Assembly (NCBI RefSeq): GCF_030770395.1 | Contig: NZ_CP132480.1 | Span: forward strand, 2,309,979-2,373,978 | Length of the DNA: 64,000 nt | DNA from: Telluria beijingensis | GTDB taxonomy: Bacteria; Pseudomonadota; Gammaproteobacteria; Burkholderiales; Burkholderiaceae_D | Direction: 5' to 3' | Shown: positions 1 to 64,000 of the stretch, piece after piece | Position numbering within the stretch: the first letter of the stretch is position 1 | Layout: each line of letters begins with the position of its first letter | The notes under the pieces: generated by a model | What the model was told of the DNA's origin: nothing | The model's input: the letters and a program-made list of their open reading frames with translations, nothing else | The model's database searches: none | Made by a program: the position numbers and the translations under genes

Positions 1-37
1 CAAATTAATGCCGGTTGTTGCGACGTAATCGCCCGCT

Positions 38-499
38 TTATGCCACTTCCACGATCATTTCGATCTCGACGCAGGTGCCGCGCGGCAGCGCCGCGACGCC
101 GAAAGCCGAACGGGCGTGCTTGCCGGCGTCGCCGAACACCTCGCCGATCAGTTCCGAGGCGCCATTGGTGACCAGGTGCTGCTCGTTGTAGTCCGGGGTC
201 GAGGCGACCAGGCTCATCACCTTGACGATGCGCTTGACGCGGTTCAGGTCGCCGCCGACGGCTTCCTGCAGGGTGCCGATCAGGTCGATCGCGACCGAGC
301 GCGCGGCGGCCTGGCCATCGGCGGTGGTCTTGTCGCGGCCCAGGATGCCGGCGTTGATGCTGCCATCCTTGTTCTTGGCGATATGGCCCGAGATGAACAC
401 GAGGTTGCCGGTCTGGACGTACATGACGTAGGCCGCGGCCGGGGTGCCCGGCGCTTCCAGGGTGATGTTCAGTTCCTTCAGTTTGTCGTAGACGGACAT
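38..499 (-). CDS. RidA family protein (YjgF/YER057c/UK114)
   Basis: A 153-residue protein of the RidA superfamily. Family members hydrolyse reactive enamine/imine intermediates made by PLP enzymes, or have lost that activity. The C-terminal half has the family pattern of an arginine followed by GVAALPRG and a VEIE strand, as in the active-site region of RidA. The start at 499 is chosen because a GGAGAA ribosome binding site lies just upstream and MSVYDKL is the usual N-terminus of this subgroup; an in-frame start further upstream has no such site. It stands alone, reading the same way as the EamA gene behind it. The exact subgroup substrate cannot be read from sequence. Confidence 0.9.
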   Translation of the reverse strand: MSVYDKLKELNITLEAPGTPAAAYVMYVQTGNLVFISGHIAKNKDGSINAGILGRDKTTADGQAAARSVAIDLIGTLQEAVGGDLNRVKRIVKVMSLVASTPDYNEQHLVTNGASELIGEVFGDAGKHARSAFGVAALPRGTCVEIEMIVEVA

Positions 500-581
500 G
501 GTGTTCTCCAATTTTGCGTTGAGTAAAGGCGGTATTGTACGTCGAGCCGGCGCCATGCACAGCGGCGCATGGGCTTGACAT

Positions 582-1508
582 TCAGCCCGGCCGGCGCCGC
601 ACCTGCAGCCGGCGCCCGGCGAACACGACGCCGATCACCGCCAGCGCGAACAAGACATTGTGCAGGGTCAGTGCCTCGCCCAGCAGCACGGCCGCGCCAA
701 CCAGGCTCATGAAGGGCTGCAGCAGCTGCACCTGGCCCACCCGGGCGATGCCGCCCAGGGCCAGGCCGCGGTACCAGAAGAAAAAGCCGATGAACATCGA
801 AAACACCGTCACATAGCCCAGTCCGATCCAGGCCGCGGCGCCAACGCCGGCCAGGGCGCCGGCGCCGTTGGCCAGGCGCCAGCCCAGCAGCAGCGGCGCC
901 AGAAGCGGGGCCGCCAGCAACAGCGCCCAGCAGATCGTCTCGGGGCCGCCCAGCGTGCGCGCCAGCTTGCCGCCTTCGGCGTAGCCGACCGCGCCGGCGG
1001 CGACCGCGCCGAACATCATGAGGTCGGCCGCATGCAGCGCGCCGCCGCCCTGGGACAAGGCGAAGGCCACCACCAGGCCCGCGCCGAGCACCGCCATCAG
1101 CCAGAAGGCGGGCGAGGGCCGTTCGTCGCCGCGCAGCGCGGTGTACAGCGCCGTCGCCAGCGGCAGCAGGCCGGCCAGCACCGCGCCGTGCGCGGCCGGC
1201 ACGTGGCGCATCGCCATCGAACTGAGCAGGGGAAAGCCGACCACCACGCCCAGCATCACCAGCGCCAGCGGCAGCAGCGCGGCGCGCGGCGGCAGCGGCG
1301 CGCGGCGCCAGGCCAGCCACAGCCCGGCCAGCGCGGCCGCGCCCAGGGCCCGGGCCAGCACCACGAATTCCACGTCGAGCGCCAGGACCGCCAGCCGGGT
1401 GAACGGCATGGTCAGGCTGAACATCGCCACGCCCGCCAGGCCGAGCAGCATGCCGCGCGTCTCGTCGTGGGCGGTGGCGGTGGAAACGGGCGGGGAGAGG
1501 GCGCTCAT
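582..1508 (-). CDS. EamA/DMT-family transporter
   Basis: A 308-residue inner-membrane protein with about ten hydrophobic segments arranged as two EamA repeats, the drug/metabolite transporter fold. Such proteins usually export amino acids or other small metabolites. The gene diverges from a MocR-type regulator at 1618, with 109 bp between the starts that hold a direct repeat. That layout suggests the regulator controls it and that the substrate is an amine or amino acid related to the regulator's PLP domain. The substrate itself is not visible. Confidence 0.88.
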   Translation of the reverse strand: MSALSPPVSTATAHDETRGMLLGLAGVAMFSLTMPFTRLAVLALDVEFVVLARALGAAALAGLWLAWRRAPLPPRAALLPLALVMLGVVVGFPLLSSMAMRHVPAAHGAVLAGLLPLATALYTALRGDERPSPAFWLMAVLGAGLVVAFALSQGGGALHAADLMMFGAVAAGAVGYAEGGKLARTLGGPETICWALLLAAPLLAPLLLGWRLANGAGALAGVGAAAWIGLGYVTVFSMFIGFFFWYRGLALGGIARVGQVQLLQPFMSLVGAAVLLGEALTLHNVLFALAVIGVVFAGRRLQVRRRPG

Positions 1509-1564
1509 CGGGTACTTTCAAGGCTTGCGGTGACAGGGTGATGGGTCTATCCTAGCGTTAAGGA

Positions 1565-1583
1565 CCAGTACAGTCCCAGTACA
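1565..1583. promoter_or_regulatory. Direct repeat, candidate MocR operator
   Basis: CCAGTACA occurs at 1565-1572 and again at 1576-1583, an 11-bp period that puts both copies on the same face of the DNA. It lies between the divergent EamA and MocR genes. MocR/GntR regulators such as GabR and PdxR are known to bind direct repeats, so this is the likely operator; the assignment is inferred. Confidence 0.5.
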
Positions 1584-1617
1584 CTTCATCCGATAATTTG
1601 CCCACTGTGGTGGTGAA

Positions 1618-3024
1618 ATGACCGATACACCCGCCTTCACGCTGGCGCGCGACGCCGGCGAGCCGCTGTCCGACCAGATCGTGCGCGCGGTGGCGGCGCG
1701 CGTCGACGAGCGCCTGCTGCGGCCCGGCGCGCGCATGCCCTCGATCCGCCGTTTCGCCGCCAGCCACGGCGTCTCGCCGTTCACCGTGGTGGCCAGCTAC
1801 GACCGGCTGGTGGCGCAGGGCTACCTGGAATCGCGCCGCGGCGCCGGCTTCTTCGTGCGCGAACGCCAGCCGGCGCCGGCGCGCGCCGTCTCGATGGCGC
1901 CGCCATCCCCGGCGCCGGCCGAGCTCGACATCGCCTGGCTGGTGCGCAGCATGTTCCGCCAGGCGCCGCTCGGGCTGGCGCCGGGCTCCGGCGTGCTGCC
2001 GGCCGACTGGCTCGACGGTGCGGCGGTCGGCAACGCCTTGCGCGCGCTCAGCCGCCAGAACTGCGATGGCCTGCTCAACTACGGCTCGCCGCACGGCTTC
2101 CTGCTGCTCCGCCAGCAATTGCAGCGCAAGCTGGCCGAACTCGAGATCGACGCCGCGCCCGAGCAATTGGTGACCACGCTCGGCACCACCCAGGGGCTGG
2201 ACCTGGTGGCGCGCGCGTTCTGCCAGCCGGGCGACACGGTGCTGGTCGACGATCCGGCCTGGTTCCTGATGTTCGGTTCGTTCGCGGCGATGGGATTGAA
2301 GGTGGTCGGCGTGCCGCGCCTGGCCGATGGTCCCGACCTGGGAGAGCTCGAGCGCCTGGCGGCCCTGCACAAGCCGCGCCTGTTCGTCATCAACTCGGTG
2401 CTGCACAATCCCAGCTCGACCTCGATCTCGGCGGCCAAGGCCTTCCAGGTGCTGCGCCTGGCCGAGCAGCATGACTTTTTGGTGGTCGAGGACGACGTGT
2501 ACTGCGACCTGCATGCGGGCGGCGCCACCCGCCTGGCGGCGCTGGACGGCCTGCGGCGCGTGATCTACCTGAGCGGGTTTTCGAAATCGATGGCGGCCAA
2601 CCTGCGGGTCGGCTACATCGCCACCTCGCGCGAGCGAGCCGCGCTGCTGGCCGACCGCAAGATGCTGGCCACGCTCAGCACCAGCGATATCGGCGAGCGC
2701 GTGGTCTATAAAATCCTGGCCGAGGGCCACCACCGCAAGCACCTCGACCGCATCCGCGGCCGCCTCGATGCCGTGCGGCCGGGCGCGCTGCGCCGGCTCG
2801 AGGCGCTCGGGATGCGGGTCGATCCGGCGCCGGCGGCCGGCATGTTCCTGTGGGTCGATGCCGGTCTCGACACCAATGCGCTGACGGCGCGCGCCATGCA
2901 GCAAGACCTGCTGCTGGCGCCGGGCAGCCTGTTCTCGCCCAGCCATCAACCGTCGACGCGCATGCGCCTGAACCTGGCGGCGCTGCAGGACCCAAGCGTG
3001 TGGCGCTTCCTGGAGATGCGCTGA
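1618..3024 (+). CDS. MocR/PdxR-type transcriptional regulator with aminotransferase domain
   Basis: A 468-residue two-domain regulator. Residues 10-75 form a GntR winged helix-turn-helix (SDQIVRAVAARV, then MPSIRRFAASHGVSPFTV). After a linker, residues from about 110 to the end form a fold-type I aminotransferase domain. The PLP-binding lysine is at about residue 323 in SGFSKSMAANLR. In MocR proteins the domain senses PLP or a PLP adduct rather than transaminating. It diverges from the EamA exporter, its probable target. A true aminotransferase role is unlikely given the HTH. Confidence 0.9.
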   Translation: MTDTPAFTLARDAGEPLSDQIVRAVAARVDERLLRPGARMPSIRRFAASHGVSPFTVVASYDRLVAQGYLESRRGAGFFVRERQPAPARAVSMAPPSPAPAELDIAWLVRSMFRQAPLGLAPGSGVLPADWLDGAAVGNALRALSRQNCDGLLNYGSPHGFLLLRQQLQRKLAELEIDAAPEQLVTTLGTTQGLDLVARAFCQPGDTVLVDDPAWFLMFGSFAAMGLKVVGVPRLADGPDLGELERLAALHKPRLFVINSVLHNPSSTSISAAKAFQVLRLAEQHDFLVVEDDVYCDLHAGGATRLAALDGLRRVIYLSGFSKSMAANLRVGYIATSRERAALLADRKMLATLSTSDIGERVVYKILAEGHHRKHLDRIRGRLDAVRPGALRRLEALGMRVDPAPAAGMFLWVDAGLDTNALTARAMQQDLLLAPGSLFSPSHQPSTRMRLNLAALQDPSVWRFLEMR

Positions 3025-3042
3025 GCGGCCGGCCCCACAGGC

Positions 3043-3672
3043 TTATTTCGGACAATGCGCGCCGGCGTCGATCCAGGCCTGGATCAACCCGCCGAACACC
3101 TTCTGGCTGCCGGGCGCCGGCGTGCGGCCTTCGCCCGGATCCCAGGCCCAGCCGACCAGGCCATCCTCGCCCATGTGGTGGCTGAGCTGCTCCATGGTCT
3201 TGTTGCCATTGCGCGCGGGGTCCTTCACTTGCTCGCAGATCTCGCGCAGCGACAGGCCCTGCCAGGCCATCGACGCCGGCGCCAGCATCCACGGCAGGTG
3301 GCCCGGGATCGAGCGGAATTTGGTGCCGGTGGCCTTGACGTTCTTGGCCTGGTGGCAGCCCATGCAGGTCAGGCCCGGCTGCCCCATGCCGCTGTCGCCC
3401 GCGTGAATGAGCGGCACGTGCGGCTGGCCGTTGTCGCCCTGGGTCGGCGAACGCAGCGACGGGTGGCAGTTCAGGCAGCGCGGATGGGTGATCACCTTGC
3501 CGGCCTCGATGAACAGGGCCGCCGCGCGCTCCTTCGGGTCCTGGATGCCGGCGAAGCTGGAAGCCGGTTGCAGCACGTGCGGCGGGCTGGGTGGCGTGGC
3601 AAGGGCGTGCGCCGCCGCCAGGCTGGCCAGCGCCGCCAGGACACAATGCGCTTTCCATGGATGCGTTTTCAT
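3043..3672 (-). CDS. Periplasmic di-haem c-type cytochrome of the molybdenum hydroxylase operon
   Basis: A 209-residue protein with a signal peptide ending near HALA (residues 1-25) and two CxxCH haem sites, Cys66-Cys69-His70 and Cys103-Cys106-His107. Its ATG overlaps the stop of the upstream molybdopterin subunit by 4 bp, so the two are translationally coupled. In isoquinoline 1-oxidoreductase-type operons such a cytochrome takes electrons from the [2Fe-2S] subunit. The protein is exported, and the operon's molybdenum subunit also begins with a Tat-like leader. The specific electron partner is inferred from position. Confidence 0.8.
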   Translation of the reverse strand: MKTHPWKAHCVLAALASLAAAHALATPPSPPHVLQPASSFAGIQDPKERAAALFIEAGKVITHPRCLNCHPSLRSPTQGDNGQPHVPLIHAGDSGMGQPGLTCMGCHQAKNVKATGTKFRSIPGHLPWMLAPASMAWQGLSLREICEQVKDPARNGNKTMEQLSHHMGEDGLVGWAWDPGEGRTPAPGSQKVFGGLIQAWIDAGAHCPK

Positions 3673-4937
3673 GTCGTCACCTTGAACAGGGCGGGGTCGA
3701 GGGGCAGGGAATAGGCGCGCACGCCGGTGGCGGCGAACACCGCGTTGGCGACCGCGGCGATCGCACCGGAGGTGCCCGGTTCGCCGATGCCGCCGGGCGG
3801 CTCGGCGTTCTGCACCACGTGCACCTCGATGCGCGGGGCTTCGGCCATGCGCAGGATCGGATAGCTGTCGTAGTTGGCCTGCTGCACGCGCCCATTGGCC
3901 ACCGTGATGCGCTCGTGCAGGGCGGCCGACACGCCGAACATGATCCCGCCCTCGGCCTGGGCCAGCACCACGTCGGGCGCGACCACGGTGCCGGTATCGA
4001 GGGCGCAGGTCATGCGTTCAACGGCGATGTGGCCGTCGGCATCCACGTGCACCTGGGCCACGATCGCCATGAAGCAGGCGAAGCCCTCGAATACCGCGAT
4101 GCCGCGTCCGCTGCGCGGCGGCAGCGGCGAACCCCATCCCGATTTTTCGGCCGCCACGTCTAGAACGTGGCGCAGGCGCGCCGGGGCCTGCGTCATCAGG
4201 GCGCGCCGGTAGGCCAGCGGATCGGCCCTGGCGCGAAACGCCAGCTCGTCCATCACGCTCTCGGTGATGAACACATTGCGGGTCGGGCCGACGCCGCGCC
4301 AGTTCCCGGTGTTCATGCCTTCGGGCGCTTCGTGGCGGGTGAAGTCGATCCAGACGTTCGGGATGTCGTAGTGGCCGACCGCGTTCTCGACCACGTCGAG
4401 GTCGATATGGTCCTTCTGGTAGGCCGGCAGGGAGCGCTTCGATGCCGCATGGGTGACGGCGCCGTCGGCGGTGGCGCAGTCGCCGGGGGCGACGCCCCAC
4501 TGGCTCGCCGCGGCCTGCACCAGCATGGCGCGCGCCGCCGCGCCGGCGTTGCGCATCGTGGTCCACTGGGCGCGCAGCGAGGCCGAGCCGCCGGTGATCT
4601 GGCCGCCGAGCAGCGGGCTGGCATACGTGGCGTCGTCGGCCGGCGCCGCTTCGATCGCCACCCGCGCCAGCGGCACGTCGAGTTCCTCGGCCACCACCAT
4701 CGCCTGGGAGGTATAGGAACCTTGCCCCATTTCGCAATAGGGCGCGAACACCACGATCCTGCCGTCCGGATCGATGCGCAGGTAGGGGTTCGGTTGCCAG
4801 CCGCCGGCCTCGCCGCTGGTGGTGGTGGCCGCGGTCGCGGGCAGGCCGCCGATCAGCAGGCCGCCGCCGGTGGCGAGCGAGGCGACCAGCAGGGCGCGCC
4901 GTTTCCGGTTCACCGGCAGGGTGTCCGGGGCGTTCAT
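3669..4937 (-). CDS. iorB: Molybdopterin-binding subunit, isoquinoline 1-oxidoreductase beta type, internally deleted
   Basis: A 422-residue xanthine dehydrogenase-type large subunit. Residues 1-40 look like a Tat leader (RKRRALL). Residues 50-170 match the N-terminal cofactor region of IorB ([26 protein letters not shown]) and residues 171-422 match the C-terminal region ([23 protein letters not shown]). Family members are usually about 720-780 residues. The middle is missing: the chain passes straight from ASKRSL to PAYQKD near nt 4410-4430, without a frame break. The lost part includes molybdopterin-binding segments, so activity is doubtful. The start overlaps the stop of iorA by 4 bp (4934-4937). 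The comparison is from memory of the family. Confidence 0.75.
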
Positions 4938-5419
4938 GCCGTACTCCCTTGCGCGCCGGCGCCCAGGGCCTGGGCCGCATGCTTGATCGCGGCCCGGATG
5001 CGGTGGTAGGTGCCACATCGGCACAGGTTGCCGGACATGACCGAATCGATGTCGGCGTCGCTCGGTTGCGGATTCGATTGCAGCAGCGCTGCGGCCTGCA
5101 TCAGCTGGCCGGACTGGCAGTAGCCGCACTGCACCACCTGCAGTTCCACCCAGCTTTGCTGCAGCGCCTTGCCGGCCGGGCTGTCGGCCAGGCCTTCGAT
5201 GGTCTGCACCTTCGCGTCCTGCAGCAGCGACACCGGCAGCGCGCAGGCGCGCTTGGCCAGGCCGTCCACGTGGACCGTGCAGGCGCCGCACATGACGGCC
5301 CCGCAGCCGTACTTGGCGCCCGTCAGGCCGAGCGTGTCGCGCAATACCCATAACAGCGGCGTATCGGCGTCGACGTCCGCCTTCCTCGCCTTGCCGTTGA
5401 CGTTCAGGGAAAAGTTCAT
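4934..5419 (-). CDS. iorA: [2Fe-2S] subunit, isoquinoline 1-oxidoreductase alpha type
   Basis: A 161-residue iron-sulfur subunit of a molybdenum hydroxylase, at the usual length of the family. The plant-ferredoxin-type cluster is bound by Cys39, Cys44, Cys47 and Cys59. The second, helical-domain cluster is bound by Cys98, Cys101, Cys133 and Cys135 (QCGYCQSGQ and NLCRCGTYH). It passes electrons from the molybdenum site of IorB to the cytochrome encoded third in the operon. It is the first gene of the three. The substrate, an N-heterocycle or aldehyde, cannot be told from this subunit. Confidence 0.88.
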
Positions 5420-5585
5420 GTGGCTCCTCCGGATGGCTGGCTGGCTGCGGTGGCGCGCTGCCGTCCGCAGGGACCGATGGCGCTTGCACGATTGCCGATC
5501 AGTTCGTGATGATTCTAATCACGCTGCTCGGTGTAAAAATCGTGCATTCACCACTTTTAACCAGTCTTTACCGGAGGAGCCTGTT

Positions 5586-6086
5586 TCAGGGCGATGGCGG
5601 TTCTTGCTGGCCCGGGCAACCCTCCGCCATCATCTTGTGCATGCCCTCCATGATCTGTTCCGGCGTCAAGTCCTGCTTGTGGGTGGCGATCGACCAGCGG
5701 TGGCCGTACGGATCTTCGACCTGGCCGTAGCGGTCACCCCAGAACATGTCGGACAGCGGCATGATGGGCTTGCCACCCGCTGACACTGCCTGGGCAAACA
5801 CGGCGTCGGCGTCTTCCACGTACAGGTGAATCACCACCGACGTGCCTTGCAGGGCCAGCGGCCCACGGCTGCCGTACTCGGGATAGTCCTGGGCCAGCAT
5901 GATGGGCGAATCGCCGATGCGGAGCTCGGCATGCATGATCTTGCCATCCGGCCCCGGCAGGCGGGCGATCTCGACCGCGCCGAAGGCCTTCTTGTAGAAC
6001 TCGATTGCCTCGGCTGCATGTTCGCAGACCAGGTGCGGGGTGACGGTACGGTAGCCTTCCGGGATGGGACGCACTGCCTGGTTCAT
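5586..6086 (-). CDS. VOC (glyoxalase/PhnB-like) family protein
   Basis: A 166-residue vicinal oxygen chelate protein. It shows the paired beta-alpha-beta-beta-beta pattern with VTPHLVCEHAAEAIEFYKKAFGA near the start of the first module and FWGDRYGQVEDPYGHRW in the second, typical of the PhnB/YdcJ-like subgroup. The start at 6086 is preceded by a GGAGAA site; the open frame continues further upstream without one. The members of this subgroup bind metal or small ligands and mostly have no assigned reaction. It diverges from htpG. Confidence 0.8.
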   Translation of the reverse strand: MNQAVRPIPEGYRTVTPHLVCEHAAEAIEFYKKAFGAVEIARLPGPDGKIMHAELRIGDSPIMLAQDYPEYGSRGPLALQGTSVVIHLYVEDADAVFAQAVSAGGKPIMPLSDMFWGDRYGQVEDPYGHRWSIATHKQDLTPEQIMEGMHKMMAEGCPGQQEPPSP

Positions 6087-6211
6087 GATCTTCTCCTGTG
6101 TGGTGGATGGGTGCTGCATCGCTACGACGAACGGGATAGACACGAATCGACATGCTACACGCATAAAACTGCAAAATCGTCCGGCTTGGGGAATGCTTGT
6201 CAAAAACGCCT

Positions 6212-6239
6212 CTTGAAATTCCTGATGACAGCCTAATAT
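6212..6239 (+). promoter_or_regulatory. Sigma-32 (heat-shock) promoter candidate for htpG
   Basis: CTTGAAA at 6212-6218 matches the sigma-32 -35 consensus exactly. CCTAATAT at 6232-6239 is a partial match to the -10 CCCCATNT, and the 13-nt spacer is in range. It lies about 45 bp before the htpG start, where a heat-shock promoter is expected for this chaperone. Confidence 0.55.
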
Positions 6240-6283
6240 GGCTCCGAGTCCCACAACCCCCTATGTTTTTAACGAGGAACAAG

Positions 6284-8203
6284 ATGGCAAGCGCCGAAAA
6301 AGAAACCCTTGGCTTCCAGGCAGAAGTAAAACAGCTGCTGCAACTGATGATCCACTCCTTGTACTCCAACAAGGAGATCTTCCTGCGCGAACTGATCTCG
6401 AACGCGTCCGACGCCGCCGACAAGCTGCGCTTCGAGGCGATCAACAACGACGCGCTGTACGGCAACGACCATGAACTCAAGATCAAGGTCTCGTTCGACA
6501 AGGACGCCAAGACCATCACGATCTCGGACAACGGCATCGGCATGAGCCGCGACGAGGTGATCGCCCACCTGGGCACCATCGCCAAGTCGGGCACCAAGGA
6601 ATTCTTCAGCAAGTTGTCGGGCGACCAGCAGCAGGATGCGGCCCTGATCGGCCAGTTCGGCGTGGGCTTCTACTCGGGCTTCATCGTGGCCGAGAAGATC
6701 GTCGTCAATACCCGCCGCGCCGGCGCGTTCGCCGAACAGGGCGTGCGCTGGGAATCGCGCGGCGAGGGCGATTATTCGATCGAGCAGGTCGAGAAGACCG
6801 GCCGCGGCACCGACGTGATCCTGCACCTGCGCGAAGGCGAGGAAGAACTGCTGTCGTCGTGGAAGATCAAGTCGATCATCCGCAAGTATTCCGACCACAT
6901 CTCGCTGCCGATCGTGATGCAGAAGGAAGAGTGGGACGAAGAGAAGAAGGAAACCGTCGTCAGGGACGAATTCGAGACCGTGAACCAGGCCAGCGCGCTG
7001 TGGGCACGCTCCAAGAACGACATCGCCGAAGAACAGTACAACGAGTTCTACAAGCACGTCTCGCACGACTTCCAGGACCCGCTGACCTACACCCACAACC
7101 GGGTGGAGGGCCGCAGCGAATACACCCAGCTGCTGTACGTGCCGGCCCATGCGCCGTTCGACCTGTGGGACCGCAACAAGCGTGGCGGCATCAAGCTGTA
7201 CGTCAAGCGCGTCTTCATCATGGACGATGCCGAGCAGCTGATGCCGACCTACCTGCGCTTCATCAAGGGCGTGATCGACTCGAGCGACCTGCCGCTGAAC
7301 GTCTCGCGCGAGATCCTGCAGGAGTCGCGCGACGTGCGCGTGATCCGCGAAGGTTCGACCAAGCGCGTGCTGGGCATGCTCGAAGAAATGGCGAACTCGG
7401 ACGAACAGGCCGGCAAGGACAAGTACACGACCTTCTGGAAGGAATTCGGCCAGGTGCTCAAGGAAGGCATCGGCGAGGACACGACCAACAAGGACCGCAT
7501 CGCCAAGCTGCTGCGCTTCGCCTCGACCGCCAATGAAAACGACGAGCAGACCGTGTCGTTCGCCGACTACGTCGGCCGCATGAAGGAAGGCCAGGACAAG
7601 ATTTATTACGTCACGGCCGACAACTACAAGGCGGCCAAGAACAGTCCGCACCTCGAGATCTTCCGCAAGAAGGGCGTCGAAGTCATCCTGATGACCGACC
7701 GCGTGGACGAATGGATGCTGTCGTTCTTCACCGAGTTCGACGGCAAGGAACTGGTGTCGGTCGCCAAGGGCGGCCTGGACCTGGGCGCGCTGGAAGACGA
7801 GGCCGAGAAAAAGGAGCACGCCGAGACCGAGGCCGGCTACAAGGAACTGGTCGAGAACATCAAGGGCGCCCTGGGCGAGAAGGCCAAGGATGTGCGCGTG
7901 ACCTTCCGCCTGACCGACTCGCCGGCCTGCCTGGTGGCGGACGACAATGAGTTGTCGGGCAATCTGCTGCGCATGCTGAAGGCCGCCGGCCAGGAAGCGC
8001 CGGAGTCGAAGCCGATCCTCGAGATCAACCCGGACCATCCTCTCGTGCAGCGCCTGAAGTACGAAGACGCGAGCGGCGCCCGCTTCGCCGACTGGTCGCA
8101 TATCCTGTTCGACCAGGCGATGCTGGCCGAAGGCGGCAGCCTGGTCGATCCGGCGTCGTTCGTGAAGCGCCTGAACGAGCTGTTGCTGGCGACTGCGAAG
8201 TAA
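6284..8203 (+). CDS. htpG: Molecular chaperone HtpG (Hsp90)
   Basis: A 639-residue Hsp90 homologue of normal length. The N-terminal GHKL ATPase has the expected blocks: [14 protein letters not shown] (ATP/Mg asparagine), DNGIGM and [11 protein letters not shown]. The middle domain has the catalytic-loop arginine region LNVSREILQ, and the C-terminal dimerisation domain closes the protein. The start at 6284 follows an AACGAGGAA ribosome binding site; the frame extends upstream but that part has no homology to the family. It acts as a cytosolic ATP-dependent chaperone. A sigma-32-like promoter precedes it and a GC-rich inverted repeat follows it. Confidence 0.97.
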
Positions 8204-8242
8204 ATCGCGTCACGCGACGCACTTTTTTCGTTAGCTCTCACA

Positions 8243-8330
8243 CGTCGTCCCCGCGCAGGCGGGGACCTAAGTTTGCAAGCGTTACGTCGACGCAGGCAGC
8301 ACCTGGGTCCCCGCCTGCGCGGGGACGACG
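8243..8330. repeat. REP-like inverted repeat pair between htpG and DUF3325 genes
   Basis: A 25-nt element at 8243-8267 recurs as its exact reverse complement at 8306-8330. Each arm is itself a hairpin, TCCCCGC-CTGC-GCGGGGA in one orientation, flanked by GACG/CGTC. Together they can form one long cruciform or two small hairpins. A related single copy lies at 60303-60320. The shape fits REP/BIME elements mobilised by RAYT transposases. It sits between convergent genes and probably also ends transcription. Confidence 0.8.
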
Positions 8331-8366
8331 TTTTGGCGTTAACGATGCTGCTATCCGACTGGCGCT

Positions 8367-8738
8367 TTAACCGAACCGCAACACCATCGCCACCACGCAG
8401 CCCACCGCCGCCAGCACCCCGCTGAGGCGCACTACGCGCGCCGCCGTTGCGGCGCCATGCGACAGCAGCCCGATCGCGACCCACGCCGCCGCCGTCACGC
8501 AGCCGATCCACGGCACGAAACCGAACCCTTGCGCGCGCAGCCCGGCGCAGCACCCCAGCGATACCAGCAGCGACAGCAGCCCGAGCCCCTGCACCGTCGT
8601 GCGCACGCGCGGCCGGCGCAGCGCGCCGCAGGCGTCCTGCCAGTGCCGCTCCATGCTCAGCCCGAGCGCCAGGAAGCCCGCCACCGCGGCCGCGAAGGCG
8701 GCCAGGCCGAGTAGAAAAGTGGCCAGCAGCGCGGGCAT
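8367..8738 (-). CDS. DUF3325-like small membrane protein
   Basis: A 123-residue protein with about four hydrophobic segments and a short hydrophilic loop (RHWQDACGALRRP). It resembles the DUF3325 proteins found beside TonB-dependent siderophore receptors, often with DUF3649 and PepSY proteins, which are not present here. It starts 8 bp after the receptor gene's stop and is surely cotranscribed with it. A role in iron uptake is inferred only from this linkage. Confidence 0.7.
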   Translation of the reverse strand: MPALLATFLLGLAAFAAAVAGFLALGLSMERHWQDACGALRRPRVRTTVQGLGLLSLLVSLGCCAGLRAQGFGFVPWIGCVTAAAWVAIGLLSHGAATAARVVRLSGVLAAVGCVVAMVLRFG

Positions 8739-8746
8739 GTTCCGCC

Positions 8747-10927
8747 TTAGAACGTGGCCCTAAGCGTCGCCGTCACGTTACGCGGTTCGCCATACCAGTT
8801 GTTGCCGCTGGTGCTGCCCAGGGTGCGGTAGTAGTGCTTGTCGAAGATATTGTTGAAATTGACCGAGGCGAGCAGGTTGCGGTTGATCCGGTAGCCGACG
8901 CGGGCCGACCATACCGCGTAGCCGGCCTGTTCGAAGCGCAGCGCGCCGCCGGTCTTGTAGGTCTCGCTCTGGGCATTGACGCCGCCGCCCACTTCCCAGG
9001 CGCTGCCGTTCGGCTGCCAGTTGGCCCAGATGCGCGCCAGGTGGCGCGGCGTGAAGGTCGACAGCGGCTGGTTTTCGTTGGCGCTCGGGATGCCGGTGGC
9101 GGTGCGGTCGCGCAGGTACTTCGTCTGGTTCCAGGTATAGCCGGCGCTCACCTGCAGCCCCGGCAGCAGCTGGCCGCTCAGCTCCGCGTCCAGGCCCTGG
9201 CTGCGGACTTCACCCTCGGCGATGGAGCAGGCGCCGCCGGTTGGCGACCCGATGCAGGGCGACGGATTGAACGGATCGCTCTGCGAGCGGTTCTCTTCCA
9301 GGATGCGGAATGCGGCCAGCGAGGCGTTCAGGCGGCCGCCGTACATCGCACCTTTGACGCCGGCCTCGATATTGTTGCCGGTGGCCGGTTCCAGGCGGTC
9401 GCCGCTGGCGGTGAACTGGTTCGCCTGCGAGCGGAAGATCTCGGCGTAGCTCAGGTAGCTGGTCCACTCGGGTGCGAACTCCCATTGCAGCGCGCCGTAG
9501 GGCGTGAACTCGCCGCTTTGCTTGAACGGCTGGACGCTGTAGGCGCCGGTTACCAGGTTGCGGGTCGAGTTCTTCCAGTTGCTGACGCGGCCGCCCGCGA
9601 TCAGTTTCACGGTGTCAGTCAGCGCGAAACGCAGCGAACCGTAGATGCCGGACTGCTCGAGCGCGGCCAGCGTGCGCGTCGCCGCCCGCGCCGGAGTGGT
9701 CGGCGCAACCGCGTAATCGTAGGGATCGAAGGTGTAGGGATTGATCACCGGGTTGGCGACCGTGTACAGCTGGTTGTAGTAATCGTAGTCGCGCTGCATC
9801 CAGTTGGCGCCCAGCAGGACATCGTGGCGGCGGCCAAAGGCGCTGAAGCTGCCTTCCAGCGTCGCATCCGCCGCTTTCTGCTCTCCCAGCAGATGGCCGA
9901 CGAACGACGACAGCGACGGCCCGAGATTGGTCGCGCGGTTCACCGCGCCGAAGGCCGAGCCGCTCAGGTCGTGGTTGTCTTCGCGCATGCGGTTGAAGGC
10001 CACGCGCAGCTTCCAGTCGTCGTTGAAGCGGTGATTCAGGTCGGCGAAGGCGGTGGTCGACTGGATATTGGTGTCCGACCAGGCGGCATTCGTGTAGGTC
10101 GACCGCGGCAGGCCCAGGTCGCCGCCGTCGGTGAAGCGCTGCAGGCCGCCGTAGAACGGGGTCATGTCGTTCTCTTCGCGGTGGAAGCCCACGCCGAGCG
10201 TGGTCGATGGCGCCAGGTCGGCCTCGACGATCGCATACAGGACCGTGCGCTGGTTGTCGGCCACGTCGTAGAAATATTCCTTGTCTTCATAGGCGCCGAC
10301 GACGCGCGCGCGCACGCTGCCGCTCTCGTTCAGGAGGCGGCTGGCGTCGACGTGGGCACGGTAGTCGTTCCAGCGCGCGGCGCTGGCCTGGGCCTCGATG
10401 CGATTGGCCTTGAGCGGACGCTTGCGCACCATATTCACCGCGCCGCCGGGATTGCCGGCGCCGGCAAACAGGCCCGCCGGGCCGCGCATCACTTCGACCC
10501 GTTCGAATACCGACAGGTCGGGGCTGATGTTGAAGCCGCTGTTGCGCTGGCTGGTCACGCCGTCGTACTGGACCGCCTCGATCTCGAAGCCACGCGAATA
10601 GTAGCGGCGTTCGTGGCCGCTGGCCTGCTCGACGATCACGCCCGTCATGTTCGCCAGCGCCTCGTCCAGCGTGCGCAGGTTCTGGTCGTCCAGGCGCTGG
10701 CGGTTGGCGACCGACACCGATTGCGGCGTCTCGCGCAGGCTGCGGCTGCCCTTGGCGACGCCGGCGGCATCGCTGGCATAGCTGTTCTCGAGGCGGTCGG
10801 CGCTGATCAGCACGGTCGACGGCGACGCCGGCAGTTCCGGCGCCTCCACGGCATCGGCGGCGAAGGCATGGGTCGGATAGGCGAGGGCGAGGGCAAGCGC
10901 GAGCGGCAGGCGCATCGGTGAAGTCAT
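8747..10927 (-). CDS. TonB-dependent siderophore receptor
   Basis: A 726-residue outer-membrane receptor. A signal peptide (LPLALALALAYPTHAFA) precedes a plug domain with RSLRETPQSVSV and the VEVMRGPAGLFAG and PGGAVNMVRKRP segments typical of the siderophore class. A 22-stranded barrel follows, and the chain ends in phenylalanine (LRATF), as barrel proteins do. The start at 10927 places the leader at the N-terminus. A Fur-box-like site lies just upstream, so iron repression is likely. The DUF3325 gene follows in the same operon. The particular siderophore cannot be inferred. Confidence 0.92.
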   Translation of the reverse strand: MTSPMRLPLALALALAYPTHAFAADAVEAPELPASPSTVLISADRLENSYASDAAGVAKGSRSLRETPQSVSVANRQRLDDQNLRTLDEALANMTGVIVEQASGHERRYYSRGFEIEAVQYDGVTSQRNSGFNISPDLSVFERVEVMRGPAGLFAGAGNPGGAVNMVRKRPLKANRIEAQASAARWNDYRAHVDASRLLNESGSVRARVVGAYEDKEYFYDVADNQRTVLYAIVEADLAPSTTLGVGFHREENDMTPFYGGLQRFTDGGDLGLPRSTYTNAAWSDTNIQSTTAFADLNHRFNDDWKLRVAFNRMREDNHDLSGSAFGAVNRATNLGPSLSSFVGHLLGEQKAADATLEGSFSAFGRRHDVLLGANWMQRDYDYYNQLYTVANPVINPYTFDPYDYAVAPTTPARAATRTLAALEQSGIYGSLRFALTDTVKLIAGGRVSNWKNSTRNLVTGAYSVQPFKQSGEFTPYGALQWEFAPEWTSYLSYAEIFRSQANQFTASGDRLEPATGNNIEAGVKGAMYGGRLNASLAAFRILEENRSQSDPFNPSPCIGSPTGGACSIAEGEVRSQGLDAELSGQLLPGLQVSAGYTWNQTKYLRDRTATGIPSANENQPLSTFTPRHLARIWANWQPNGSAWEVGGGVNAQSETYKTGGALRFEQAGYAVWSARVGYRINRNLLASVNFNNIFDKHYYRTLGSTSGNNWYGEPRNVTATLRATF

Positions 10928-10978
10928 GCGAATCTTTCTTGAGGGGGATGGGCGGAGACGGAGAAAAAATGCTAATAC

Positions 10979-11000
10979 AAATGAGAATGATTCGCATTTT
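10979..11000 (-). promoter_or_regulatory. Fur box candidate upstream of the TonB receptor
   Basis: The stretch ATGAGAATGATTCGCAT, read on the plus strand, is a good match to the Fur consensus built from GATAAT/ATTATC hexamers and is nearly palindromic. It lies about 50 bp before the receptor start, where binding of iron-loaded Fur would block transcription. Confidence 0.7.
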
Positions 11001-11080
11001 GCGTCAAGTATGGAATTTATGCAATATGCAAGTTCCATGACTGCTGTTCCCGCACCACAAGCCGCAAGAGGAGAACATGT

Positions 11081-11479
11081 TCAGAGATGCCGGATCTCGA
11101 CCGGTGGCGTGCTCCAGTTGTCGTTGCGGCCATCGATATGGCGCACCGGCGCCGCCAGCAGGCTTGCCACCGGCAGGTCGTCGAGGCTGGCCACCGTGAC
11201 GGCGACGAACGGCCCCGTGCGCGGCGAGGCGCCGGTCGAGAACGCATTGATGCCGCACGCGCCGCAGAAGTAGTGGCCGTCGCGCCGGGTATGGAAGCGG
11301 TATTCGCGCAGCGCGTCCTGGCCCTGCAGCAGGCGGAACGCCGCGGGCGCGACGACCGCCGCCCAGAACCGCATCTTGGTGCAGATCGAGCAGTTGCACT
11401 TGACGGTGCCGAGGGCAAGGTCGATATCGGCCTCGTAGCGCACCGCGCCGCAATGGCAACTGCCGTGGAAGGTCTTCAT
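11081..11479 (-). CDS. GFA (CENP-V/Gfa) family zinc protein
   Basis: A 132-residue protein of the glutathione-dependent formaldehyde-activating enzyme family. The zinc ligands are plain: Cys8 and Cys10 in CHCGAVRY, Cys28, Cys30 and Cys33 in CNCSIC, and Cys72 and Cys75 in FCGACG. Members of this family bind two zinc ions; few have a proven reaction, and formaldehyde-glutathione adduct formation is shown only for some. It follows the RBBP9-type hydrolase gene on the same strand after 40 bp and may share its transcript. Confidence 0.85.
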   Translation of the reverse strand: MKTFHGSCHCGAVRYEADIDLALGTVKCNCSICTKMRFWAAVVAPAAFRLLQGQDALREYRFHTRRDGHYFCGACGINAFSTGASPRTGPFVAVTVASLDDLPVASLLAAPVRHIDGRNDNWSTPPVEIRHL

Positions 11480-11519
11480 GCCGCCGCCGCGGCATCGCTC
11501 TACGCGCTGTGCAGTACCG

Positions 11520-12068
11520 TCATGGCGCGGAGATCTCGTCGCAGAACCGCTCCAGCTGGCGCAGGCCCTCAGGCCAGTCGCCGTGGCCGGATTCGGTGTT
11601 GAGGTGGCCGGCGTCGCCGATCTCGACCAGGCGGCTGCCCCAGGCGTCGGCGAAGGCGCGGGTGCGCTCGAGGCTGGCGAAGGGATCGTTGGCGCTGCCC
11701 ACCACCAGGCTCGGGAAGGGCAGCGCCTGCAGCGGAATCGGCGCCCAGCGATTCAGTTCGGACGGGAAGCTCGGCGCTTCGACGTCGCTCGGCGCGACCA
11801 GGAAGGCGCCCGCCACCTTGAGCGGGGAGCCCGACATGGCCCAGTGCGCGACCAGCATGCAGCCCAGGCTGTGCGCGACCAGGATCGGCGCGCCCTGGCA
11901 GTCGGCGATGGCGGCGTCCAGTTCGGCCACCCATTCGCCGCAATGGGGATTGGTCCAGTCGCGGTGTTCGGCGCGCCGCCAGTGCGGGTTGCGCTCGTGC
12001 CACAGCGATTGCCAGTGGCGCGGGCCCGAATTCCACAGGCCGGGAACGATCATGACATCACATTTCAT
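11520..12068 (-). CDS. RBBP9/YdeN-type alpha/beta hydrolase
   Basis: A 182-residue small serine hydrolase. The nucleophile is Ser67 in VAHSLGCM, with an acidic residue in SANDPF and a histidine in DAGHLN completing the triad. The N-terminal VMIVPGLWNSGPRHWQS is characteristic of the RBBP9/YdeN family. The start at 12068 lies 11 bp inside the end of the acyltransferase gene and follows a GGAGAA site there, so translation is probably coupled. The natural substrate is unknown; short-chain esters are common for the family. Confidence 0.85.
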   Translation of the reverse strand: MKCDVMIVPGLWNSGPRHWQSLWHERNPHWRRAEHRDWTNPHCGEWVAELDAAIADCQGAPILVAHSLGCMLVAHWAMSGSPLKVAGAFLVAPSDVEAPSFPSELNRWAPIPLQALPFPSLVVGSANDPFASLERTRAFADAWGSRLVEIGDAGHLNTESGHGDWPEGLRQLERFCDEISAP

Positions 12069-13209
12069 CTTGCTTCTCCTTGAGGGGGACGACGGGCGCC
12101 GGCGCCAGGCGGGCCGGGCGCCGCCACGGGCCGGCCAGGCGCGCGAGCAGGCGCCGCACACCGTTCTTGCGTCGTTCGGTGAGGTTGCCGAGGATGGCGG
12201 TCGCGAGGGCGATCGCCGCGCCCAGGGCCAGCAGGTCGGCCGCGCTGCCCGGATCGTGCGGATACAGGGCCGGCCACACGGCCAGCACCAGCGCGTGCGA
12301 CAGGTAGAGGGTGAAGGTGTACGAGGCCAGCAGCCGGATCGGCGGCGCGCAGCGCAGCAGGGCGTCGAAGCCGGCGAAGCGCGCGCAGGCGAAATTGAGG
12401 CAGACGATCAGGCCGAACACGTAGTCGGCCAGGAAGCGGTCGGCATTGCCGAGCGCGAAAGCCTGGCCGATCCAGGAGGCGCGCCCGGCCAGGCGCAGCG
12501 TCTCTTCGATGCCGCTTGCCTCGTAGGCCACCAGCAGCGCCAGGCTGGCGACCCAGCCCAGGCGGGCCAGGTCGCGCGCGAGCGTGCGCCGCGCCTGCCA
12601 GTGATACAGGGCGACGCCGGCCAGCCACACCGGCAGCAGCAGCCACAGTTTGATGCCCATGACGGCCAGCACCAGGGCCAGCGCCGGCAGCCGCCACGGC
12701 CCGCGCACATAGCAGGCGACGCCGAACAGCACGTAATACCAGACTTCGTAGTTGAGCGACCACCAGGGGCCGAGCCAGGGCGGCACTTCGGTCAGCGTCC
12801 ACATATCGCCGAGGAACAGCAGGTGGAACGGGATGTAGAGCCAGGGCTTGGCCAGCTGGTAGTGCTGGCCGGTGTCGCCCGCCAGGTGGGGCGGCACCAC
12901 GCTGGCGCAGGCGAAGGCCAGCAGCAGCACCGGCAGCGCCACCGAATAGATGCGGGCGGCGCGCGCCAGCGCATAGGCCTGCGCGCTGGGCCGGCGTTGT
13001 TCGGTGGTGTAGGCGATCACGAAGCCGGACAGCACGAAGAAGGCCATCACCGCCTCGCGTCCGAGCAGGGTCAGGAGGTGGGCGCCGGGCAGTTCCACCA
13101 GGTCGAACTGGCGCAGGTGCATCAGCACGACCGCCAGCGCCGCCAGGAAGCGGACCAGGTCGAGGTACACCGAGAACGGCTGGTCGAGGTGGGAGGGGGC
13201 GGCGCGCAT
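12058..13209 (-). CDS. Acyltransferase 3 family membrane protein (OafA/YrhL-like)
   Basis: A 383-residue membrane protein with about ten hydrophobic segments. It has the family's N-terminal pattern: LDLVRFLAALAVVLMHLR with the conserved arginine and histidine, then GREAVMAFFVLSGFVIAY. These enzymes move acetyl or other acyl groups onto sugars of surface polysaccharides or onto lipids, using cytoplasmic acyl donors. No polysaccharide genes are nearby, so the acceptor is unknown. It leads a three-gene run with the hydrolase and GFA genes. Confidence 0.88.
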   Translation of the reverse strand: MRAAPSHLDQPFSVYLDLVRFLAALAVVLMHLRQFDLVELPGAHLLTLLGREAVMAFFVLSGFVIAYTTEQRRPSAQAYALARAARIYSVALPVLLLAFACASVVPPHLAGDTGQHYQLAKPWLYIPFHLLFLGDMWTLTEVPPWLGPWWSLNYEVWYYVLFGVACYVRGPWRLPALALVLAVMGIKLWLLLPVWLAGVALYHWQARRTLARDLARLGWVASLALLVAYEASGIEETLRLAGRASWIGQAFALGNADRFLADYVFGLIVCLNFACARFAGFDALLRCAPPIRLLASYTFTLYLSHALVLAVWPALYPHDPGSAADLLALGAAIALATAILGNLTERRKNGVRRLLARLAGPWRRPARLAPAPVVPLKEKQDEM

Positions 13210-13278
13210 GGCGTTTATATTAATGCAAAACGGGCGGCTGGCGACGCCAGCCGGGCGCGCCGGCGCCCTTGCGTACTT

Positions 13279-14127
13279 TTACAACTCGGTGCGCAGCGCG
13301 AACAGCTCCGGGAACAGCACCACGTCGAGCATCTTGCGCAGGTAGCTCACGCCGGCGGTGCCGCCGGTGCCCGTCTTGAAGCCGATGATGCGCTCGACCG
13401 TGCTCACGTGGCGGAAGCGCCAGAAGCGGAAGGCGGTCTCCAGGTCGACCAGCTTCTCGGCCAGCTCGTACAGCGCCCAGTGCTTGCCGGTGTCGCCGTA
13501 CACCCCCAGCCAGGCCGCCTTGACCGAATCGTCGGCCCGGGTGGGCTGGGTCCAGTCGGCGGCCAGGCGCGCCGGATCGATCGCAAAGCCGCTCCGCGCC
13601 AGCAGCATCACGGCTTCGTCATAGATCGAGGGCAGCGCCAGCTCGCGCGCCAGGATGGCGTGGGCCTCGGGCGACTTCTCGTGCACCGCCAGCAGGGCCG
13701 CGTTCTTGTTCCCGAGGATGAACTCCAGTTCGCGGTACTGGAACGACTGGAAGCCCGACGAGGCGCCCAGGTAGGGGCGGATCGCCGTGTATTCGGGCGG
13801 GGTCATGGTGGCCAGCACGTCCCAGGCATGGACCAGCTGGTCCATGATGCGCGCCACCCGCGCCAGCATCTTGAAGGCCGGCGGCAGGTCGTCCTCGCGC
13901 AGGTGGCGGCGCACCGCCTGCAGCTCGTGCAGCATCAGCTTGATCCACAGCTCGCTGGTCTGGTGCTGGACGATGAACAGCAGCTCGTTGTGGTTCGGCG
14001 AGCGCGGGTGCTGGGCGTTCAGGATCTGGTCCAGGCCCAGGTAGTCGCCATAGCTCATGGCTTCCTTGAAGTCCATCTTCGCGCCATGCCACTCGGCGGC
14101 CTGGCTTGTGGTCTGTTCTTTTTTCAT
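13279..14127 (-). CDS. kynA: Tryptophan 2,3-dioxygenase
   Basis: A 282-residue haem dioxygenase that opens the indole ring of L-tryptophan to N-formylkynurenine, the first step of the kynurenine pathway. It has the family blocks [29 protein letters not shown] with the distal-pocket histidine, [16 protein letters not shown], and [13 protein letters not shown] with the haem-ligand histidine, then [11 protein letters not shown]. Length is normal. It begins 11 bp after kynU and is surely in the same operon. An arylformamidase (kynB), needed between the two steps, is not seen in the window. Confidence 0.96.
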
Positions 14128-14138
14128 CGGATGTCCAA

Positions 14139-15398
14139 TCAGGTCACGGCGCCGCGCTCGGCCGCGACGTCGTAGTCGTTGCGGTCCAGGATGTGCTTCA
14201 GGATCTCGACCGCGTCCCAGACGTCGGCAAAGCTCGTATACAGGGGCGTGAAGCCGAAGCGCATGATCTCGGGTTCGCGGTAGTCGCCGATCACGCCGCG
14301 CGCGATCAGGGCCGCCATCACGGCATAGCCGTGCGGATGGGTGAAGCTGACCTGGCTGCCGCGGCGCGCATGCTCGCGCGGCGTCACCAGCCCCAGCGGA
14401 TGGCCGGCGCAGCGGCTTTCCACCAGCGCGATGAACAGGTCGGTAAGAAGCAGCGACTTGGCGCGCACGGCCGCCATGTCGGTGGCCTCGAACACCTCGA
14501 GACCGCATTCGACCAGCGCCAGCGACACGATCGGCTGGGTGCCGCACAGGGCGCGTCCGATGCCGGCCACCGGCGCGAAGGCGGGCGCCATCGCGAACGG
14601 ACTGGCATGGCCCCACCAGCCCGATAGCGGATGGTCGAACCGGGCCTGGTGCTTCTGCGGCACCCAGATGAAGGCCGGGGCGCCCGGGCCGCCGTTCAGG
14701 TATTTATAGGTGCAGCCGACGGCGAAGTCGGCGCCGGCGCCACGCAGGTCGACCGGGACCGCGCCGGCCGAGTGGGCCAGGTCCCATACGGCCAGGGCGC
14801 CGGCTTCGTGCGCCAGGCGGGTCAGGCCGGCCATATCGTGCTGGTAGCCGGTGCGGTAGTTGACGTGGGTGAGCATCAGCACCGCGCAGTCGGCGTCGAG
14901 CGCGGCCGGGATCTCGTCCACCGAATCGACCAGGCGCACCCGGTAGCCGCGCTCCAGCCAGCGGCTCAGGCCTTCGGCCATATAGATATCGGTCGGGAAG
15001 TTGCTGCGCTCGGTCACGATCACGCGCCGGTCGCTGCCCCCGCCCTGCGCCTGGATGCGCAGCGCGGCGGCCAGCGCCTTGAACAGGTTGAGCGAGGTGG
15101 TATCGGTGACGGCCACTTCACCGGGGCCCGCGCCGACCAGCGGCGCCAGGCGGTCGCCCAGGCGCTTCGGCATGTCGAACCAGCCGGCCGTGTTCCAGCT
15201 CTTGATCAGGTCGGCGCCCCATTCGCGCGCCACCACTTCCTGGGCGCGGGCCAGGGCGGCGCGGGGGCGGGCGCCCAGGGAGTTGCCGTCGAGGTAGATG
15301 ACGCCCTCGGGCAGGTCGAAGCGGCTGCGCAGGCCGGCCAGCGGGTCGTGCGCGTCGCGTGCCAGGCAGTCGGCACGGGTAATGGCGGATGCGGTCAT
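14139..15398 (-). CDS. kynU: Kynureninase
   Basis: A 419-residue PLP enzyme that cleaves L-kynurenine to anthranilate and alanine. It shows the family N-terminus [16 protein letters not shown], the LTHVNYRTG and [14 protein letters not shown] blocks and the PLP lysine in [15 protein letters not shown]. The length is typical. The start at 15398 is the first ATG giving the family N-terminus; the frame is open further upstream through an AT-rich stretch without coding features. It leads the kynU-kynA operon and diverges from the flagellar master operon. Confidence 0.95.
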
Positions 15399-15539
15399 GC
15401 GGTGTCCATATGAATTAGTTGACGCTTCAAGAATGCGTGCAGTGTAACAAGTTCCCGCGCCCGTCGACAGCGCAATGTTGCTGTTACGACATGGAATGTA
15501 AACACAAAAAATATTTTCGAATTTTTTTGCGTCCGACCC

Positions 15540-15566
15540 TAAAGTTCCTGATGAGCTGTCCGATAA
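15540..15566 (+). promoter_or_regulatory. Sigma-28 (FliA) promoter-like site 1
   Basis: TAAAGTTC at 15540-15547, an 11-nt spacer, and TCCGATAA at 15559-15566. The FliA consensus is TAAAGTTT-N11-GCCGATAA, so 14 of 16 positions match with the exact spacing. An A/T-rich block precedes it. Confidence 0.7.
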
Positions 15567-15626
15567 CGATCTCAGATAGGCAGTAATGGGTCTGAAAAAA
15601 AGTTCAAAATTTTTTGCGAACAACCC

Positions 15627-15653
15627 TAAAGTTGCCGATCCGGCTGCCGTTAA
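15627..15653 (+). promoter_or_regulatory. Sigma-28 (FliA) promoter-like site 2
   Basis: TAAAGTTG at 15627-15634, an 11-nt spacer, and GCCGTTAA at 15646-15653; 14 of 16 positions match the FliA consensus. It starts 87 bp after site 1 and has the same ACCC sequence just before the -35. Confidence 0.65.
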
Positions 15654-15703
15654 TGGATGAGCAAGGCGGATAAACAGGGCGAAAAATATTTTCGAACTAA
15701 CCC

Positions 15704-15730
15704 TAAAGTTGCTCTGCAGTGTGCCGATAA
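15704..15730 (+). promoter_or_regulatory. Sigma-28 (FliA) promoter-like site 3
   Basis: TAAAGTTG at 15704-15711, an 11-nt spacer, and a perfect GCCGATAA at 15723-15730; 15 of 16 positions match. It starts 77 bp after site 2 and is the best of the three and the closest to flhD. Confidence 0.72.
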
Positions 15731-16006
15731 ACAACTCAGCGGCATATTGTCGCGTGGCAAAACTACGACAGGCACCGTCTGACGTAGACACAAATCAAGG
15801 CGCTTCCCGGCGCCAGCAACACTCCCTTTTTCATAGGGGCGTCATAGTGATCCAGAAGGGTTTGTCAGACAAACTCCTACGGGTCTATCTCGTCGTTCGC
15901 CGACGCAAAATACAGCGTTCGTCCAATTCCTGAAAAGTTTCCCCACGGTCAGAATCTATCTCGTCGGCAACACAAACAACGCCGAAACAACTAACGGAGA
16001 GAGAAG

Positions 16007-16324
16007 ATGACGATGAACGACATGATGGCTGAGATTCGCGACGCAAACCTGAGCTACCTGATGCTGGCCCAGCAGATGATTCGTGCCGACAAAGTCACCG
16101 CCATCTTCCGCCTGGGCGTCTCGGCCGAGATCGCCGACCTGATCGAAGGCATGAGCAATGCCCAGATCCTGAAGCTCGCCGGCGGCAACATGATGCTGGC
16201 CCGCTTCCGCTTCGACGACAGCGCCATCCTGGGCATGTTGACCAGCCACACCAAGGAACGCAGCCTGGCCCAGTCGCACGCCGCCATCCTGATGGCCGGC
16301 CAGCCGGTCGAAGAGATCGTATAA
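16007..16324 (+). CDS. flhD: Flagellar transcriptional regulator FlhD
   Basis: A 105-residue protein of normal length for FlhD. It has the conserved opening that covers [20 protein letters not shown] and the following [11 protein letters not shown] and [17 protein letters not shown] segments. With FlhC it forms the FlhD4C2 complex that activates class II flagellar promoters. A strong ribosome binding site precedes the ATG. It opens the motility block; three sigma-28-like promoters and a long leader lie upstream. Confidence 0.96.
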
Positions 16325-16376
16325 TCCTGCCAGCGGCCTCGCTGGAAGGCCGACCGGGAGAAGCAGGGAGCAGTAC

Positions 16377-16961
16377 ATGAGCAAAAAAAGCGTGGTATCC
16401 GAAGCGCAGGAAATCCAGCTCGCGATCGAACTGATCAACCTGGGCGCCCGCCTGCAGCTGCTCGAGACCGAAGTCTCGCTGTCGCGCGAACGCTTGCTCA
16501 AGCTGTACAAGGAGCTCAAGGGTGTCTCTCCACCCAAGGGCATGCTCCCGTTCTCCACGGATTGGTTCCTGACCTGGCAACCGAACATCCATTCTTCGTT
16601 GTTCATGAATATCCACCAGTTCCTGGTGGAGCATGCCGGGGCATCCGGCATCCAGGCCGTCATGAAGGCCTATAAACTCTACCTCGAACAAATGCCGCCG
16701 GCGCCGGGCGAAGAACCGCTGCTGTCGCTGACCCGCGCCTGGACCCTGGTGCGCTTCTTCCAGAGCGGCATGCTGCTGCTGGCCCCGTGCAGCCGCTGCC
16801 AGGGCAAGTTCATCGTCAACGCCCTCGACCTCAACGCCGACTACCTGTGCGGCCTGTGCCACATGCCTTCGCGCGCCGGCAAGACCCGCAAGGCCAGGGA
16901 CGCCAAGGAGGCCGCCGAACGCATCGCGGCCGACGGCGACGCCGGCCAGGACAGCGCCTGA
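16377..16961 (+). CDS. flhC: Flagellar transcriptional regulator FlhC
   Basis: A 194-residue protein, the DNA-binding and zinc-binding partner of FlhD. The four zinc ligands are visible as Cys138 and Cys141 (CSRCQGKF) and Cys158 and Cys161 (CGLC). The central [16 protein letters not shown] segment is typical of the family. It follows flhD after 52 bp in the same operon. Its tail is rich in Ala, Lys and Glu, a variable extension in this group. Confidence 0.96.
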
Positions 16962-16962
16962 C

Positions 16963-17748
16963 TTGCGGGCGCGCTTCTCCTTGCGCCTGCCGACGCACTT
17001 GCTGCGCTATCCTGCCCTCCGTGCGCTGCTGATCCAGATCGCCGCTTTTCCGCTGACCCTGGCGATTGTCTTCCTCCTGGCCAGCGCCGGCGTCGTGTTC
17101 GTTTACTGGCACGTGGCGCTGGTGCAGGGCATTGTTGCGGCCTTGCTGTCGTGGTGGCGCGGCCTGGCCAGCTGGTGGCGCGCGATCCAGTTCGGCTTTC
17201 CGCTCGCGCTGCTGGGCGCCAGCCAGCTGGCAATCCCGCCGGCCGCCTTCCTGGCGATCTTCCTGTTCCTGCTATTACTGTACTGGTCGACTTATCGCAC
17301 GCAAGTGCCGTATTACCCGTCCGGCCGCCGGGTGTGGGACGCGGTGGCCGCCGCCTTGCCGCAGAACCGGCCGCTGCGCGTGATCGACATCGGCAGCGGC
17401 ATCGGTGGCCTGGTGCTCGACCTGCAGCGGCGCCGTCCGGACTCGACGATCGAGGGCATCGAACTGGCGCCGCTGCCGTGGCTGGCCAGCCACGCGCGCG
17501 CGCTGCTGGGGCGCAGCCGGGCCCGTTTCATCCGCGGCGACTACGAAAAACTCGACCTGGGCGACTACGACGCCGTGTTCGCCTACCTGTCGCCGGCCGC
17601 GATGGGCGCGCTGTGGCGCAAGGCCGCGCGCGAGATGCGGCCAGGTTCGACGCTTTTCAGTTACGAATTCATCATCGAAGACTGCCCGCCGAGCCGCGTT
17701 ATCCATCCAACCACAGAGGGGCCGTCGCTGTATATGTGGGACTTTTAG
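16963..17748 (+). CDS. Membrane-anchored class I SAM-dependent methyltransferase
   Basis: A 261-residue protein. Residues 20-110 contain three or four strongly hydrophobic segments. From about residue 115 there is a Rossmann methyltransferase domain with the SAM-binding loop VIDIGSGIGGLVLDL and a following acidic residue in EGIELAP. It would act at the inner face of the membrane; the substrate is unknown. A TTG start at 16963 is likely because it comes right after the flhC stop, leaving one base between them, and keeps the first hydrophobic helix. Its place between flhC and motA ties it to motility, but no such role is established. Confidence 0.72.
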   Translation: MRARFSLRLPTHLLRYPALRALLIQIAAFPLTLAIVFLLASAGVVFVYWHVALVQGIVAALLSWWRGLASWWRAIQFGFPLALLGASQLAIPPAAFLAIFLFLLLLYWSTYRTQVPYYPSGRRVWDAVAAALPQNRPLRVIDIGSGIGGLVLDLQRRRPDSTIEGIELAPLPWLASHARALLGRSRARFIRGDYEKLDLGDYDAVFAYLSPAAMGALWRKAAREMRPGSTLFSYEFIIEDCPPSRVIHPTTEGPSLYMWDF

Positions 17749-17894
17749 GCGACAAATGGTGAGTATTCGCGGGGTTTTTCTTGCCCGTGGGCCATTCTCC
17801 AGCTAGAGTAGTTCCCTGCATAAACTTTTTCTGAAATTACCGGTTTCGTGTCCCCAGGACGGGATCGAAACAGGCTGTTCTGGAGCGAATTCCC

Positions 17895-18746
17895 TTGCTA
17901 GTCATTGTTGGTTACATCATCGTCTGCGCCTGCGTATTCGGCGGCTTTGCGCTCGCCGGCGGCCACCTGGCCTCGCTGTGGCAGCCGATCGAACTGTTGA
18001 TGATCGGCGGCGCCGCCTTCGGCGCCTTTTTTGTCGGTAACAACGGCAAGTCGATCAAGGCCACCATGAAGGCCTTGCCGAGCGTGTTCAAGGGCTCCAA
18101 GTTCACCAAGGACATGTATATGGAGCTGATGGCCTTGCAGTTCGACGTGCTGTCGAAAGTGCGCAAGGAAGGCCTGATGTCGATCGAGGGCGATATCGAG
18201 GCGCCGGAATCGTCGCCGCTGTTCTCCAAGTACCCGGCGGTGCTGGCCGACCACCACATCGTCGAATTCATGACCGACTACCTGCGCCTCATGGTGTCCG
18301 GGAACATGGACGCGATGCAGATCGAAAACCTGATGGACAACGAGATCGAGACCCACCACCACGAGGGCGCGATTCCGGCCCACGTGATCGCCAAGGTCGG
18401 CGACGGCCTGCCGGCCTTCGGCATCGTGGCGGCGGTGATGGGCGTGGTCCACACGATGGAATCGGTGGGCCTGCCGCCGGCCGAGCTGGGCATCCTGATC
18501 GCGAAGGCGCTGGTCGGCACCTTCCTGGGCATCCTGCTGGCCTACGCCTTCGTCACCCCGCTGGCGAGCGTGCTGGAGCAGAAACTCGAGGAATCGACCA
18601 AGATGTTCCAGTGCGTGAAGGTCACGCTGCTGGCGAGCCTGAACGGCTATGCGCCGGCGCTGGCCGTCGAATTCGGCCGCAAGGTCCTGTATTCGACCGA
18701 GCGTCCGACGTTCGCCGAACTCGAACAGCACATCAAGAAGAAGTAA
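17895..18746 (+). CDS. motA: Flagellar motor stator protein MotA
   Basis: A 283-residue inner-membrane protein, normal length for MotA. It opens with MLVIVGYIIVCACVFGGF, the usual N-terminus, which supports the TTG start at 17895 after a GGAGC site. It has four membrane segments, a large cytoplasmic loop with conserved charged residues for rotor contact, and PAFGIVAAVMGVVHTM. With MotB it forms the proton channel that drives the flagellum. MotB follows after 52 bp. Confidence 0.95.
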   Translation: MLVIVGYIIVCACVFGGFALAGGHLASLWQPIELLMIGGAAFGAFFVGNNGKSIKATMKALPSVFKGSKFTKDMYMELMALQFDVLSKVRKEGLMSIEGDIEAPESSPLFSKYPAVLADHHIVEFMTDYLRLMVSGNMDAMQIENLMDNEIETHHHEGAIPAHVIAKVGDGLPAFGIVAAVMGVVHTMESVGLPPAELGILIAKALVGTFLGILLAYAFVTPLASVLEQKLEESTKMFQCVKVTLLASLNGYAPALAVEFGRKVLYSTERPTFAELEQHIKKK

Positions 18747-18798
18747 GCCGCGATGACCGCATTCGACTTCACCCCCGGCTGCACGAAGGGAGGCGCGC

Positions 18799-19731
18799 AT
18801 GGCTGACGACAACGCGCGGCCCATCGTCATCAAGCGCATCAAGAAGGTGGCCGGCGGCCACCACGGCGGCGCCTGGAAGATCGCCTACGCCGACTTCGTG
18901 ACCGCGATGATGGCGTTCTTCTTGCTCATGTGGCTGCTGGGCTCGACCGCCAAGGGCGACCTGGTCGGCATTTCGGAATACTTCAAGACGCCGCTGAAGG
19001 TGGCGATGGCGGGCGGCTCGGGTTCGGGCGACTCGTCGTCGGTGATCAAGGGCGGCGGCGAAGACCTGACCCGCACCTCCGGCCAGGTCAAGCGCGGCGA
19101 TTCGCCGCCCGAGCACAAGACCTACGACCTGCAGGCGGCGCGCGCCGCGCTGGCGAAGGCCGAGGGCGAGCGCCTGCAATCGCTCAAGGCGCGCATCGAG
19201 TCGGCCATCGAGGTCAACCCAATGCTCAAGAAGTACCAGAACCAGCTGCTGCTCGACATCACCAGCGAAGGCTTGCGGATCCAGATCGTGGACGAGAAGA
19301 ACCGCCCGATGTTCGCGCTGGCCAAGGCCGAGCTGCAGCCGTACACCAAGGACATCCTGCACATCATCGGCATGGTGCTCAACGAGGTGCCGAACAAGCT
19401 GGGGATCTCGGGCCATACCGATTCGACGCCGTACTACAGCGAATCGGGCTACAGCAACTGGGAACTGTCGGCCGACCGCGCCAACGCCTCGCGCCGCGAG
19501 ATGGTGCTGGGCGGCCTGCAGGACGACAAGGTGCTGCGTGTGGTGGGCCTGGCCTCGGCCGCCCACCTCGATGCGAAGGACCCGTTCAACCCGATCAACC
19601 GCCGCATCAGCATCATCGTCATGAACAAGCGTACCGAGGACGCGGTGCGGCGCGATGCGGCGACGCTGGACGTGCCGGCGGAAGACGCCGAGGCAGCGGC
19701 GACGGCCACGCTGGAAGCAGTCAAAAAGTAA
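18799..19731 (+). CDS. motB: Flagellar motor stator protein MotB
   Basis: A 310-residue stator subunit. One membrane helix (residues about 27-48) contains the proton-carrying aspartate in YADFVTAMMAFFLLMW. A flexible plug/linker is followed by an OmpA-like peptidoglycan-binding domain with ISGHTDSTPY and the ELSADRANASRREMV helix. It anchors the MotA/B complex to the cell wall. The alanine-rich tail after about residue 285 is variable in this family. Confidence 0.95.
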   Translation: MADDNARPIVIKRIKKVAGGHHGGAWKIAYADFVTAMMAFFLLMWLLGSTAKGDLVGISEYFKTPLKVAMAGGSGSGDSSSVIKGGGEDLTRTSGQVKRGDSPPEHKTYDLQAARAALAKAEGERLQSLKARIESAIEVNPMLKKYQNQLLLDITSEGLRIQIVDEKNRPMFALAKAELQPYTKDILHIIGMVLNEVPNKLGISGHTDSTPYYSESGYSNWELSADRANASRREMVLGGLQDDKVLRVVGLASAAHLDAKDPFNPINRRISIIVMNKRTEDAVRRDAATLDVPAEDAEAAATATLEAVKK

Positions 19732-19768
19732 CAGCAAGAAGTAGTTGCGGCAGGACTGGAGAGAAGAA

Positions 19769-20317
19769 ATGACAAGAAAAAAAATACTGGGATCGCATGT
19801 GAAGCGCCTGCTGTCGGGCGTGTCGGTGCACGGCCGGCGCCACCTGACCGAGGTCGAGACCGACCTGCTGCAGACCGAACTGCTGCTGGAAGAGGCGATC
19901 GACAAGCTCACCGCCAGCTTCATGGCGGTGCACACGGCGGTCGGCGCGCGCCAGGAAGCGATCGAGCGGCTGCTGGAGGGCGGCGCGCCGACCCCGGAAG
20001 ACCGCGCGCTGCTATCGTCCATGTCGGGCGAAGTGGGCGCTCACGTGAACACGGCGATCACCGGCATGCAGTTCCAGGACATGACGGCGCAACTGATTGA
20101 ACGTACACTGCGACGCGTGGCGGGCCTGCGCGACTTTCTGGGCACGCTCAGCGAGCATGGCGCCGACATCGCCCCCGAGACCGACAGCGACGAAATCGTC
20201 GAGCGGCTCGGCAAGGTCAGCATGGCGCTGGCGATCCAGTCGCTCGAGCTGCGCAGCATGCTGCGCCGCTCGGTCGAGCAGAAGCACATGGAAAGCGGCG
20301 ACGTCGAGCTGTTCTGA
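19769..20317 (+). CDS. CheZ-like chemotaxis protein
   Basis: A 182-residue, mostly helical protein without membrane segments. Residues 100-110 read MQFQDMTAQLI, closely like the CheZ catalytic helix QDFQDLTGQVI. The aspartate and glutamine needed for CheY-P hydrolysis fall at Asp104 and Gln108 with the right spacing of four. It lacks the CheY-tethering C-terminal helix of true CheZ. It lies just upstream of a cheY-like gene, while the standard cheZ is at 26665. It is probably a second response-regulator phosphatase or a partner of the first CheY; this is inferred. The ATG at 19769 follows a GAGAGAAG site. Confidence 0.65.
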   Translation: MTRKKILGSHVKRLLSGVSVHGRRHLTEVETDLLQTELLLEEAIDKLTASFMAVHTAVGARQEAIERLLEGGAPTPEDRALLSSMSGEVGAHVNTAITGMQFQDMTAQLIERTLRRVAGLRDFLGTLSEHGADIAPETDSDEIVERLGKVSMALAIQSLELRSMLRRSVEQKHMESGDVELF

Positions 20318-20382
20318 GCGCACAAATAAATATAAACAATTCAACCGGCCCCGGGCCGGATACAAGATAGCAGGAGCACAAG

Positions 20383-20748
20383 ATGGCAAAAACGATTCTC
20401 GCGGTCGACGATTCCAGTTCGCTGCGCCAGATGGTGGCGTTCAGCCTGAAGGCGGCGGGTTACAACGTGGTGGAAGCCGTGGACGGCCAGGACGGTCTCG
20501 ACAAGGCGAAGCTGCAGACCGTGGACCTGGTGCTGACCGACCAGAACATGCCGAAGATGGACGGATTGCAGCTGATTAAGACCCTGCGTACCCTGCCGGG
20601 CTACGCCAAGACCCCGATCCTGATGCTGACCACCGAGTCGTCGGACGAGATGAAGAACAAGGGCCGCGCCGCCGGCGCCAACGGCTGGCTGGTCAAGCCC
20701 TTCGATCCGCAGCGCCTGATCGAGGTGGTCAAAAAAGTGATCGGCTGA
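20383..20748 (+). CDS. CheY-like single-domain response regulator (first copy)
   Basis: A 121-residue receiver domain with nothing attached. The acidic pair is in LAVDDSS, the phosphorylated aspartate in LTDQNMPKMDGL, the switch threonine in MLTTESS and the lysine in LVKPFD. The family makes it a CheY/TM-type regulator that is phosphorylated by CheA. It differs from the second CheY at 26265, which is closer to the motor-binding enteric type. It sits between the CheZ-like gene and cheA, and may act as a phosphate sink or serve another output. Confidence 0.9.
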   Translation: MAKTILAVDDSSSLRQMVAFSLKAAGYNVVEAVDGQDGLDKAKLQTVDLVLTDQNMPKMDGLQLIKTLRTLPGYAKTPILMLTTESSDEMKNKGRAAGANGWLVKPFDPQRLIEVVKKVIG

Positions 20749-20796
20749 CGCCATGCGCGACGCCCTGACCCTGCTTACATCCGAGCGGACGGCCTT

Positions 20797-22959
20797 ATGA
20801 CCATCGACATCAGCCAGTTCTACCAGGTCTTTTTCGACGAAGCAGAGGAACTGCTCGCCGAAATGGAACGCCTGCTGCTGGGCGTCGACGTCGCCGCGCC
20901 GGACCCGGAAGACCTGAATGCGATCTTCCGCACCGCCCACTCGGTCAAGGGCGGCGCCTCGACGTTCGGCCTGACCGATATGTGCGACGTGACCCACGTG
21001 CTGGAGTCGCTGCTCGACCGCATCCGCAAGGGCGAGATGGCGCTGACCTCGAACCACGTGGACGCCTTCCTGGCGGCCAAGGACGGTCTCAAGATGCAGC
21101 TCGACGGCCACCGCCACGGGGCCAGCGTCGACAACGAAGCCATCGCCAACGTGCGCATGGCCCTGCACGACCTGGCCGAGGGCCTGGTGCCGGCTGCACC
21201 GGTGGTGGCGCCTTCCTACCTGACGGCGCAGCCGCGCCTCGAGCATTCGCTGGAGAACGCGCGCCGCTACAAGATCGAGCTGCCGCAGGTCGCGCAGCGC
21301 GACATCAATGCCCTGGTCGACGAACTGGGCCTGATGGGCCGGGTCTCGGTGGCCCCGCTCGACGGCGGCCGCACGGCGCTCGTCATCACCACCCATGAAA
21401 GCCTGGACGACGTCATCGCGATCTGTTCCTTCGTGCTGGATCCGGACGAGCTGAAAATCTTCGAGGCGCCGGCGCTGACGCCGGAACAACGCGCGCTCGA
21501 AGCGGCCGAGCGCAAGCGCGTCGAGGATGCGCAGGGTTATGGTTTCTTCGGGCCGGACGACGACGTCGCGCCCTCGAGCGACGGCCTGTCGGAAGACGAT
21601 CTCGGTTACGGTTTCTTCCAGCCGATCGAACAGATCCGCGCTGCCGCCGGCATCGTCGACAGCAAGCCGGAACCGGCTGCCGCGACCATCTCGGCGCAGG
21701 CCCAGAACATGGTCGAGCACCTGGCCGAACTCAGCGCCGAGAAGAAAGCCGCCCGCAAGGACGATAAAAACGAATCGTCCTCGATCCGGGTCTCGGTCGA
21801 GAAGGTCGACCAGTTGATCAACCTGATCGGCGAACTGGTGATCACCAACGCCATGCTCGAGCAGCGCAGCACCGTGCTCGATCCGATCCAGCATGAACGC
21901 CTGCTGTCGTCGGTGAGCCAGCTGGGCCGCAATACGCGCGAGCTGCAAGAGGCGGTGATGTCGATCCGGATGATGCCGATGGACTTCGTGTTCTCGCGCT
22001 TCCCGCGCATGGTGCGCGACCTGGCCGGCAAACTGGGCAAGAAGGTCGATTTCATCACCCACGGCGCCGCGACTGAACTCGACAAGGGCCTGATCGAGCG
22101 CATCGTCGATCCATTGACCCACCTGGTGCGCAATTCGATCGACCACGGCGTCGAGATGCCGGCCGCGCGCGTCGCCGCCGGCAAGTCGGAAGCAGGGCGG
22201 CTGTTCCTGTCGGCCGGCCACCAGGGCGGCCACATCGTGATCGAGGTGGCCGACGACGGCGGCGGCCTGAATCGCGAGAAGATCCTGGCCAAGGCGGCCG
22301 CCAACGGGCTGGCCGTGTCCGACACCATGAGCGACGCCGACGTCTGGCAGCTGATCTTCGCGCCGGGCTTCTCGACCGCCGAAGTGGTCACCGACGTCTC
22401 CGGCCGCGGGGTCGGCATGGATGTCGTCAAGCGCAATATCACCGCGATGGGCGGCACGGTCGACATCCGCTCGGCGGCCGGCTTCGGCACCACGATCTCG
22501 ATCTCGCTGCCCCTGACGCTGGCGATCCTGGACGGCATGTCGATCAGGAGCGGCGAAGAGGTCTACATCCTGCCGCTGTCGTTCGTGGTCGAGTCGCTGC
22601 AGCCGGTGCGCGAAGACGTGCGCGACATCGCCGGGCGCGGCCGCGTATTGAAGGTGCGCGGCGAATACCTGCCCCTGATCCCGCTGCACCAGATGTTCGA
22701 CATCGAACCGCGCCACCGCGAGCCGAGCGACGGCATCGTCGTGATCCTCGAGACCGAGGGCAAGAAGGCGGCGCTGTTCGTGGACGAGCTGGTGGGGCAG
22801 CAGCAGGTGGTGGTCAAGAACCTGGAAGCGAATTACCGCAAAGTCGCCGGCATTTCCGGCGCAACCATCATGGGCGACGGCGGCGTCGCCCTGATCCTCG
22901 ACGTGGCGGCGCTGGTGCGCTCGTCGCGTCAGCTGGCCGACGATCCGGTCGTTCTATAA
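20797..22959 (+). CDS. cheA: Chemotaxis histidine kinase CheA
   Basis: A 720-residue kinase. The P1 domain has the phosphorylated His48 in FRTAHSVKGGAS. A linker with two YGFF repeats (about residues 247 and 272) is common in beta-proteobacterial CheA. Dimerisation (P3), the ATPase (P4: LVRNSIDHGVE, VADDGGGL, GRGVGMDVV) and a CheW-like P5 domain follow. It phosphorylates CheY and CheB in response to receptors. No receptor gene lies in the window, so the MCPs are encoded elsewhere. Confidence 0.97.
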   Translation: MTIDISQFYQVFFDEAEELLAEMERLLLGVDVAAPDPEDLNAIFRTAHSVKGGASTFGLTDMCDVTHVLESLLDRIRKGEMALTSNHVDAFLAAKDGLKMQLDGHRHGASVDNEAIANVRMALHDLAEGLVPAAPVVAPSYLTAQPRLEHSLENARRYKIELPQVAQRDINALVDELGLMGRVSVAPLDGGRTALVITTHESLDDVIAICSFVLDPDELKIFEAPALTPEQRALEAAERKRVEDAQGYGFFGPDDDVAPSSDGLSEDDLGYGFFQPIEQIRAAAGIVDSKPEPAAATISAQAQNMVEHLAELSAEKKAARKDDKNESSSIRVSVEKVDQLINLIGELVITNAMLEQRSTVLDPIQHERLLSSVSQLGRNTRELQEAVMSIRMMPMDFVFSRFPRMVRDLAGKLGKKVDFITHGAATELDKGLIERIVDPLTHLVRNSIDHGVEMPAARVAAGKSEAGRLFLSAGHQGGHIVIEVADDGGGLNREKILAKAAANGLAVSDTMSDADVWQLIFAPGFSTAEVVTDVSGRGVGMDVVKRNITAMGGTVDIRSAAGFGTTISISLPLTLAILDGMSIRSGEEVYILPLSFVVESLQPVREDVRDIAGRGRVLKVRGEYLPLIPLHQMFDIEPRHREPSDGIVVILETEGKKAALFVDELVGQQQVVVKNLEANYRKVAGISGATIMGDGGVALILDVAALVRSSRQLADDPVVL

Positions 22960-22984
22960 ATTTTTATCACGAAGAGGAAATCCC

Positions 22985-23488
22985 ATGTCCAACCTGGCAA
23001 ACACCACCTCGGCTGACGGGACCGCTCACGACGGCGCCGGCAACGAATTCCTGGCCTTCACCCTGGGTAATGAAGAGTACGGCATCGACATCCTGAAAGT
23101 GCAGGAGATCCGCGGCTACGAAGCCGTGACCCGCATCGCCAACGCTCCCGAATTCATCAAGGGCGTCATCAACCTGCGTGGCATCATCATCCCGGTGGTC
23201 GACATGCGCATCAAGTTCAACCTGGGCACCCCGGTGTACGACCAGTTCACCGTCGTGATCATCCTGAACATTGGCGGGCGCATCATGGGCATGGTGGTCG
23301 ACAGCGTGTCCGACGTCACCACCCTGACCCCGGACCAGATCAAGCCGGCGCCAGAGATGGGCACGGCGTTCAACTCCGACTACATGATCGGCCTGGGCAC
23401 GGTCGACGAGCGCATGCTGATCCTGGTCGACATCGACAAGCTGATGTCGTCGAGCGAGATGGGCCTGATCGACAAGATGGCCGCCTGA
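22985..23488 (+). CDS. cheW: Chemotaxis coupling protein CheW
   Basis: A 167-residue SH3-like adaptor that links receptors to CheA. It has the family blocks LAFTLGNEEYGIDILKVQEIRG's core, GVINLRGIIIPVVDMR and MGMVVDSVSDV. Length is normal. It begins 25 bp after cheA and is followed 80 bp later by cheR. It has no extra domain. Confidence 0.96.
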   Translation: MSNLANTTSADGTAHDGAGNEFLAFTLGNEEYGIDILKVQEIRGYEAVTRIANAPEFIKGVINLRGIIIPVVDMRIKFNLGTPVYDQFTVVIILNIGGRIMGMVVDSVSDVTTLTPDQIKPAPEMGTAFNSDYMIGLGTVDERMLILVDIDKLMSSSEMGLIDKMAA

Positions 23489-23568
23489 TCCTGGCGCGGC
23501 GCGCAGCACCCACAACCCGGACCGCGTCTCGATGACGCGGACCAACCAGCATTCAGAAGGCAAGCAAC

Positions 23569-24423
23569 GTGCCGCAGCAGAAAACAGAGACGGTCAAGGA
23601 ATTCGATTTCACGCGCCGTGACTTCGAACGGGTTCGCGCGCTCATTCACCAGCGCGCCGGCATCTCGCTGGCCGACAGCAAGCAGGAGATGGTCTACAGC
23701 CGCCTGGCGCGGCGCCTGCGCGCGACCGGCATCCAGTCGTTCGCCAACTACCTGGACGACCTCGAAGCGGGCCGCATGGACCGCGAGTGGGAATCGTTCA
23801 CCAATGCGCTGACCACCAACCTGACCTCGTTCTTCCGCGAGGCGCACCATTTCCCGCTGCTGCTGGATCACCTGGTCGCGCTGCGCAAGAAGGACACGCG
23901 CCCGCTCACCATCTGGTGCTCGGCCGCGTCCACCGGCGAAGAGCCGTACTCGATCGCGATGACAGCCTGCGAAGCGTTCAATACGCTGTCGCCGCCGGTG
24001 CACATCGTCGCCACCGACATCGACACCAATGTGCTGGCCACGGCTTCGAACGGCGTGTATCCGATGGAGCGGCTCGAGAAGACGAGTCCCGAGCGCCTGC
24101 GCCGCTTCTTCCTGAAGGGGAAGGGCGCCCACGAGGGCATGGCGCGCGTGCGCCCCGAACTGCGCAACCTGGTGACCTTCAAGCAACTGAACCTGCTGGC
24201 CGACGGCTGGCCGCTGGAAGGGCAGTTCGACGCCATCTTTTGCCGCAACGTGATGATTTATTTCGACAAGCCGACCCAGCGCAAGATCCTGGGCCGCTTC
24301 GTGCCGCTGATGAAGCCGCACGCGCTGCTGTTCGCGGGCCACTCCGAGAACTTCCTGTACGTGTCGGATGCGCTGCGCCTGCGCGGCAAGACGGTGTATG
24401 AACTCGACGGGCGCAGTGCCTGA
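23569..24423 (+). CDS. cheR: Chemotaxis protein methyltransferase CheR
   Basis: A 284-residue SAM-dependent enzyme that methylates receptor glutamates. The N-terminal helical domain is followed by the catalytic domain with LTTNLTSFFRE, WCSAASTGEEPYSIAM for SAM binding, and FCRNVMIYFDKPTQ. A GTG start at 23569 is taken; an AGAAGGCAAG site precedes it and the length fits. It is the adaptation enzyme opposing CheB. Confidence 0.95.
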   Translation: MPQQKTETVKEFDFTRRDFERVRALIHQRAGISLADSKQEMVYSRLARRLRATGIQSFANYLDDLEAGRMDREWESFTNALTTNLTSFFREAHHFPLLLDHLVALRKKDTRPLTIWCSAASTGEEPYSIAMTACEAFNTLSPPVHIVATDIDTNVLATASNGVYPMERLEKTSPERLRRFFLKGKGAHEGMARVRPELRNLVTFKQLNLLADGWPLEGQFDAIFCRNVMIYFDKPTQRKILGRFVPLMKPHALLFAGHSENFLYVSDALRLRGKTVYELDGRSA

Positions 24424-24437
24424 GACCTGGGACGACC

Positions 24438-25037
24438 ATGAACAGCCAGTTCGCCACCAATCTGTATCACGACCGCACTTTCAACGTCGACGCGGCCAAG
24501 ATCCTGCCGGGCGAGTATTTTTATACCGGCAAGGACATGCTGATCGCGACCGTGCTCGGCTCCTGCGTGTCGGCCTGCATCCGCGACCGGCTCACCGGCC
24601 TGGGTGGCATGAACCACTTCATGCTGCCCGACGGCGGCGCCGACGCCGGCAACAGCCCGGTGTCGGCCTCGATGCGCTATGGGTCGTTCGCGATGGAGAT
24701 CCTGATCAACGACCTGCTCAAGGCCGGCGCGCGGCGCGAACATCTCGAGGCCAAGGTGTTCGGTGGCGGCGCCGTGCTGCGTGGCTTTACCGCGATGAAC
24801 GTCGGCGAGCGCAATGCGGCGTTTGTGATGCAGTTCCTCAAGACCGAACGCATCCCGGTGCTGGCCGAAGACCTGAACGACATCTACCCGCGCAAGGTGT
24901 TCTTCTTCCCGCGCACGGGCAAGGTGCTGGTCAAGAAACTGATGCAAACCCAGAACGATACCCTGGCGAAGCGTGAACTCGACTACGCCAAGCGGCTCAA
25001 GGTCGAACCCGTCGGCGGCGCCATCGACCTGTTCTGA
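24438..25037 (+). CDS. cheD: Chemoreceptor glutamine deamidase CheD
   Basis: A 199-residue deamidase that converts receptor glutamines to glutamates. The catalytic cysteine is in [13 protein letters not shown] and the histidine in [16 protein letters not shown]-like sequence ([10 protein letters not shown]) marks the family core. It lies 14 bp after cheR and ahead of cheB, a usual order in beta-proteobacteria. The C-terminus is slightly longer than in Bacillus CheD. Confidence 0.94.
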
Positions 25038-25071
25038 AGTATTGAGCTGTAGCGAGCAGAAAGGAAAGAGC

Positions 25072-26136
25072 ATGAAGACCAAGGTGCTGATCGTCGACGA
25101 TTCCGCGCTGATCCGCAGCGTGATGAGCGAGATCGTCAATTCCCAGCCCGACCTCGAAGTGGTCGCCACCGCGCCCGACCCGCTGGTCGCGCGCGAACTG
25201 ATCAAGAAGCACAATCCCGATGTCTTGACGCTGGACGTCGAGATGCCCAAGATGGACGGTCTCGACTTCCTGGAAAAACTGATGCGCCTGCGGCCGATGC
25301 CGGTGTTGATGGTATCGTCGCTGACCGAGCGCGGCTCGGAGATCACGATGCGTGCGCTGGAACTGGGCGCCGTCGATTTCGTCACCAAGCCCAAGATCTC
25401 GATCCAGAGCGGCATGCGCGAGTATGCCGACATGATCGCCGACAAGATCCGCGCCGCCGCCCGCGCCCGCATCGCACCGCGTTCGCGCACGCTGCAAGTG
25501 GCAAGTGCGCCGCTGTCGGCCTTGAGGAGCCCCCTGATTTCTTCCGAAAAACTGATCATCATCGGGGCGTCGACCGGCGGCACCGAAGCGATCCGCGAAT
25601 TCCTGATGCAGATGCCGTCCGATTGCCCGGGCATCCTGATCGCCCAGCACATGCCCGAGGGTTTCACGACGTCATTCGCCAAGCGCCTCGATTCGCTGTG
25701 CAGGATCAGCGTGGTCGAATCGGCCGGCAACGAGCGGGTGCTGCCCGGCCACGCGTATATCGCGCCGGGCCATTCGCACCTGCTCTTGACGCGTTCCGGC
25801 GCCAACTACATGACCCGCATCGAACAGAGCCCGCCGGTCAACCGCCACCGTCCCTCGGTCGACGTGTTGTTCCGCTCCGCCGCGCAGGCGGCCGGTAAAA
25901 ACGCGGTTGGTGTTATCCTGACCGGCATGGGCAAGGACGGCGCGGCCGGCATGCTCGAGATGCGCCAGGCCGGCGCCCACAACTTCGCCCAGGACGAGGC
26001 GAGCTGCGTGGTGTTCGGCATGCCGCGCGAGGCGATCGCGCTCGGCGCCGCCCACGACGTCGGCCCCTTGCAGGCCTTGCCGGGCATGGTGCTCGACCAT
26101 CTGGCGGCGCAGGGCGGCCGGGCGTTGCGTGTTTGA
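25072..26136 (+). CDS. cheB: Chemotaxis response regulator protein-glutamate methylesterase CheB
   Basis: A 354-residue two-domain protein. The receiver has [10 protein letters not shown] and the phosphorylated aspartate in [13 protein letters not shown]. The methylesterase domain has the serine in [12 protein letters not shown], the histidine region in AQHMPEGFT and the aspartate in LTGMGKDGA. It removes receptor methyl groups when CheA is active. The start at 25072 follows a GGAAAGAG site and gives the family N-terminus; the longer open frame upstream is not coding. Confidence 0.96.
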
Positions 26137-26157
26137 TCCGAATTCGGGTTGCGATCA

Positions 26158-26189
26158 TGCTTTACGGGCTATTTTATCGCCGTAAAGCA
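26158..26189. other. Hairpin between cheB and the second cheY
   Basis: TGCTTTACGG at 26158-26167 pairs perfectly with CCGTAAAGCA at 26180-26189 across a 12-nt A/T-rich loop. No U-run follows on the plus strand, so it is not a standard terminator there. It may trim or stabilise the transcript ahead of cheY-cheZ, or mark the 5' side of a separate promoter. Confidence 0.4.
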
Positions 26190-26264
26190 ACAAAAATGCT
26201 ATTCTTGAGCCTGTAAAAGAAGCTCACCCAACAAACCACAGTAGAAGATTCAACGGAGTTATTC

Positions 26265-26663
26265 ATGGCTGATCCAAAGATGCGTTTCCTGGTTGTTGAC
26301 GATTTCTCGACGATGCGCCGCATCGTCCGGAATCTGTTGAAAGAACTGGGTTATGCCAACGTCGACGAGGCAGAAGACGGCGTGATGGCGCTGGCCAAGC
26401 TGCGCAGCGAATCGTTCGACTTCGTGGTGTCGGACTGGAACATGCCGAATATGGACGGCCTGACCATGCTGCAGAACATCCGTGCCGATCCCGCGCTGGC
26501 CAAGCTGCCGGTGCTGATGGTGACCGCGGAAGCGAAGAAAGAGAACATCATTGCCGCCGCCCAGGCCGGCGCCAGCGGCTATGTGGTCAAGCCGTTCACG
26601 GCCGCGACCCTCGACGAAAAACTGAACAAGATCTTCGAGAAACTGGACAAAGCCGGAGCCTGA
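26265..26663 (+). CDS. cheY: Chemotaxis response regulator CheY
   Basis: A 132-residue receiver, close to enteric CheY. The acidic pair is in [13 protein letters not shown], the phosphorylation site in [15 protein letters not shown] (Asp57 of E. coli CheY), the threonine in [11 protein letters not shown] and the lysine in [10 protein letters not shown]. Phosphorylated CheY binds FliM and reverses the motor. Only one base separates it from cheZ, which dephosphorylates it. The 128-bp gap before it contains a hairpin. Confidence 0.96.
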
Positions 26664-26664
26664 G

Positions 26665-27306
26665 ATGGGTGAGCATAATCCGGCGCCTGACGCCGGAGCG
26701 GCTTCGCACGAAGAAGTGCTGAGCCGGATCGGTCACATGACCCGTGCGCTGCACGAAAGCCTGCGCGGGCTGGGACTCGACAAGCTGATCGAGAAGGCGG
26801 CAAGCGACATCCCCGATGCGCGCGACCGCCTGGACTACGTGGCGCGCCTGTCGGAACAGGCCGCCAAGAAGGTGCTGGACGCAACCGATGCGGCCGGCCC
26901 CCTGCAGGACGGCATCGAGACCCGCTCGACCGAGCTCTCCGGCGCCTGGCAGGCGCTGCTGGACAAGGGCGCGAGCGAGGCCGAATGGCGCGCAATGGCC
27001 GAGCGCACGATCGCCGGCCTGGATGCCTCGGCCGCCGCCACGGTGGCCACGCGCAGCGAGTTGATGAACATCATGATGGCCCAGGACTTCCAGGACCTGA
27101 CCGGCCAGGTGATCGGCCGCATCACCGGCATCGCCCAGAATCTCGAGAAGCAGCTGGTGCAGGTGCTGATCGATTTCGCCCCCAGCGAAATCAAGCGCGA
27201 GCTCGACAACGGCCTGCTGAACGGCCCGCAGATCAAGCCGACCGGCACCGAAGTCGTGGCCAATCAGGGCCAGGTCGACGACCTGCTCGACAGCCTCGGG
27301 TTCTGA
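26665..27306 (+). CDS. cheZ: CheY-P phosphatase CheZ
   Basis: A 213-residue helical phosphatase of normal length. The catalytic helix AQDFQDLTGQVIGRI carries Asp144 and Gln148, which correspond to Asp143 and Gln147 of E. coli CheZ. The C-terminal VDDLLDSLGF peptide is the CheY-tethering helix. It is tightly linked to cheY. It differs from the CheZ-like protein encoded at 19769, which has the catalytic helix but not this tail. Confidence 0.95.
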   Translation: MGEHNPAPDAGAASHEEVLSRIGHMTRALHESLRGLGLDKLIEKAASDIPDARDRLDYVARLSEQAAKKVLDATDAAGPLQDGIETRSTELSGAWQALLDKGASEAEWRAMAERTIAGLDASAAATVATRSELMNIMMAQDFQDLTGQVIGRITGIAQNLEKQLVQVLIDFAPSEIKRELDNGLLNGPQIKPTGTEVVANQGQVDDLLDSLGF

Positions 27307-27339
27307 CCGGGCGCCGCGCACCACCACCCGGCGCCCCGC

Positions 27340-28554
27340 ATGCATCGCACCAATTTCATCGTCCGCGAACCGCTGCTCGACCCCAGGCAGCGCGTGCTCG
27401 GCTACGAGCTGTCGTGGCAGCAGCACGACGGCATCCATCCCACCGACCAGGACCTGGAAGGGCTGGTCGGCTTCGTCGCCCGGCACGTCAATCATGAAGA
27501 ACATGGCTGGCTGCTGCGCGACAAGATCCTGTTCCTCGACGCCGTGCCGGCCATGCTGTCGCTCGATTCGCTGCACGCGCTGCCGCCGGAACGCACGGTA
27601 CTTACCTTCGATATCCGCCAGCTGACCAACGTCGACGTGCGCTCCGCCGTGCAGGCCGTGCGCGCCGGCGGCGTTGGCGTGGCGATCCGCGGTTGCGACC
27701 TCAACCTGCTGGCGCGCAACCTGTCGCCCTATGCCTCCTACCTCGAAGTGCGCTTCACCGGCGCCGACGTGGCGGACCAGGCCCGCACCTATGCCGCCGC
27801 CAAGCATTCGGCGCTACGCATGGTGGGGCGGCCGGTGGGCACCTGGGCCGACTTCGACGCCTGCGCCGCGCTCGGCCTCGACGCCTTCGTCGGCAAGCTG
27901 CACCTGACGCCGCGGCCCGGCAATCCGGTCAAGGGCATGAACCCGACCCAGGGCGTGATCCTGCAACTGATGCAGATGGTGCAGGGCAACGAGGACGTGC
28001 CCAAGCTGGAAAGCGTGCTGAAACGCGATCCGGCGCTGACCTATAAACTGCTGCGTTACATTAATACCGCCGGCTTCGGGGCGGGGCGCGAAGTGCATTC
28101 GCTGCGCCAGGCGATCTCGCTGCTGGGCTATGCGCCGCTGTACCGCTGGCTGGTGCTGTTGCTGGCCACGGCCAGTTCGAGCGGCTACTCGCCGGTGCTG
28201 ATGGAAACGGCGGTCGTGCGCGGTCGCCTGGCCGAGTTGCTGGGGCAGAAATTCCTGGGGAAAGGCGAGGCCGAAAACCTGTTCGTGGCGGGGATGTTCT
28301 CCCTGCTCGACCGGCTGCTGGGACTGCCGATGGACGAGGTGCTGGCCACGATCCAGCTGCCGGCCGAGGTGGTGCAGGCGCTCAAGGGGCGCGAAGGGCC
28401 GTATGGACCCTATCTGGCGCTGGCCGAGGCCTGCGAACTCAATTCGAAGCTGGTGGCCTCGCTGGCCGATACGCTGGATATTTCACCGACCGAAGTCAAC
28501 CAGGCGCATTTGTCGGCGCTGGCCTGGGCCCAGAGCGTGGCGGTCGAGGCCTAG
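27340..28554 (+). CDS. EAL-HDOD domain signalling protein (YuxH-like)
   Basis: A 404-residue protein. Residues 1-190 resemble a degenerate EAL domain (FIVREPLLDPRQRVLGYEL) without the metal-binding glutamates, so c-di-GMP cleavage is not expected. Residues 200-390 form an HDOD domain, with VLKRDPALTYKLLRYINT and SLRQAISLLGY. This combination is common next to che genes in beta-proteobacteria; binding of c-di-GMP or partner proteins is the usual proposal. It starts 34 bp after cheZ and closes the motility block. Confidence 0.82.
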   Translation: MHRTNFIVREPLLDPRQRVLGYELSWQQHDGIHPTDQDLEGLVGFVARHVNHEEHGWLLRDKILFLDAVPAMLSLDSLHALPPERTVLTFDIRQLTNVDVRSAVQAVRAGGVGVAIRGCDLNLLARNLSPYASYLEVRFTGADVADQARTYAAAKHSALRMVGRPVGTWADFDACAALGLDAFVGKLHLTPRPGNPVKGMNPTQGVILQLMQMVQGNEDVPKLESVLKRDPALTYKLLRYINTAGFGAGREVHSLRQAISLLGYAPLYRWLVLLLATASSSGYSPVLMETAVVRGRLAELLGQKFLGKGEAENLFVAGMFSLLDRLLGLPMDEVLATIQLPAEVVQALKGREGPYGPYLALAEACELNSKLVASLADTLDISPTEVNQAHLSALAWAQSVAVEA

Positions 28555-28703
28555 TCGACGGAGGTCCTCCCGGGACCGCCACGCCATCAAGTATTGCGCA
28601 AGCTCAATGTGCCGGCTCGCGACTTCCTGCGCGAGAAACAAACTCTTGCATTTTCAAGGTAATTTCCAGTAGGATTTGACGACACAATCCTTCTGGAACT
28701 GCC

Positions 28704-29159
28704 ATGCCGATCGATCAAAACCAGATCAATTTGTTGTTGGATTCATCGGTGCTGTCGACGCAAAGCAACAGGGTCTTCATGGTCGAGAGAGGCAATATGA
28801 TGACCGCGATGTCGTGGTTCACGAAGATCACCGGACAGCGGCTGGCGATGGCGGACCTGACCCGCCTGAAGGCGGCCGGCGGCTTCTTCATCCATACCTA
28901 TGCCGGCAATGTGAATGGCAATCCGGTCAACGTCAATTTGCGCGGGGGCTCGAGTTCGTCGATCACCTCCGAAAAACACGTCATGTTGCTGACCAAGGAT
29001 TACCAGATGCTGGGCGAGATCCACTCCACCAGCACCACGCCGGGCTGTCCGACCATCGACATCACCAACCCACAGCACCTGGGCGGGGTCCCGCGCGTCG
29101 TGACGCTGGACGGTCGGATCGAAATCAAGTTCGCCACTACCTATACCTACGTTCAATGA
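28704..29159 (+). CDS. Hypothetical protein, first of an unrecognised pair
   Basis: A 151-residue protein I do not recognise. It has no signal peptide, membrane helix or cysteine-rich motif. It opens MPIDQNQINLLLDSS and includes NVNGNPVNVNLRGGSSSS and a closing beta-rich stretch KFATTYTYVQ. The DNA looks somewhat less GC-rich than the neighbours. A TTGCAT hexamer and TAGGAT, 18 bp apart, lie 80 to 30 bp upstream and could be a promoter. A second unrecognised gene and a hydrolase follow on the same strand. Confidence 0.7.
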   Translation: MPIDQNQINLLLDSSVLSTQSNRVFMVERGNMMTAMSWFTKITGQRLAMADLTRLKAAGGFFIHTYAGNVNGNPVNVNLRGGSSSSITSEKHVMLLTKDYQMLGEIHSTSTTPGCPTIDITNPQHLGGVPRVVTLDGRIEIKFATTYTYVQ

Positions 29160-29220
29160 CGTCAGGGATGTCGTCCATCCCGACGACGCATCCCGGTTGT
29201 TTTGCCAGGAGAGAAAAACC

Positions 29221-29643
29221 ATGCCTCTTGATGCAGTGATCGCAACCAAGCTCGCCGAAATCCTCATGGTCGACACGTCGGTGGATATCACCGGCGCCGG
29301 GGCCGAAGAGCGGCGCGAATACACTTACCAGACGTATCAGTTCAAGTTCAACCGCGGCCATGCCTACCGGGATCACAATACCGGCCCGGCGACCAATCCC
29401 CGCTACGCCGGTCCGGACAAGGCGATCGAACGCGCCATCATGGACGACGCCATCGTGCGTATCGTGGCAAACGCGATTCCGCCCGTGGCGGCGATCTCCT
29501 TGCCGGGCACCGGCGTGCGCGTCCACGGTACGCCGATCCGGTACAACCTGGTGCGGGTCGTGAGCAATACCTCGGCCAATGGCTTTGCCTACATCGTCAG
29601 CGACTACATGGTCTGGCAGGGCAATCCAGGGGTGCTGACGTGA
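29221..29643 (+). CDS. Hypothetical protein, second of an unrecognised pair
   Basis: A 140-residue protein without recognised family. It opens MPLDAVIATKLAEILM, faintly like the start of its neighbour, and contains YTYQTYQFKFNRGHAYRD and a later GTGVRVHGTPIRYNLVRVV stretch. No leader, membrane helix or catalytic motif is apparent. The start at 29221 follows a CCAGGAGAG site. It lies 61 bp after the first gene of the pair and 34 bp before the hydrolase, so the three may share a transcript. Confidence 0.7.
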   Translation: MPLDAVIATKLAEILMVDTSVDITGAGAEERREYTYQTYQFKFNRGHAYRDHNTGPATNPRYAGPDKAIERAIMDDAIVRIVANAIPPVAAISLPGTGVRVHGTPIRYNLVRVVSNTSANGFAYIVSDYMVWQGNPGVLT

Positions 29644-29677
29644 GGGCCGGCGCATCGATCCCGTTGTTAGAGCTCCC

Positions 29678-30211
29678 ATGTCGATAGCCCTGCTCGTCAT
29701 CGATGTCCAGCAGGCCTTGTGTTTTGGCGAAGAAGCGGCGTTCGGGAGCGAAGGCCTGATCGAGCGTATCAACCTGCTCGGGGCCAGGGCGCGCCACGCC
29801 GGCGTGCCGGTCGTGCTGGTCCAGCACGAAGAAGACGACGGACCGTTGGCGCGCGGCAGCGAAGGGTGGGCGCTGGCGCAGGGACTGGTCGTGGACGGCG
29901 CCGACCTGCGCGTGGGCAAGGCCGCGAGCGATGCCTTCCATGGCACCGGGCTGCACGAGGAACTCGCGCGGCGCGGCGTGACGCGGGTCGTCATTTGCGG
30001 ATTGCAGAGCGACTATTGCATCGATTCGACGACGCGCCGCGCGCTGGGACTGGGCTACGAAGTCACGCTGGTATCGGACGGGCACTCGACCTGCGATAGC
30101 GGCCTGTTGAAAGCAGCGCAGATATCGCGCCACCACACGGCGACGCTGGCCAATATCGGCGGCTACGCGCACCGGGTGCGGCCGGCGCCTGCCGCCGAGG
30201 TCGAATTCTAG
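29678..30211 (+). CDS. Isochorismatase-family cysteine hydrolase
   Basis: A 177-residue hydrolase with the Asp-Lys-Cys triad of the family: Asp9 in LLVIDVQQ, Lys81 in VGKAASDAF and Cys114 in GLQSDYCIDST. Related enzymes cut amide bonds in nicotinamide, ureidoacrylate or N-carbamoylsarcosine; which applies here is not visible. Its stop overlaps that of ycgR by 4 bp, tail to tail. It follows two unrecognised genes on the same strand. Confidence 0.87.
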   Translation: MSIALLVIDVQQALCFGEEAAFGSEGLIERINLLGARARHAGVPVVLVQHEEDDGPLARGSEGWALAQGLVVDGADLRVGKAASDAFHGTGLHEELARRGVTRVVICGLQSDYCIDSTTRRALGLGYEVTLVSDGHSTCDSGLLKAAQISRHHTATLANIGGYAHRVRPAPAAEVEF

Positions 30212-30990
30212 GCGATTGGACGCTGGGCAACCCGTCGTTCCGGCTGGCCGGTCGTGACGAAACGTTCCAGGGTCTGCTGCAACTGCATCGAAATATTCAC
30301 GAAGCTGCAGCCGATCTGCACCTGCTCGCCGAGCAGGAAGGTGCGGAATGGCCGCATCAGGCGCACCTCGAGGTCGGCCACGACCATCAGCGCCGGCCCC
30401 AGTTCCAGCCGCACCCCGATCAGTTTCTTGCCCACGTGCAGGCCAAAGCACTGCTCGGGCGAGGCGCGCATGCCGATGCCGCCCTGGGAAAAATCGTATA
30501 AGGGTAGTTCGTACTGCTTGCCCGACAGGCCGAAGCTGGCGGTATAGTTGCCGCCGATCGGGGTCTCGATGCGGCGCGTCGAGCGCCGGTTCAACACCAG
30601 GCAGTGGCCGGGGAAGGTCGCCGGCACCAGGTGCGGCTGCTCTAGCACGGTGGCCCAGTCGCTTTCCAGCTCGAACTGCAGCTTGGCATTGCCGCCGATC
30701 GCGGCGACAAAGGTGGCGTGGTGGGTGGACGGCAGCGCGCTGCCGGTAAAGTCCAGCACGAAATGCGGCAATTCGGGATCGACCGACTCGATCCTGGCCA
30801 GGACCGGCTCCTCGATGCCGCAATAGACCGTCACCGGATCGCCGCTCTGCGCCAGCGCGCTCAGGGCTTCGCCGATGTCGAACGGGTCCGACATCTGGTG
30901 CGGCGCGGCATTGCCGGGAATACGGGTCAACAGGTCGGAAGGCTTGGGCGGGCCCTTGCGGGCAATGGCGACGGCATCGGAGACGTTCAC
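30208..30990 (-). CDS. ycgR: Flagellar brake protein YcgR (PilZ domain)
   Basis: A 260-residue c-di-GMP receptor. The N-terminal YcgR domain (DPVTVYCGIEEPVLARIESV) precedes a PilZ domain with the binding motif RRSTRR and the second motif DFSQGGIGM. Bound to c-di-GMP, YcgR slows the motor by contacting the rotor or stator. A GTG start at 30990 is chosen because a good promoter lies just upstream at 31032-31061, which excludes the longer reading; an ATG at 30894 is an alternative. It lies 3 kb from the che genes on the other strand. Confidence 0.85.
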   Translation of the reverse strand: MNVSDAVAIARKGPPKPSDLLTRIPGNAAPHQMSDPFDIGEALSALAQSGDPVTVYCGIEEPVLARIESVDPELPHFVLDFTGSALPSTHHATFVAAIGGNAKLQFELESDWATVLEQPHLVPATFPGHCLVLNRRSTRRIETPIGGNYTASFGLSGKQYELPLYDFSQGGIGMRASPEQCFGLHVGKKLIGVRLELGPALMVVADLEVRLMRPFRTFLLGEQVQIGCSFVNISMQLQQTLERFVTTGQPERRVAQRPIA

Positions 30991-31031
30991 GGCGGGGTCC
31001 TGGACGTGATTGTAAAATGCTGCTGCACGGA

Positions 31032-31061
31032 AGTATAACGCTCTTTGCAATTTTATTGCAA
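31032..31061 (-). promoter_or_regulatory. Sigma-70 promoter candidate for ycgR
   Basis: On the minus strand TTGCAA (31056-31061) and TATACT (31032-31037) are separated by 18 bp, near consensus for a housekeeping promoter. The predicted start of transcription falls about 35 bp before the GTG at 30990. Confidence 0.6.
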
Positions 31062-31093
31062 ACAGGAAATCAATCGTGCAGCTTTTGCATCGA

Positions 31094-32826
<1,733 letters not shown>

Positions 32827-32838
32827 GCGTCGACGCCC

Positions 32839-33024
32839 TTAGACCTTGCTCTGGTACGGGTAGGCTTGCTGGCTCAGGCGCGATTCCTTCACGCGGGCCT
32901 GCTCGTCGAGCGAGATCGGCTCCTTGTCCCACAGCAGGGCGCGGCCGGCGACCTGGCCTGCGTCGAGGTGGGGATTCTGTTTCTTGAGCTCCGAGATGAA
33001 CTTGGTGTGCTCGGATTCGTACAT
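32839..33024 (-). CDS. DUF3460 family protein
   Basis: A 61-residue protein of unknown function that nearly always precedes scpA in Burkholderiales. The MYESEHTKFISELKKQNP start and GRALLWDK motif match the family. The ATG at 33024 gives the family N-terminus; another at 33048 is in frame, and neither has a clear ribosome binding site. It ends 12 bp before scpA, which points to a shared transcript. Confidence 0.82.
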   Translation of the reverse strand: MYESEHTKFISELKKQNPHLDAGQVAGRALLWDKEPISLDEQARVKESRLSQQAYPYQSKV

Positions 33025-33121
33025 CACGTGTTTTTTCGAGAAGATCATGGTGTGCGGGGTATCTATGCAAATGAAAAGCGACGGGGCTGATTCTTCGGCC
33101 AGCCGCCGCTTGCGTCAAGTC

Positions 33122-34438
33122 TTACTTGTGCAACTCGTTCAGCTGACGGGCGATGATGTCGTGGTTGAGCCACAGCACCGGTGCGATTTTTTCCGATGCG
33201 CCATGGAACATCAACGGGCCGGCGCCTTCCAGAACCAGGCTCGACAGGTGGTCGGTGATCAGCGCCTTTTTATCCTTGTGGAGGGCGGTGATGGCTTCCG
33301 AGGTGCCGATCATGACCTCGGCCAGCTCCGGAGTATTGTCCATCGGCCAGGCTTCGAAGTTGCGGAAGGTGGCGCTGGTCGCGTCGTTATTGTAGCCCTC
33401 GATGGTGTCGAGCAGCTGTTGCAGCGACGTGCCTTCGCCCAGCAGTTCTTCGCAGATGCGCCATTGCTCGTCGGCCCAGGCGCCGCCGCCTTCTTTCTTG
33501 AGGGCGCGCAGCAGCGGGAACAGCGACAGCTCGACGCCAACGAAGATGTCGGACGAGTTGGTGCGGATTTCCGGGCAGTTGAACACGGTCGCGGCCACGC
33601 CGCCCTTCCAGGCTGCTTCGGCAATCGATTCCAGGCGCATCTTGGCGTAGCCCTGGGTGTAGTTGGTATAGGTCTGCCACTGGTAGCGGTCCTCGATCAG
33701 GATCTCGGTGCCGTGGTAGCCATAGGCGGTGTAGCGCACTTCGCCGCCGGCCTGCTCGACGCGGGCGCGGATCGCGGCGGAGGCGTCGATCAGGTACTTG
33801 AGCGTGTTGGCCGAGACTTCGTCGAAGTTCATCAGGATCAGCTTGCCCAGGTCGCTGTCGAGCAGGGCGCGCGAAGACATGAAGCGCTCGCCGCGGCCTT
33901 TATAGATGCGGTTGGCAATGGCCAGGAAGGCCTTGATGCGTGGAATGCCGCCCGCCATGGTGTGGGCGAAGAAGACGTTCGCGCCTTCCGGCACCAGCTT
34001 GTCGATCTCGGCCATGACAGTCGCGGCCGAGCCGGTGAAACGGGCCACGCCGGCTGCGCGGCAGCGCTCGATGCGTTCCCAGTCCAGCTTTTCTTCCTGC
34101 CAGTTCTTCAGGGTGATGCCGGACAGCATTTCGGTCGGGTTCTGTTCGCCCGCCAAGGCGTCCATGTCGAAGCCGGCCATCAGCGGCACGTTGATGATGC
34201 GGCCACCCAGTTTCTCTTCCGCTTCAGCCAGTTCTGCCTCGTCCAGCGCGCGCAGGACGCCGGCGTCGTCGCGGCGGCCGACGGTGATGCCGACGATGGT
34301 CATGCCGGCGGCGCGCGCTTCGTCGATCAGGCCGTTCACATAACCACGGCCGAACAGTTCGCCGAACAGGACGAAGACGTCGCCCTTGCGGAACACATTG
34401 GCTTGTGGGATTTGGCGGAGAGGATTCAATTCGGTCAT
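33122..34438 (-). CDS. Conserved Rossmann-like protein, FabMG-like enoyl-ACP reductase family (tentative)
   Basis: A 438-residue cytosolic protein. The N-terminal third carries GDVFVLFGELFGRGYVNGLI and IVGITVGRRDD, a nucleotide-binding-like layout; the rest has conserved blocks such as FFAHTMAGGIPR and YTAYGYHGTEILI. I recall close relatives in Burkholderiales named as the FabMG enoyl-ACP reductase family, but the link rests on naming and not on a residue-level match I can show. It lies between metG and the DUF3460 gene. A role in fatty-acid reduction is therefore tentative. Confidence 0.55.
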   Translation of the reverse strand: MTELNPLRQIPQANVFRKGDVFVLFGELFGRGYVNGLIDEARAAGMTIVGITVGRRDDAGVLRALDEAELAEAEEKLGGRIINVPLMAGFDMDALAGEQNPTEMLSGITLKNWQEEKLDWERIERCRAAGVARFTGSAATVMAEIDKLVPEGANVFFAHTMAGGIPRIKAFLAIANRIYKGRGERFMSSRALLDSDLGKLILMNFDEVSANTLKYLIDASAAIRARVEQAGGEVRYTAYGYHGTEILIEDRYQWQTYTNYTQGYAKMRLESIAEAAWKGGVAATVFNCPEIRTNSSDIFVGVELSLFPLLRALKKEGGGAWADEQWRICEELLGEGTSLQQLLDTIEGYNNDATSATFRNFEAWPMDNTPELAEVMIGTSEAITALHKDKKALITDHLSSLVLEGAGPLMFHGASEKIAPVLWLNHDIIARQLNELHK

Positions 34439-34604
34439 ATTATTAGCTACCTATCAAAAGAGTTTGTGGCGGCGTTTTGTCATATTTAAAAAATGGCATT
34501 GTACACACACGCCACAAGCTCGGGAAATGCTTCCCGGGGCTGGCATGAGGCCGCTCTACGACCGGCTGTGCCGGCCGCAGGACAGCCCCGTCAATATGCT
34601 GGAA

Positions 34605-36737
34605 TCAGCGGATGCGCATGCCCGGCGTCGCGCCCGGCATCGGATCGAGCAGGTACAGGCCCGGGTTCGTTTTCTCGTCGGCGCTCGATGCGCACAGTAC
34701 CATGCCTTCGGAGACGCCGAATTTCATCTTGCGCGGCGCCAGGTTGGCGACCAGCACGGTCAGCTTGCCGATCAGGTCTTCCGGCTGGTACGCCGACTTG
34801 ATGCCCGAGAACACATTGCGGTGGCGACCTTCGCCCACGTCCAGGGTCAGGCGCAGCAGCTTGCTCGAGCCTTCCACATGTTCGCAGTTGACGATCTTCG
34901 CCACGCGCAGGTCGATTTTCGTGAAATCGTCGATCGAGATTTCCGGGGCCAGGGCTTCGATGTCGCCATCGCCGGCGGCCGCCGCTTGCGCTACCTCAAG
35001 CTTCGGAGCAGGCGCTGCAACCGCAGGCTGGGCCGGCTTGTCGAACAGGTTCTCGACCATCTTGGCATCGACGCGCTGCATCAGGTGGGCATAGGTGCCG
35101 ATGGTACGGCCCAGCATCGTTTCATAGACGGCGGCGCCATGGGTGTCGGCCCAGCTCAGTTCGGCATCGCCCAGGAATTCGGCAACGCGCGCGGCCACGT
35201 TCGGCAGTACCGGCGCCAGCATGACGGTCAGCTGGCGGAACAGGATGAGCGCCGTGGTGCACACATCGTGCAGCTCGGCGGTCTTGGTGTCGTCCTTGGC
35301 CAGCAGCCATGGCTTGTATTCGTCGACGTACTGGTTGATGACGTCGGCGATTTCCATGATCTCGCGCAGGGCGCGGCCGTACTCGCGCGCCTCGAAGGCG
35401 GCGGCGATGCTGGTCTGGCGTTCGGCGCCATCCGCCATCAGGGCCTTGCAGATCGTATCGCGGGCAGTCTGCGACAGGCTGTCGGCCAGCTTGCCGTCGA
35501 AGCGTTTGGCAATGAAGCCGGCGCAGCGGCTGGCAATATTGACGTATTTGCCGATCAGGTCGCTATTCACTCGGGCGACGAAGTCGTCGCCATTGAAGTC
35601 CAGGTCTTCCACCTTGGCATTGAGCTTGAAGGCCAGGTAGTAGCGCAGCCATTCCGGGTTCATGCCCAGTTCCAGGTAGCGCAGCGGCGAAATGCCGGTG
35701 CCGCGCGACTTGGACATCTTCTCGTTGTTGACGGTCAGGTGGCCGTGCACGGCCACCTTGAGCTTGTCGATGATCGGGTGGCCCGAGAAGTTCAGCATGG
35801 CCGGCCAGAACAGCAGGTGGAACGACACGATGTCCTTGCCGATGAAGTGCAATTGTTCGGCATCCGGGTCGTTCAGGAAGGCGTCGAAGTCCTGGCCCTG
35901 CCTGGCGAAATAATTCTTCAGGCTGGCCAGGTAGCCGACCGGCGCGTCCAGCCATACGTAGAAGAATTTGCCTGGGGCATCCGGGATCGGGATGCCGAAA
36001 TAGGGGGCGTCGCGCGAGATATCCCAGTCGGCCAGTTTTTCGCCTTCTTCGCCCAGCCATTCCGACACCTTGTTGACCATTTCCGGCTGCAGGCGGCCCG
36101 GGGTGTTCAGCCATTCCTTCAGGAAAGTGAAGCAGCGAGGGTCGGACAGCTTGAAGAAATACTGTTCCGACGGTTTCAATACCGGGGTCGACCCGGTGAA
36201 GACCGAGAATGGGTTGATCAGCTCGGTCGGCTGGTAGGCGGCGCCGCACACTTCGCAGTTGTCGCCATACTGGTCTTTCGCATGGCAGACCGGGCACTCG
36301 CCCTTGATATTGCGGTCGGCCAGGAACATGCCCTTGGCGGTGTCATAGAAACGGTCGACCGTCTTGGTGACGATCAGGCCGGCGTCGCGCAGCTTGCGGT
36401 AGATGCCCTGCGACAGTTCGACGTTTTCCGGCGAATCGGTCGAATACCAGTTGTCGAAGGCGATGTGGAAGCCGTCGAGGTATTGCGCACGGCCGGCGGC
36501 GATCTTGGCCACGAATTCCTGCGGCGTGATGCCTTCCTTCTCGGCCGCGATCATGATCGGCGTGCCGTGGGTATCGTCGGCGCAGACGAAATGCACCTCG
36601 CGCTGCTTACCATTGTCGCGCTGCATTCGCTGGAAGCGCACCCAGATGTCGGCCTGGATGTATTCCATCATGTGGCCGATATGGAAGGCAGCGTTGGCGT
36701 AGGGCAGGGCGGTGGTGACGAACAGCTTGCGGGTCAT
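34605..36737 (-). CDS. metG: Methionyl-tRNA synthetase
   Basis: A 710-residue synthetase with the C-terminal tRNA-binding domain. It has HIGHMMEY in the catalytic domain, the zinc knuckle with [18 protein letters not shown], and the KMSKS loop [11 protein letters not shown]. An anticodon-binding domain follows, then after an alanine-rich linker an EMAPII-like domain ([20 protein letters not shown]). Length is normal for the long form. The start at 36737 gives the family N-terminus [21 protein letters not shown]'s beginning. It diverges from apbC. Confidence 0.97.
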
Positions 36738-36888
36738 GGTGTCGAAACGCTCGGGTTGTATGAAAAGAAGCATTTTACCAGCGGATGGCCCTGTGCGCTC
36801 AGGGGGTATTGTCGGCTTTTACCCCCTTCCGCCCAGCCCGGAGGCCGTTTTGCGCTACACTTCGCCCCAATATCATCCGGAGAGCACC

Positions 36889-37977
36889 ATGAGCATCACT
36901 GAGAACGACGTCAAGACCGCTTTGTCGGAAGTCATCGATCCTAACACCCAAAAAGACTTCGTCACGACCAAGTCGGTCAAGAACATCAAGATCGACGGCG
37001 GACAAGTCACGTTCGAGCTGGAGCTGGGCTACCCGGCCGCCAGCCAGGTCGAAATGCTGCGCGGCATGGCGGCCGCAGCCGTGCTGGAACTGCCCGGCGT
37101 CGAAGGCGTCGCGATCCGCGCCTATAGCAAGATCGTGTCGCACACCGTCCAGCGCGGCATGAAGATCATGCCGAATGTGAAGAACATCATCGCCGTCGCC
37201 TCGGGCAAGGGCGGTGTTGGCAAATCGACCACGGCCGTCAACCTGGCCCTGGCGCTGTCCGCCGAAGGCGCCAGCGTCGGCATCCTGGACGCCGACATCT
37301 ATGGCCCGTCGCAGCCGATGATGCTGGGCGTCAGCGGCCGCCCGCTGAGCCATGACAATAAAACCATGGAACCGCTCGAGAACCACGGCATCCAGGTGTC
37401 CTCGGTCGGCTTCATGATCGACCCGGACGAGCCGATGGTGTGGCGCGGCCCGATGGCCAGCGGCGCGCTGCAGCAGCTGCTCGAGCAAACCAACTGGCGC
37501 GACCTCGATTACCTGATCGTCGACATGCCGCCGGGCACCGGCGACATCCAGCTGACCCTGTCGCAGAAAGTGCCGGTCACCGGCGCCGTGATCGTCACCA
37601 CGCCGCAGGACATCGCCCTGCTCGACGCCCGCAAGGGCCTCAAGATGTTCGAGAAGGTCGGCATCCCGATCCTGGGCGTGGTCGAGAACATGAGCACCCA
37701 CACCTGTTCCAACTGCGGCCATACCGAGGCGATCTTCGGCCATGGCGGCGGCGAGAAGATGTGCGCCGACTTCGGCGTCGACTTCCTGGGTGCGCTGCCC
37801 TTGACGCTGTCGATCCGCGAGCAGGCCGATGCCGGGCGGCCGACCGTGGTCGCCGATCCGGAAGGCGCGGTCGCTGCGGTCTACAAGCAGATCGCGCGCA
37901 AGGTGGCGGTCAAGATCGCCGAAAAAGCCAAGGACATGAGCAGCAAGTTCCCGAGCATCGTCGTCAAGAACGACTGA
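36889..37977 (+). CDS. apbC: Iron-sulfur cluster carrier ApbC (Mrp/NBP35 family)
   Basis: A 362-residue P-loop ATPase that binds and hands on Fe-S clusters. An N-terminal MIP18-like domain (ALSEVIDPNTQKDFV) is followed by the deviant Walker A SGKGGVGKSTTA and the C-terminal CxxC in THTCSNCGHTEAIFG that binds the cluster. The start at 36889 follows a GGAGAG site. A strong hairpin terminator comes 41 bp after the stop. Confidence 0.95.
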   Translation: MSITENDVKTALSEVIDPNTQKDFVTTKSVKNIKIDGGQVTFELELGYPAASQVEMLRGMAAAAVLELPGVEGVAIRAYSKIVSHTVQRGMKIMPNVKNIIAVASGKGGVGKSTTAVNLALALSAEGASVGILDADIYGPSQPMMLGVSGRPLSHDNKTMEPLENHGIQVSSVGFMIDPDEPMVWRGPMASGALQQLLEQTNWRDLDYLIVDMPPGTGDIQLTLSQKVPVTGAVIVTTPQDIALLDARKGLKMFEKVGIPILGVVENMSTHTCSNCGHTEAIFGHGGGEKMCADFGVDFLGALPLTLSIREQADAGRPTVVADPEGAVAAVYKQIARKVAVKIAEKAKDMSSKFPSIVVKND

Positions 37978-38017
37978 TTTTTCAGCGGGGCGATACGCCC
38001 TGCGCAGCCGCTGTCCA

Positions 38018-38060
38018 TGACGCGCGCCAGCATCCTGTTGCTGGCGCGCGTCATTTATTT
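38018..38060 (+). terminator. Rho-independent terminator after apbC
   Basis: A perfect 15-bp stem (38018-38032 with 38039-38053, starting TGACGCGCGCC) with a 6-nt loop, followed by TTTATTT. It ends the apbC transcript before the c-di-GMP gene. Confidence 0.82.
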
Positions 38061-38127
38061 CGCATGCCGAAAAGGCGCGGCACGGTCAGCGTTTTCCTGC
38101 GAACTGTCTGTTTGAAAATAAAGTCGT

Positions 38128-38141
38128 TAGGAAATTCCCTA
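38128..38141 (+). promoter_or_regulatory. Near-palindrome upstream of the GGDEF-EAL gene
   Basis: TAGGAAATTCCCTA is a 14-bp palindrome with one mismatched pair. It lies about 60 bp before the start of the c-di-GMP gene, where an operator or promoter element would be. No regulator can be named. Confidence 0.35.
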
Positions 38142-38201
38142 CCTACACTCTGACCTTGAGTGTCCACGGCACAAGTGTGCGCAACGGTAACCGGGAATTC
38201 C

Positions 38202-40844
38202 ATGAACGACGACAGCACACAGCGGTGGAGCGGGCGCTACCTGGGCGTCGCGCATCGTTTCATCCCGGCCGCGCTGCAGCAGGATGCCGCGCAGACCGCG
38301 CGCGCCGGCAATGTGGTCAACGCGGCGGTCATGGCCGGCACCGCCGGACCGCTGTACGCGCTTGCCTACTGGCTGCTGGGCCTGGAAACGGCCGCGGTCG
38401 AGATCCTGCTGTGCTGCGCCGTGATGCTGTCGGCCCCGCCCGTGCTGCGCCTGACCGGCAGCGTGGTGGCGGCGCGCGAAGTCTTCCTGTGCGCGCTATT
38501 CTTCAATTTCAGCTGGCTCAGCTGGCATCTGGGCGGCATCGTCTCGCCCACCGTCAGCTGGCTGATCACGGGGCCGGTAGTGGCCATGTTCCTCGGCGGG
38601 AAGCACTGCGCCGGCTTCTGGCTGGCCATGAGCTGCGCCAGCGCGACCCTGATCTACCTGCTGGAAGCGATTGGCCTGGCCCAGCCGCTGGCGCCGCGGG
38701 CCGACATGCCGCTGCTGCACCTGGTGTGCGACCTTGGCCTCTACGTCGTGGTGCTGGTGTTCGTGCTGCTGTTCGAGCTGACCAAGAACGAAGGTTTTTC
38801 GCGCCTGCGCCAGGCGCTGTCCACGATCAACGAGCTGGCGATCCGCGACGAGCTGACCGGCATCCACAACCGCCGCTTCCTGCTCGACCTGGTGGAAAAG
38901 GAAAAGGAACGCGCCGACCGCCACGGCAGCGAGTTCTGCCTGTGCCTGTTCGACATCGACTTCTTCAAGCGCATCAACGATACCTATGGCCATGCTGCCG
39001 GCGACGCCGTGCTGCGCGCCTTCGCCCAGTCGGTCCAGGGCCAGTTGCGCACGCTCGACGCCTTCGGGCGCTACGGCGGCGAGGAGTTCCTGCTGATGCT
39101 GCCCGAGACGCCGGCCGCCAGCGCGATCGCGCTGGCCGAACGGGCGCGCGGCGTGGTCGAGGGCCTGCGCTGCCTCGATGGCGAGCGGGCGATCACGCTG
39201 ACGGTGTCGGTCGGCGTGGCCGAGTACCGGCTGGGCGAGAAGGTGGCGCACACCATCGTGCGCGCCGACCAGGCCCTGTACCTGGCCAAGGCGGGCGGGC
39301 GCAACCGGGTGCTGTGCCATGGCGAGGACGGACCGGCCGAAGTCGCGGCGGCGCCGGCCGCGCCGGAGGGCGGGGCGGTGGCGGTCCTGCGCGCGCCGCC
39401 CGAGGGCGCCGAAGGCCACGGACGCGACCAGTTGACGGGCCTGCTGAACCGGCGCCTGCTGCGCGACCGCCTGCGCCATGCGATGGACCGCGCCCGTCGC
39501 AACGGCCGTCTGGTGGCGCTGCTGCTGTTGAACATCAACCGCTTCAAGGAGATCAACGACGCCCTCGGCTACGAGGCCGGGGACGCGCTGCTGCACCAGG
39601 CCGGCCATGCGGTCCGGCGCTGCCTGCGCGACTGCGACACGGTGGCGCGCTGGGGCGGCGACGAATTCGTGGCCCTGCTCGAAGACCTGGGCAGCCAGGC
39701 CGATGCCCAGCTGGTGGCCGACAAGATCCTGGACCGCTTCACGGCGCCGCTGACGGTCGCCGGGCGCGATTGCTACGTCACCCTGGCGGTCGGCATCGCG
39801 CTGTACCCGGCTGCCGGCTGCGACGCCGACGCGCTGCTCAAGCGGGCCGACGTCGCCATGCGCAGCGCCAAGGGCTGGGGCCAGAACATCGTGCGCGTAT
39901 ATGCGGTCAATGGCGCCGCCCCAGCCGCCCTCGGGGCCGAAGCCGGAGCCGGAGCCGGAGCCGGAGCAGCCGCGGCGCTGCCGCCGCAGAGCGAGCGCCT
40001 GGCGCTGAAGAACGGCTTGCGCGACGCGCTGGCCCAGGGCCAGCTGTTCATCGAGTACCAGCCGCAGGTCGAACTGCGCGAGCGGCGCGTGATCGGGGTC
40101 GAGGCGCTGCTGCGCTGGCGCCATCCGCTGTACGGCCGGATCGAGCCGGGCCGCTTCATCCCGCTGGCCGAAGAGACGGGAATGATCGTCCCGATCGGCG
40201 AATGGGTGCTGCGCTGCGCCTGCCTGCAGAACCGCGCCTGGCGCGCCGCCGGCCTGCCGGAGATCAAGACCGCGGTCAACCTGTCGGCGCGCCAGCTGCG
40301 CGAGCCGGGGCTGGCCGTGCGCGTGATCGATATCCTGGCACAGACCGGGATGCCGCCGGCCTGCCTCGACCTCGAGATCACCGAAGGCATCCTGATCGAA
40401 GACCTGGCCGCCAACTGCGCCGTCATCAGCCAGCTGCGGCGGGCCGGCGTGCTGGTCTCGATCGACGATTTCGGGACCGGCTATTCGAGCCTGAACTACC
40501 TGTGCGAGCTGCCGGTGGACATCCTCAAGATGGATGGCCTGTTCGTGCGCCGCCTGGGGGCGGCCAGCGGCCGCGCGCGCGCCTACGCGGTCGCCGACAG
40601 CATCGTGGCGATGGCCCATCGCCTGGGCCTCTCCGTGATCGCCGAATCCGTCGAGACCGCGGAGCAGCTGGGCGACCTGTGCGCGATGGGCGTCGATGCC
40701 GCCCAGGGTTACCTGTTCGACCGGCCACTGGCGCCCGAACAGGTGGCGGCGCTGCTGGCGCGCCAGGCGCGCGAGTGCGCGGAGGCGCCGCTGCCGCCGC
40801 CCCGCATCCTTGAATCCGTCAATGGAGGACGCCGTGCAGAATGA
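38202..40844 (+). CDS. GGDEF-GGDEF-EAL c-di-GMP signalling membrane protein
   Basis: An 880-residue protein. Six or so membrane helices (residues about 45-200) precede a GGDEF domain with FGRYGGEEF, a second with ARWGGDEF and an EAL domain (GVEALLRWRHP, DDFGTGYSSLNY). Both GGDEF domains have an RxxD inhibitory site five residues upstream (RTLD and RDCD). It could both make and break c-di-GMP. A Gly-Ala repeat links the second GGDEF to the EAL domain. ATG at 38202 follows GGGAA; a GTG at 38160 is possible. The last codons overlap the next gene's start. Confidence 0.88.
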   Translation: MNDDSTQRWSGRYLGVAHRFIPAALQQDAAQTARAGNVVNAAVMAGTAGPLYALAYWLLGLETAAVEILLCCAVMLSAPPVLRLTGSVVAAREVFLCALFFNFSWLSWHLGGIVSPTVSWLITGPVVAMFLGGKHCAGFWLAMSCASATLIYLLEAIGLAQPLAPRADMPLLHLVCDLGLYVVVLVFVLLFELTKNEGFSRLRQALSTINELAIRDELTGIHNRRFLLDLVEKEKERADRHGSEFCLCLFDIDFFKRINDTYGHAAGDAVLRAFAQSVQGQLRTLDAFGRYGGEEFLLMLPETPAASAIALAERARGVVEGLRCLDGERAITLTVSVGVAEYRLGEKVAHTIVRADQALYLAKAGGRNRVLCHGEDGPAEVAAAPAAPEGGAVAVLRAPPEGAEGHGRDQLTGLLNRRLLRDRLRHAMDRARRNGRLVALLLLNINRFKEINDALGYEAGDALLHQAGHAVRRCLRDCDTVARWGGDEFVALLEDLGSQADAQLVADKILDRFTAPLTVAGRDCYVTLAVGIALYPAAGCDADALLKRADVAMRSAKGWGQNIVRVYAVNGAAPAALGAEAGAGAGAGAAAALPPQSERLALKNGLRDALAQGQLFIEYQPQVELRERRVIGVEALLRWRHPLYGRIEPGRFIPLAEETGMIVPIGEWVLRCACLQNRAWRAAGLPEIKTAVNLSARQLREPGLAVRVIDILAQTGMPPACLDLEITEGILIEDLAANCAVISQLRRAGVLVSIDDFGTGYSSLNYLCELPVDILKMDGLFVRRLGAASGRARAYAVADSIVAMAHRLGLSVIAESVETAEQLGDLCAMGVDAAQGYLFDRPLAPEQVAALLARQARECAEAPLPPPRILESVNGGRRAE
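39938..39970 (+). repeat. Short tandem GGAGCC repeat inside the GGDEF-EAL gene
   Basis: Four to five copies of the hexamer GGAGCC encode an Ala-Gly run that serves as interdomain linker before the EAL domain. The copy number may vary between strains by slippage. Confidence 0.6.
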
Positions 40845-42195
40845 ACCGATTCCGTTCGACCCCGCGCGCGATCCGGCGACGCTGGGCGCCTCGGGCGCCC
40901 TGGACGGCAATGTCGCCCTGTATGCCCAGCCGCGCGGGCCCGACCTGCTGCGCCGCGGCGGCGCGCTCGACGCCTGGGTCCAGCTGCGCGCGCGCCATGG
41001 CGTGTGGCCTTATGGGCGGGTGCTGGAAGGGCCGCCCGGGCCGCTGGCCAGCGTGGCCGCCGACGGCGAGGCGCCTGCGCGCGGCATCAACTTCGCTTCC
41101 CAGGATTATCTGTCGCTGGCGGCCCATCCGGAGGTGCACGAGGCGGCCCGGCGCGCGCTGCACGATGCCGGGCCGCACAGCGCCGGCTCGGCCGTCCTGC
41201 TGGGCACGAGCCGCTATGCGCGGGCGCTGGAACAGGCACTGGGCGAGCTGCTGGGCCTGGACCAGCTGGTGCTGTTCCCGACCGGCTGGGCGGCGGCCTT
41301 CGGCGCCATCACGGCCCTGGTGCACGCGCACGACCACGTGGTGATCGACGCCCTGGCCCATGCGTCGCTGCGCCAGGGCGCGGCCTGCGCCACCCGCAAC
41401 GTGCTGGTGCACCGCCACCTCGATTGCGACCACGTGCGCGAGCTGCTGGCGCGGATCCGCGCGAGCGACGCCGTCAACGCGATCCTGGTGGTGACCGAGG
41501 GCCTGTTCAGCATGGATGCGGACAGTCCCGACCTGCCGCTGCTGCAGCACCTGTGCCGCGAGTACGGCGCGACCCTGCTGGTCGACGTCGCCCACGACCT
41601 GGGCGCGCTGGGGCCGGGCGGCGGCGGGGTGGTGGCCAGCCAGCGCATGCTGGGCAAGGCCGACATCGTGATGGGCAGCTTTTCCAAGACCTTCGCCACC
41701 AACGGCGGCTTCGTCGCCTGCGCCCAGCCGGCGGCGCGGCGCCGCCTGCAGCTGTACGCCGGGCCGCACATGTTCTCGAACGCGCTGTCGCCGATGCAGG
41801 CAGCGGTGGCCCTGGCGAGCCTGCGCATCGCCGCCTCGAACGAGGGCGACGGCCTGCGCGCCGACCTGCTGCGCAACGCGGTCGAGCTGCGCGCCTTGCT
41901 CGGCTGTTCCGGCCTGCATTGCCTGGGCGGTCCGTCGCCGATCGTGCCGGTATGGACCGGTTCGGAGGCCGCGGCGCGGGTGGCGGGCATGCTGCTGGCG
42001 CGCGACGCCGTGTTCGTCAACCCGGTCGAGTTTCCCGGCGTGCCGCTCGGCGCGGCCCGGCTGCGGCTGCAGCTGATGGCCCAGCATGCGCCGGCCCAGT
42101 TGCGGCGCGGGGCCAGCCTGGTGGCCAATGCCTGCAATCGCGCCGGCGCCGGCCGTCCGACCCACCGGCCCGGCCAGGAGCGCTATCGTGGCTGA
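40834..42195 (+). CDS. AONS-like alpha-oxoamine synthase (BioF/CqsA-type PLP enzyme)
   Basis: A 453-residue fold-type I PLP enzyme of the alpha-oxoamine synthase group, which condenses an amino acid with an acyl thioester and releases CO2. It has INFASQDYLSLAAHPEV, the GSAVLLGTSRYARALE block and the PLP lysine in GSFSKTFATNGGF. GTG at 40834 is preferred because GGAGGA lies 4 bp upstream; an ATG at 40822 has no such site. It overlaps the end of the GGDEF-EAL gene and its own stop overlaps the FAAL gene. With that ligase nearby, a long-chain alpha-aminoketone or hydroxyketone product is plausible, and biotin synthesis is less likely. Confidence 0.8.
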   Translation: MQNEPIPFDPARDPATLGASGALDGNVALYAQPRGPDLLRRGGALDAWVQLRARHGVWPYGRVLEGPPGPLASVAADGEAPARGINFASQDYLSLAAHPEVHEAARRALHDAGPHSAGSAVLLGTSRYARALEQALGELLGLDQLVLFPTGWAAAFGAITALVHAHDHVVIDALAHASLRQGAACATRNVLVHRHLDCDHVRELLARIRASDAVNAILVVTEGLFSMDADSPDLPLLQHLCREYGATLLVDVAHDLGALGPGGGGVVASQRMLGKADIVMGSFSKTFATNGGFVACAQPAARRRLQLYAGPHMFSNALSPMQAAVALASLRIAASNEGDGLRADLLRNAVELRALLGCSGLHCLGGPSPIVPVWTGSEAAARVAGMLLARDAVFVNPVEFPGVPLGAARLRLQLMAQHAPAQLRRGASLVANACNRAGAGRPTHRPGQERYRG

Positions 42196-45100
42196 GAGCG
42201 AGCCGCTGCAGGCGGCGTTCGTCGTCCGGCAGCTGGAACGCCACGCGCGCGCGGCGCCGGCGCGCATCGCCTTCACCTTCGTGCGCGAGGACGGGCGCGC
42301 GGAATCGCTCGGCTTCGGCGAGCTGGCCGCGCGCGTCGATGCGCTGGCCGGCGTGCTGGCGCGGGCGGCGGCGCCGGGCGAGCGCGCGCTGCTGCTGTAT
42401 CCGCCCGGCCTGGCCTTCGTGACCGCCTTCTTCGCCTGCCTGCGCGCCGGCCTGGTGGCGGTGCCGGCGCCGCTGCCGCGCCGCCATGGCAGCGAACAGC
42501 ACCTGCGCGCGCTGCTGGTCGACGCCGATCCGGCGCTGGCCCTGGCCACGCGCGAGGCGGCGCCCGCCCTGGCGCCGGCGCTGGCGGGCGGGCGCACCCA
42601 CCTGCTGTGCACCGATGCGGCCGACGTCGACCTGGCGCCGTTGTCCGCGCCGTTGCCCGCGCCATTGCCTGCGGTCGAGGCCGACGCGCTGGCCTTCATC
42701 CAGTACACCTCCGGCTCCACCATAGCGCCGCGCGGGGTCGAGGTCGGCCACGCCAGCCTGGCCGCCAACGTCGCGATGATCCGCGCCGCCTTCGGCTTCG
42801 ACGCCGACAGCGTGATGGTGAGCTGGCTGCCGCCGTTCCACGACATGGGGCTGGTGGGCAGCATCGTCGTGCCCGTCAGCGTGGGCTTTCGCTCGGTGCT
42901 GATGGCGCCCGCGACTTTCCTGCGCCAGCCGCTGCGCTGGCTGGAAGCGATCGACGCCTATCGCGCCACCTGCGCCGGCGCGCCCGATTTCGCCTGGGAC
43001 CTGTGCGCGCGCCGCGTCACGCAGCGAGATAAAGCCCGGCTCGACCTGTCCTGCCTGACGGTGGCCTACAACGGCGCCGAGCCGGTGCGCGCGGCCACCG
43101 TGCGCCGCGTGTTTGCGGCGTTCGCCGAATGCGGGCTCAAGCCCGGCGCGATCTTCCCGTGCTACGGCCTGGCCGAGCACACCCTGCTGGCGGCCGGCGG
43201 CCCGCGCGGGCAGGCGCCGCGCACCCTCGCCATCAGCCAGTCGCGGCTCGAGGCGGGCCAGGTGCGCGAGGCCGACCGCAGTGACCCCGATGCGCGCGAA
43301 CTGGTGAGCTGCGGGCCGCCGGCGCCGGGCGTCGACCTGCTGGCGGTCGATCCGGACAGCGCCCGCCCGGCGGGGGCGGGGCGGGTCGGCGAGATCTGGC
43401 TGGCCGGCGCCGCGGTGGCGCGCGGCTACCGCAATGCGCCGGCGGCGGCGCAAGCCTGTTTCGAGGCGCGCCTGGCGGATGGCGCCGGGCCGTGGTTGCG
43501 CACCGGCGACCTGGGTTTCGTGCGCGACGGCGAGCTATATATTACCGGGCGCCTGAAGGACCTGGTGATCGTCAATGGCCGCAACCTCTATCCGCAGGAC
43601 GTCGAGATGCTGGTGGAAGAGGTGGCCGGCTTCGTGGAGCCGAACCGCTGCGCGGTGTTCGGCGTCGACGATGGCGGCCAGGAGCGGCTGGCGATCGTGA
43701 TCGAGGCCGACCGGGCCCTGGTGCGCCTCGCGCGCCGCGGCCAGGCGGACGGCGCCTGCCTGGCCCGGCTCGACGCGCTGGCCCAGCGCATCCGCAGCGC
43801 GGTCGCCAGCCGCTTCGGCACCACGGTCGCGCTGGTGGTGCTGGTGCGTCCCGGGACCTTTCCGCGCACCAGCAGCGGCAAGGTGCAGCGCGCGCTGTGC
43901 CGGGCGCGCAATGCGCGCGGCGAACTGGACGTGGTGTACGCGGCCCGCGAGCTGCATCCGCGCCGCCGCAGCAGCGACGGGCGCGAACCGTCCGCCGCCG
44001 AGGACAGCCGGCGCACGGCGCACGCGATGCGCGACTGGCTGCGGGGCTGGGCGCCGCGCCGGCTCGACTCGCGCCTGATGGACGAGCGCCGCACGATGCC
44101 GCCGCACGTCCTGCTCGACCTGGGCAATCACGGCTTCCTGGGCATGCAGGCGCCGCTCGCGCTGGGCGGCAAGGCCTTGTGCACCGTCGACCTGCTGGGT
44201 CTGATGGAGCAGTTGGCCGCGATCGACCTGACCCTGGCCACGGCGGTCGGCGTGCACAACGGCCTGGGCCTGCGGCCGCTGCTGCGCTTCGCGCCGGAGC
44301 GCCTGCGCGCGGCGGTGGCGCCGCACCTGGCCGGCGGGCGCCAGCTGGCCGCCTTCGCGCTGACCGAACCGGCGGCCGGCGCCAATCCGCTGGCGATGCG
44401 CACCCGCGCCCAGCGCTGCCCCGGCGGCTGGCGCCTGAACGGCGACAAGCACCTGATCGGCCTGGCCAACTGGGCCGGCTGGATCACGGTGGTGGCGCGC
44501 GCGCTCGACGCAGAGGGCACCGCGTTGGGCACGGTGGCGCTGCTGCTGCCGGACGACGCGCCCGGCCTGCGCCAGGAAGCCGAGGCGCTGACCATGGGCA
44601 TGCGCGCCATGGTCCAGAACGCGCTGCGCTTCGACGACGTGTTCGTGCCCGACACCCACGTGCTGGGCCAGCCGGGCGCCGGGATGGAGGTGGCGCGCGA
44701 CGCGATGGCCTTTGCCCGGCTCGGCATCGGCGCGCTGTGCGTGGGCGGCATGAAGCGTTGCGCCCAGCTGATGCTGCGCTACGCCAGCCGGCGCGAGGTG
44801 GCGGGCGGGCGCCTGCTCGACCACCCGGTGACGCTGGCGCGCCTGGACGAGCTGACCGGCGCGATCGCCGCGCTCGAGACGCTGGTGCTGGCGCTGGGCG
44901 CGCACGACGATCGCGGCGGCAGCGACGGCGGCCTGCCGCAGGAAGCCTGCATGGCCTGCAAGTGCGTGGCCTCGGAACTGCTGTGGGAGGCGGCGGACAT
45001 GGCGATGCAGCTGCTGGGCGGACGCGGCTACCTGGAGCCGAACCTGATTCCGCTCCTGATGCGCGACGCGCGCGTGATGCGCATCCTGGAAGGACCGACC

Positions 45101-45463
45101 GAGGCGCTGTACGTGCATCTCGGCGCCGGCGCGCTGGACGGCGGCTGCCTGGCCTTCGCGGCCGAGGTGCTGGACACCCCGGGCGCGCGCGACGCGGTGC
45201 GGCAGGCGCGCGCGGCGCTGGTCGAGGCCGGGACGGCCTGCCCGAGCTATGCCGCTGGCGAGCTGTGCGCCTGGACCCTGCTGGTGGCGGCCTGCGGCGA
45301 CGGCCCGGCCGCCCTCTGGGCGCGGCGCCGCTGGTCGGTAACCCTGTCCACCATTCCGGTGCATCTCACTCTGACCCTAGTTAATGGGGCGGTGGGGTTA
45401 GGTTGTGGTGGCTTCGATGCGGCGGGCGAGGTCGGGGCGGGTGGGGCGCAGGGCTTCGGTTAG
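42188..45463 (+). CDS. Fatty acyl-AMP ligase / acyl-CoA dehydrogenase fusion, 3' end apparently truncated
   Basis: A 1091-residue fusion. Residues 1-590 are an adenylating enzyme of the FAAL type: FIQYTSGSTIAPRGV, NGAEPVR, CYGLAEHTLLAAGG, LRTGDLGF. Residues 614-1040 are an acyl-CoA dehydrogenase: FALTEPAAGANP and LLGGRGYLEPN. The GTG start at 42188 follows AGGAG and overlaps the AONS stop by 8 bp. After about residue 1050 the sequence loses family likeness, becomes Gly-rich and ends only inside cphA on the other strand (66-bp overlap). No carrier-protein domain, expected for a FAAL partner, is seen. It would activate a fatty acid and introduce a double bond. Confidence 0.8.
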   Translation: MAESEPLQAAFVVRQLERHARAAPARIAFTFVREDGRAESLGFGELAARVDALAGVLARAAAPGERALLLYPPGLAFVTAFFACLRAGLVAVPAPLPRRHGSEQHLRALLVDADPALALATREAAPALAPALAGGRTHLLCTDAADVDLAPLSAPLPAPLPAVEADALAFIQYTSGSTIAPRGVEVGHASLAANVAMIRAAFGFDADSVMVSWLPPFHDMGLVGSIVVPVSVGFRSVLMAPATFLRQPLRWLEAIDAYRATCAGAPDFAWDLCARRVTQRDKARLDLSCLTVAYNGAEPVRAATVRRVFAAFAECGLKPGAIFPCYGLAEHTLLAAGGPRGQAPRTLAISQSRLEAGQVREADRSDPDARELVSCGPPAPGVDLLAVDPDSARPAGAGRVGEIWLAGAAVARGYRNAPAAAQACFEARLADGAGPWLRTGDLGFVRDGELYITGRLKDLVIVNGRNLYPQDVEMLVEEVAGFVEPNRCAVFGVDDGGQERLAIVIEADRALVRLARRGQADGACLARLDALAQRIRSAVASRFGTTVALVVLVRPGTFPRTSSGKVQRALCRARNARGELDVVYAARELHPRRRSSDGREPSAAEDSRRTAHAMRDWLRGWAPRRLDSRLMDERRTMPPHVLLDLGNHGFLGMQAPLALGGKALCTVDLLGLMEQLAAIDLTLATAVGVHNGLGLRPLLRFAPERLRAAVAPHLAGGRQLAAFALTEPAAGANPLAMRTRAQRCPGGWRLNGDKHLIGLANWAGWITVVARALDAEGTALGTVALLLPDDAPGLRQEAEALTMGMRAMVQNALRFDDVFVPDTHVLGQPGAGMEVARDAMAFARLGIGALCVGGMKRCAQLMLRYASRREVAGGRLLDHPVTLARLDELTGAIAALETLVLALGAHDDRGGSDGGLPQEACMACKCVASELLWEAADMAMQLLGGRGYLEPNLIPLLMRDARVMRILEGPTEALYVHLGAGALDGGCLAFAAEVLDTPGARDAVRQARAALVEAGTACPSYAAGELCAWTLLVAACGDGPAALWARRRWSVTLSTIPVHLTLTLVNGAVGLGCGGFDAAGEVGAGGAQGFG
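45338..45397. other. Scar between the FAAL-ACAD gene and cphA
   Basis: About 60 bp that belong to neither gene family. Read on the minus strand it contains GGGTCAGAGTGAG and a CCGGAATGG stretch followed by GGACAGGG, which look like fragments of insertion-sequence or RAYT element ends. It may mark where a deletion removed the rest of the FAAL-ACAD locus. The mobile-element origin is a guess from memory. Confidence 0.35.
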
Positions 45464-47986
45464 CTCGGAGATCGAGGAGCCGCAGCCGAAGACCAGGACG
45501 TCGCCCGGGCGGCACATCGAGAGGCCGAGGCGGATCGCGCGGTGGACGTCCAGTTCTACTTGCAGTTGCTCGCTGTCGATTTTTCCTAGTTTGGCGCCGC
45601 GCGCGAGTAACGTCGCCGTGTCGCCGGCGGGGCGGCCGCGGTTTTCGGTTTCGTAGATCACCAGCTCGTCGAAACCGGCGGCGCAGGTGCGGCCGATGTC
45701 GACCAGGTCGGCGTCGCGGCGGTCGCCGGGGGCGGCGACTACACCCACCAGGCGGCCCGGGGTCATCGCGCGCGCCATGTCGGCCAGGGCGGCGTAGGCG
45801 GCGCAGTTGTGGGCGTAGTCCACCACCACCGTCACGCCGTCCACGTCGAACAGGTTCGAGCGCAATGGATTGTGCTTGCTGTCCGAGACGAAGCCGCGCA
45901 GGCCGTCCGCGATTTCGCCATTGTCGAAGCCGAAGGCGGTCAAGGCCGCGGCGGCGGCCATCGCGTTGGCGATGTTGTAGCGCGCGCGGCCGCCCAGCGA
46001 GGCCGGCATCTCGCGCACGTCCAGCAGCGCTTCGTGGCGCAGGCCGCTCGCGATCACGATCGTCGAGTCCTGCAGGTAGACCGCGCGTCCGCCATGCTCC
46101 ACGTGGCGCAGCAGCACCGGGTCTTCGGCGTCGAGCGCGAAATAGATGATTTCCACACCCTCGGCCAGTTCGGCCGCCATCTGCACGCAATACGTGTCCT
46201 CGGCATTGAGCACCACCGCGCGCGAGGCGCGCTTGGCTACCACCGCCTTCACCTTCGCCAGGTCGTCGATGGTGTCGATGCCGTCCAGGCCCAGGTGGTC
46301 GGCCGAGACGTTCAGCACCACCGCCACGTCGCAACGGTCATAGGCCAGGCCGCGCTTCAGGATGCCGCCGCGCGCCGTCTCCAGCACCGCGAAATCGACG
46401 TCCGGTGCGCCCAGCACGCTGCGCGCCGAATGGTAGCCGGTGCAGTCGCCTTCATAGGCCAACTGGCCGTTCAGGTAGACGCCGCTGGTGGTGGTCACGC
46501 CGGTGCGCAGGCCCGCCATGCGCACCGTGTGTTCGATCAGGAGGCTGGTGGTGGTCTTGCCGTTGGTGCCGGTCACCGCCACCACCGGGATGCGTCCGTT
46601 GCAGCCGCCGAACAGCGCCTCCACGATGGCGTCGCCCGCGTCGCGCGGCGTGCCGCGGCTCGGGTACTGGTGCATGCGGATGCCGGGCGCCGCGTTGACT
46701 TCGATGATGCCGCCGCGCTGGGCGCGCAGCGGGCGCGCGATGTCTTCGCAGACGATGTCGATCCCGGCCACGTCCAGGCCGATGGTGAGCGCGGCGCGGA
46801 TGCAGATGTCGCGTGTTTCTTCCGGCAGCAGGTCGGTCACGTCTTCCGCCGTGCCGCCGGTCGACAGGTTGGCGTTGCCGCGCAGGTCGGCGTTCGCGCC
46901 GTCTTCCAGCACCGTGTCGAGAGTATATGCCTGCCTGGCCAGCGCCTCGTCGGCCAGCGCGTCGAGCGGGATCCTGGTGAGGATGTTCGTGTGGCCGTCG
47001 CCGCGCGCCGGATTGCGGTTCTCGATCTCCACCAGTTCGCGGATCGTCGACCTGCCGTCGCCGGTCACGTTCGGCGGTCGGCGCCACGAGGCGGCTGCGA
47101 TCCTGCCGCCGGTGACCAGCACGCGGTAGTCGCGCCCGCGCAGGTGTTCCTCGACGATCACGCGCCGTCCATGCTTGCGAGCGAATTCGAAGGCGCGCGC
47201 CACTGCATCAGGCCCCGTGCAATCGACCGTCACGCCCTTGCCCTGGTTCGCGTCCAGCGGTTTCACCGCCACCGGCCGGCCGAGACGGCGCGCGATGCGC
47301 TGGGCCGCCTCCAGCGTGGTGACGACGTCGCCCTCCGGCACCGGCACGCCGGCCTGGTCGAGCAGCGCCTTGGTCAGCTGCTTGTCGCTGGCGATGCCGA
47401 CCGCGATCGAATTGGTGGCGCCGGTGATCGTCGCCTGCAGCCTTTTCTGGCGGCTGCCCCAGCCCAGCTGGAACAGGTTGGCCGATTCGGTCAGGCGCAG
47501 CGCCGGGATCCCGCGCCGCAGCGCCGCATTGACGACGGCGCCGGTGCTGGTGCCGATCGCGTGGTGCTCAGCCGTCTCGCGCAGCGCTGCCAGCGCCTCG
47601 TGCAGGTCGAAGGCCTGCTCGTGCGCCAGCGCGTCGAGCAGGGCGATCGCGGTGCGCAGCGCTTCCTCGGCCACCTGTTCGATGGCGTAGCCGCACACGA
47701 CGCGGCGCCGTTCCGGCTGGCCAGGGACTGGCAGGGTCGCGCCATGCTCGCCCGGCGCGCCAGCCATGCGCTGCAATTCCATGACGACCGGCTCGAGGGC
47801 GTCCACCAGCAGGGCATCGTCGGCCAGGCGTGCCGCGGCCTCGAGCGGCAGCGCCGGCAGGAGCGCGAGCAGGCGCGCCGCGAAGCCGCGGCCCTTGATG
47901 CCGACGTTGTCGACCAGCGCCACCAGGCAGGGACTGGCGGCGTACAGATTGGGCCCGCGCAGCAGGCGTTTTTCCTTGATTCTCAT
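45398..47986 (-). CDS. cphA: Cyanophycin synthetase
   Basis: An 862-residue ligase that adds aspartate and then arginine to the storage polymer cyanophycin, using ATP. The N-terminal domain (RLTESANLFQLGWGSRQKR) is followed by an ATP-grasp domain and a Mur ligase-like domain with the P-loop VTGTNGKTTTS. Length is usual. It is the last gene of an iaaA-cphB-cphA operon and overlaps cphB by 4 bp. It overlaps the end of the FAAL-ACAD frame. Confidence 0.96.
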   Translation of the reverse strand: MRIKEKRLLRGPNLYAASPCLVALVDNVGIKGRGFAARLLALLPALPLEAAARLADDALLVDALEPVVMELQRMAGAPGEHGATLPVPGQPERRRVVCGYAIEQVAEEALRTAIALLDALAHEQAFDLHEALAALRETAEHHAIGTSTGAVVNAALRRGIPALRLTESANLFQLGWGSRQKRLQATITGATNSIAVGIASDKQLTKALLDQAGVPVPEGDVVTTLEAAQRIARRLGRPVAVKPLDANQGKGVTVDCTGPDAVARAFEFARKHGRRVIVEEHLRGRDYRVLVTGGRIAAASWRRPPNVTGDGRSTIRELVEIENRNPARGDGHTNILTRIPLDALADEALARQAYTLDTVLEDGANADLRGNANLSTGGTAEDVTDLLPEETRDICIRAALTIGLDVAGIDIVCEDIARPLRAQRGGIIEVNAAPGIRMHQYPSRGTPRDAGDAIVEALFGGCNGRIPVVAVTGTNGKTTTSLLIEHTVRMAGLRTGVTTTSGVYLNGQLAYEGDCTGYHSARSVLGAPDVDFAVLETARGGILKRGLAYDRCDVAVVLNVSADHLGLDGIDTIDDLAKVKAVVAKRASRAVVLNAEDTYCVQMAAELAEGVEIIYFALDAEDPVLLRHVEHGGRAVYLQDSTIVIASGLRHEALLDVREMPASLGGRARYNIANAMAAAAALTAFGFDNGEIADGLRGFVSDSKHNPLRSNLFDVDGVTVVVDYAHNCAAYAALADMARAMTPGRLVGVVAAPGDRRDADLVDIGRTCAAGFDELVIYETENRGRPAGDTATLLARGAKLGKIDSEQLQVELDVHRAIRLGLSMCRPGDVLVFGCGSSISELTEALRPTRPDLARRIEATTT

Positions 47987-48861
47987 GACAATAGGGTCCG
48001 TTTGGTGACGTTTTCCAGGAAGTCCAGCAACTGGGCAGGCACGCGCTTGCCGGTCTGTTCTTCTCCATCGGGCAGCGAATACTTCGTCCCGGCCGGCAGC
48101 AGGTGCAGCCGCACATCGATCAGTTCGGGCGTGGCGCGGTCGCGGATCTCGGCCACGTTGGTGCTCATCGAGCGGCCGTCGACCACGGTCACCGCACCTT
48201 CGCCCAGCACCTCGATGCCGACGCCGCGTTCGATGACCAGCGCCGTGTCCTCGTCGATGCCGATCCCCTGCAGGTAGGGGTTCTGGGCTACCACCGACAG
48301 CAGGCGCGAGAGCCGCTGGCGCTCCGAGAAATGCTGGTCGACCACCACGCGGTGCAGGAAGCCGAGGCCGGCGCCCAGGCTCACCGAGCCTTTTTCTGGC
48401 AGCAGATCGGCCCGGCCCTGGGCCAGCATATGGCCCGACATCGCCGAGGCGCCGGCGCTGGTGCCGCCGATCGTGGCGCCGCGCACCTTGAGCGCGGTGT
48501 GCATCTCGGCGTCCATCGCGGTGCCGCCGATCAGGGCCAGCAGGCGCTTCTGGTCGCCGCCGGTCATGAAGATGCCGTCGGCCTCGGCCACCTTGCGCAC
48601 GAAGTCCTCGCCGTTGGCGTCCTCGCGGCTGGTGATTTCGAGGTGGGCGCGTTCCTTCACGCCCAGCGTGCCGAACACGCCGTCATAGATCTTCCACATC
48701 TCGTCGGCGATCTGGCTGGCCGCCGTGATCACCACGATGCGCGCATCGGCGCCGCCGGACAGCTCGACGAAGCGCGACAGGATTTCCATATCGTGCTTGC
48801 GGTCTTCTCCGCCGCCGATGATCACCAGGTGACCGTTCTTTTGCCGTGCTTGGTCGTTCAT
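47983..48861 (-). CDS. cphB: Cyanophycinase
   Basis: A 292-residue serine peptidase of family S51 that cuts cyanophycin into beta-Asp-Arg dipeptides. The nucleophile Ser135 is in IGGTSAGASAMSG; the glycine-rich LVIIGGGEDRK marks the N-terminus. Its start overlaps the stop of iaaA by 4 bp and its own stop overlaps the cphA start by 4 bp, so the three genes are translationally coupled. Confidence 0.95.
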   Translation of the reverse strand: MNDQARQKNGHLVIIGGGEDRKHDMEILSRFVELSGGADARIVVITAASQIADEMWKIYDGVFGTLGVKERAHLEITSREDANGEDFVRKVAEADGIFMTGGDQKRLLALIGGTAMDAEMHTALKVRGATIGGTSAGASAMSGHMLAQGRADLLPEKGSVSLGAGLGFLHRVVVDQHFSERQRLSRLLSVVAQNPYLQGIGIDEDTALVIERGVGIEVLGEGAVTVVDGRSMSTNVAEIRDRATPELIDVRLHLLPAGTKYSLPDGEEQTGKRVPAQLLDFLENVTKRTLLS

Positions 48862-49769
48862 CGTTGCACCATCTTCGAATAAGGCATGTCGCTGTTGGAA
48901 AGGGCGCCGGCCTCGATGCGGCTGACGGCGGCCAGGCCGACCTCGACGTCAGGCCCGAACAGATCGATCCCGCGCCGCAGGGCCTGTTCGAGCGGCAGGC
49001 CGTCGGCGATCCAGCCGTAGACCGTGCGCGCCAGCAGGTGGCGCACGATCTGCTCGCCGATGCCGGTGGCCGCGACCGCGCCCTCCGGACCCGCATAGAA
49101 GCCGCTGCCAATGATCGGCGTGTCGCCGACGCGCCCCAGCAGCGACGGCGCCGAGCCGCCGGTCGAGCAGGCCACCGCGAAGTGGCCGTCGGCGCCGCGC
49201 ACCACGGCGCCCACCGTATCGCAGGCCACGCCTTCGGGCAGCCGCAGCGGCGTGTTGTAGTTCCAGAAGCGCTCGAACAGCTGGGTGTCGACGCCCGGCA
49301 TGACCGGCACCGAGCCTGCCAGTTGCGCCATGATCCTGCGGTGGTGGGCGCGCTGGCGCTCCGACACCGGCGCGCTTTCGCGCATGCCGATCGCACGCGC
49401 GAAGCGGGTGGCGCCGTCGCCGGCCAGCAGCCAGTGCGGCGTGTCGGCCACGGCGCGCGCCAGCTGCACCGGGTTCTTCACCGACTGCACGCACGCGATC
49501 GCGCCGAGGCGGCCGCGGGTATCCATGATCGAGGCATCCATTTCGACGGTGGCGCCGTCGAGGCCCAACACCGAGCCGCTGCCGGCATTGAAGCGGCCAT
49601 CGTCTTCGAGGGTGCTGACGGCGGCGACCGCGGCGTCCAGCGCGTCGCCGCTGACTTCCAGCTGCGCCAGCGCGCGGCGCGCGGCGAGCACGCAGCCGTC
49701 TTCGTTCCCGCACGACGCGCCGGCGCCGCCGTGAACCACGACCGCGCCAGCTTGTTGGGGCTTGCTCAT
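48858..49769 (-). CDS. iaaA: Isoaspartyl peptidase/L-asparaginase (plant-type)
   Basis: A 303-residue Ntn hydrolase precursor. VVHGGAGAS near the N-terminus and the autocleavage site ACDTVGAVV, with nucleophile Thr185, define the family. Self-cleavage would give alpha and beta chains. It splits isoaspartyl dipeptides, and here its natural substrate is likely the beta-Asp-Arg made by CphB, giving aspartate and arginine. It heads the cyanophycin operon. Confidence 0.92.
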   Translation of the reverse strand: MSKPQQAGAVVVHGGAGASCGNEDGCVLAARRALAQLEVSGDALDAAVAAVSTLEDDGRFNAGSGSVLGLDGATVEMDASIMDTRGRLGAIACVQSVKNPVQLARAVADTPHWLLAGDGATRFARAIGMRESAPVSERQRAHHRRIMAQLAGSVPVMPGVDTQLFERFWNYNTPLRLPEGVACDTVGAVVRGADGHFAVACSTGGSAPSLLGRVGDTPIIGSGFYAGPEGAVAATGIGEQIVRHLLARTVYGWIADGLPLEQALRRGIDLFGPDVEVGLAAVSRIEAGALSNSDMPYSKMVQR

Positions 49770-49984
49770 CTCGTACTATCCTTTTGCATTATTGTTATCT
49801 TCGAGTGGCCGCGCAACATCGTGTGCGGCCTTGACTAATTATGCAAAAGCAATTGAATCAGCCATATCGGTAGCGCCGCCGTGTGTGTGTAAGAGGCCGC
49901 TTACAGGGCCGCGGAGGCGGCCTGGAGGGATACAGCCGGCGTGGAATCTGGTACCATACCGCCCCTTCACGATAAAGGGTTCTT

Positions 49985-51250
49985 ATGACGCACGCCTGCG
50001 GCGTTGACTTCGGCACGTCCAACTCCACCGTCGGCTGGCTCCGTCCCGGCACGACGCACTCCGCCCCGACCGCGCTCCTGAGCCTCGAGGACGGCAAGCC
50101 GACCTTGCCGTCGGTGGTCTTCTTCAATGCCGACGACGAGAAGGTCAGCTACGGCCGCGCGGCGCTCGCCGAATACCTCGAAGGCTACGAGGGCCGCCTC
50201 ATGCGCTCGCTGAAAAGCCTGCTCGGCACCAGCCTGATCGACGGCCAGACCGAGGTCGCCGGCCGCGCGCTGCCATTTCGCGCGCTGCTGTCGCAGTTCA
50301 TCGGCGAAGTGAAACGGCGTGCCGAAAGCCAGGCCGGCGTGCCGTTCGAGCGCGCGGTGTTTGGCCGTCCGGTGTTCTTCATCGACGACGACCGCCAGGC
50401 CGACCAGCTGGCCCAGGACACGCTGCACGATGTCGCGCGCGCGGTGGGCTTTCGCGAGGTCGGATTCCAGTACGAGCCGATCGCCGCCGCCTTCGACTAC
50501 GAAGCGCGCATCGACCGCGAAGAGCTGGTGCTGATCGCCGACATCGGCGGCGGCACCTCGGACTTCTCGCTGGTGCGCCTCGGTCCGCAGCGCGCGGCGC
50601 GCGCCGAGCGGCGCGACGACATCCTGGCCAATGGCGGCGTGCACATCGGCGGCACCGATTTCGACAAGTACCTGAGCCTGGCCAGCGTGATGCCGCTGCT
50701 CGGCTACGGCAGCAGCCTGCGCTCGGGCGCGGCGATCCCGTCCAGCTACTACTTCAACCTCGCCACCTGGCACACGATCAACCAGGCCTATACGCGCAAG
50801 AGCGTGGCCCAGCTGGCCGACCTGGCGCGCGACGCGGCCGAGCCGGGCAAGATCGCGCGCCTGCAGAACCTGATCGACGAGCGCGCCGGCCATTGGCTGG
50901 CGATCCAGGTCGAAGGCGCCAAGATCGCGCTGTCGGATGCCGACCTGGTGCGCCTGCAGCTCGACCGGCTGTCGCCACCCGAGACGCTCGATGTCGCGCG
51001 CGCGCAGTTCGAGGCGGCGATCGCCGGCCTGGTGGACCAGGTGGCCACCACGGTCAAGCGACTGTTCGCCGACGCCGGAGTACGGCCGGAGGACGTGGAT
51101 ACGGTATTCTTCACAGGTGGCTCGAGCGGCGTCGGCCTGCTGCGCGAGCGCATCGGCGCCATGGTGCCAGGCGCGCGGCGCGTGGAGGGCGACCTGTTCG
51201 GCAGCATCGGCACCGGCCTGGCGCTGGACGCGCTGCGCAAGTTCGGCTGA
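49985..51250 (+). CDS. Hsp70-family protein, YegD-like
   Basis: A 421-residue protein with the Hsp70 ATPase domain and little beyond it. ACGVDFGTSNSTVGW is the phosphate-1 loop, LIADIGGGTSDFSLV the phosphate-2 loop and FFTGGSSGVGLL the adenosine loop. The long substrate-binding domain of DnaK is missing, as in E. coli YegD. Its clients are unknown. It is followed 29 bp later by the exonuclease gene. The 215-bp gap before it holds only short inverted repeats. Confidence 0.88.
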   Translation: MTHACGVDFGTSNSTVGWLRPGTTHSAPTALLSLEDGKPTLPSVVFFNADDEKVSYGRAALAEYLEGYEGRLMRSLKSLLGTSLIDGQTEVAGRALPFRALLSQFIGEVKRRAESQAGVPFERAVFGRPVFFIDDDRQADQLAQDTLHDVARAVGFREVGFQYEPIAAAFDYEARIDREELVLIADIGGGTSDFSLVRLGPQRAARAERRDDILANGGVHIGGTDFDKYLSLASVMPLLGYGSSLRSGAAIPSSYYFNLATWHTINQAYTRKSVAQLADLARDAAEPGKIARLQNLIDERAGHWLAIQVEGAKIALSDADLVRLQLDRLSPPETLDVARAQFEAAIAGLVDQVATTVKRLFADAGVRPEDVDTVFFTGGSSGVGLLRERIGAMVPGARRVEGDLFGSIGTGLALDALRKFG

Positions 51251-51279
51251 CGCTTTGTGTAATTAATACAGGAATAGCG

Positions 51280-51963
51280 ATGAGTGTTTATGATCGACCG
51301 CTGGTGATGCTCGACTTCGAGACCACCGGCCTGTCGCCCGAGATGGGCGACCGCATCACTGAAGTGGCGGCGCTGCGCATCGTCGGCGGAGAAGTGACCG
51401 AGCGTTACGTCTCGCTGGTCAATTGCGGCGTGCGGGTGCCGTCCTTCATCACCCAACTCACCGGCATCACCCAGCAAATGGTCGACAGCGCGCCGCCCGC
51501 GCACCAGGTGGTGCCCGAGCTGCTCGACTTCATCGGCGGCGACGTGCTGTCGGCGCACAATGCCAGCTTCGACGAGAAGTTCCTGAAGGCCGAGGGCGCG
51601 CGCTACGGCCGCAGCACGGCGCATGCCGGCCTGGTGTGCTCGCTCAAGCTGTCGCGGCGCCTGTTCCCGGGCCTGGCCAGCTACAAGCTGGGCCTGCTGT
51701 CCAGCCAGCTCGGCATCGCCTTCCGCGGCACCGCCCACCGGGCCGAGGCCGACGCCCAGGTGGCCGCCGACGTGCTGTTGCATGCCGCGCGCCACCTCGG
51801 CCGCACCTGCGGCATCGAGCAGGTCGAGCCCGCCTTGCTGGTCTCGATCAACAAGGTCGCGGCCGCCAAGATCCCCGCCTTCCTCGATAAATATGCGGCC
51901 ACCGTGCGCGAGCGCCGCGCCGCGGCCGCTGCGGCACCCGTCGCTGCCGCTCAATCCGCCTGA
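51280..51963 (+). CDS. 3'-5' exonuclease, DnaQ fold
   Basis: A 227-residue DEDDh exonuclease. Exo I is in LDFETTGLSP, Exo II in LSAHNASFDEKFL and Exo III in HRAEADAQVAADV. It resembles the epsilon subunit of DNA polymerase III but has no polymerase-binding tail; it ends in an alanine-rich stretch. It probably processes DNA or RNA ends. The ATG at 51280 gives the family N-terminus; the frame is open upstream through the Hsp70 gene. Confidence 0.85.
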   Translation: MSVYDRPLVMLDFETTGLSPEMGDRITEVAALRIVGGEVTERYVSLVNCGVRVPSFITQLTGITQQMVDSAPPAHQVVPELLDFIGGDVLSAHNASFDEKFLKAEGARYGRSTAHAGLVCSLKLSRRLFPGLASYKLGLLSSQLGIAFRGTAHRAEADAQVAADVLLHAARHLGRTCGIEQVEPALLVSINKVAAAKIPAFLDKYAATVRERRAAAAAAPVAAAQSA

Positions 51964-52087
51964 ACCGCCCGCGGCGGCGCCCCGCGCGCGCCGCCAGGGC
52001 GTCCGATTGTGCGGTCGCAAATCCCGCATCCCGTGCTTTACTTAAAATTTTAGCAATGGGATTGCTGTGACCGCCGAGGGGATGTGG

Positions 52088-53512
52088 ATGAGCCAGGACG
52101 CCGCCCGCGAGGGCACCGACACCTATCAATGGTTCCATCGGGCCGCCATCAAGGGCGATCCCTACGCCCAGTTCAACCTGGCCCAGCTCTACCTGCGCGG
52201 CGATGGCGTCGCGCCCAACGACGCGCGCGCCGCGGCCTGGATGGCGCGCGCCGCCGCCCGCGGGCTGGCCTATGCCCAGAACTACCTCGGGGTCATGTAC
52301 TACACCGGCCGGGGCACATGCCGCGACGACGCGCGCGCCGCGCACTGGTTCCTGCGCGCCGCGCGCCAGGGCGACCGCTCGGCCCAGCACAATCTCGGCC
52401 TGTTGTACTTCAAGGGGCGCGGCGTGCCTGGCTCGCACCAGGCCGCGATCGGCTGGTTCTACCGCGCCGCCGAGCAGGGCCTGGCGCGCGCCCAGGTTCA
52501 GCTGGCCCAGGCCTATCTGCATGGGCATGGGGTCGGCGTCAGCCATCCGCTGGCGATGGCGTGGTTTCGCAAGGCCGCCATGCAAGACCACGTGGCGGCC
52601 CAGGTGCAACTGGCCCAGATGTATGCGCGCGGGCAGGGCGTGGCGCCCAGCCCGGGCCAGGCCCTGTACTGGTTCCGCCATGCGGCCGGCGCGGGCGACC
52701 CCGGCGCCCAGCGCCAGCTGGGCCTGGCCTATGCCGAAGGCCGCGGCACAGGGGCCGATGCGGCGCTGGCCAGCCACTGGCTCGAACGTGCGGCCGCCGG
52801 CGGCGAGCCCGAGGCGCTGTACGCGCTGGGCGGCCTGCTGTCGGGCGGCGGGATGCCGCGCGACAGTGCCCGGGCCTTGCGATGTTACCTGCAGGCGGCG
52901 GGCCAGGGCCATGTCCAGGCCCAGTATCGCGTGGCCCGCATGCTGGCGGGTGGCTGCGGCGTGCAGCGCGATGGGGGGCGGGCGCTGGTGTTCTACCGGC
53001 AGGCGGCCGAGGGTGGCGCCGCCAACGCCCAGTTCGCGTTGGGCCTGCTGTATGCGAAGGGGCAGGGCGTGCCGCGCGACCCGGCCCAGGCCGCTGCCTG
53101 GTACCGGCGCGCCGCCCAGCAGGGCGATGCCAGCGCGCAGAACAATCTCGGCGCGCTATATGCGAGCGGCGAGGGCGTGCCGCGCGACGACGTGCTGGCT
53201 GCCTACTGGTACCGCCAGGCGGCGCGCCAGCACCACGCGCCGGCCCAGCACAACCTGGGTGGCCTGTACGCGGCCGGCCGCGGCGTGGTCAAGGATCCGT
53301 TGCGCGCCTGCATGTGGGCCTGGCTCGCGCGGCAGGGAAGGGGGCTCGAGAAGGCTGCCCCGGCCGATGTCGCGCTGGCTGCGAGCACGGCGGCGAACGA
53401 CTACACCGCTTCGCTCAGCCCGGCCGAGCGCAGCCGCGCGCGGACGCTGGTCGAACGCTGGCTGGCGGTCAAGACGAGTCCACGTCGCCTGGTCGGGCGT
53501 ACCGGCACCTGA
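52088..53512 (+). CDS. Sel1-like repeat protein
   Basis: A 474-residue protein made almost wholly of eleven Sel1-like repeats of about 36 residues (units such as AQNNLGALYASGEGVPRD and AAYWYRQAA). Such solenoids are protein-interaction scaffolds, often in signalling or envelope processes. There is no signal peptide or membrane helix, so it appears cytosolic. The start at 52088 has a GAGGGG site 6 bp upstream; ATG at 52082 and GTG at 52067 are in frame. It is followed by the prolyl oligopeptidase gene. Confidence 0.87.
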   Translation: MSQDAAREGTDTYQWFHRAAIKGDPYAQFNLAQLYLRGDGVAPNDARAAAWMARAAARGLAYAQNYLGVMYYTGRGTCRDDARAAHWFLRAARQGDRSAQHNLGLLYFKGRGVPGSHQAAIGWFYRAAEQGLARAQVQLAQAYLHGHGVGVSHPLAMAWFRKAAMQDHVAAQVQLAQMYARGQGVAPSPGQALYWFRHAAGAGDPGAQRQLGLAYAEGRGTGADAALASHWLERAAAGGEPEALYALGGLLSGGGMPRDSARALRCYLQAAGQGHVQAQYRVARMLAGGCGVQRDGGRALVFYRQAAEGGAANAQFALGLLYAKGQGVPRDPAQAAAWYRRAAQQGDASAQNNLGALYASGEGVPRDDVLAAYWYRQAARQHHAPAQHNLGGLYAAGRGVVKDPLRACMWAWLARQGRGLEKAAPADVALAASTAANDYTASLSPAERSRARTLVERWLAVKTSPRRLVGRTGT

Positions 53513-53620
53513 ATATTGACGCCCGACGCAGCGTTCCCCGCCATATTCAAGCCTGTCATTTCGCGCTATGATGCCCTGCGGCCACAAGCCCACCCCATCA
53601 TTAAACAGCCCGAGAACAAT

Positions 53621-55789
53621 ATGCACATGAGACTCGCCACGCTCGCCGCCGTCCTGGCCGCCGCTTTTGCCGCGCCAGCGATGGCCCAGAGCTGCTCGCC
53701 CGCCGGCCCTTCGCTGACCTATCCGGTATCGAAAAAAGTCGACCAGACCGACAACTACCACGGCACCGTGGTGGCCGACCCCTATCGTTGGCTCGAGGAC
53801 GCGAACAGCGCGGAGACCAAATCCTGGGTCGATGCCCAGAACAAGGTGACCCAGGCCTACCTGGCGCAGATTCCGCAGCGCGAAGCGATCCGCCAGCGCC
53901 TCACCCAGCTCTGGAACTACGAGCGCTACAGTGTGCCGGGCAAGGAAGGCGGCCGCTACTTCTACACCCGCAACGACGGCCTGCAGAACCAGGCCGTGCT
54001 GTACACCCTCAAGAACCTGGACGAGCAGCCGCGCATGCTGCTCGACCCGAATACCCTGGCGGCCGATGGCACGGTCGCCCTGGCCGGCGCCGAAGTCAGC
54101 CCCGACGGCAAGCTCCTGGCCTACAGCATCGCCGCCTCGGGTTCGGACTGGAACGAGATCAAGGTTCGCGACATCGAGACCGGCAAGGACTTGGCTGACC
54201 ACGTCAAGTGGGTCAAGTTCTCGAGCACCGCCTGGACCAAGGACGGCAAGGGCTTCTTCTACAGCCGTTACGACGAGCCGAAGGAAGCCACCAAGCTGGC
54301 CGACGTCAATTACTTCCAGAAGCTGTACTACCATCGCATCGGCACCCCGCAAAGCGCCGACACCCTGGTCTACGACCGTCCCGACCAGAAGGAATGGGGC
54401 TTCGGCGGCCAGACCACCGACGACGGCCGTTATCTGATCGTCACCACGACCAAGGGCACCGCGCCGAAATACCGCGTGTCGTACAAGGATTTGTCCAAGC
54501 CAGATTCCAAGGTGGTCGACCTGATCGACAACTTCGGCGCCGGCTATGAGTTCATCGACAACGTCGGCACCGTGTTCTACTTCAGCACCGACCGCAAGGC
54601 GCCGAAGAAGCGCATCGTCGCGATCGACGTCAGCAAGCCTGCCGAGAACAACTGGAAGGAAATCGTCGCCGAGAGCGCCGACACCCTGGTAGGCAGCGAC
54701 ATCGTCAACAACCAGCTGGTGCTCGAGTACCTGAAGGATGCGCAGAGCGTCGTGCGCGTGATCTCGCTGGACGGCAAGCCGGTGCGCGAGATCGCGCTGC
54801 CGGGCATCGGCACCGTCGGCGGCCTGTCGGGCAAGCGCGGCGACACCGAGACCTTCTATTCGTTCACCGGTTTCACCAACCCGACCACGATCTACCGCCT
54901 GAACCTGCAGACCGGCCAGAGCACCGTGTTCCGCCAGCCGAAGGTCGCTTTCAACCCGGCCGACTACGAGACCCGCCAGCAGTTCTACACGAGCCGCGAC
55001 GGCACCAAGGTGCCGATGTTCATCGTGTCGAAAAAAGGCCTCAAGCTGGATGGCTCGAACCCGACCTACCTGTACGGCTATGGCGGCTTCAATATCTCGC
55101 TGACCCCGAGCTTCTCGCCGGCCAACCTGGCCTGGATGGAGATGGGCGGCGTCTATGTGGTGGCCAACCTGCGCGGCGGCGGAGAATACGGCGAAGCCTG
55201 GCACCAGGCCGGCACCAAGCTGCAGAAGCAGAACGTGTTCGACGACTTCATCGGCGCGGCCGAATGGCTGGTCCAGAACAAGGTGACCTCGCCGAAGAAA
55301 CTGGCGATCGGCGGCGGCAGCAATGGCGGCCTGCTGGTCGGCGCCGCCACCACCCAGCGCCCCGACCTGTTCGCGGCCGCGATTCCCGCGGTGGGCGTGA
55401 TGGACATGCTGCGCTTCCACAAGTTCACCATCGGCTGGGCATGGACGTCGGACTACGGCTCGTCGGAGAATCCTGACGAGTTCAAGGCCCTGGTCAAGTA
55501 TTCGCCGCTGCACAACCTGAAGGCGGGGAGCTGCTATCCGGCGACCATGGTGACTACGGCCGACCACGACGACCGCGTGGTGCCGGCGCACAGCTTCAAG
55601 TATGCCGCCGCGGGCCAGGCAGCGCAGGCAGGTGCGGCGCCGTTCCTGATCCGCATCGATACCAAGGCGGGTCATGGCGCCGGCAAGCCGACCGGCAAGC
55701 AGATCGAGGAAGTGGCCGATCGCTGGGGCTTCCTGTCGCGTGAGCTGCACATGGGTGACGCGGCCAAGACGGTTGGTGGGACTCACTAA
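53621..55789 (+). CDS. Prolyl oligopeptidase family serine peptidase (S9A)
   Basis: A 722-residue peptidase. A signal peptide (MRLATLAAVLAAAFAAPAMA) directs it to the periplasm. A beta-propeller (about residues 90-430) is followed by the catalytic alpha/beta hydrolase domain with the serine in GGGSNGGLL (near nt 55319), the aspartate in ADHDDRVVP and the histidine in KAGHGAGK. It cuts short peptides after proline. The start at 53621 places the leader at the N-terminus. It ends before a GC-rich hairpin. Confidence 0.93.
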   Translation: MHMRLATLAAVLAAAFAAPAMAQSCSPAGPSLTYPVSKKVDQTDNYHGTVVADPYRWLEDANSAETKSWVDAQNKVTQAYLAQIPQREAIRQRLTQLWNYERYSVPGKEGGRYFYTRNDGLQNQAVLYTLKNLDEQPRMLLDPNTLAADGTVALAGAEVSPDGKLLAYSIAASGSDWNEIKVRDIETGKDLADHVKWVKFSSTAWTKDGKGFFYSRYDEPKEATKLADVNYFQKLYYHRIGTPQSADTLVYDRPDQKEWGFGGQTTDDGRYLIVTTTKGTAPKYRVSYKDLSKPDSKVVDLIDNFGAGYEFIDNVGTVFYFSTDRKAPKKRIVAIDVSKPAENNWKEIVAESADTLVGSDIVNNQLVLEYLKDAQSVVRVISLDGKPVREIALPGIGTVGGLSGKRGDTETFYSFTGFTNPTTIYRLNLQTGQSTVFRQPKVAFNPADYETRQQFYTSRDGTKVPMFIVSKKGLKLDGSNPTYLYGYGGFNISLTPSFSPANLAWMEMGGVYVVANLRGGGEYGEAWHQAGTKLQKQNVFDDFIGAAEWLVQNKVTSPKKLAIGGGSNGGLLVGAATTQRPDLFAAAIPAVGVMDMLRFHKFTIGWAWTSDYGSSENPDEFKALVKYSPLHNLKAGSCYPATMVTTADHDDRVVPAHSFKYAAAGQAAQAGAAPFLIRIDTKAGHGAGKPTGKQIEEVADRWGFLSRELHMGDAAKTVGGTH

Positions 55790-55803
55790 CCATTGGCTGT
55801 GAT

Positions 55804-55848
55804 GTAGGGTGGGCGGCGGAGCCGACTCGGCGTCCCCGCCCACCCTAC
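55804..55848. terminator. Hairpin between convergent peptidase and regulator genes
   Basis: GTAGGGTGGGCGG at 55804-55816 pairs perfectly with 55836-55848 across a 19-nt loop. It spans the stop codon of the XRE-cupin gene (55845-55847). It probably stops transcription from both sides and has the look of the common GTAGGGTGGGC repeat element of proteobacteria. Confidence 0.6.
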
Positions 55849-56420
55849 CGGTGCACGACCACCAGCACCGCCTTCGCCTCGGTCTTGCCGGTATTGCGAA
55901 TCACATGGTCCTGGTCGGCCGGATAGCGCGCCGTCGCGCCGTGCCGCACCTTCTTCTTCTCGTTCCCCACTTCCAGCTCGACCGTTCCGGTAATCACCGT
56001 CAGGTGCTCCCCGGTGCCCGGATCGTGGGCCTGCGACGCCAGCGCCCCCCCCGGAGCGAGGATCAATTCATACCATTCATACTTGCCCGCCAGGTCCATC
56101 GGTCCCAGGATGCGCAGGGAATAGCCGGCATGCGCGCCGGGCAGGGTAGGGATTTCATGCGCATCGACAACACGGATCAGCTCGGCACTACGCACCTCGG
56201 ACGATAGCAGCTCGCCGATCTGCACCCCCAGCGCATTGGCCAGGCGCCAGGTGATGGCGATGGTGGGATTGGCTTTTTCGCGCTCGATCTGGGACAGCAT
56301 CGATTTCGAGACGCCGGCGATGCGCGACAGATCTTCCAGTGTCAGGCCGCGCGCCAATCGCAGGCGCTGTAGCGTGGCGCCAACTTCTGGCGGGGCATTG
56401 TTTGTTAGAGTGGTGCTCAT
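55845..56420 (-). CDS. XRE-family transcriptional regulator with cupin domain
   Basis: A 191-residue regulator. Residues 10-65 form the helix-turn-helix (RLARGLTLEDLSRIAGVSKSMLS) and residues about 115-185 a cupin_2 domain (GEHLTVITGTVELEVG). Such proteins sense a small ligand with the cupin and repress a nearby operon. It diverges from kbl-tdh, so threonine or glycine is a likely signal. A perfect palindrome between the two starts could be its operator. Confidence 0.88.
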   Translation of the reverse strand: MSTTLTNNAPPEVGATLQRLRLARGLTLEDLSRIAGVSKSMLSQIEREKANPTIAITWRLANALGVQIGELLSSEVRSAELIRVVDAHEIPTLPGAHAGYSLRILGPMDLAGKYEWYELILAPGGALASQAHDPGTGEHLTVITGTVELEVGNEKKKVRHGATARYPADQDHVIRNTGKTEAKAVLVVVHR

Positions 56421-56513
56421 TTTCCGTGTGCGTGCCTGTATGCGTATTGCTTAAGTCGAAACGCTTATAAGTATATTGCAAGCCGCTTGCCAAGTTCATT
56501 GGCTGGGCGTAAT

Positions 56514-56529
56514 ATTCAATATATTGAAT
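56514..56529. promoter_or_regulatory. Perfect 16-bp palindrome, candidate operator of the XRE-cupin regulator
   Basis: ATTCAATATATTGAAT is fully self-complementary and lies between the divergent XRE-cupin and kbl genes. Looser TTCG-to-CGAA inverted repeats follow it around 56532-56575. Binding by the neighbouring regulator is inferred. Confidence 0.5.
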
Positions 56530-56645
56530 TTCAGTTCGAGATAACGAACCAAGTTCTCGACATCGAACGAACCAACGGTACAACATCCGCCGACCGCCGG
56601 TCAAGCCGCCGGTCCAGCCAGACAACCAGGGAACAGGGGAACACC

Positions 56646-57851
56646 ATGAGCGACCAAGCTTTCTATAGCAGCCTGCAGCAAAAACTCGCCACCTTGAAGG
56701 ACGAGGGACTGTTCAAGCCCGAGCGCGTGCTGGCCTCGCGCCAGGGCGCCGAAGTGGTCGCGCAGGATGGCCGTACCCTGATCAATATGTGTGCCAATAA
56801 CTACCTGGGCCTGTCGGGCGACGTCGAGACCCAGAAGGCGGCCGCCGCCGCCCTGGAGAAATATGGCTACGGCCTGTCCTCGGTACGCTTCATCTGCGGC
56901 ACCCAGACCGTGCACAAGGAACTCGAAAGCGCGCTGTCGAACTTCCTCGGCACCGAAGACACCATCCTGTACGCGGCCGCCTTCGACGCCAACGGCGGCG
57001 TGTTCGAGCCGCTGTTCGACGAGAACGACGCCATCATCTCGGACGCTCTGAACCACGCCTCGATCATCGACGGCGTGCGCCTGTGCAAGGCCGCGCGTTA
57101 TCGTTACGCCAACAACGACATGGCCGACCTCGAGAAGCAGCTGGTCGCCGCCACCGAAGCGGGCAAGCGTCACAAGATCATCGTCACCGACGGCGTGTTC
57201 TCGATGGACGGCACCATCGCCCAGCTGGACAAGATCGTCGAACTGGCCGAGAAGTATGGCGCGCTGACCATGATCGACGAATCGCACGCCTCGGGCTTTA
57301 TGGGCGCGACCGGCCGCGGCACCCACGAGCACTGCGGCGTGATCGGCAAGATCGACATCATCACCGGCACCCTGGGCAAGGCCCTGGGCGGCGCGATGGG
57401 CGGCTTCACGTCAGGGAAAAAGGAAGTCATTGAAACCCTGCGCCAGAAATCGCGGCCCTACCTGTTCTCGAACACGCTGGCGCCGATGATCGCCGGCGCC
57501 TCGCTGGCGGTGCTGGAGCGCATCTCGAAGTCGACCGAGCTGCGCGACCGCCTGCACGAGAACACCGCCTACTTCCGCAAGGAGATCGAGCGCATCGGCT
57601 TCACCATCAAGCCGGGCACCCATCCGGTGGTGCCGGTGATGCTGTTCGAGGCGCCGGTGGCGCAGAAGTTCGCGTCCCGCATGTTCGAACTGGGCGTGCT
57701 GCTGTCGGGCTTCTTCTATCCGGTGGTGCCGATGGGGCAGGCGCGCGTGCGCGTGCAACTCTCGGCGGCGCACACCCGCGAACAGCTCGACACCGTGCTG
57801 AAGGCCTTCGAGCAGGCTGGCAAGGAACTCGGCATCATCCAGAATAACTGA
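56646..57851 (+). CDS. kbl: Glycine C-acetyltransferase (2-amino-3-ketobutyrate CoA ligase)
   Basis: A 401-residue PLP enzyme that splits 2-amino-3-ketobutyrate with CoA to glycine and acetyl-CoA. It has MCANNYLGLSG, SSVRFICGTQ, the DESHASGF active-site block and the PLP lysine in TGTLGKALGGAMGG. The start at 56646 is preceded by AGGGGAAC. It is followed by tdh, the enzyme that makes its unstable substrate. It resembles the AONS-like protein at 40834 in fold only. Confidence 0.97.
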   Translation: MSDQAFYSSLQQKLATLKDEGLFKPERVLASRQGAEVVAQDGRTLINMCANNYLGLSGDVETQKAAAAALEKYGYGLSSVRFICGTQTVHKELESALSNFLGTEDTILYAAAFDANGGVFEPLFDENDAIISDALNHASIIDGVRLCKAARYRYANNDMADLEKQLVAATEAGKRHKIIVTDGVFSMDGTIAQLDKIVELAEKYGALTMIDESHASGFMGATGRGTHEHCGVIGKIDIITGTLGKALGGAMGGFTSGKKEVIETLRQKSRPYLFSNTLAPMIAGASLAVLERISKSTELRDRLHENTAYFRKEIERIGFTIKPGTHPVVPVMLFEAPVAQKFASRMFELGVLLSGFFYPVVPMGQARVRVQLSAAHTREQLDTVLKAFEQAGKELGIIQNN

Positions 57852-57872
57852 GCAAGACAAGGAATACACAGC

Positions 57873-58835
57873 ATGGAACGCATCCTCATCATCGGCGCCA
57901 ATGGCCAGATCGGCAGTGAACTGGTCAGCGCGCTGGCCGACAAGCACGGCGCGCAAAACGTGATCGCCTCGGACATCGGCGACAAGAACCTGTACGGCGC
58001 CGCGCGCTACACCGTGCTCAATGTGCTGGACAAGGACAGCCTGGCGCGGCTGGTGGCGGATGAGGGCATCACCCAGGTCTACCAGCTGGCCGCGATGCTG
58101 TCGGCCACCGGCGAGAAGGCGCCTTTGAAGGCCTGGAGCCTGAACATGGACGGCCTGCTCAACATCCTCGAGATCGCGCGCGAACGCGGTGAAGCGGGCA
58201 AGCCATTGAAGGTGTTCTGGCCATCGTCGATCGCCGCCTTCGGCCCGACCACCCCGAGCGAGGACACGCCGCAGTTCACGATCATGGATCCAACCACGAT
58301 CTACGGCATCAGCAAGCTGGCCGGCGAGCGCCTGTGCGAGTACTACCACAGCAAGTACGGCGTCGACGTGCGCAGCATCCGCTACCCGGGCATCATCTCG
58401 TACAAATCGCCTCCGGGCGGCGGCACCACCGACTACGCGATCGCGATCTTCCACGCGGCCCTGCGCGGCGAGACCTATGAATGCTTCCTGGGTCCGGAAA
58501 CCACGCTGCCGATGATCTACATGCCGGACGCGATCCGCGCCACCATCGAGCTGATGGAAGCCCCTAGCGAACAGGTCGCGATCCGTTCCTCGTACAACGT
58601 GGCAGGCGTGTCGTTCAACCCGCGCGAACTGGCCGCCGCGATCGGCAAGGCGCTGCCGCAGTTCCGCATCGACTACAAGCCGGACAGCCGCCAGCAGATC
58701 GCCGACTCGTGGCCGAAGAGCCTGGACGACAGCCGCGCGACGAGCGACTGGGGCTGGAAGGCGCGCATCGGGGTCGACGAGATGGTCGACTCGATGCTGA
58801 AGAATATCGACGTGGGCCTCGGCGTCGCGGCCTGA
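57873..58835 (+). CDS. tdh: L-threonine 3-dehydrogenase, SDR (epimerase-like) type
   Basis: A 320-residue NAD-dependent dehydrogenase of the extended SDR class. It shows the Rossmann loop IIGANGQIGSEL and the catalytic Tyr/Lys in TTIYGISKLAGE. Close to the threonine dehydrogenases of Flavobacterium and animals, which differ from the zinc-type E. coli Tdh. It oxidises threonine to 2-amino-3-ketobutyrate, which Kbl uses. It starts 21 bp after kbl. Confidence 0.9.
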   Translation: MERILIIGANGQIGSELVSALADKHGAQNVIASDIGDKNLYGAARYTVLNVLDKDSLARLVADEGITQVYQLAAMLSATGEKAPLKAWSLNMDGLLNILEIARERGEAGKPLKVFWPSSIAAFGPTTPSEDTPQFTIMDPTTIYGISKLAGERLCEYYHSKYGVDVRSIRYPGIISYKSPPGGGTTDYAIAIFHAALRGETYECFLGPETTLPMIYMPDAIRATIELMEAPSEQVAIRSSYNVAGVSFNPRELAAAIGKALPQFRIDYKPDSRQQIADSWPKSLDDSRATSDWGWKARIGVDEMVDSMLKNIDVGLGVAA

Positions 58836-58889
58836 ATCCCACGCAATACCGCCGCGCATAACAACCAGACAGCGGCAAAGGAGACAATA

Positions 58890-60278
58890 ATGGACATGAG
58901 CGTTTTCGATCTATTCAAGATCGGCATCGGCCCCTCGAGTTCCCACACCGTGGGCCCGATGGTGGCGGCGCGCCGCTTCCTGCTCGAGAGCGGAATGCTG
59001 GAGCAGGCGGTCGGCGTCGAAGCCCACCTGTACGGATCGCTGGCGCTGACCGGCGTCGGCCACGCCACCGACAAGGCAGTGATCCTGGGCCTGATGGGCG
59101 AGACCCCGCAGGACGTCGACCCGGTCGCGGTCGAGGACAAGCTTTCGGAAGCTGAACTCGACGGCGTGCTGCACCTGCTGGGTACGCACCCGGTTCCGTT
59201 CAGCGCGAAGACTCACCTGGTCTGGCACAAGGCCTCGACCCTGCCGGAACACCCGAACGGCATGCGCTTCGTGCTGCAACTGCAGGACGGCAGCATCATC
59301 GAGCGCGTCTATTACTCGGTCGGCGGCGGGTTCATTACCGCGGCCGGCGAGAGCCAGACACGCGCCGCCGATACTGAGACCACAGCCGTTCCGTATCCCT
59401 TCGACACGATGGCCCAGTTGCTGGAACATGGCCGCCGCAGTGGGCTGAGCATCCCGCAAATGCTGCGCGCCAACGAGCGCACGCGCATGAGCGATGAAGC
59501 GCTCGACGCCGGCCTCGACAATATCTGGCGCGTGATGCGCGACTGTATCTGCCACGGGCTGAAAACCGAAGGCCGCCTGCCGGGTGGCCTCGACGTGCGC
59601 CGGCGCGCAGCCGGGCTGTGGAAGCAGTCCCAGCAAGCCCAGCAGCAACCATTGAACGCCTTGCCGCATGACGCGGTGCAGCAGGTGAGCCTGTATGCGA
59701 TGGCGGTCAACGAAGAAAACGCCGCCGGCGGCCGGGTCGTCACCGCGCCGACCAATGGCGCGGCCGGCATCATCCCGGCAGTACTGCGCTACTACGCCGA
59801 GGACTGTCGCCCGATCGACCCGCAGCGCGGCGTGCGCGACTTCCTGCTGGCCTCGAGCGCGATCGGCATGCTGTGCAAGAAAAACGCCTCGATCTCCGGC
59901 GCCGAAGTCGGTTGCCAGGGCGAGGTCGGCGTGGCCTGCGCGATGGCGGCTGCCGGCCTGGTGGCGGCGCTGGGCGGCAGCAACGAGCAGATCGAGAACG
60001 CGGCCGAGATCGGCATCGAGCACCACCTGGGCATGACCTGCGACCCCATCGGCGGCCTGGTGCAAATTCCCTGCATCGAACGCAACGGCATGGGCGCGAT
60101 CAAGGCGATCACCGCTGCCTCGCTGGCCATGAAGGGCGACGGGACCCATTTCGTCAGCCTGGACAGCGCGATCGAAACCATGCGCCAGACTGGCGCCGAC
60201 ATGCAGGTCAAGTACAAGGAAACCTCGCTCGGTGGCCTGGCGATCCACGTGGTCACGGTCAACCACGCGGCCTGCTGA
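58890..60278 (+). CDS. sdaA: L-serine ammonia-lyase (serine dehydratase)
   Basis: A 462-residue iron-sulfur enzyme that converts L-serine to pyruvate and ammonia. It opens [22 protein letters not shown] as the family does and has cluster cysteines in [23 protein letters not shown] and QIPCIERNG. Length is normal. It follows tdh after 54 bp, and glycine made by Kbl can reach it as serine. A hairpin repeat and a strong terminator come after it. Confidence 0.96.
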
Positions 60279-60302
60279 TCCTGTCCTCCATGCAGACTTG
60301 GG

Positions 60303-60320
60303 CCCCCGCCTGCGCGGGGG
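60303..60320. repeat. REP-like hairpin, related to the pair at 8243-8330
   Basis: CCCCCGC-CTGC-GCGGGGG forms a 7-bp stem with the same CTGC loop and the same preceding CTTGGG/CCTGGG as the element after htpG. It is a single copy placed just ahead of the sdaA terminator. Confidence 0.7.
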
Positions 60321-60358
60321 CGGTGTTGTGGCGCATGCGCGCCACAACACCGTTTTTT
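60321..60358 (+). terminator. Strong Rho-independent terminator after sdaA
   Basis: CGGTGTTGTGGCGC at 60321-60334 pairs perfectly over 14 bp with 60339-60352 around an ATGC loop, followed by TTTTTT. It ends the kbl-tdh-sdaA transcripts before thrC. Confidence 0.9.
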
Positions 60359-60433
60359 GCAGCACAGCATACATTTCGCCCGGCTCCCACTATAATAAAG
60401 TTTCAATGTGAGCCAACCGGATCTTCAAACTGT

Positions 60434-61909
60434 ATGCATTATGTGTCCACCCGCGCGACCAGCGCGTCCGCAGCACGCAATCCCCAGCAATTCTCCGACA
60501 TCCTGTTAGGCGGCCTGGCCCCGGACGGCGGCTTGTATCTGCCGGCCGAGTACCCGCAGGTCTCCAGTGCCGAGCTCGATGCATGGCGCAAGCTGTCCTA
60601 TGCCGAGCTGGCCTATGAAATCCTGCGCAAGTTTGCAACCGACATTCCCGACGCCGACCTGAAGGAGCTGACCGCGCGGACCTACACGCCCGAGGTCTAC
60701 CGCAACGCCCGCGAAGGCGAGGCCGCCGCCGACATCACTCCGCTGCGCGTGCTGGAAGACGGCCCCCAGGGCAAGCTGGTGCTGCAGGCGCTGTCGAACG
60801 GCCCGACCCTGGCCTTCAAGGACATGGCGATGCAGTTGCTGGGCAATCTGTTCGAATACGCGCTGGCGAAAGAAAACGACGAACTGAACATCTTCGGCGC
60901 CACTTCGGGCGATACCGGCAGCGCCGCCGAGTACGCGATGCGCGGCAAGCGCGGCGTGCGCGTGTTCATGCTCTCGCCGCACAAGAAGATGAGCGCCTTC
61001 CAAACCGCGCAAATGTTCAGCCTGCAGGACCCGAACATCTTCAATATCGCGGTCGAGGGCGTGTTCGACGATTGCCAGGACCTGGTCAAGGCGGTCTCGA
61101 ACGACCTCGAATTCAAGGCGCGCCAGAAGATCGGCACCGTCAATTCGATCAACTGGGCCCGCGTCGTGGCCCAGGTCGTGTATTACTTCCGCGGCTACCT
61201 GGCGGCGACCACCAGCAACGACCAGAAGGTGTCGTTCACGGTCCCGTCGGGCAACTTCGGCAATATCTGCGCCGGCCACATCGCCCGCATGATGGGCCTG
61301 CCGATCGACAAGCTGGTCGCCGCCACCAACGAGAACGACGTGCTGGACGAGTTCTTCCGCACCGGTGTCTATCGGGTGCGCAAGCCCTCCGAGACCTTCC
61401 ACACCAGCAGCCCGTCGATGGATATCTCGAAGGCCTCGAACTTCGAACGCTTCGTCTACGAACTGGTGGGCCGCGACGCCGAGCGCACGCATGCGCTGTT
61501 CCGCAAGGTCGACACCCACGGCGGCTTCGACCTGTCCGGCGCGCCGGGCAGCGACGGCGACGAGTTCAGGGATGTGGCGAAGTACGGTTTCCTGTCCGGC
61601 CGCTCGACCCACGCCGACCGCCTGGCCACGATCCGCGACGTCGCCGACGACTACGGCATCACGATCGACACCCACACCGCCGATGGCATCAAGGTCGCGC
61701 GCGAGCACGTCCAGCCGGGCGTGCCGATGATCGTCCTCGAGACCGCGCTGGCGGCCAAGTTCAACGAGACGATCCTGGAAGCGCTGGGCGAGGACGCCGC
61801 GCGTCCCGCCGGCTTCGAGGACATCGAGTCCCTGCCGCAGCGCTTCGTCGTGATGCCGCCCGATGTGAGCCTGATGAAGGCCTACATCGCCGAACACACG
61901 GGGCTGTGA
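60434..61909 (+). CDS. thrC: Threonine synthase
   Basis: A 491-residue PLP enzyme that converts O-phosphohomoserine to threonine. It has the family start MHYVSTRA, the PLP lysine in GPTLAFKDMAMQ, and GATSGDTGSAAEYA and PSGNFGNICAG. Length fits the long proteobacterial form. The start at 60434 follows the terminator of sdaA. Its stop overlaps the moeA start by one base. The upstream homoserine kinase and dehydrogenase genes are not in the window. Confidence 0.97.
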   Translation: MHYVSTRATSASAARNPQQFSDILLGGLAPDGGLYLPAEYPQVSSAELDAWRKLSYAELAYEILRKFATDIPDADLKELTARTYTPEVYRNAREGEAAADITPLRVLEDGPQGKLVLQALSNGPTLAFKDMAMQLLGNLFEYALAKENDELNIFGATSGDTGSAAEYAMRGKRGVRVFMLSPHKKMSAFQTAQMFSLQDPNIFNIAVEGVFDDCQDLVKAVSNDLEFKARQKIGTVNSINWARVVAQVVYYFRGYLAATTSNDQKVSFTVPSGNFGNICAGHIARMMGLPIDKLVAATNENDVLDEFFRTGVYRVRKPSETFHTSSPSMDISKASNFERFVYELVGRDAERTHALFRKVDTHGGFDLSGAPGSDGDEFRDVAKYGFLSGRSTHADRLATIRDVADDYGITIDTHTADGIKVAREHVQPGVPMIVLETALAAKFNETILEALGEDAARPAGFEDIESLPQRFVVMPPDVSLMKAYIAEHTGL

Positions 61910-63156
61910 TGGGCGCGCCGGTACCAGGCTCGCCCATGCTGTCGGTGCGCGAGGCGCTCGACTTCCTGCTCGAGGCGGCGCGCCCGGTCGGGCAGGCCGA
62001 GACGGTGCCGACCCTCGAGGCCAATGGCCGCGTGCTGGCCGAAGACCAGCTGGCCACGATCGACGTGCCCTCGGCCGACAATACGCAGATGGATGGCTAC
62101 GCCGTTCGCGCCGAGGATTGCACCAGCGGCAGCGCCACGCTCAGGGTGGGCCAGCGCATCCCGGCCGGCAGCGTCGGCCACGAACTCGAACCCGGCACCG
62201 CGGCGCGCATCTTTACCGGCGCCCTGATTCCGCCGGGCGCCGATGCGGTCGTGATGCAGGAGCAGGCCGAGGCGGTGGGCGACAGCGTCACCATCCACCA
62301 CGCGCCGCGCGCCGGCGAGTGGATCCGCCGCCAGGGCGAGGACATCGGCGCAGGTTCCGTGATCCTGGCCGCAGGCACCCGCCTGCGCAGCCAGGAACTG
62401 GGGCTGGCTGCGTCCGTCGGCCTGGCCAGCCTGCCGGTGCGGCGGCGCCTGCGCGTCGCCGTGTTCTTCACCGGCGACGAGCTGGCCATGCCGGGCGAGG
62501 TGCCGGCCGACCAGCTCAAGCCGGGCGCGATCTACAACTCGAACCGCTTCACGCTGCGCGGCCTGCTGGAGAACTTCGGCTGCGAAATCGCCGACTTCGG
62601 CATCGTGCCCGATTCGCTGGAGGCGACCCGCGCCACCCTGGTGGCTGCGGCGCGCGAGAACGACCTGATCATCACCTCGGGCGGCGTCTCGGTGGGCGAG
62701 GAAGACCATATCAAGCCGGCGGTGGAAGCCGAAGGGCGGCTGTCGATGTGGCAGATCGCCGTCAAGCCCGGCAAGCCGCTGGCGTTCGGCGAAGTGCGGC
62801 GCGAGCATGGCGCAGCGTATTTCGTCGGCCTGCCAGGCAATCCGGTCTCGAGCTTCGTGACCTTCCTGCTGTTCGTGCGGCCATTCCTGTTGCGCCTGCA
62901 GGGGGTGACGGGCCAGGTCGAGCCGCGGGGCTATACGGTGCGCGCCGATTTCGACTTGGCGAAGGGTGACCGCCGCAACGAGTTCCTGCGCGCGCGCCTG
63001 AACGCGGCCGGGGGACTGGACCTGTTCCCGAACCAGAGCTCGGGCGTGCTGACGTCGACCGTGTGGGGCGATGGCCTGGTCGACAACCCGGCCGGCAACC
63101 GCATCGCCGCCGGCGACCTGGTGCGCTTCATCCCGTTCGCCGAACTACAGCATTAG
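61909..63156 (+). CDS. moeA: Molybdopterin molybdotransferase MoeA
   Basis: A 415-residue enzyme that inserts molybdate into adenylated molybdopterin. It shows the family start with VREALDFLL, DNTQMDGYAVR, the TSGGVSVGEEDHIK block and GLPGNPVSSFV. The ATG overlaps the thrC stop as TGATG, so the two are coupled. moaD follows after 7 bp. Its product would serve the iorAB-type enzyme at 3.7-5.4 kb. Confidence 0.95.
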   Translation: MGAPVPGSPMLSVREALDFLLEAARPVGQAETVPTLEANGRVLAEDQLATIDVPSADNTQMDGYAVRAEDCTSGSATLRVGQRIPAGSVGHELEPGTAARIFTGALIPPGADAVVMQEQAEAVGDSVTIHHAPRAGEWIRRQGEDIGAGSVILAAGTRLRSQELGLAASVGLASLPVRRRLRVAVFFTGDELAMPGEVPADQLKPGAIYNSNRFTLRGLLENFGCEIADFGIVPDSLEATRATLVAAARENDLIITSGGVSVGEEDHIKPAVEAEGRLSMWQIAVKPGKPLAFGEVRREHGAAYFVGLPGNPVSSFVTFLLFVRPFLLRLQGVTGQVEPRGYTVRADFDLAKGDRRNEFLRARLNAAGGLDLFPNQSSGVLTSTVWGDGLVDNPAGNRIAAGDLVRFIPFAELQH

Positions 63157-63163
63157 GAAAGCC

Positions 63164-63421
63164 ATGAAGATCGATGTGAAATACTTCGCCGCGCTGCGCG
63201 AAGCGGTGGGCACCGCCCATGAACAGCTGGACTTGCCGCCGGAGGTGACGACGGTGGGCGCGGTGCGCGAACTGCTGCGCGCGCGTGGTGGTGTGTGGAG
63301 CGAGGCGCTGGCGCCGGAACGCGCGGTGCGCATGGCCTTCAGGCAGGTCATGTGCGATGGCGATACGCCGATCAGCGAAGGCGCCGAAGTGGCGTTCTTC
63401 CCGCCGGTGACCGGCGGTTGA
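63164..63421 (+). CDS. moaD: Molybdopterin synthase small subunit MoaD
   Basis: An 85-residue ubiquitin-fold protein ending in PVTGG. The terminal Gly-Gly is turned into a thiocarboxylate that gives sulfur to molybdopterin. KIDVKYFAALREAVG marks the N-terminus. It starts 7 bp after moeA. The large subunit gene moaE is not visible in the window. Confidence 0.95.
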   Translation: MKIDVKYFAALREAVGTAHEQLDLPPEVTTVGAVRELLRARGGVWSEALAPERAVRMAFRQVMCDGDTPISEGAEVAFFPPVTGG

Positions 63422-63426
63422 ACGAC

Positions 63427-63446
63427 GCCGGCCCGCGAGGGCCGGC
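63427..63446. terminator. Hairpin between convergent moaD and TRAP-transporter genes
   Basis: GCCGGCCC and GGGCCGGC form an 8-bp perfect stem with a GCGA loop, six bases after the moaD stop. There is no U-run, but it lies between convergent genes and probably limits read-through both ways. Confidence 0.5.
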
Positions 63447-63453
63447 AGCACCG

Positions 63454-64000
63454 TCACAAGGCCGCGATCGACTGCTCCGCCAGGGCCATCAACTTCGCGC
63501 AATTATCGTTGCGCGCCGCGAAATCCTTCCACGCCGTGTTGCGCGCCACGTCCTGCCAGCCGCGCAGGGCTTCGGGATTGAGGTCGACCACCCGCGCGCC
63601 GACCCCGCGATAGACCGACACCACTGCCGCATCGTCGATGCGCGCCATCTTCATCGCGAACTGCTCCAGGTCGGCGCCGACCTTGAGGATGGCTTCCTGC
63701 TGCGGCTTGCTCAGGCGTTCGAACACGGTGCGGGACATCATCAATGGCTCGAACATGAACCAGTAGGAACCGCCGCGCGCCGTGGTCAGCGAGCGCGCCG
63801 TCTCCTGCAGGCGGAACGAGATCAGCGAGGTCGAGGACGTCAGGGCCGCGTCCAGCGCGCCGCTGCGCATGGCGGCGTGGATCTCGTTCGACGGCAGGCT
63901 GACGACGGTCGCGCCGGCGTCCTGCAGCAGCATGTCCATTTCGCGCGAGCCGCCGCGCACCTTGAGGCCGCGCACGTCCTCGGGCGTGACGATCGGATCG
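63454..64000 (-). CDS. TRAP transporter substrate-binding protein DctP-type (partial)
   Basis: The 3' part of a gene that runs off the right edge; about 182 C-terminal residues are seen. It has the DctP-family pattern VRGLKVRGG, then MRSGALDAALTSSTSL and LSKPQQEAILKVGADL. In full such proteins are exported and bind carboxylates or related acids for a tripartite ATP-independent transporter. The N-terminus, signal peptide and partner genes are outside the window, so the ligand is unknown. Confidence 0.85.
   Translation of the reverse strand, partial: DPIVTPEDVRGLKVRGGSREMDMLLQDAGATVVSLPSNEIHAAMRSGALDAALTSSTSLISFRLQETARSLTTARGGSYWFMFEPLMMSRTVFERLSKPQQEAILKVGADLEQFAMKMARIDDAAVVSVYRGVGARVVDLNPEALRGWQDVARNTAWKDFAARNDNCAKLMALAEQSIAAL

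Follow-up and report, generated by a model that had tools for sequence, protein, structure and literature searches.

The flagellar master operon flhDC of the soil bacterium Telluria beijingensis lies downstream of three tandem promoters of the sigma-28 (FliA) type, each following an A/T block that resembles an UP element, and the same promoter design is found before an orphan fliT gene elsewhere in the genome. We read the array as a set of strong FliA promoters with UP-like elements which would feed back positively on flhDC, with fliT as the matched brake, and we put the probability of this reading at roughly two in three. In the textbook flagellar cascade, FlhDC leads to FliA, and FliA normally acts only later. 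The features of the region, given in Table 1 as positions of the window (the whole stretch of 64,000 nucleotides that was analysed), belong to a genome whose closest named FlhC relatives are from Massilia.

Table 1. Promoter, leader and gene features around flhDC in the window
Feature	Position	Strand	Details
kynU (kynureninase), divergent neighbour	14139..15398	-	Pfam KYNU_C, 136.9 bits
UP-element-like A/T block, site 1	15519..15536	+	upstream score 18.8; further A/T block at 15509-15517
Distal sigma-28 (FliA)-type promoter, site 1	15540..15566	+	-35 TAAAGTTC, 11 nt, -10 TCCGATAA; profile score 36.5 bits; predicted start near 15573
UP-element-like A/T block, site 2	15606..15623	+	upstream score 28.8; further A/T block at 15596-15604
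Middle sigma-28-type promoter, site 2	15627..15653	+	-35 TAAAGTTG, 11 nt, -10 GCCGTTAA; profile score 36.5 bits; predicted start near 15660
UP-element-like A/T block, site 3	15683..15700	+	upstream score 14.8; more distal second block missing
Proximal sigma-28-type promoter, site 3	15704..15730	+	-35 TAAAGTTG, 11 nt, -10 GCCGATAA; profile score 32.0 bits; predicted start near 15737
Conserved leader element	15848..15886	+	core GTTTGTCAGACAAAC-N-CCTAC, within a predicted hairpin (3-nt loop)
Conserved AAAATACAG block in the leader	15907..15915	+	from alignments
Conserved CAGAAT	15950..15955	+	from alignments; candidate -10 of a putative proximal sigma-70 promoter
flhD	16007..16324	+	Pfam FlhD, 150.1 bits
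flhC	16377..16961	+	Pfam FlhC, 290.2 bits

The array and its conservation

Each of the three sites matches TAAAGTT(C/G), exactly 11 nt and (T/G)CCG(A/T)TAA without a single mismatch, points to flhD, and is preceded by an A/T-rich block and then CCC, read as GACCC before site 1 and as AACCC before the other two, so that the arrangement first read from this DNA, with ACCC after each block, is present letter for letter. The sites start 87 and 77 nt apart, and about 270-303 nt lie between site 3 and flhD. The pattern TAAAGTT-N13-CCGWTAA has exactly three matches in the single-contig 6.02-Mb genome, all of them before flhD, and the reversed pattern, used as a control, has no exact match in the same genome. 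Shuffles of the window gave a mean of 0.06 and a maximum of 1 match with up to two mismatches, compared with three observed without any. It is by number only the exact matches that stand out, since at up to two mismatches the genome yields 18 matches for the pattern and 28 for its reverse; with CCC added and up to three mismatches allowed, 20 matches were counted and 12 in the control. As a group, the weak genome matches are not above chance.

To follow the array across relatives, flhD upstream regions were gathered from 80 named loci, chosen by FlhC similarity, and from further relatives. For these, 137 FlhD places were found, 110 of which were read besides the window (30 loci and 80 added ones). 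From 191 regions, one locus in which flhD was not found (L115) was left out, giving 190 with flhD, as were 18 upstreams that were duplicates in their last 450 nt, so that 172 non-identical ones remained. In this set, which leans to near relatives and whose fractions are not estimates for the betaproteobacteria, at least one site was detected in 144 of the 172 upstreams and at least two in 123. According to the profile, 28 loci have no copy, 21 have one, 64 two, 53 three and 6 four; the number three stressed in the preliminary description is thus not fixed, as relatives carry 0 to 4 sites. With a gap of 13 and at most one mismatch, the 172 upstreams contain 240 forward matches, compared with 0-1 for the wrong gaps of 9-12 and 14-17 and 5 on the reverse strand, and a promoter profile, built from the same upstream regions that it scored, yielded 332 forward and 4 reverse matches above 10 bits. 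Furthermore, 118 exact matches were counted in 62 genus genomes against 2 for the reversed pattern.

Of the 79 named loci, 66 carry sites, and 55 of these more than one. Every locus titled Telluria, Duganella, Janthinobacterium, Pseudoduganella or Rugamonas has sites, as has every one titled Herminiimonas, Oxalicibacterium, Methylobacillus, Methylophilus or Methylovorus, and sites are present in 4/5 loci each of Undibacterium and Methylotenera, the fifth Methylotenera locus offering only 147 nt of upstream sequence. The alignment across Massilia and Duganella that had been proposed as a check finds the sites kept in every Duganella and in 17/17 Massilia loci. Seven of the eight loci titled Herbaspirillum, one Burkholderia and one Caballeronia locus have flhDC and no array, and the array is therefore not essential to flhDC control. 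The eighth Herbaspirillum locus, strain SJZ107, carries two sites and keeps kynU as in Massilia. Of the 66 named site-bearing loci, 37 have the divergent kynU gene in the available flank (up to 3 kb) and 29 do not; since the array is kept with or without it alongside, the array belongs to flhDC, independent of kynU.

Within the flhD upstream set, adjacent sites are never closer than 68 nt, and their spacing has its mode at 75-78 nt, which is approximately one polymerase footprint, so that the promoters could be occupied together. We rejected helical phasing as an explanation of the spacing: with progressive merging of similar loci, p rose from 0.0002 to 0.05, 0.45 and 0.68 for spacings above 80 nt, and the significance found at every merging level for the 182 spacings of up to 140 nt (p 0 to 0.006) is due to the single mode at 75-78 nt. 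The near-identity of the three units had also been taken to suggest duplication under selection. In 47 three-site loci, units at different positions share an identity of 0.385 within a genome and of 0.371 between genomes outside the promoter elements, and same-position units across genomes are somewhat more alike (0.42-0.48). The dissimilarity of the units argues against recent duplication and speaks for old units held in place by selection.

The promoter design at other flagellar genes

Two FliA-type sigma factors score above the TIGR02479 cut-off, at 285.9 and 220.1 bits. As read from translations, the genome contains two flagellar gene clusters (G000:C1:1330001-1350000, L026, and G000:C1:1820001-1840000, L030), both of which include a FliA-type sigma factor and motor genes of their own. 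The array is more likely served by the FliA whose gene neighbours flhA, flhF and a fleN-like gene. In the scan with CCC added, 11 of the 20 genome matches were read for their downstream gene: three are the array itself, seven weaker ones front fliC (two), fliD, flgK, flgM, the orphan fliT and a small motility-like gene, and one fronts an unknown gene. FlgM and FliT are supported by profiles, and fliC, fliD, flgK and the small motility-like gene were named from translated starts; for the relative of the latter in L259, no NCBIfam model matched. Of the exact copies away from flhD in relatives, 33 were hand-picked from the genus-wide list (three from other family genera) and their genes named from translated starts: 11 precede flgM-like genes, 8 fliT-like genes and 13 the small motility-like gene, and the remaining one has no scoring site. 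That 32 of 33 front flgM, fliT or the small motility-like gene argues that the motif is a FliA promoter. Hence the motif with its strict gap, its orientation, the other flagellar genes that it accompanies and its wide conservation agree with the view of the preliminary description that the tandem sites are sigma-28 promoters, and the same features make its suggestion of FliA feedback on the master operon the best reading.

The two fliC (flagellin) sites, at G000:C1:1377612-1377725 (minus strand), are sigma-28-like, stand in tandem at a distance of 84 nt and have A/T-rich blocks whose register is shifted. At G000:C1:489626-489652 (plus strand), a sigma-28 match with one mismatch lies ahead of a gene whose small and possibly exported product starts with MRNLIALFALSLAGAMANA, a possible FliA target among weak matches that are no commoner than in the control.

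When 311 distinct sites were aligned on TAAAGTT, the column profile displayed AAAAATTTTT 21 to 12 nt upstream, followed by an A-rich stretch, then ACCC directly before the -35, and a second A/T block 31 to 23 nt upstream. We take the sigma-D hag promoter of Bacillus subtilis to be an example of an UP element. The UP-element consensus is AAAWWTWTTTT-N3-AAA, with subsites near -52 and -42 (PMC2412878), and the A/T block fits it at the expected place if the transcription start is put some 7 nt past the -10. Upstream scores, from a profile trained on the same sites, average 18.5 at the sites, and their 99th percentile elsewhere is 7.6. A pattern combining block and -35 was detected in 25/25 genus genomes, with 102 matches against a single control match; 70 of the 102 are located at flhD, including one on the opposite strand (G014). 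Among the 32 others, 28 were examined and comprise 20 at orphan fliT genes, 6 at flagellin (fliC) genes and 2 without assignment, one being cut by a contig end and one lacking a scoring site. The fliT sites have upstream scores of 14.6 to 33.0, the flagellin sites, with their shifted register, -13.6 to 0.1, and the flgM, flgK and small motility-like gene sites below -9. Likewise, 27 of 60 family genomes contain the pattern (50 matches, 0 in the control), 42 of the 50 before flhD; six of the other eight were read, and four of these belong to fliT, one to flagellin and one is unassigned. In the genome scan for further promoters with the block, also put forward in the preliminary description, the matches read from these genus and family genomes lie mainly at flhDC and orphan fliT.

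In T. beijingensis, the orphan FliT-family gene (G000:C1:4158464-4158745, minus strand) is located outside the fliD-fliS-fliT group and has a flhDC-type promoter. Its product is a weak family match, with 32.4 bits for Pfam (cut-off 29.5) and 18.2 for NCBIfam FliT (cut-off 116). In Salmonella, FliT binds to FlhDC and keeps it from activating class 2 (PMC5809477). Because the Salmonella protein inhibits FlhDC and fliT here shares the promoter design of flhDC, by analogy a paired brake on FlhDC is suggested.

From these elements we propose the following circuit. Once hook-basal bodies are finished, FlgM would be exported and FliA set free; free FliA would then transcribe flhDC from the array, and the master regulator would be reinforced as FlhDC protein rises. 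At each promoter, which is predicted to be strong, the UP-like element would serve the alpha subunit of RNA polymerase, and the same design before the orphan fliT would cause an inhibitor of FlhDC to be made at the same time. Since the last site is about 270 nt away from flhD, a separate proximal promoter of flhDC probably exists and may dominate. In Salmonella, the sigma-28 transcript of fliA is poorly translated and gives little FliA (PMC4173784), so transcription from the array need not mean protein.

The leader and competing explanations

Transcripts from the array would carry a leader of about 270 nt with a conserved, covarying hairpin; the long leader raised in the preliminary description is therefore implied by the array itself. 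The conserved element may be an RNA hairpin, a protein operator, or both. Its core is found at the same position in 149 of the 172 upstreams within four mismatches and in 127 within two, and folding predicts an unbroken hairpin of 20 bp in L096 (Methylophilaceae) and of 18 bp in L102 (Methylobacillus). We rejected the element as the operator of a regulon: within three mismatches the core has a single copy in the source genome, which renders a regulator with many targets unlikely, although a dedicated one could act here. As the core persists in lineages without the array, it could still be bound by a protein. In L087, L090 and L091, an inverted repeat of the type AAATA-N12-TATTT, seen by eye, occupies the place of 15907-15930 and is perhaps a second operator.

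Covariation was assessed in 48 dissimilar sequences out of 120 that carry the array and match the core with two mismatches at most. In the proposed stem, 85.7% of pairs are standard, the number of cells with changes on both sides is 117 (44.0 in shuffles), and the covariation score is 0.399 against 0.138 in shuffles and 0.034-0.166 in slid versions, figures that can be inflated by kinship and by the core-based choice of sequences. A misplaced helix used for comparison scored 0.263, with 13 of 500 shuffles as high, and thus gave no clear signal.

These data bear on the strongest competitor of our reading, in which the sites are true sigma-28 promoters and their long transcript is poorly or conditionally translated because the hairpin or other structure of the leader controls flhD translation or the life of the mRNA, so that timing or damping would result in place of plain amplification. 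It is favoured by the covariation of the element and by the lower stem, where G-U pairs number 46 and A-C 11 (54 and 27 when shuffled); however, both are alike in the upper stem (12 and 10). Loci that lack the array have a weaker stem (mean -14.6 kcal/mol in 17, against -20.0 in 132; p=0.0006, kinship uncorrected), yet the core is retained in such loci and may be a protein operator. In addition, in 32 of 41 loci the start region is less accessible than it is when the leader is shuffled; this does not hold for the window (0.44 vs 0.41), where shuffling makes the fold of the whole leader only modestly worse (z -1.93). A block of translation by the leader was rejected, as the lower accessibility with long than with short leaders (0.35 vs 0.59, 130 loci) is expected of a longer RNA, and the effect against shuffled leaders was modest and absent in the window. 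Altogether, we judge control through the leader unlikely.

Negative feedback by interference, whereby polymerases started at the array would pass over a proximal sigma-70 promoter and silence it, seems improbable. The region between array and flhD does hold a conserved candidate for such a promoter, although a sigma-70 consensus scan found nothing and no -35 was recognised for CAGAAT. Read-through polymerase would nonetheless yield flhDC mRNA, no terminator-like site was found on the plus strand between 15380 and 16400, and occlusion needs one strong promoter rather than two to four with UP-like elements.

The preliminary description had also considered that the promoters drive an unannotated small RNA, and sigma-28-dependent small RNAs are indeed known from E. 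coli (PMC10578931). For a trans-acting RNA of this kind, one would look for conserved sequence right after the promoters, yet the 311-site column profile shows little conservation just 3' of them; an Rfam search of 15000-17000 returned no match at E<=1, and the lack of terminator-like sites on the plus strand speaks against it as well, which makes this idea very improbable. Finally, chance matches or an unrelated repeat, for which only the genome count at up to two mismatches (18 vs 28 reversed) could be quoted, are refuted at the sequence level by the exact-match, wrong-gap, reverse-strand and block-pattern controls and by sites in 144 of 172 upstreams, and can be neglected.

Precedents and meaning of the proposed FliA feedback

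Positive feedback of FliA on flhDC would turn the cascade from FlhDC to FliA into a closed loop, which FlgM would couple to completion of the hook. If true, motility in Oxalobacteraceae and Methylophilaceae is predicted to be switch-like or bistable; the matched fliT promoter makes for a clear, testable circuit, and the 0-4 copies across relatives provide a natural dose series. Going further, although we regard this as doubtful, betaproteobacterial FliA might be a second master: promoters combining an UP-like element with sigma-28 elements would form a class common mainly to flhDC and orphan fliT, accelerator and brake would rise together when FlgM leaves, and the hairpin, unique to this leader, would allow separate regulation of the sigma-28 and the basal transcript.

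Control of flhDC by FliA is not without precedent. In enterohaemorrhagic E. coli (EHEC), flhDC is reportedly controlled by QseBC and sigma-28, to go by the title of work by Clarke and Sperandio from 2005, and this would, as far as a title tells, be FliA acting on flhDC as proposed here. Among the matches listed in the literature search, titles and abstract openings mention no FliA promoter array at flhDC in these bacteria. What is new is thus the conserved multi-copy array with its fliT partner, and what is known, by title, is FliA control of flhDC in EHEC. In a mapping of FliA in E. coli, a FliA promoter inside flhC drives motA, and the excerpted text of that source names none before flhD (PMC4183435).

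The hybrid class 2/3 promoter of fliAZ in Salmonella is likewise a sigma-28 promoter feeding back on a regulator, whereas the target here is flhDC, reached via several promoters. With the enteric class-3 (FliA/sigma-28) promoters, the array shares the -35, the -10 and the 11-nt gap, and the motif also fronts fliC, fliD, flgK and flgM; in contrast to them, its best-matching copies here stand in tandem before the class-1 master operon and are combined with an UP-like element. As in the UP element described in PMC2412878, an A-tract followed by a T-tract lies just 5' of the -35, a likeness of sequence. Lastly, the orphan FliT resembles that of Salmonella (PMC5809477) in its Pfam family and in a presumed expression driven by FliA, and differs from it in being an orphan and a weak family match whose gene has the promoter design of flhDC.
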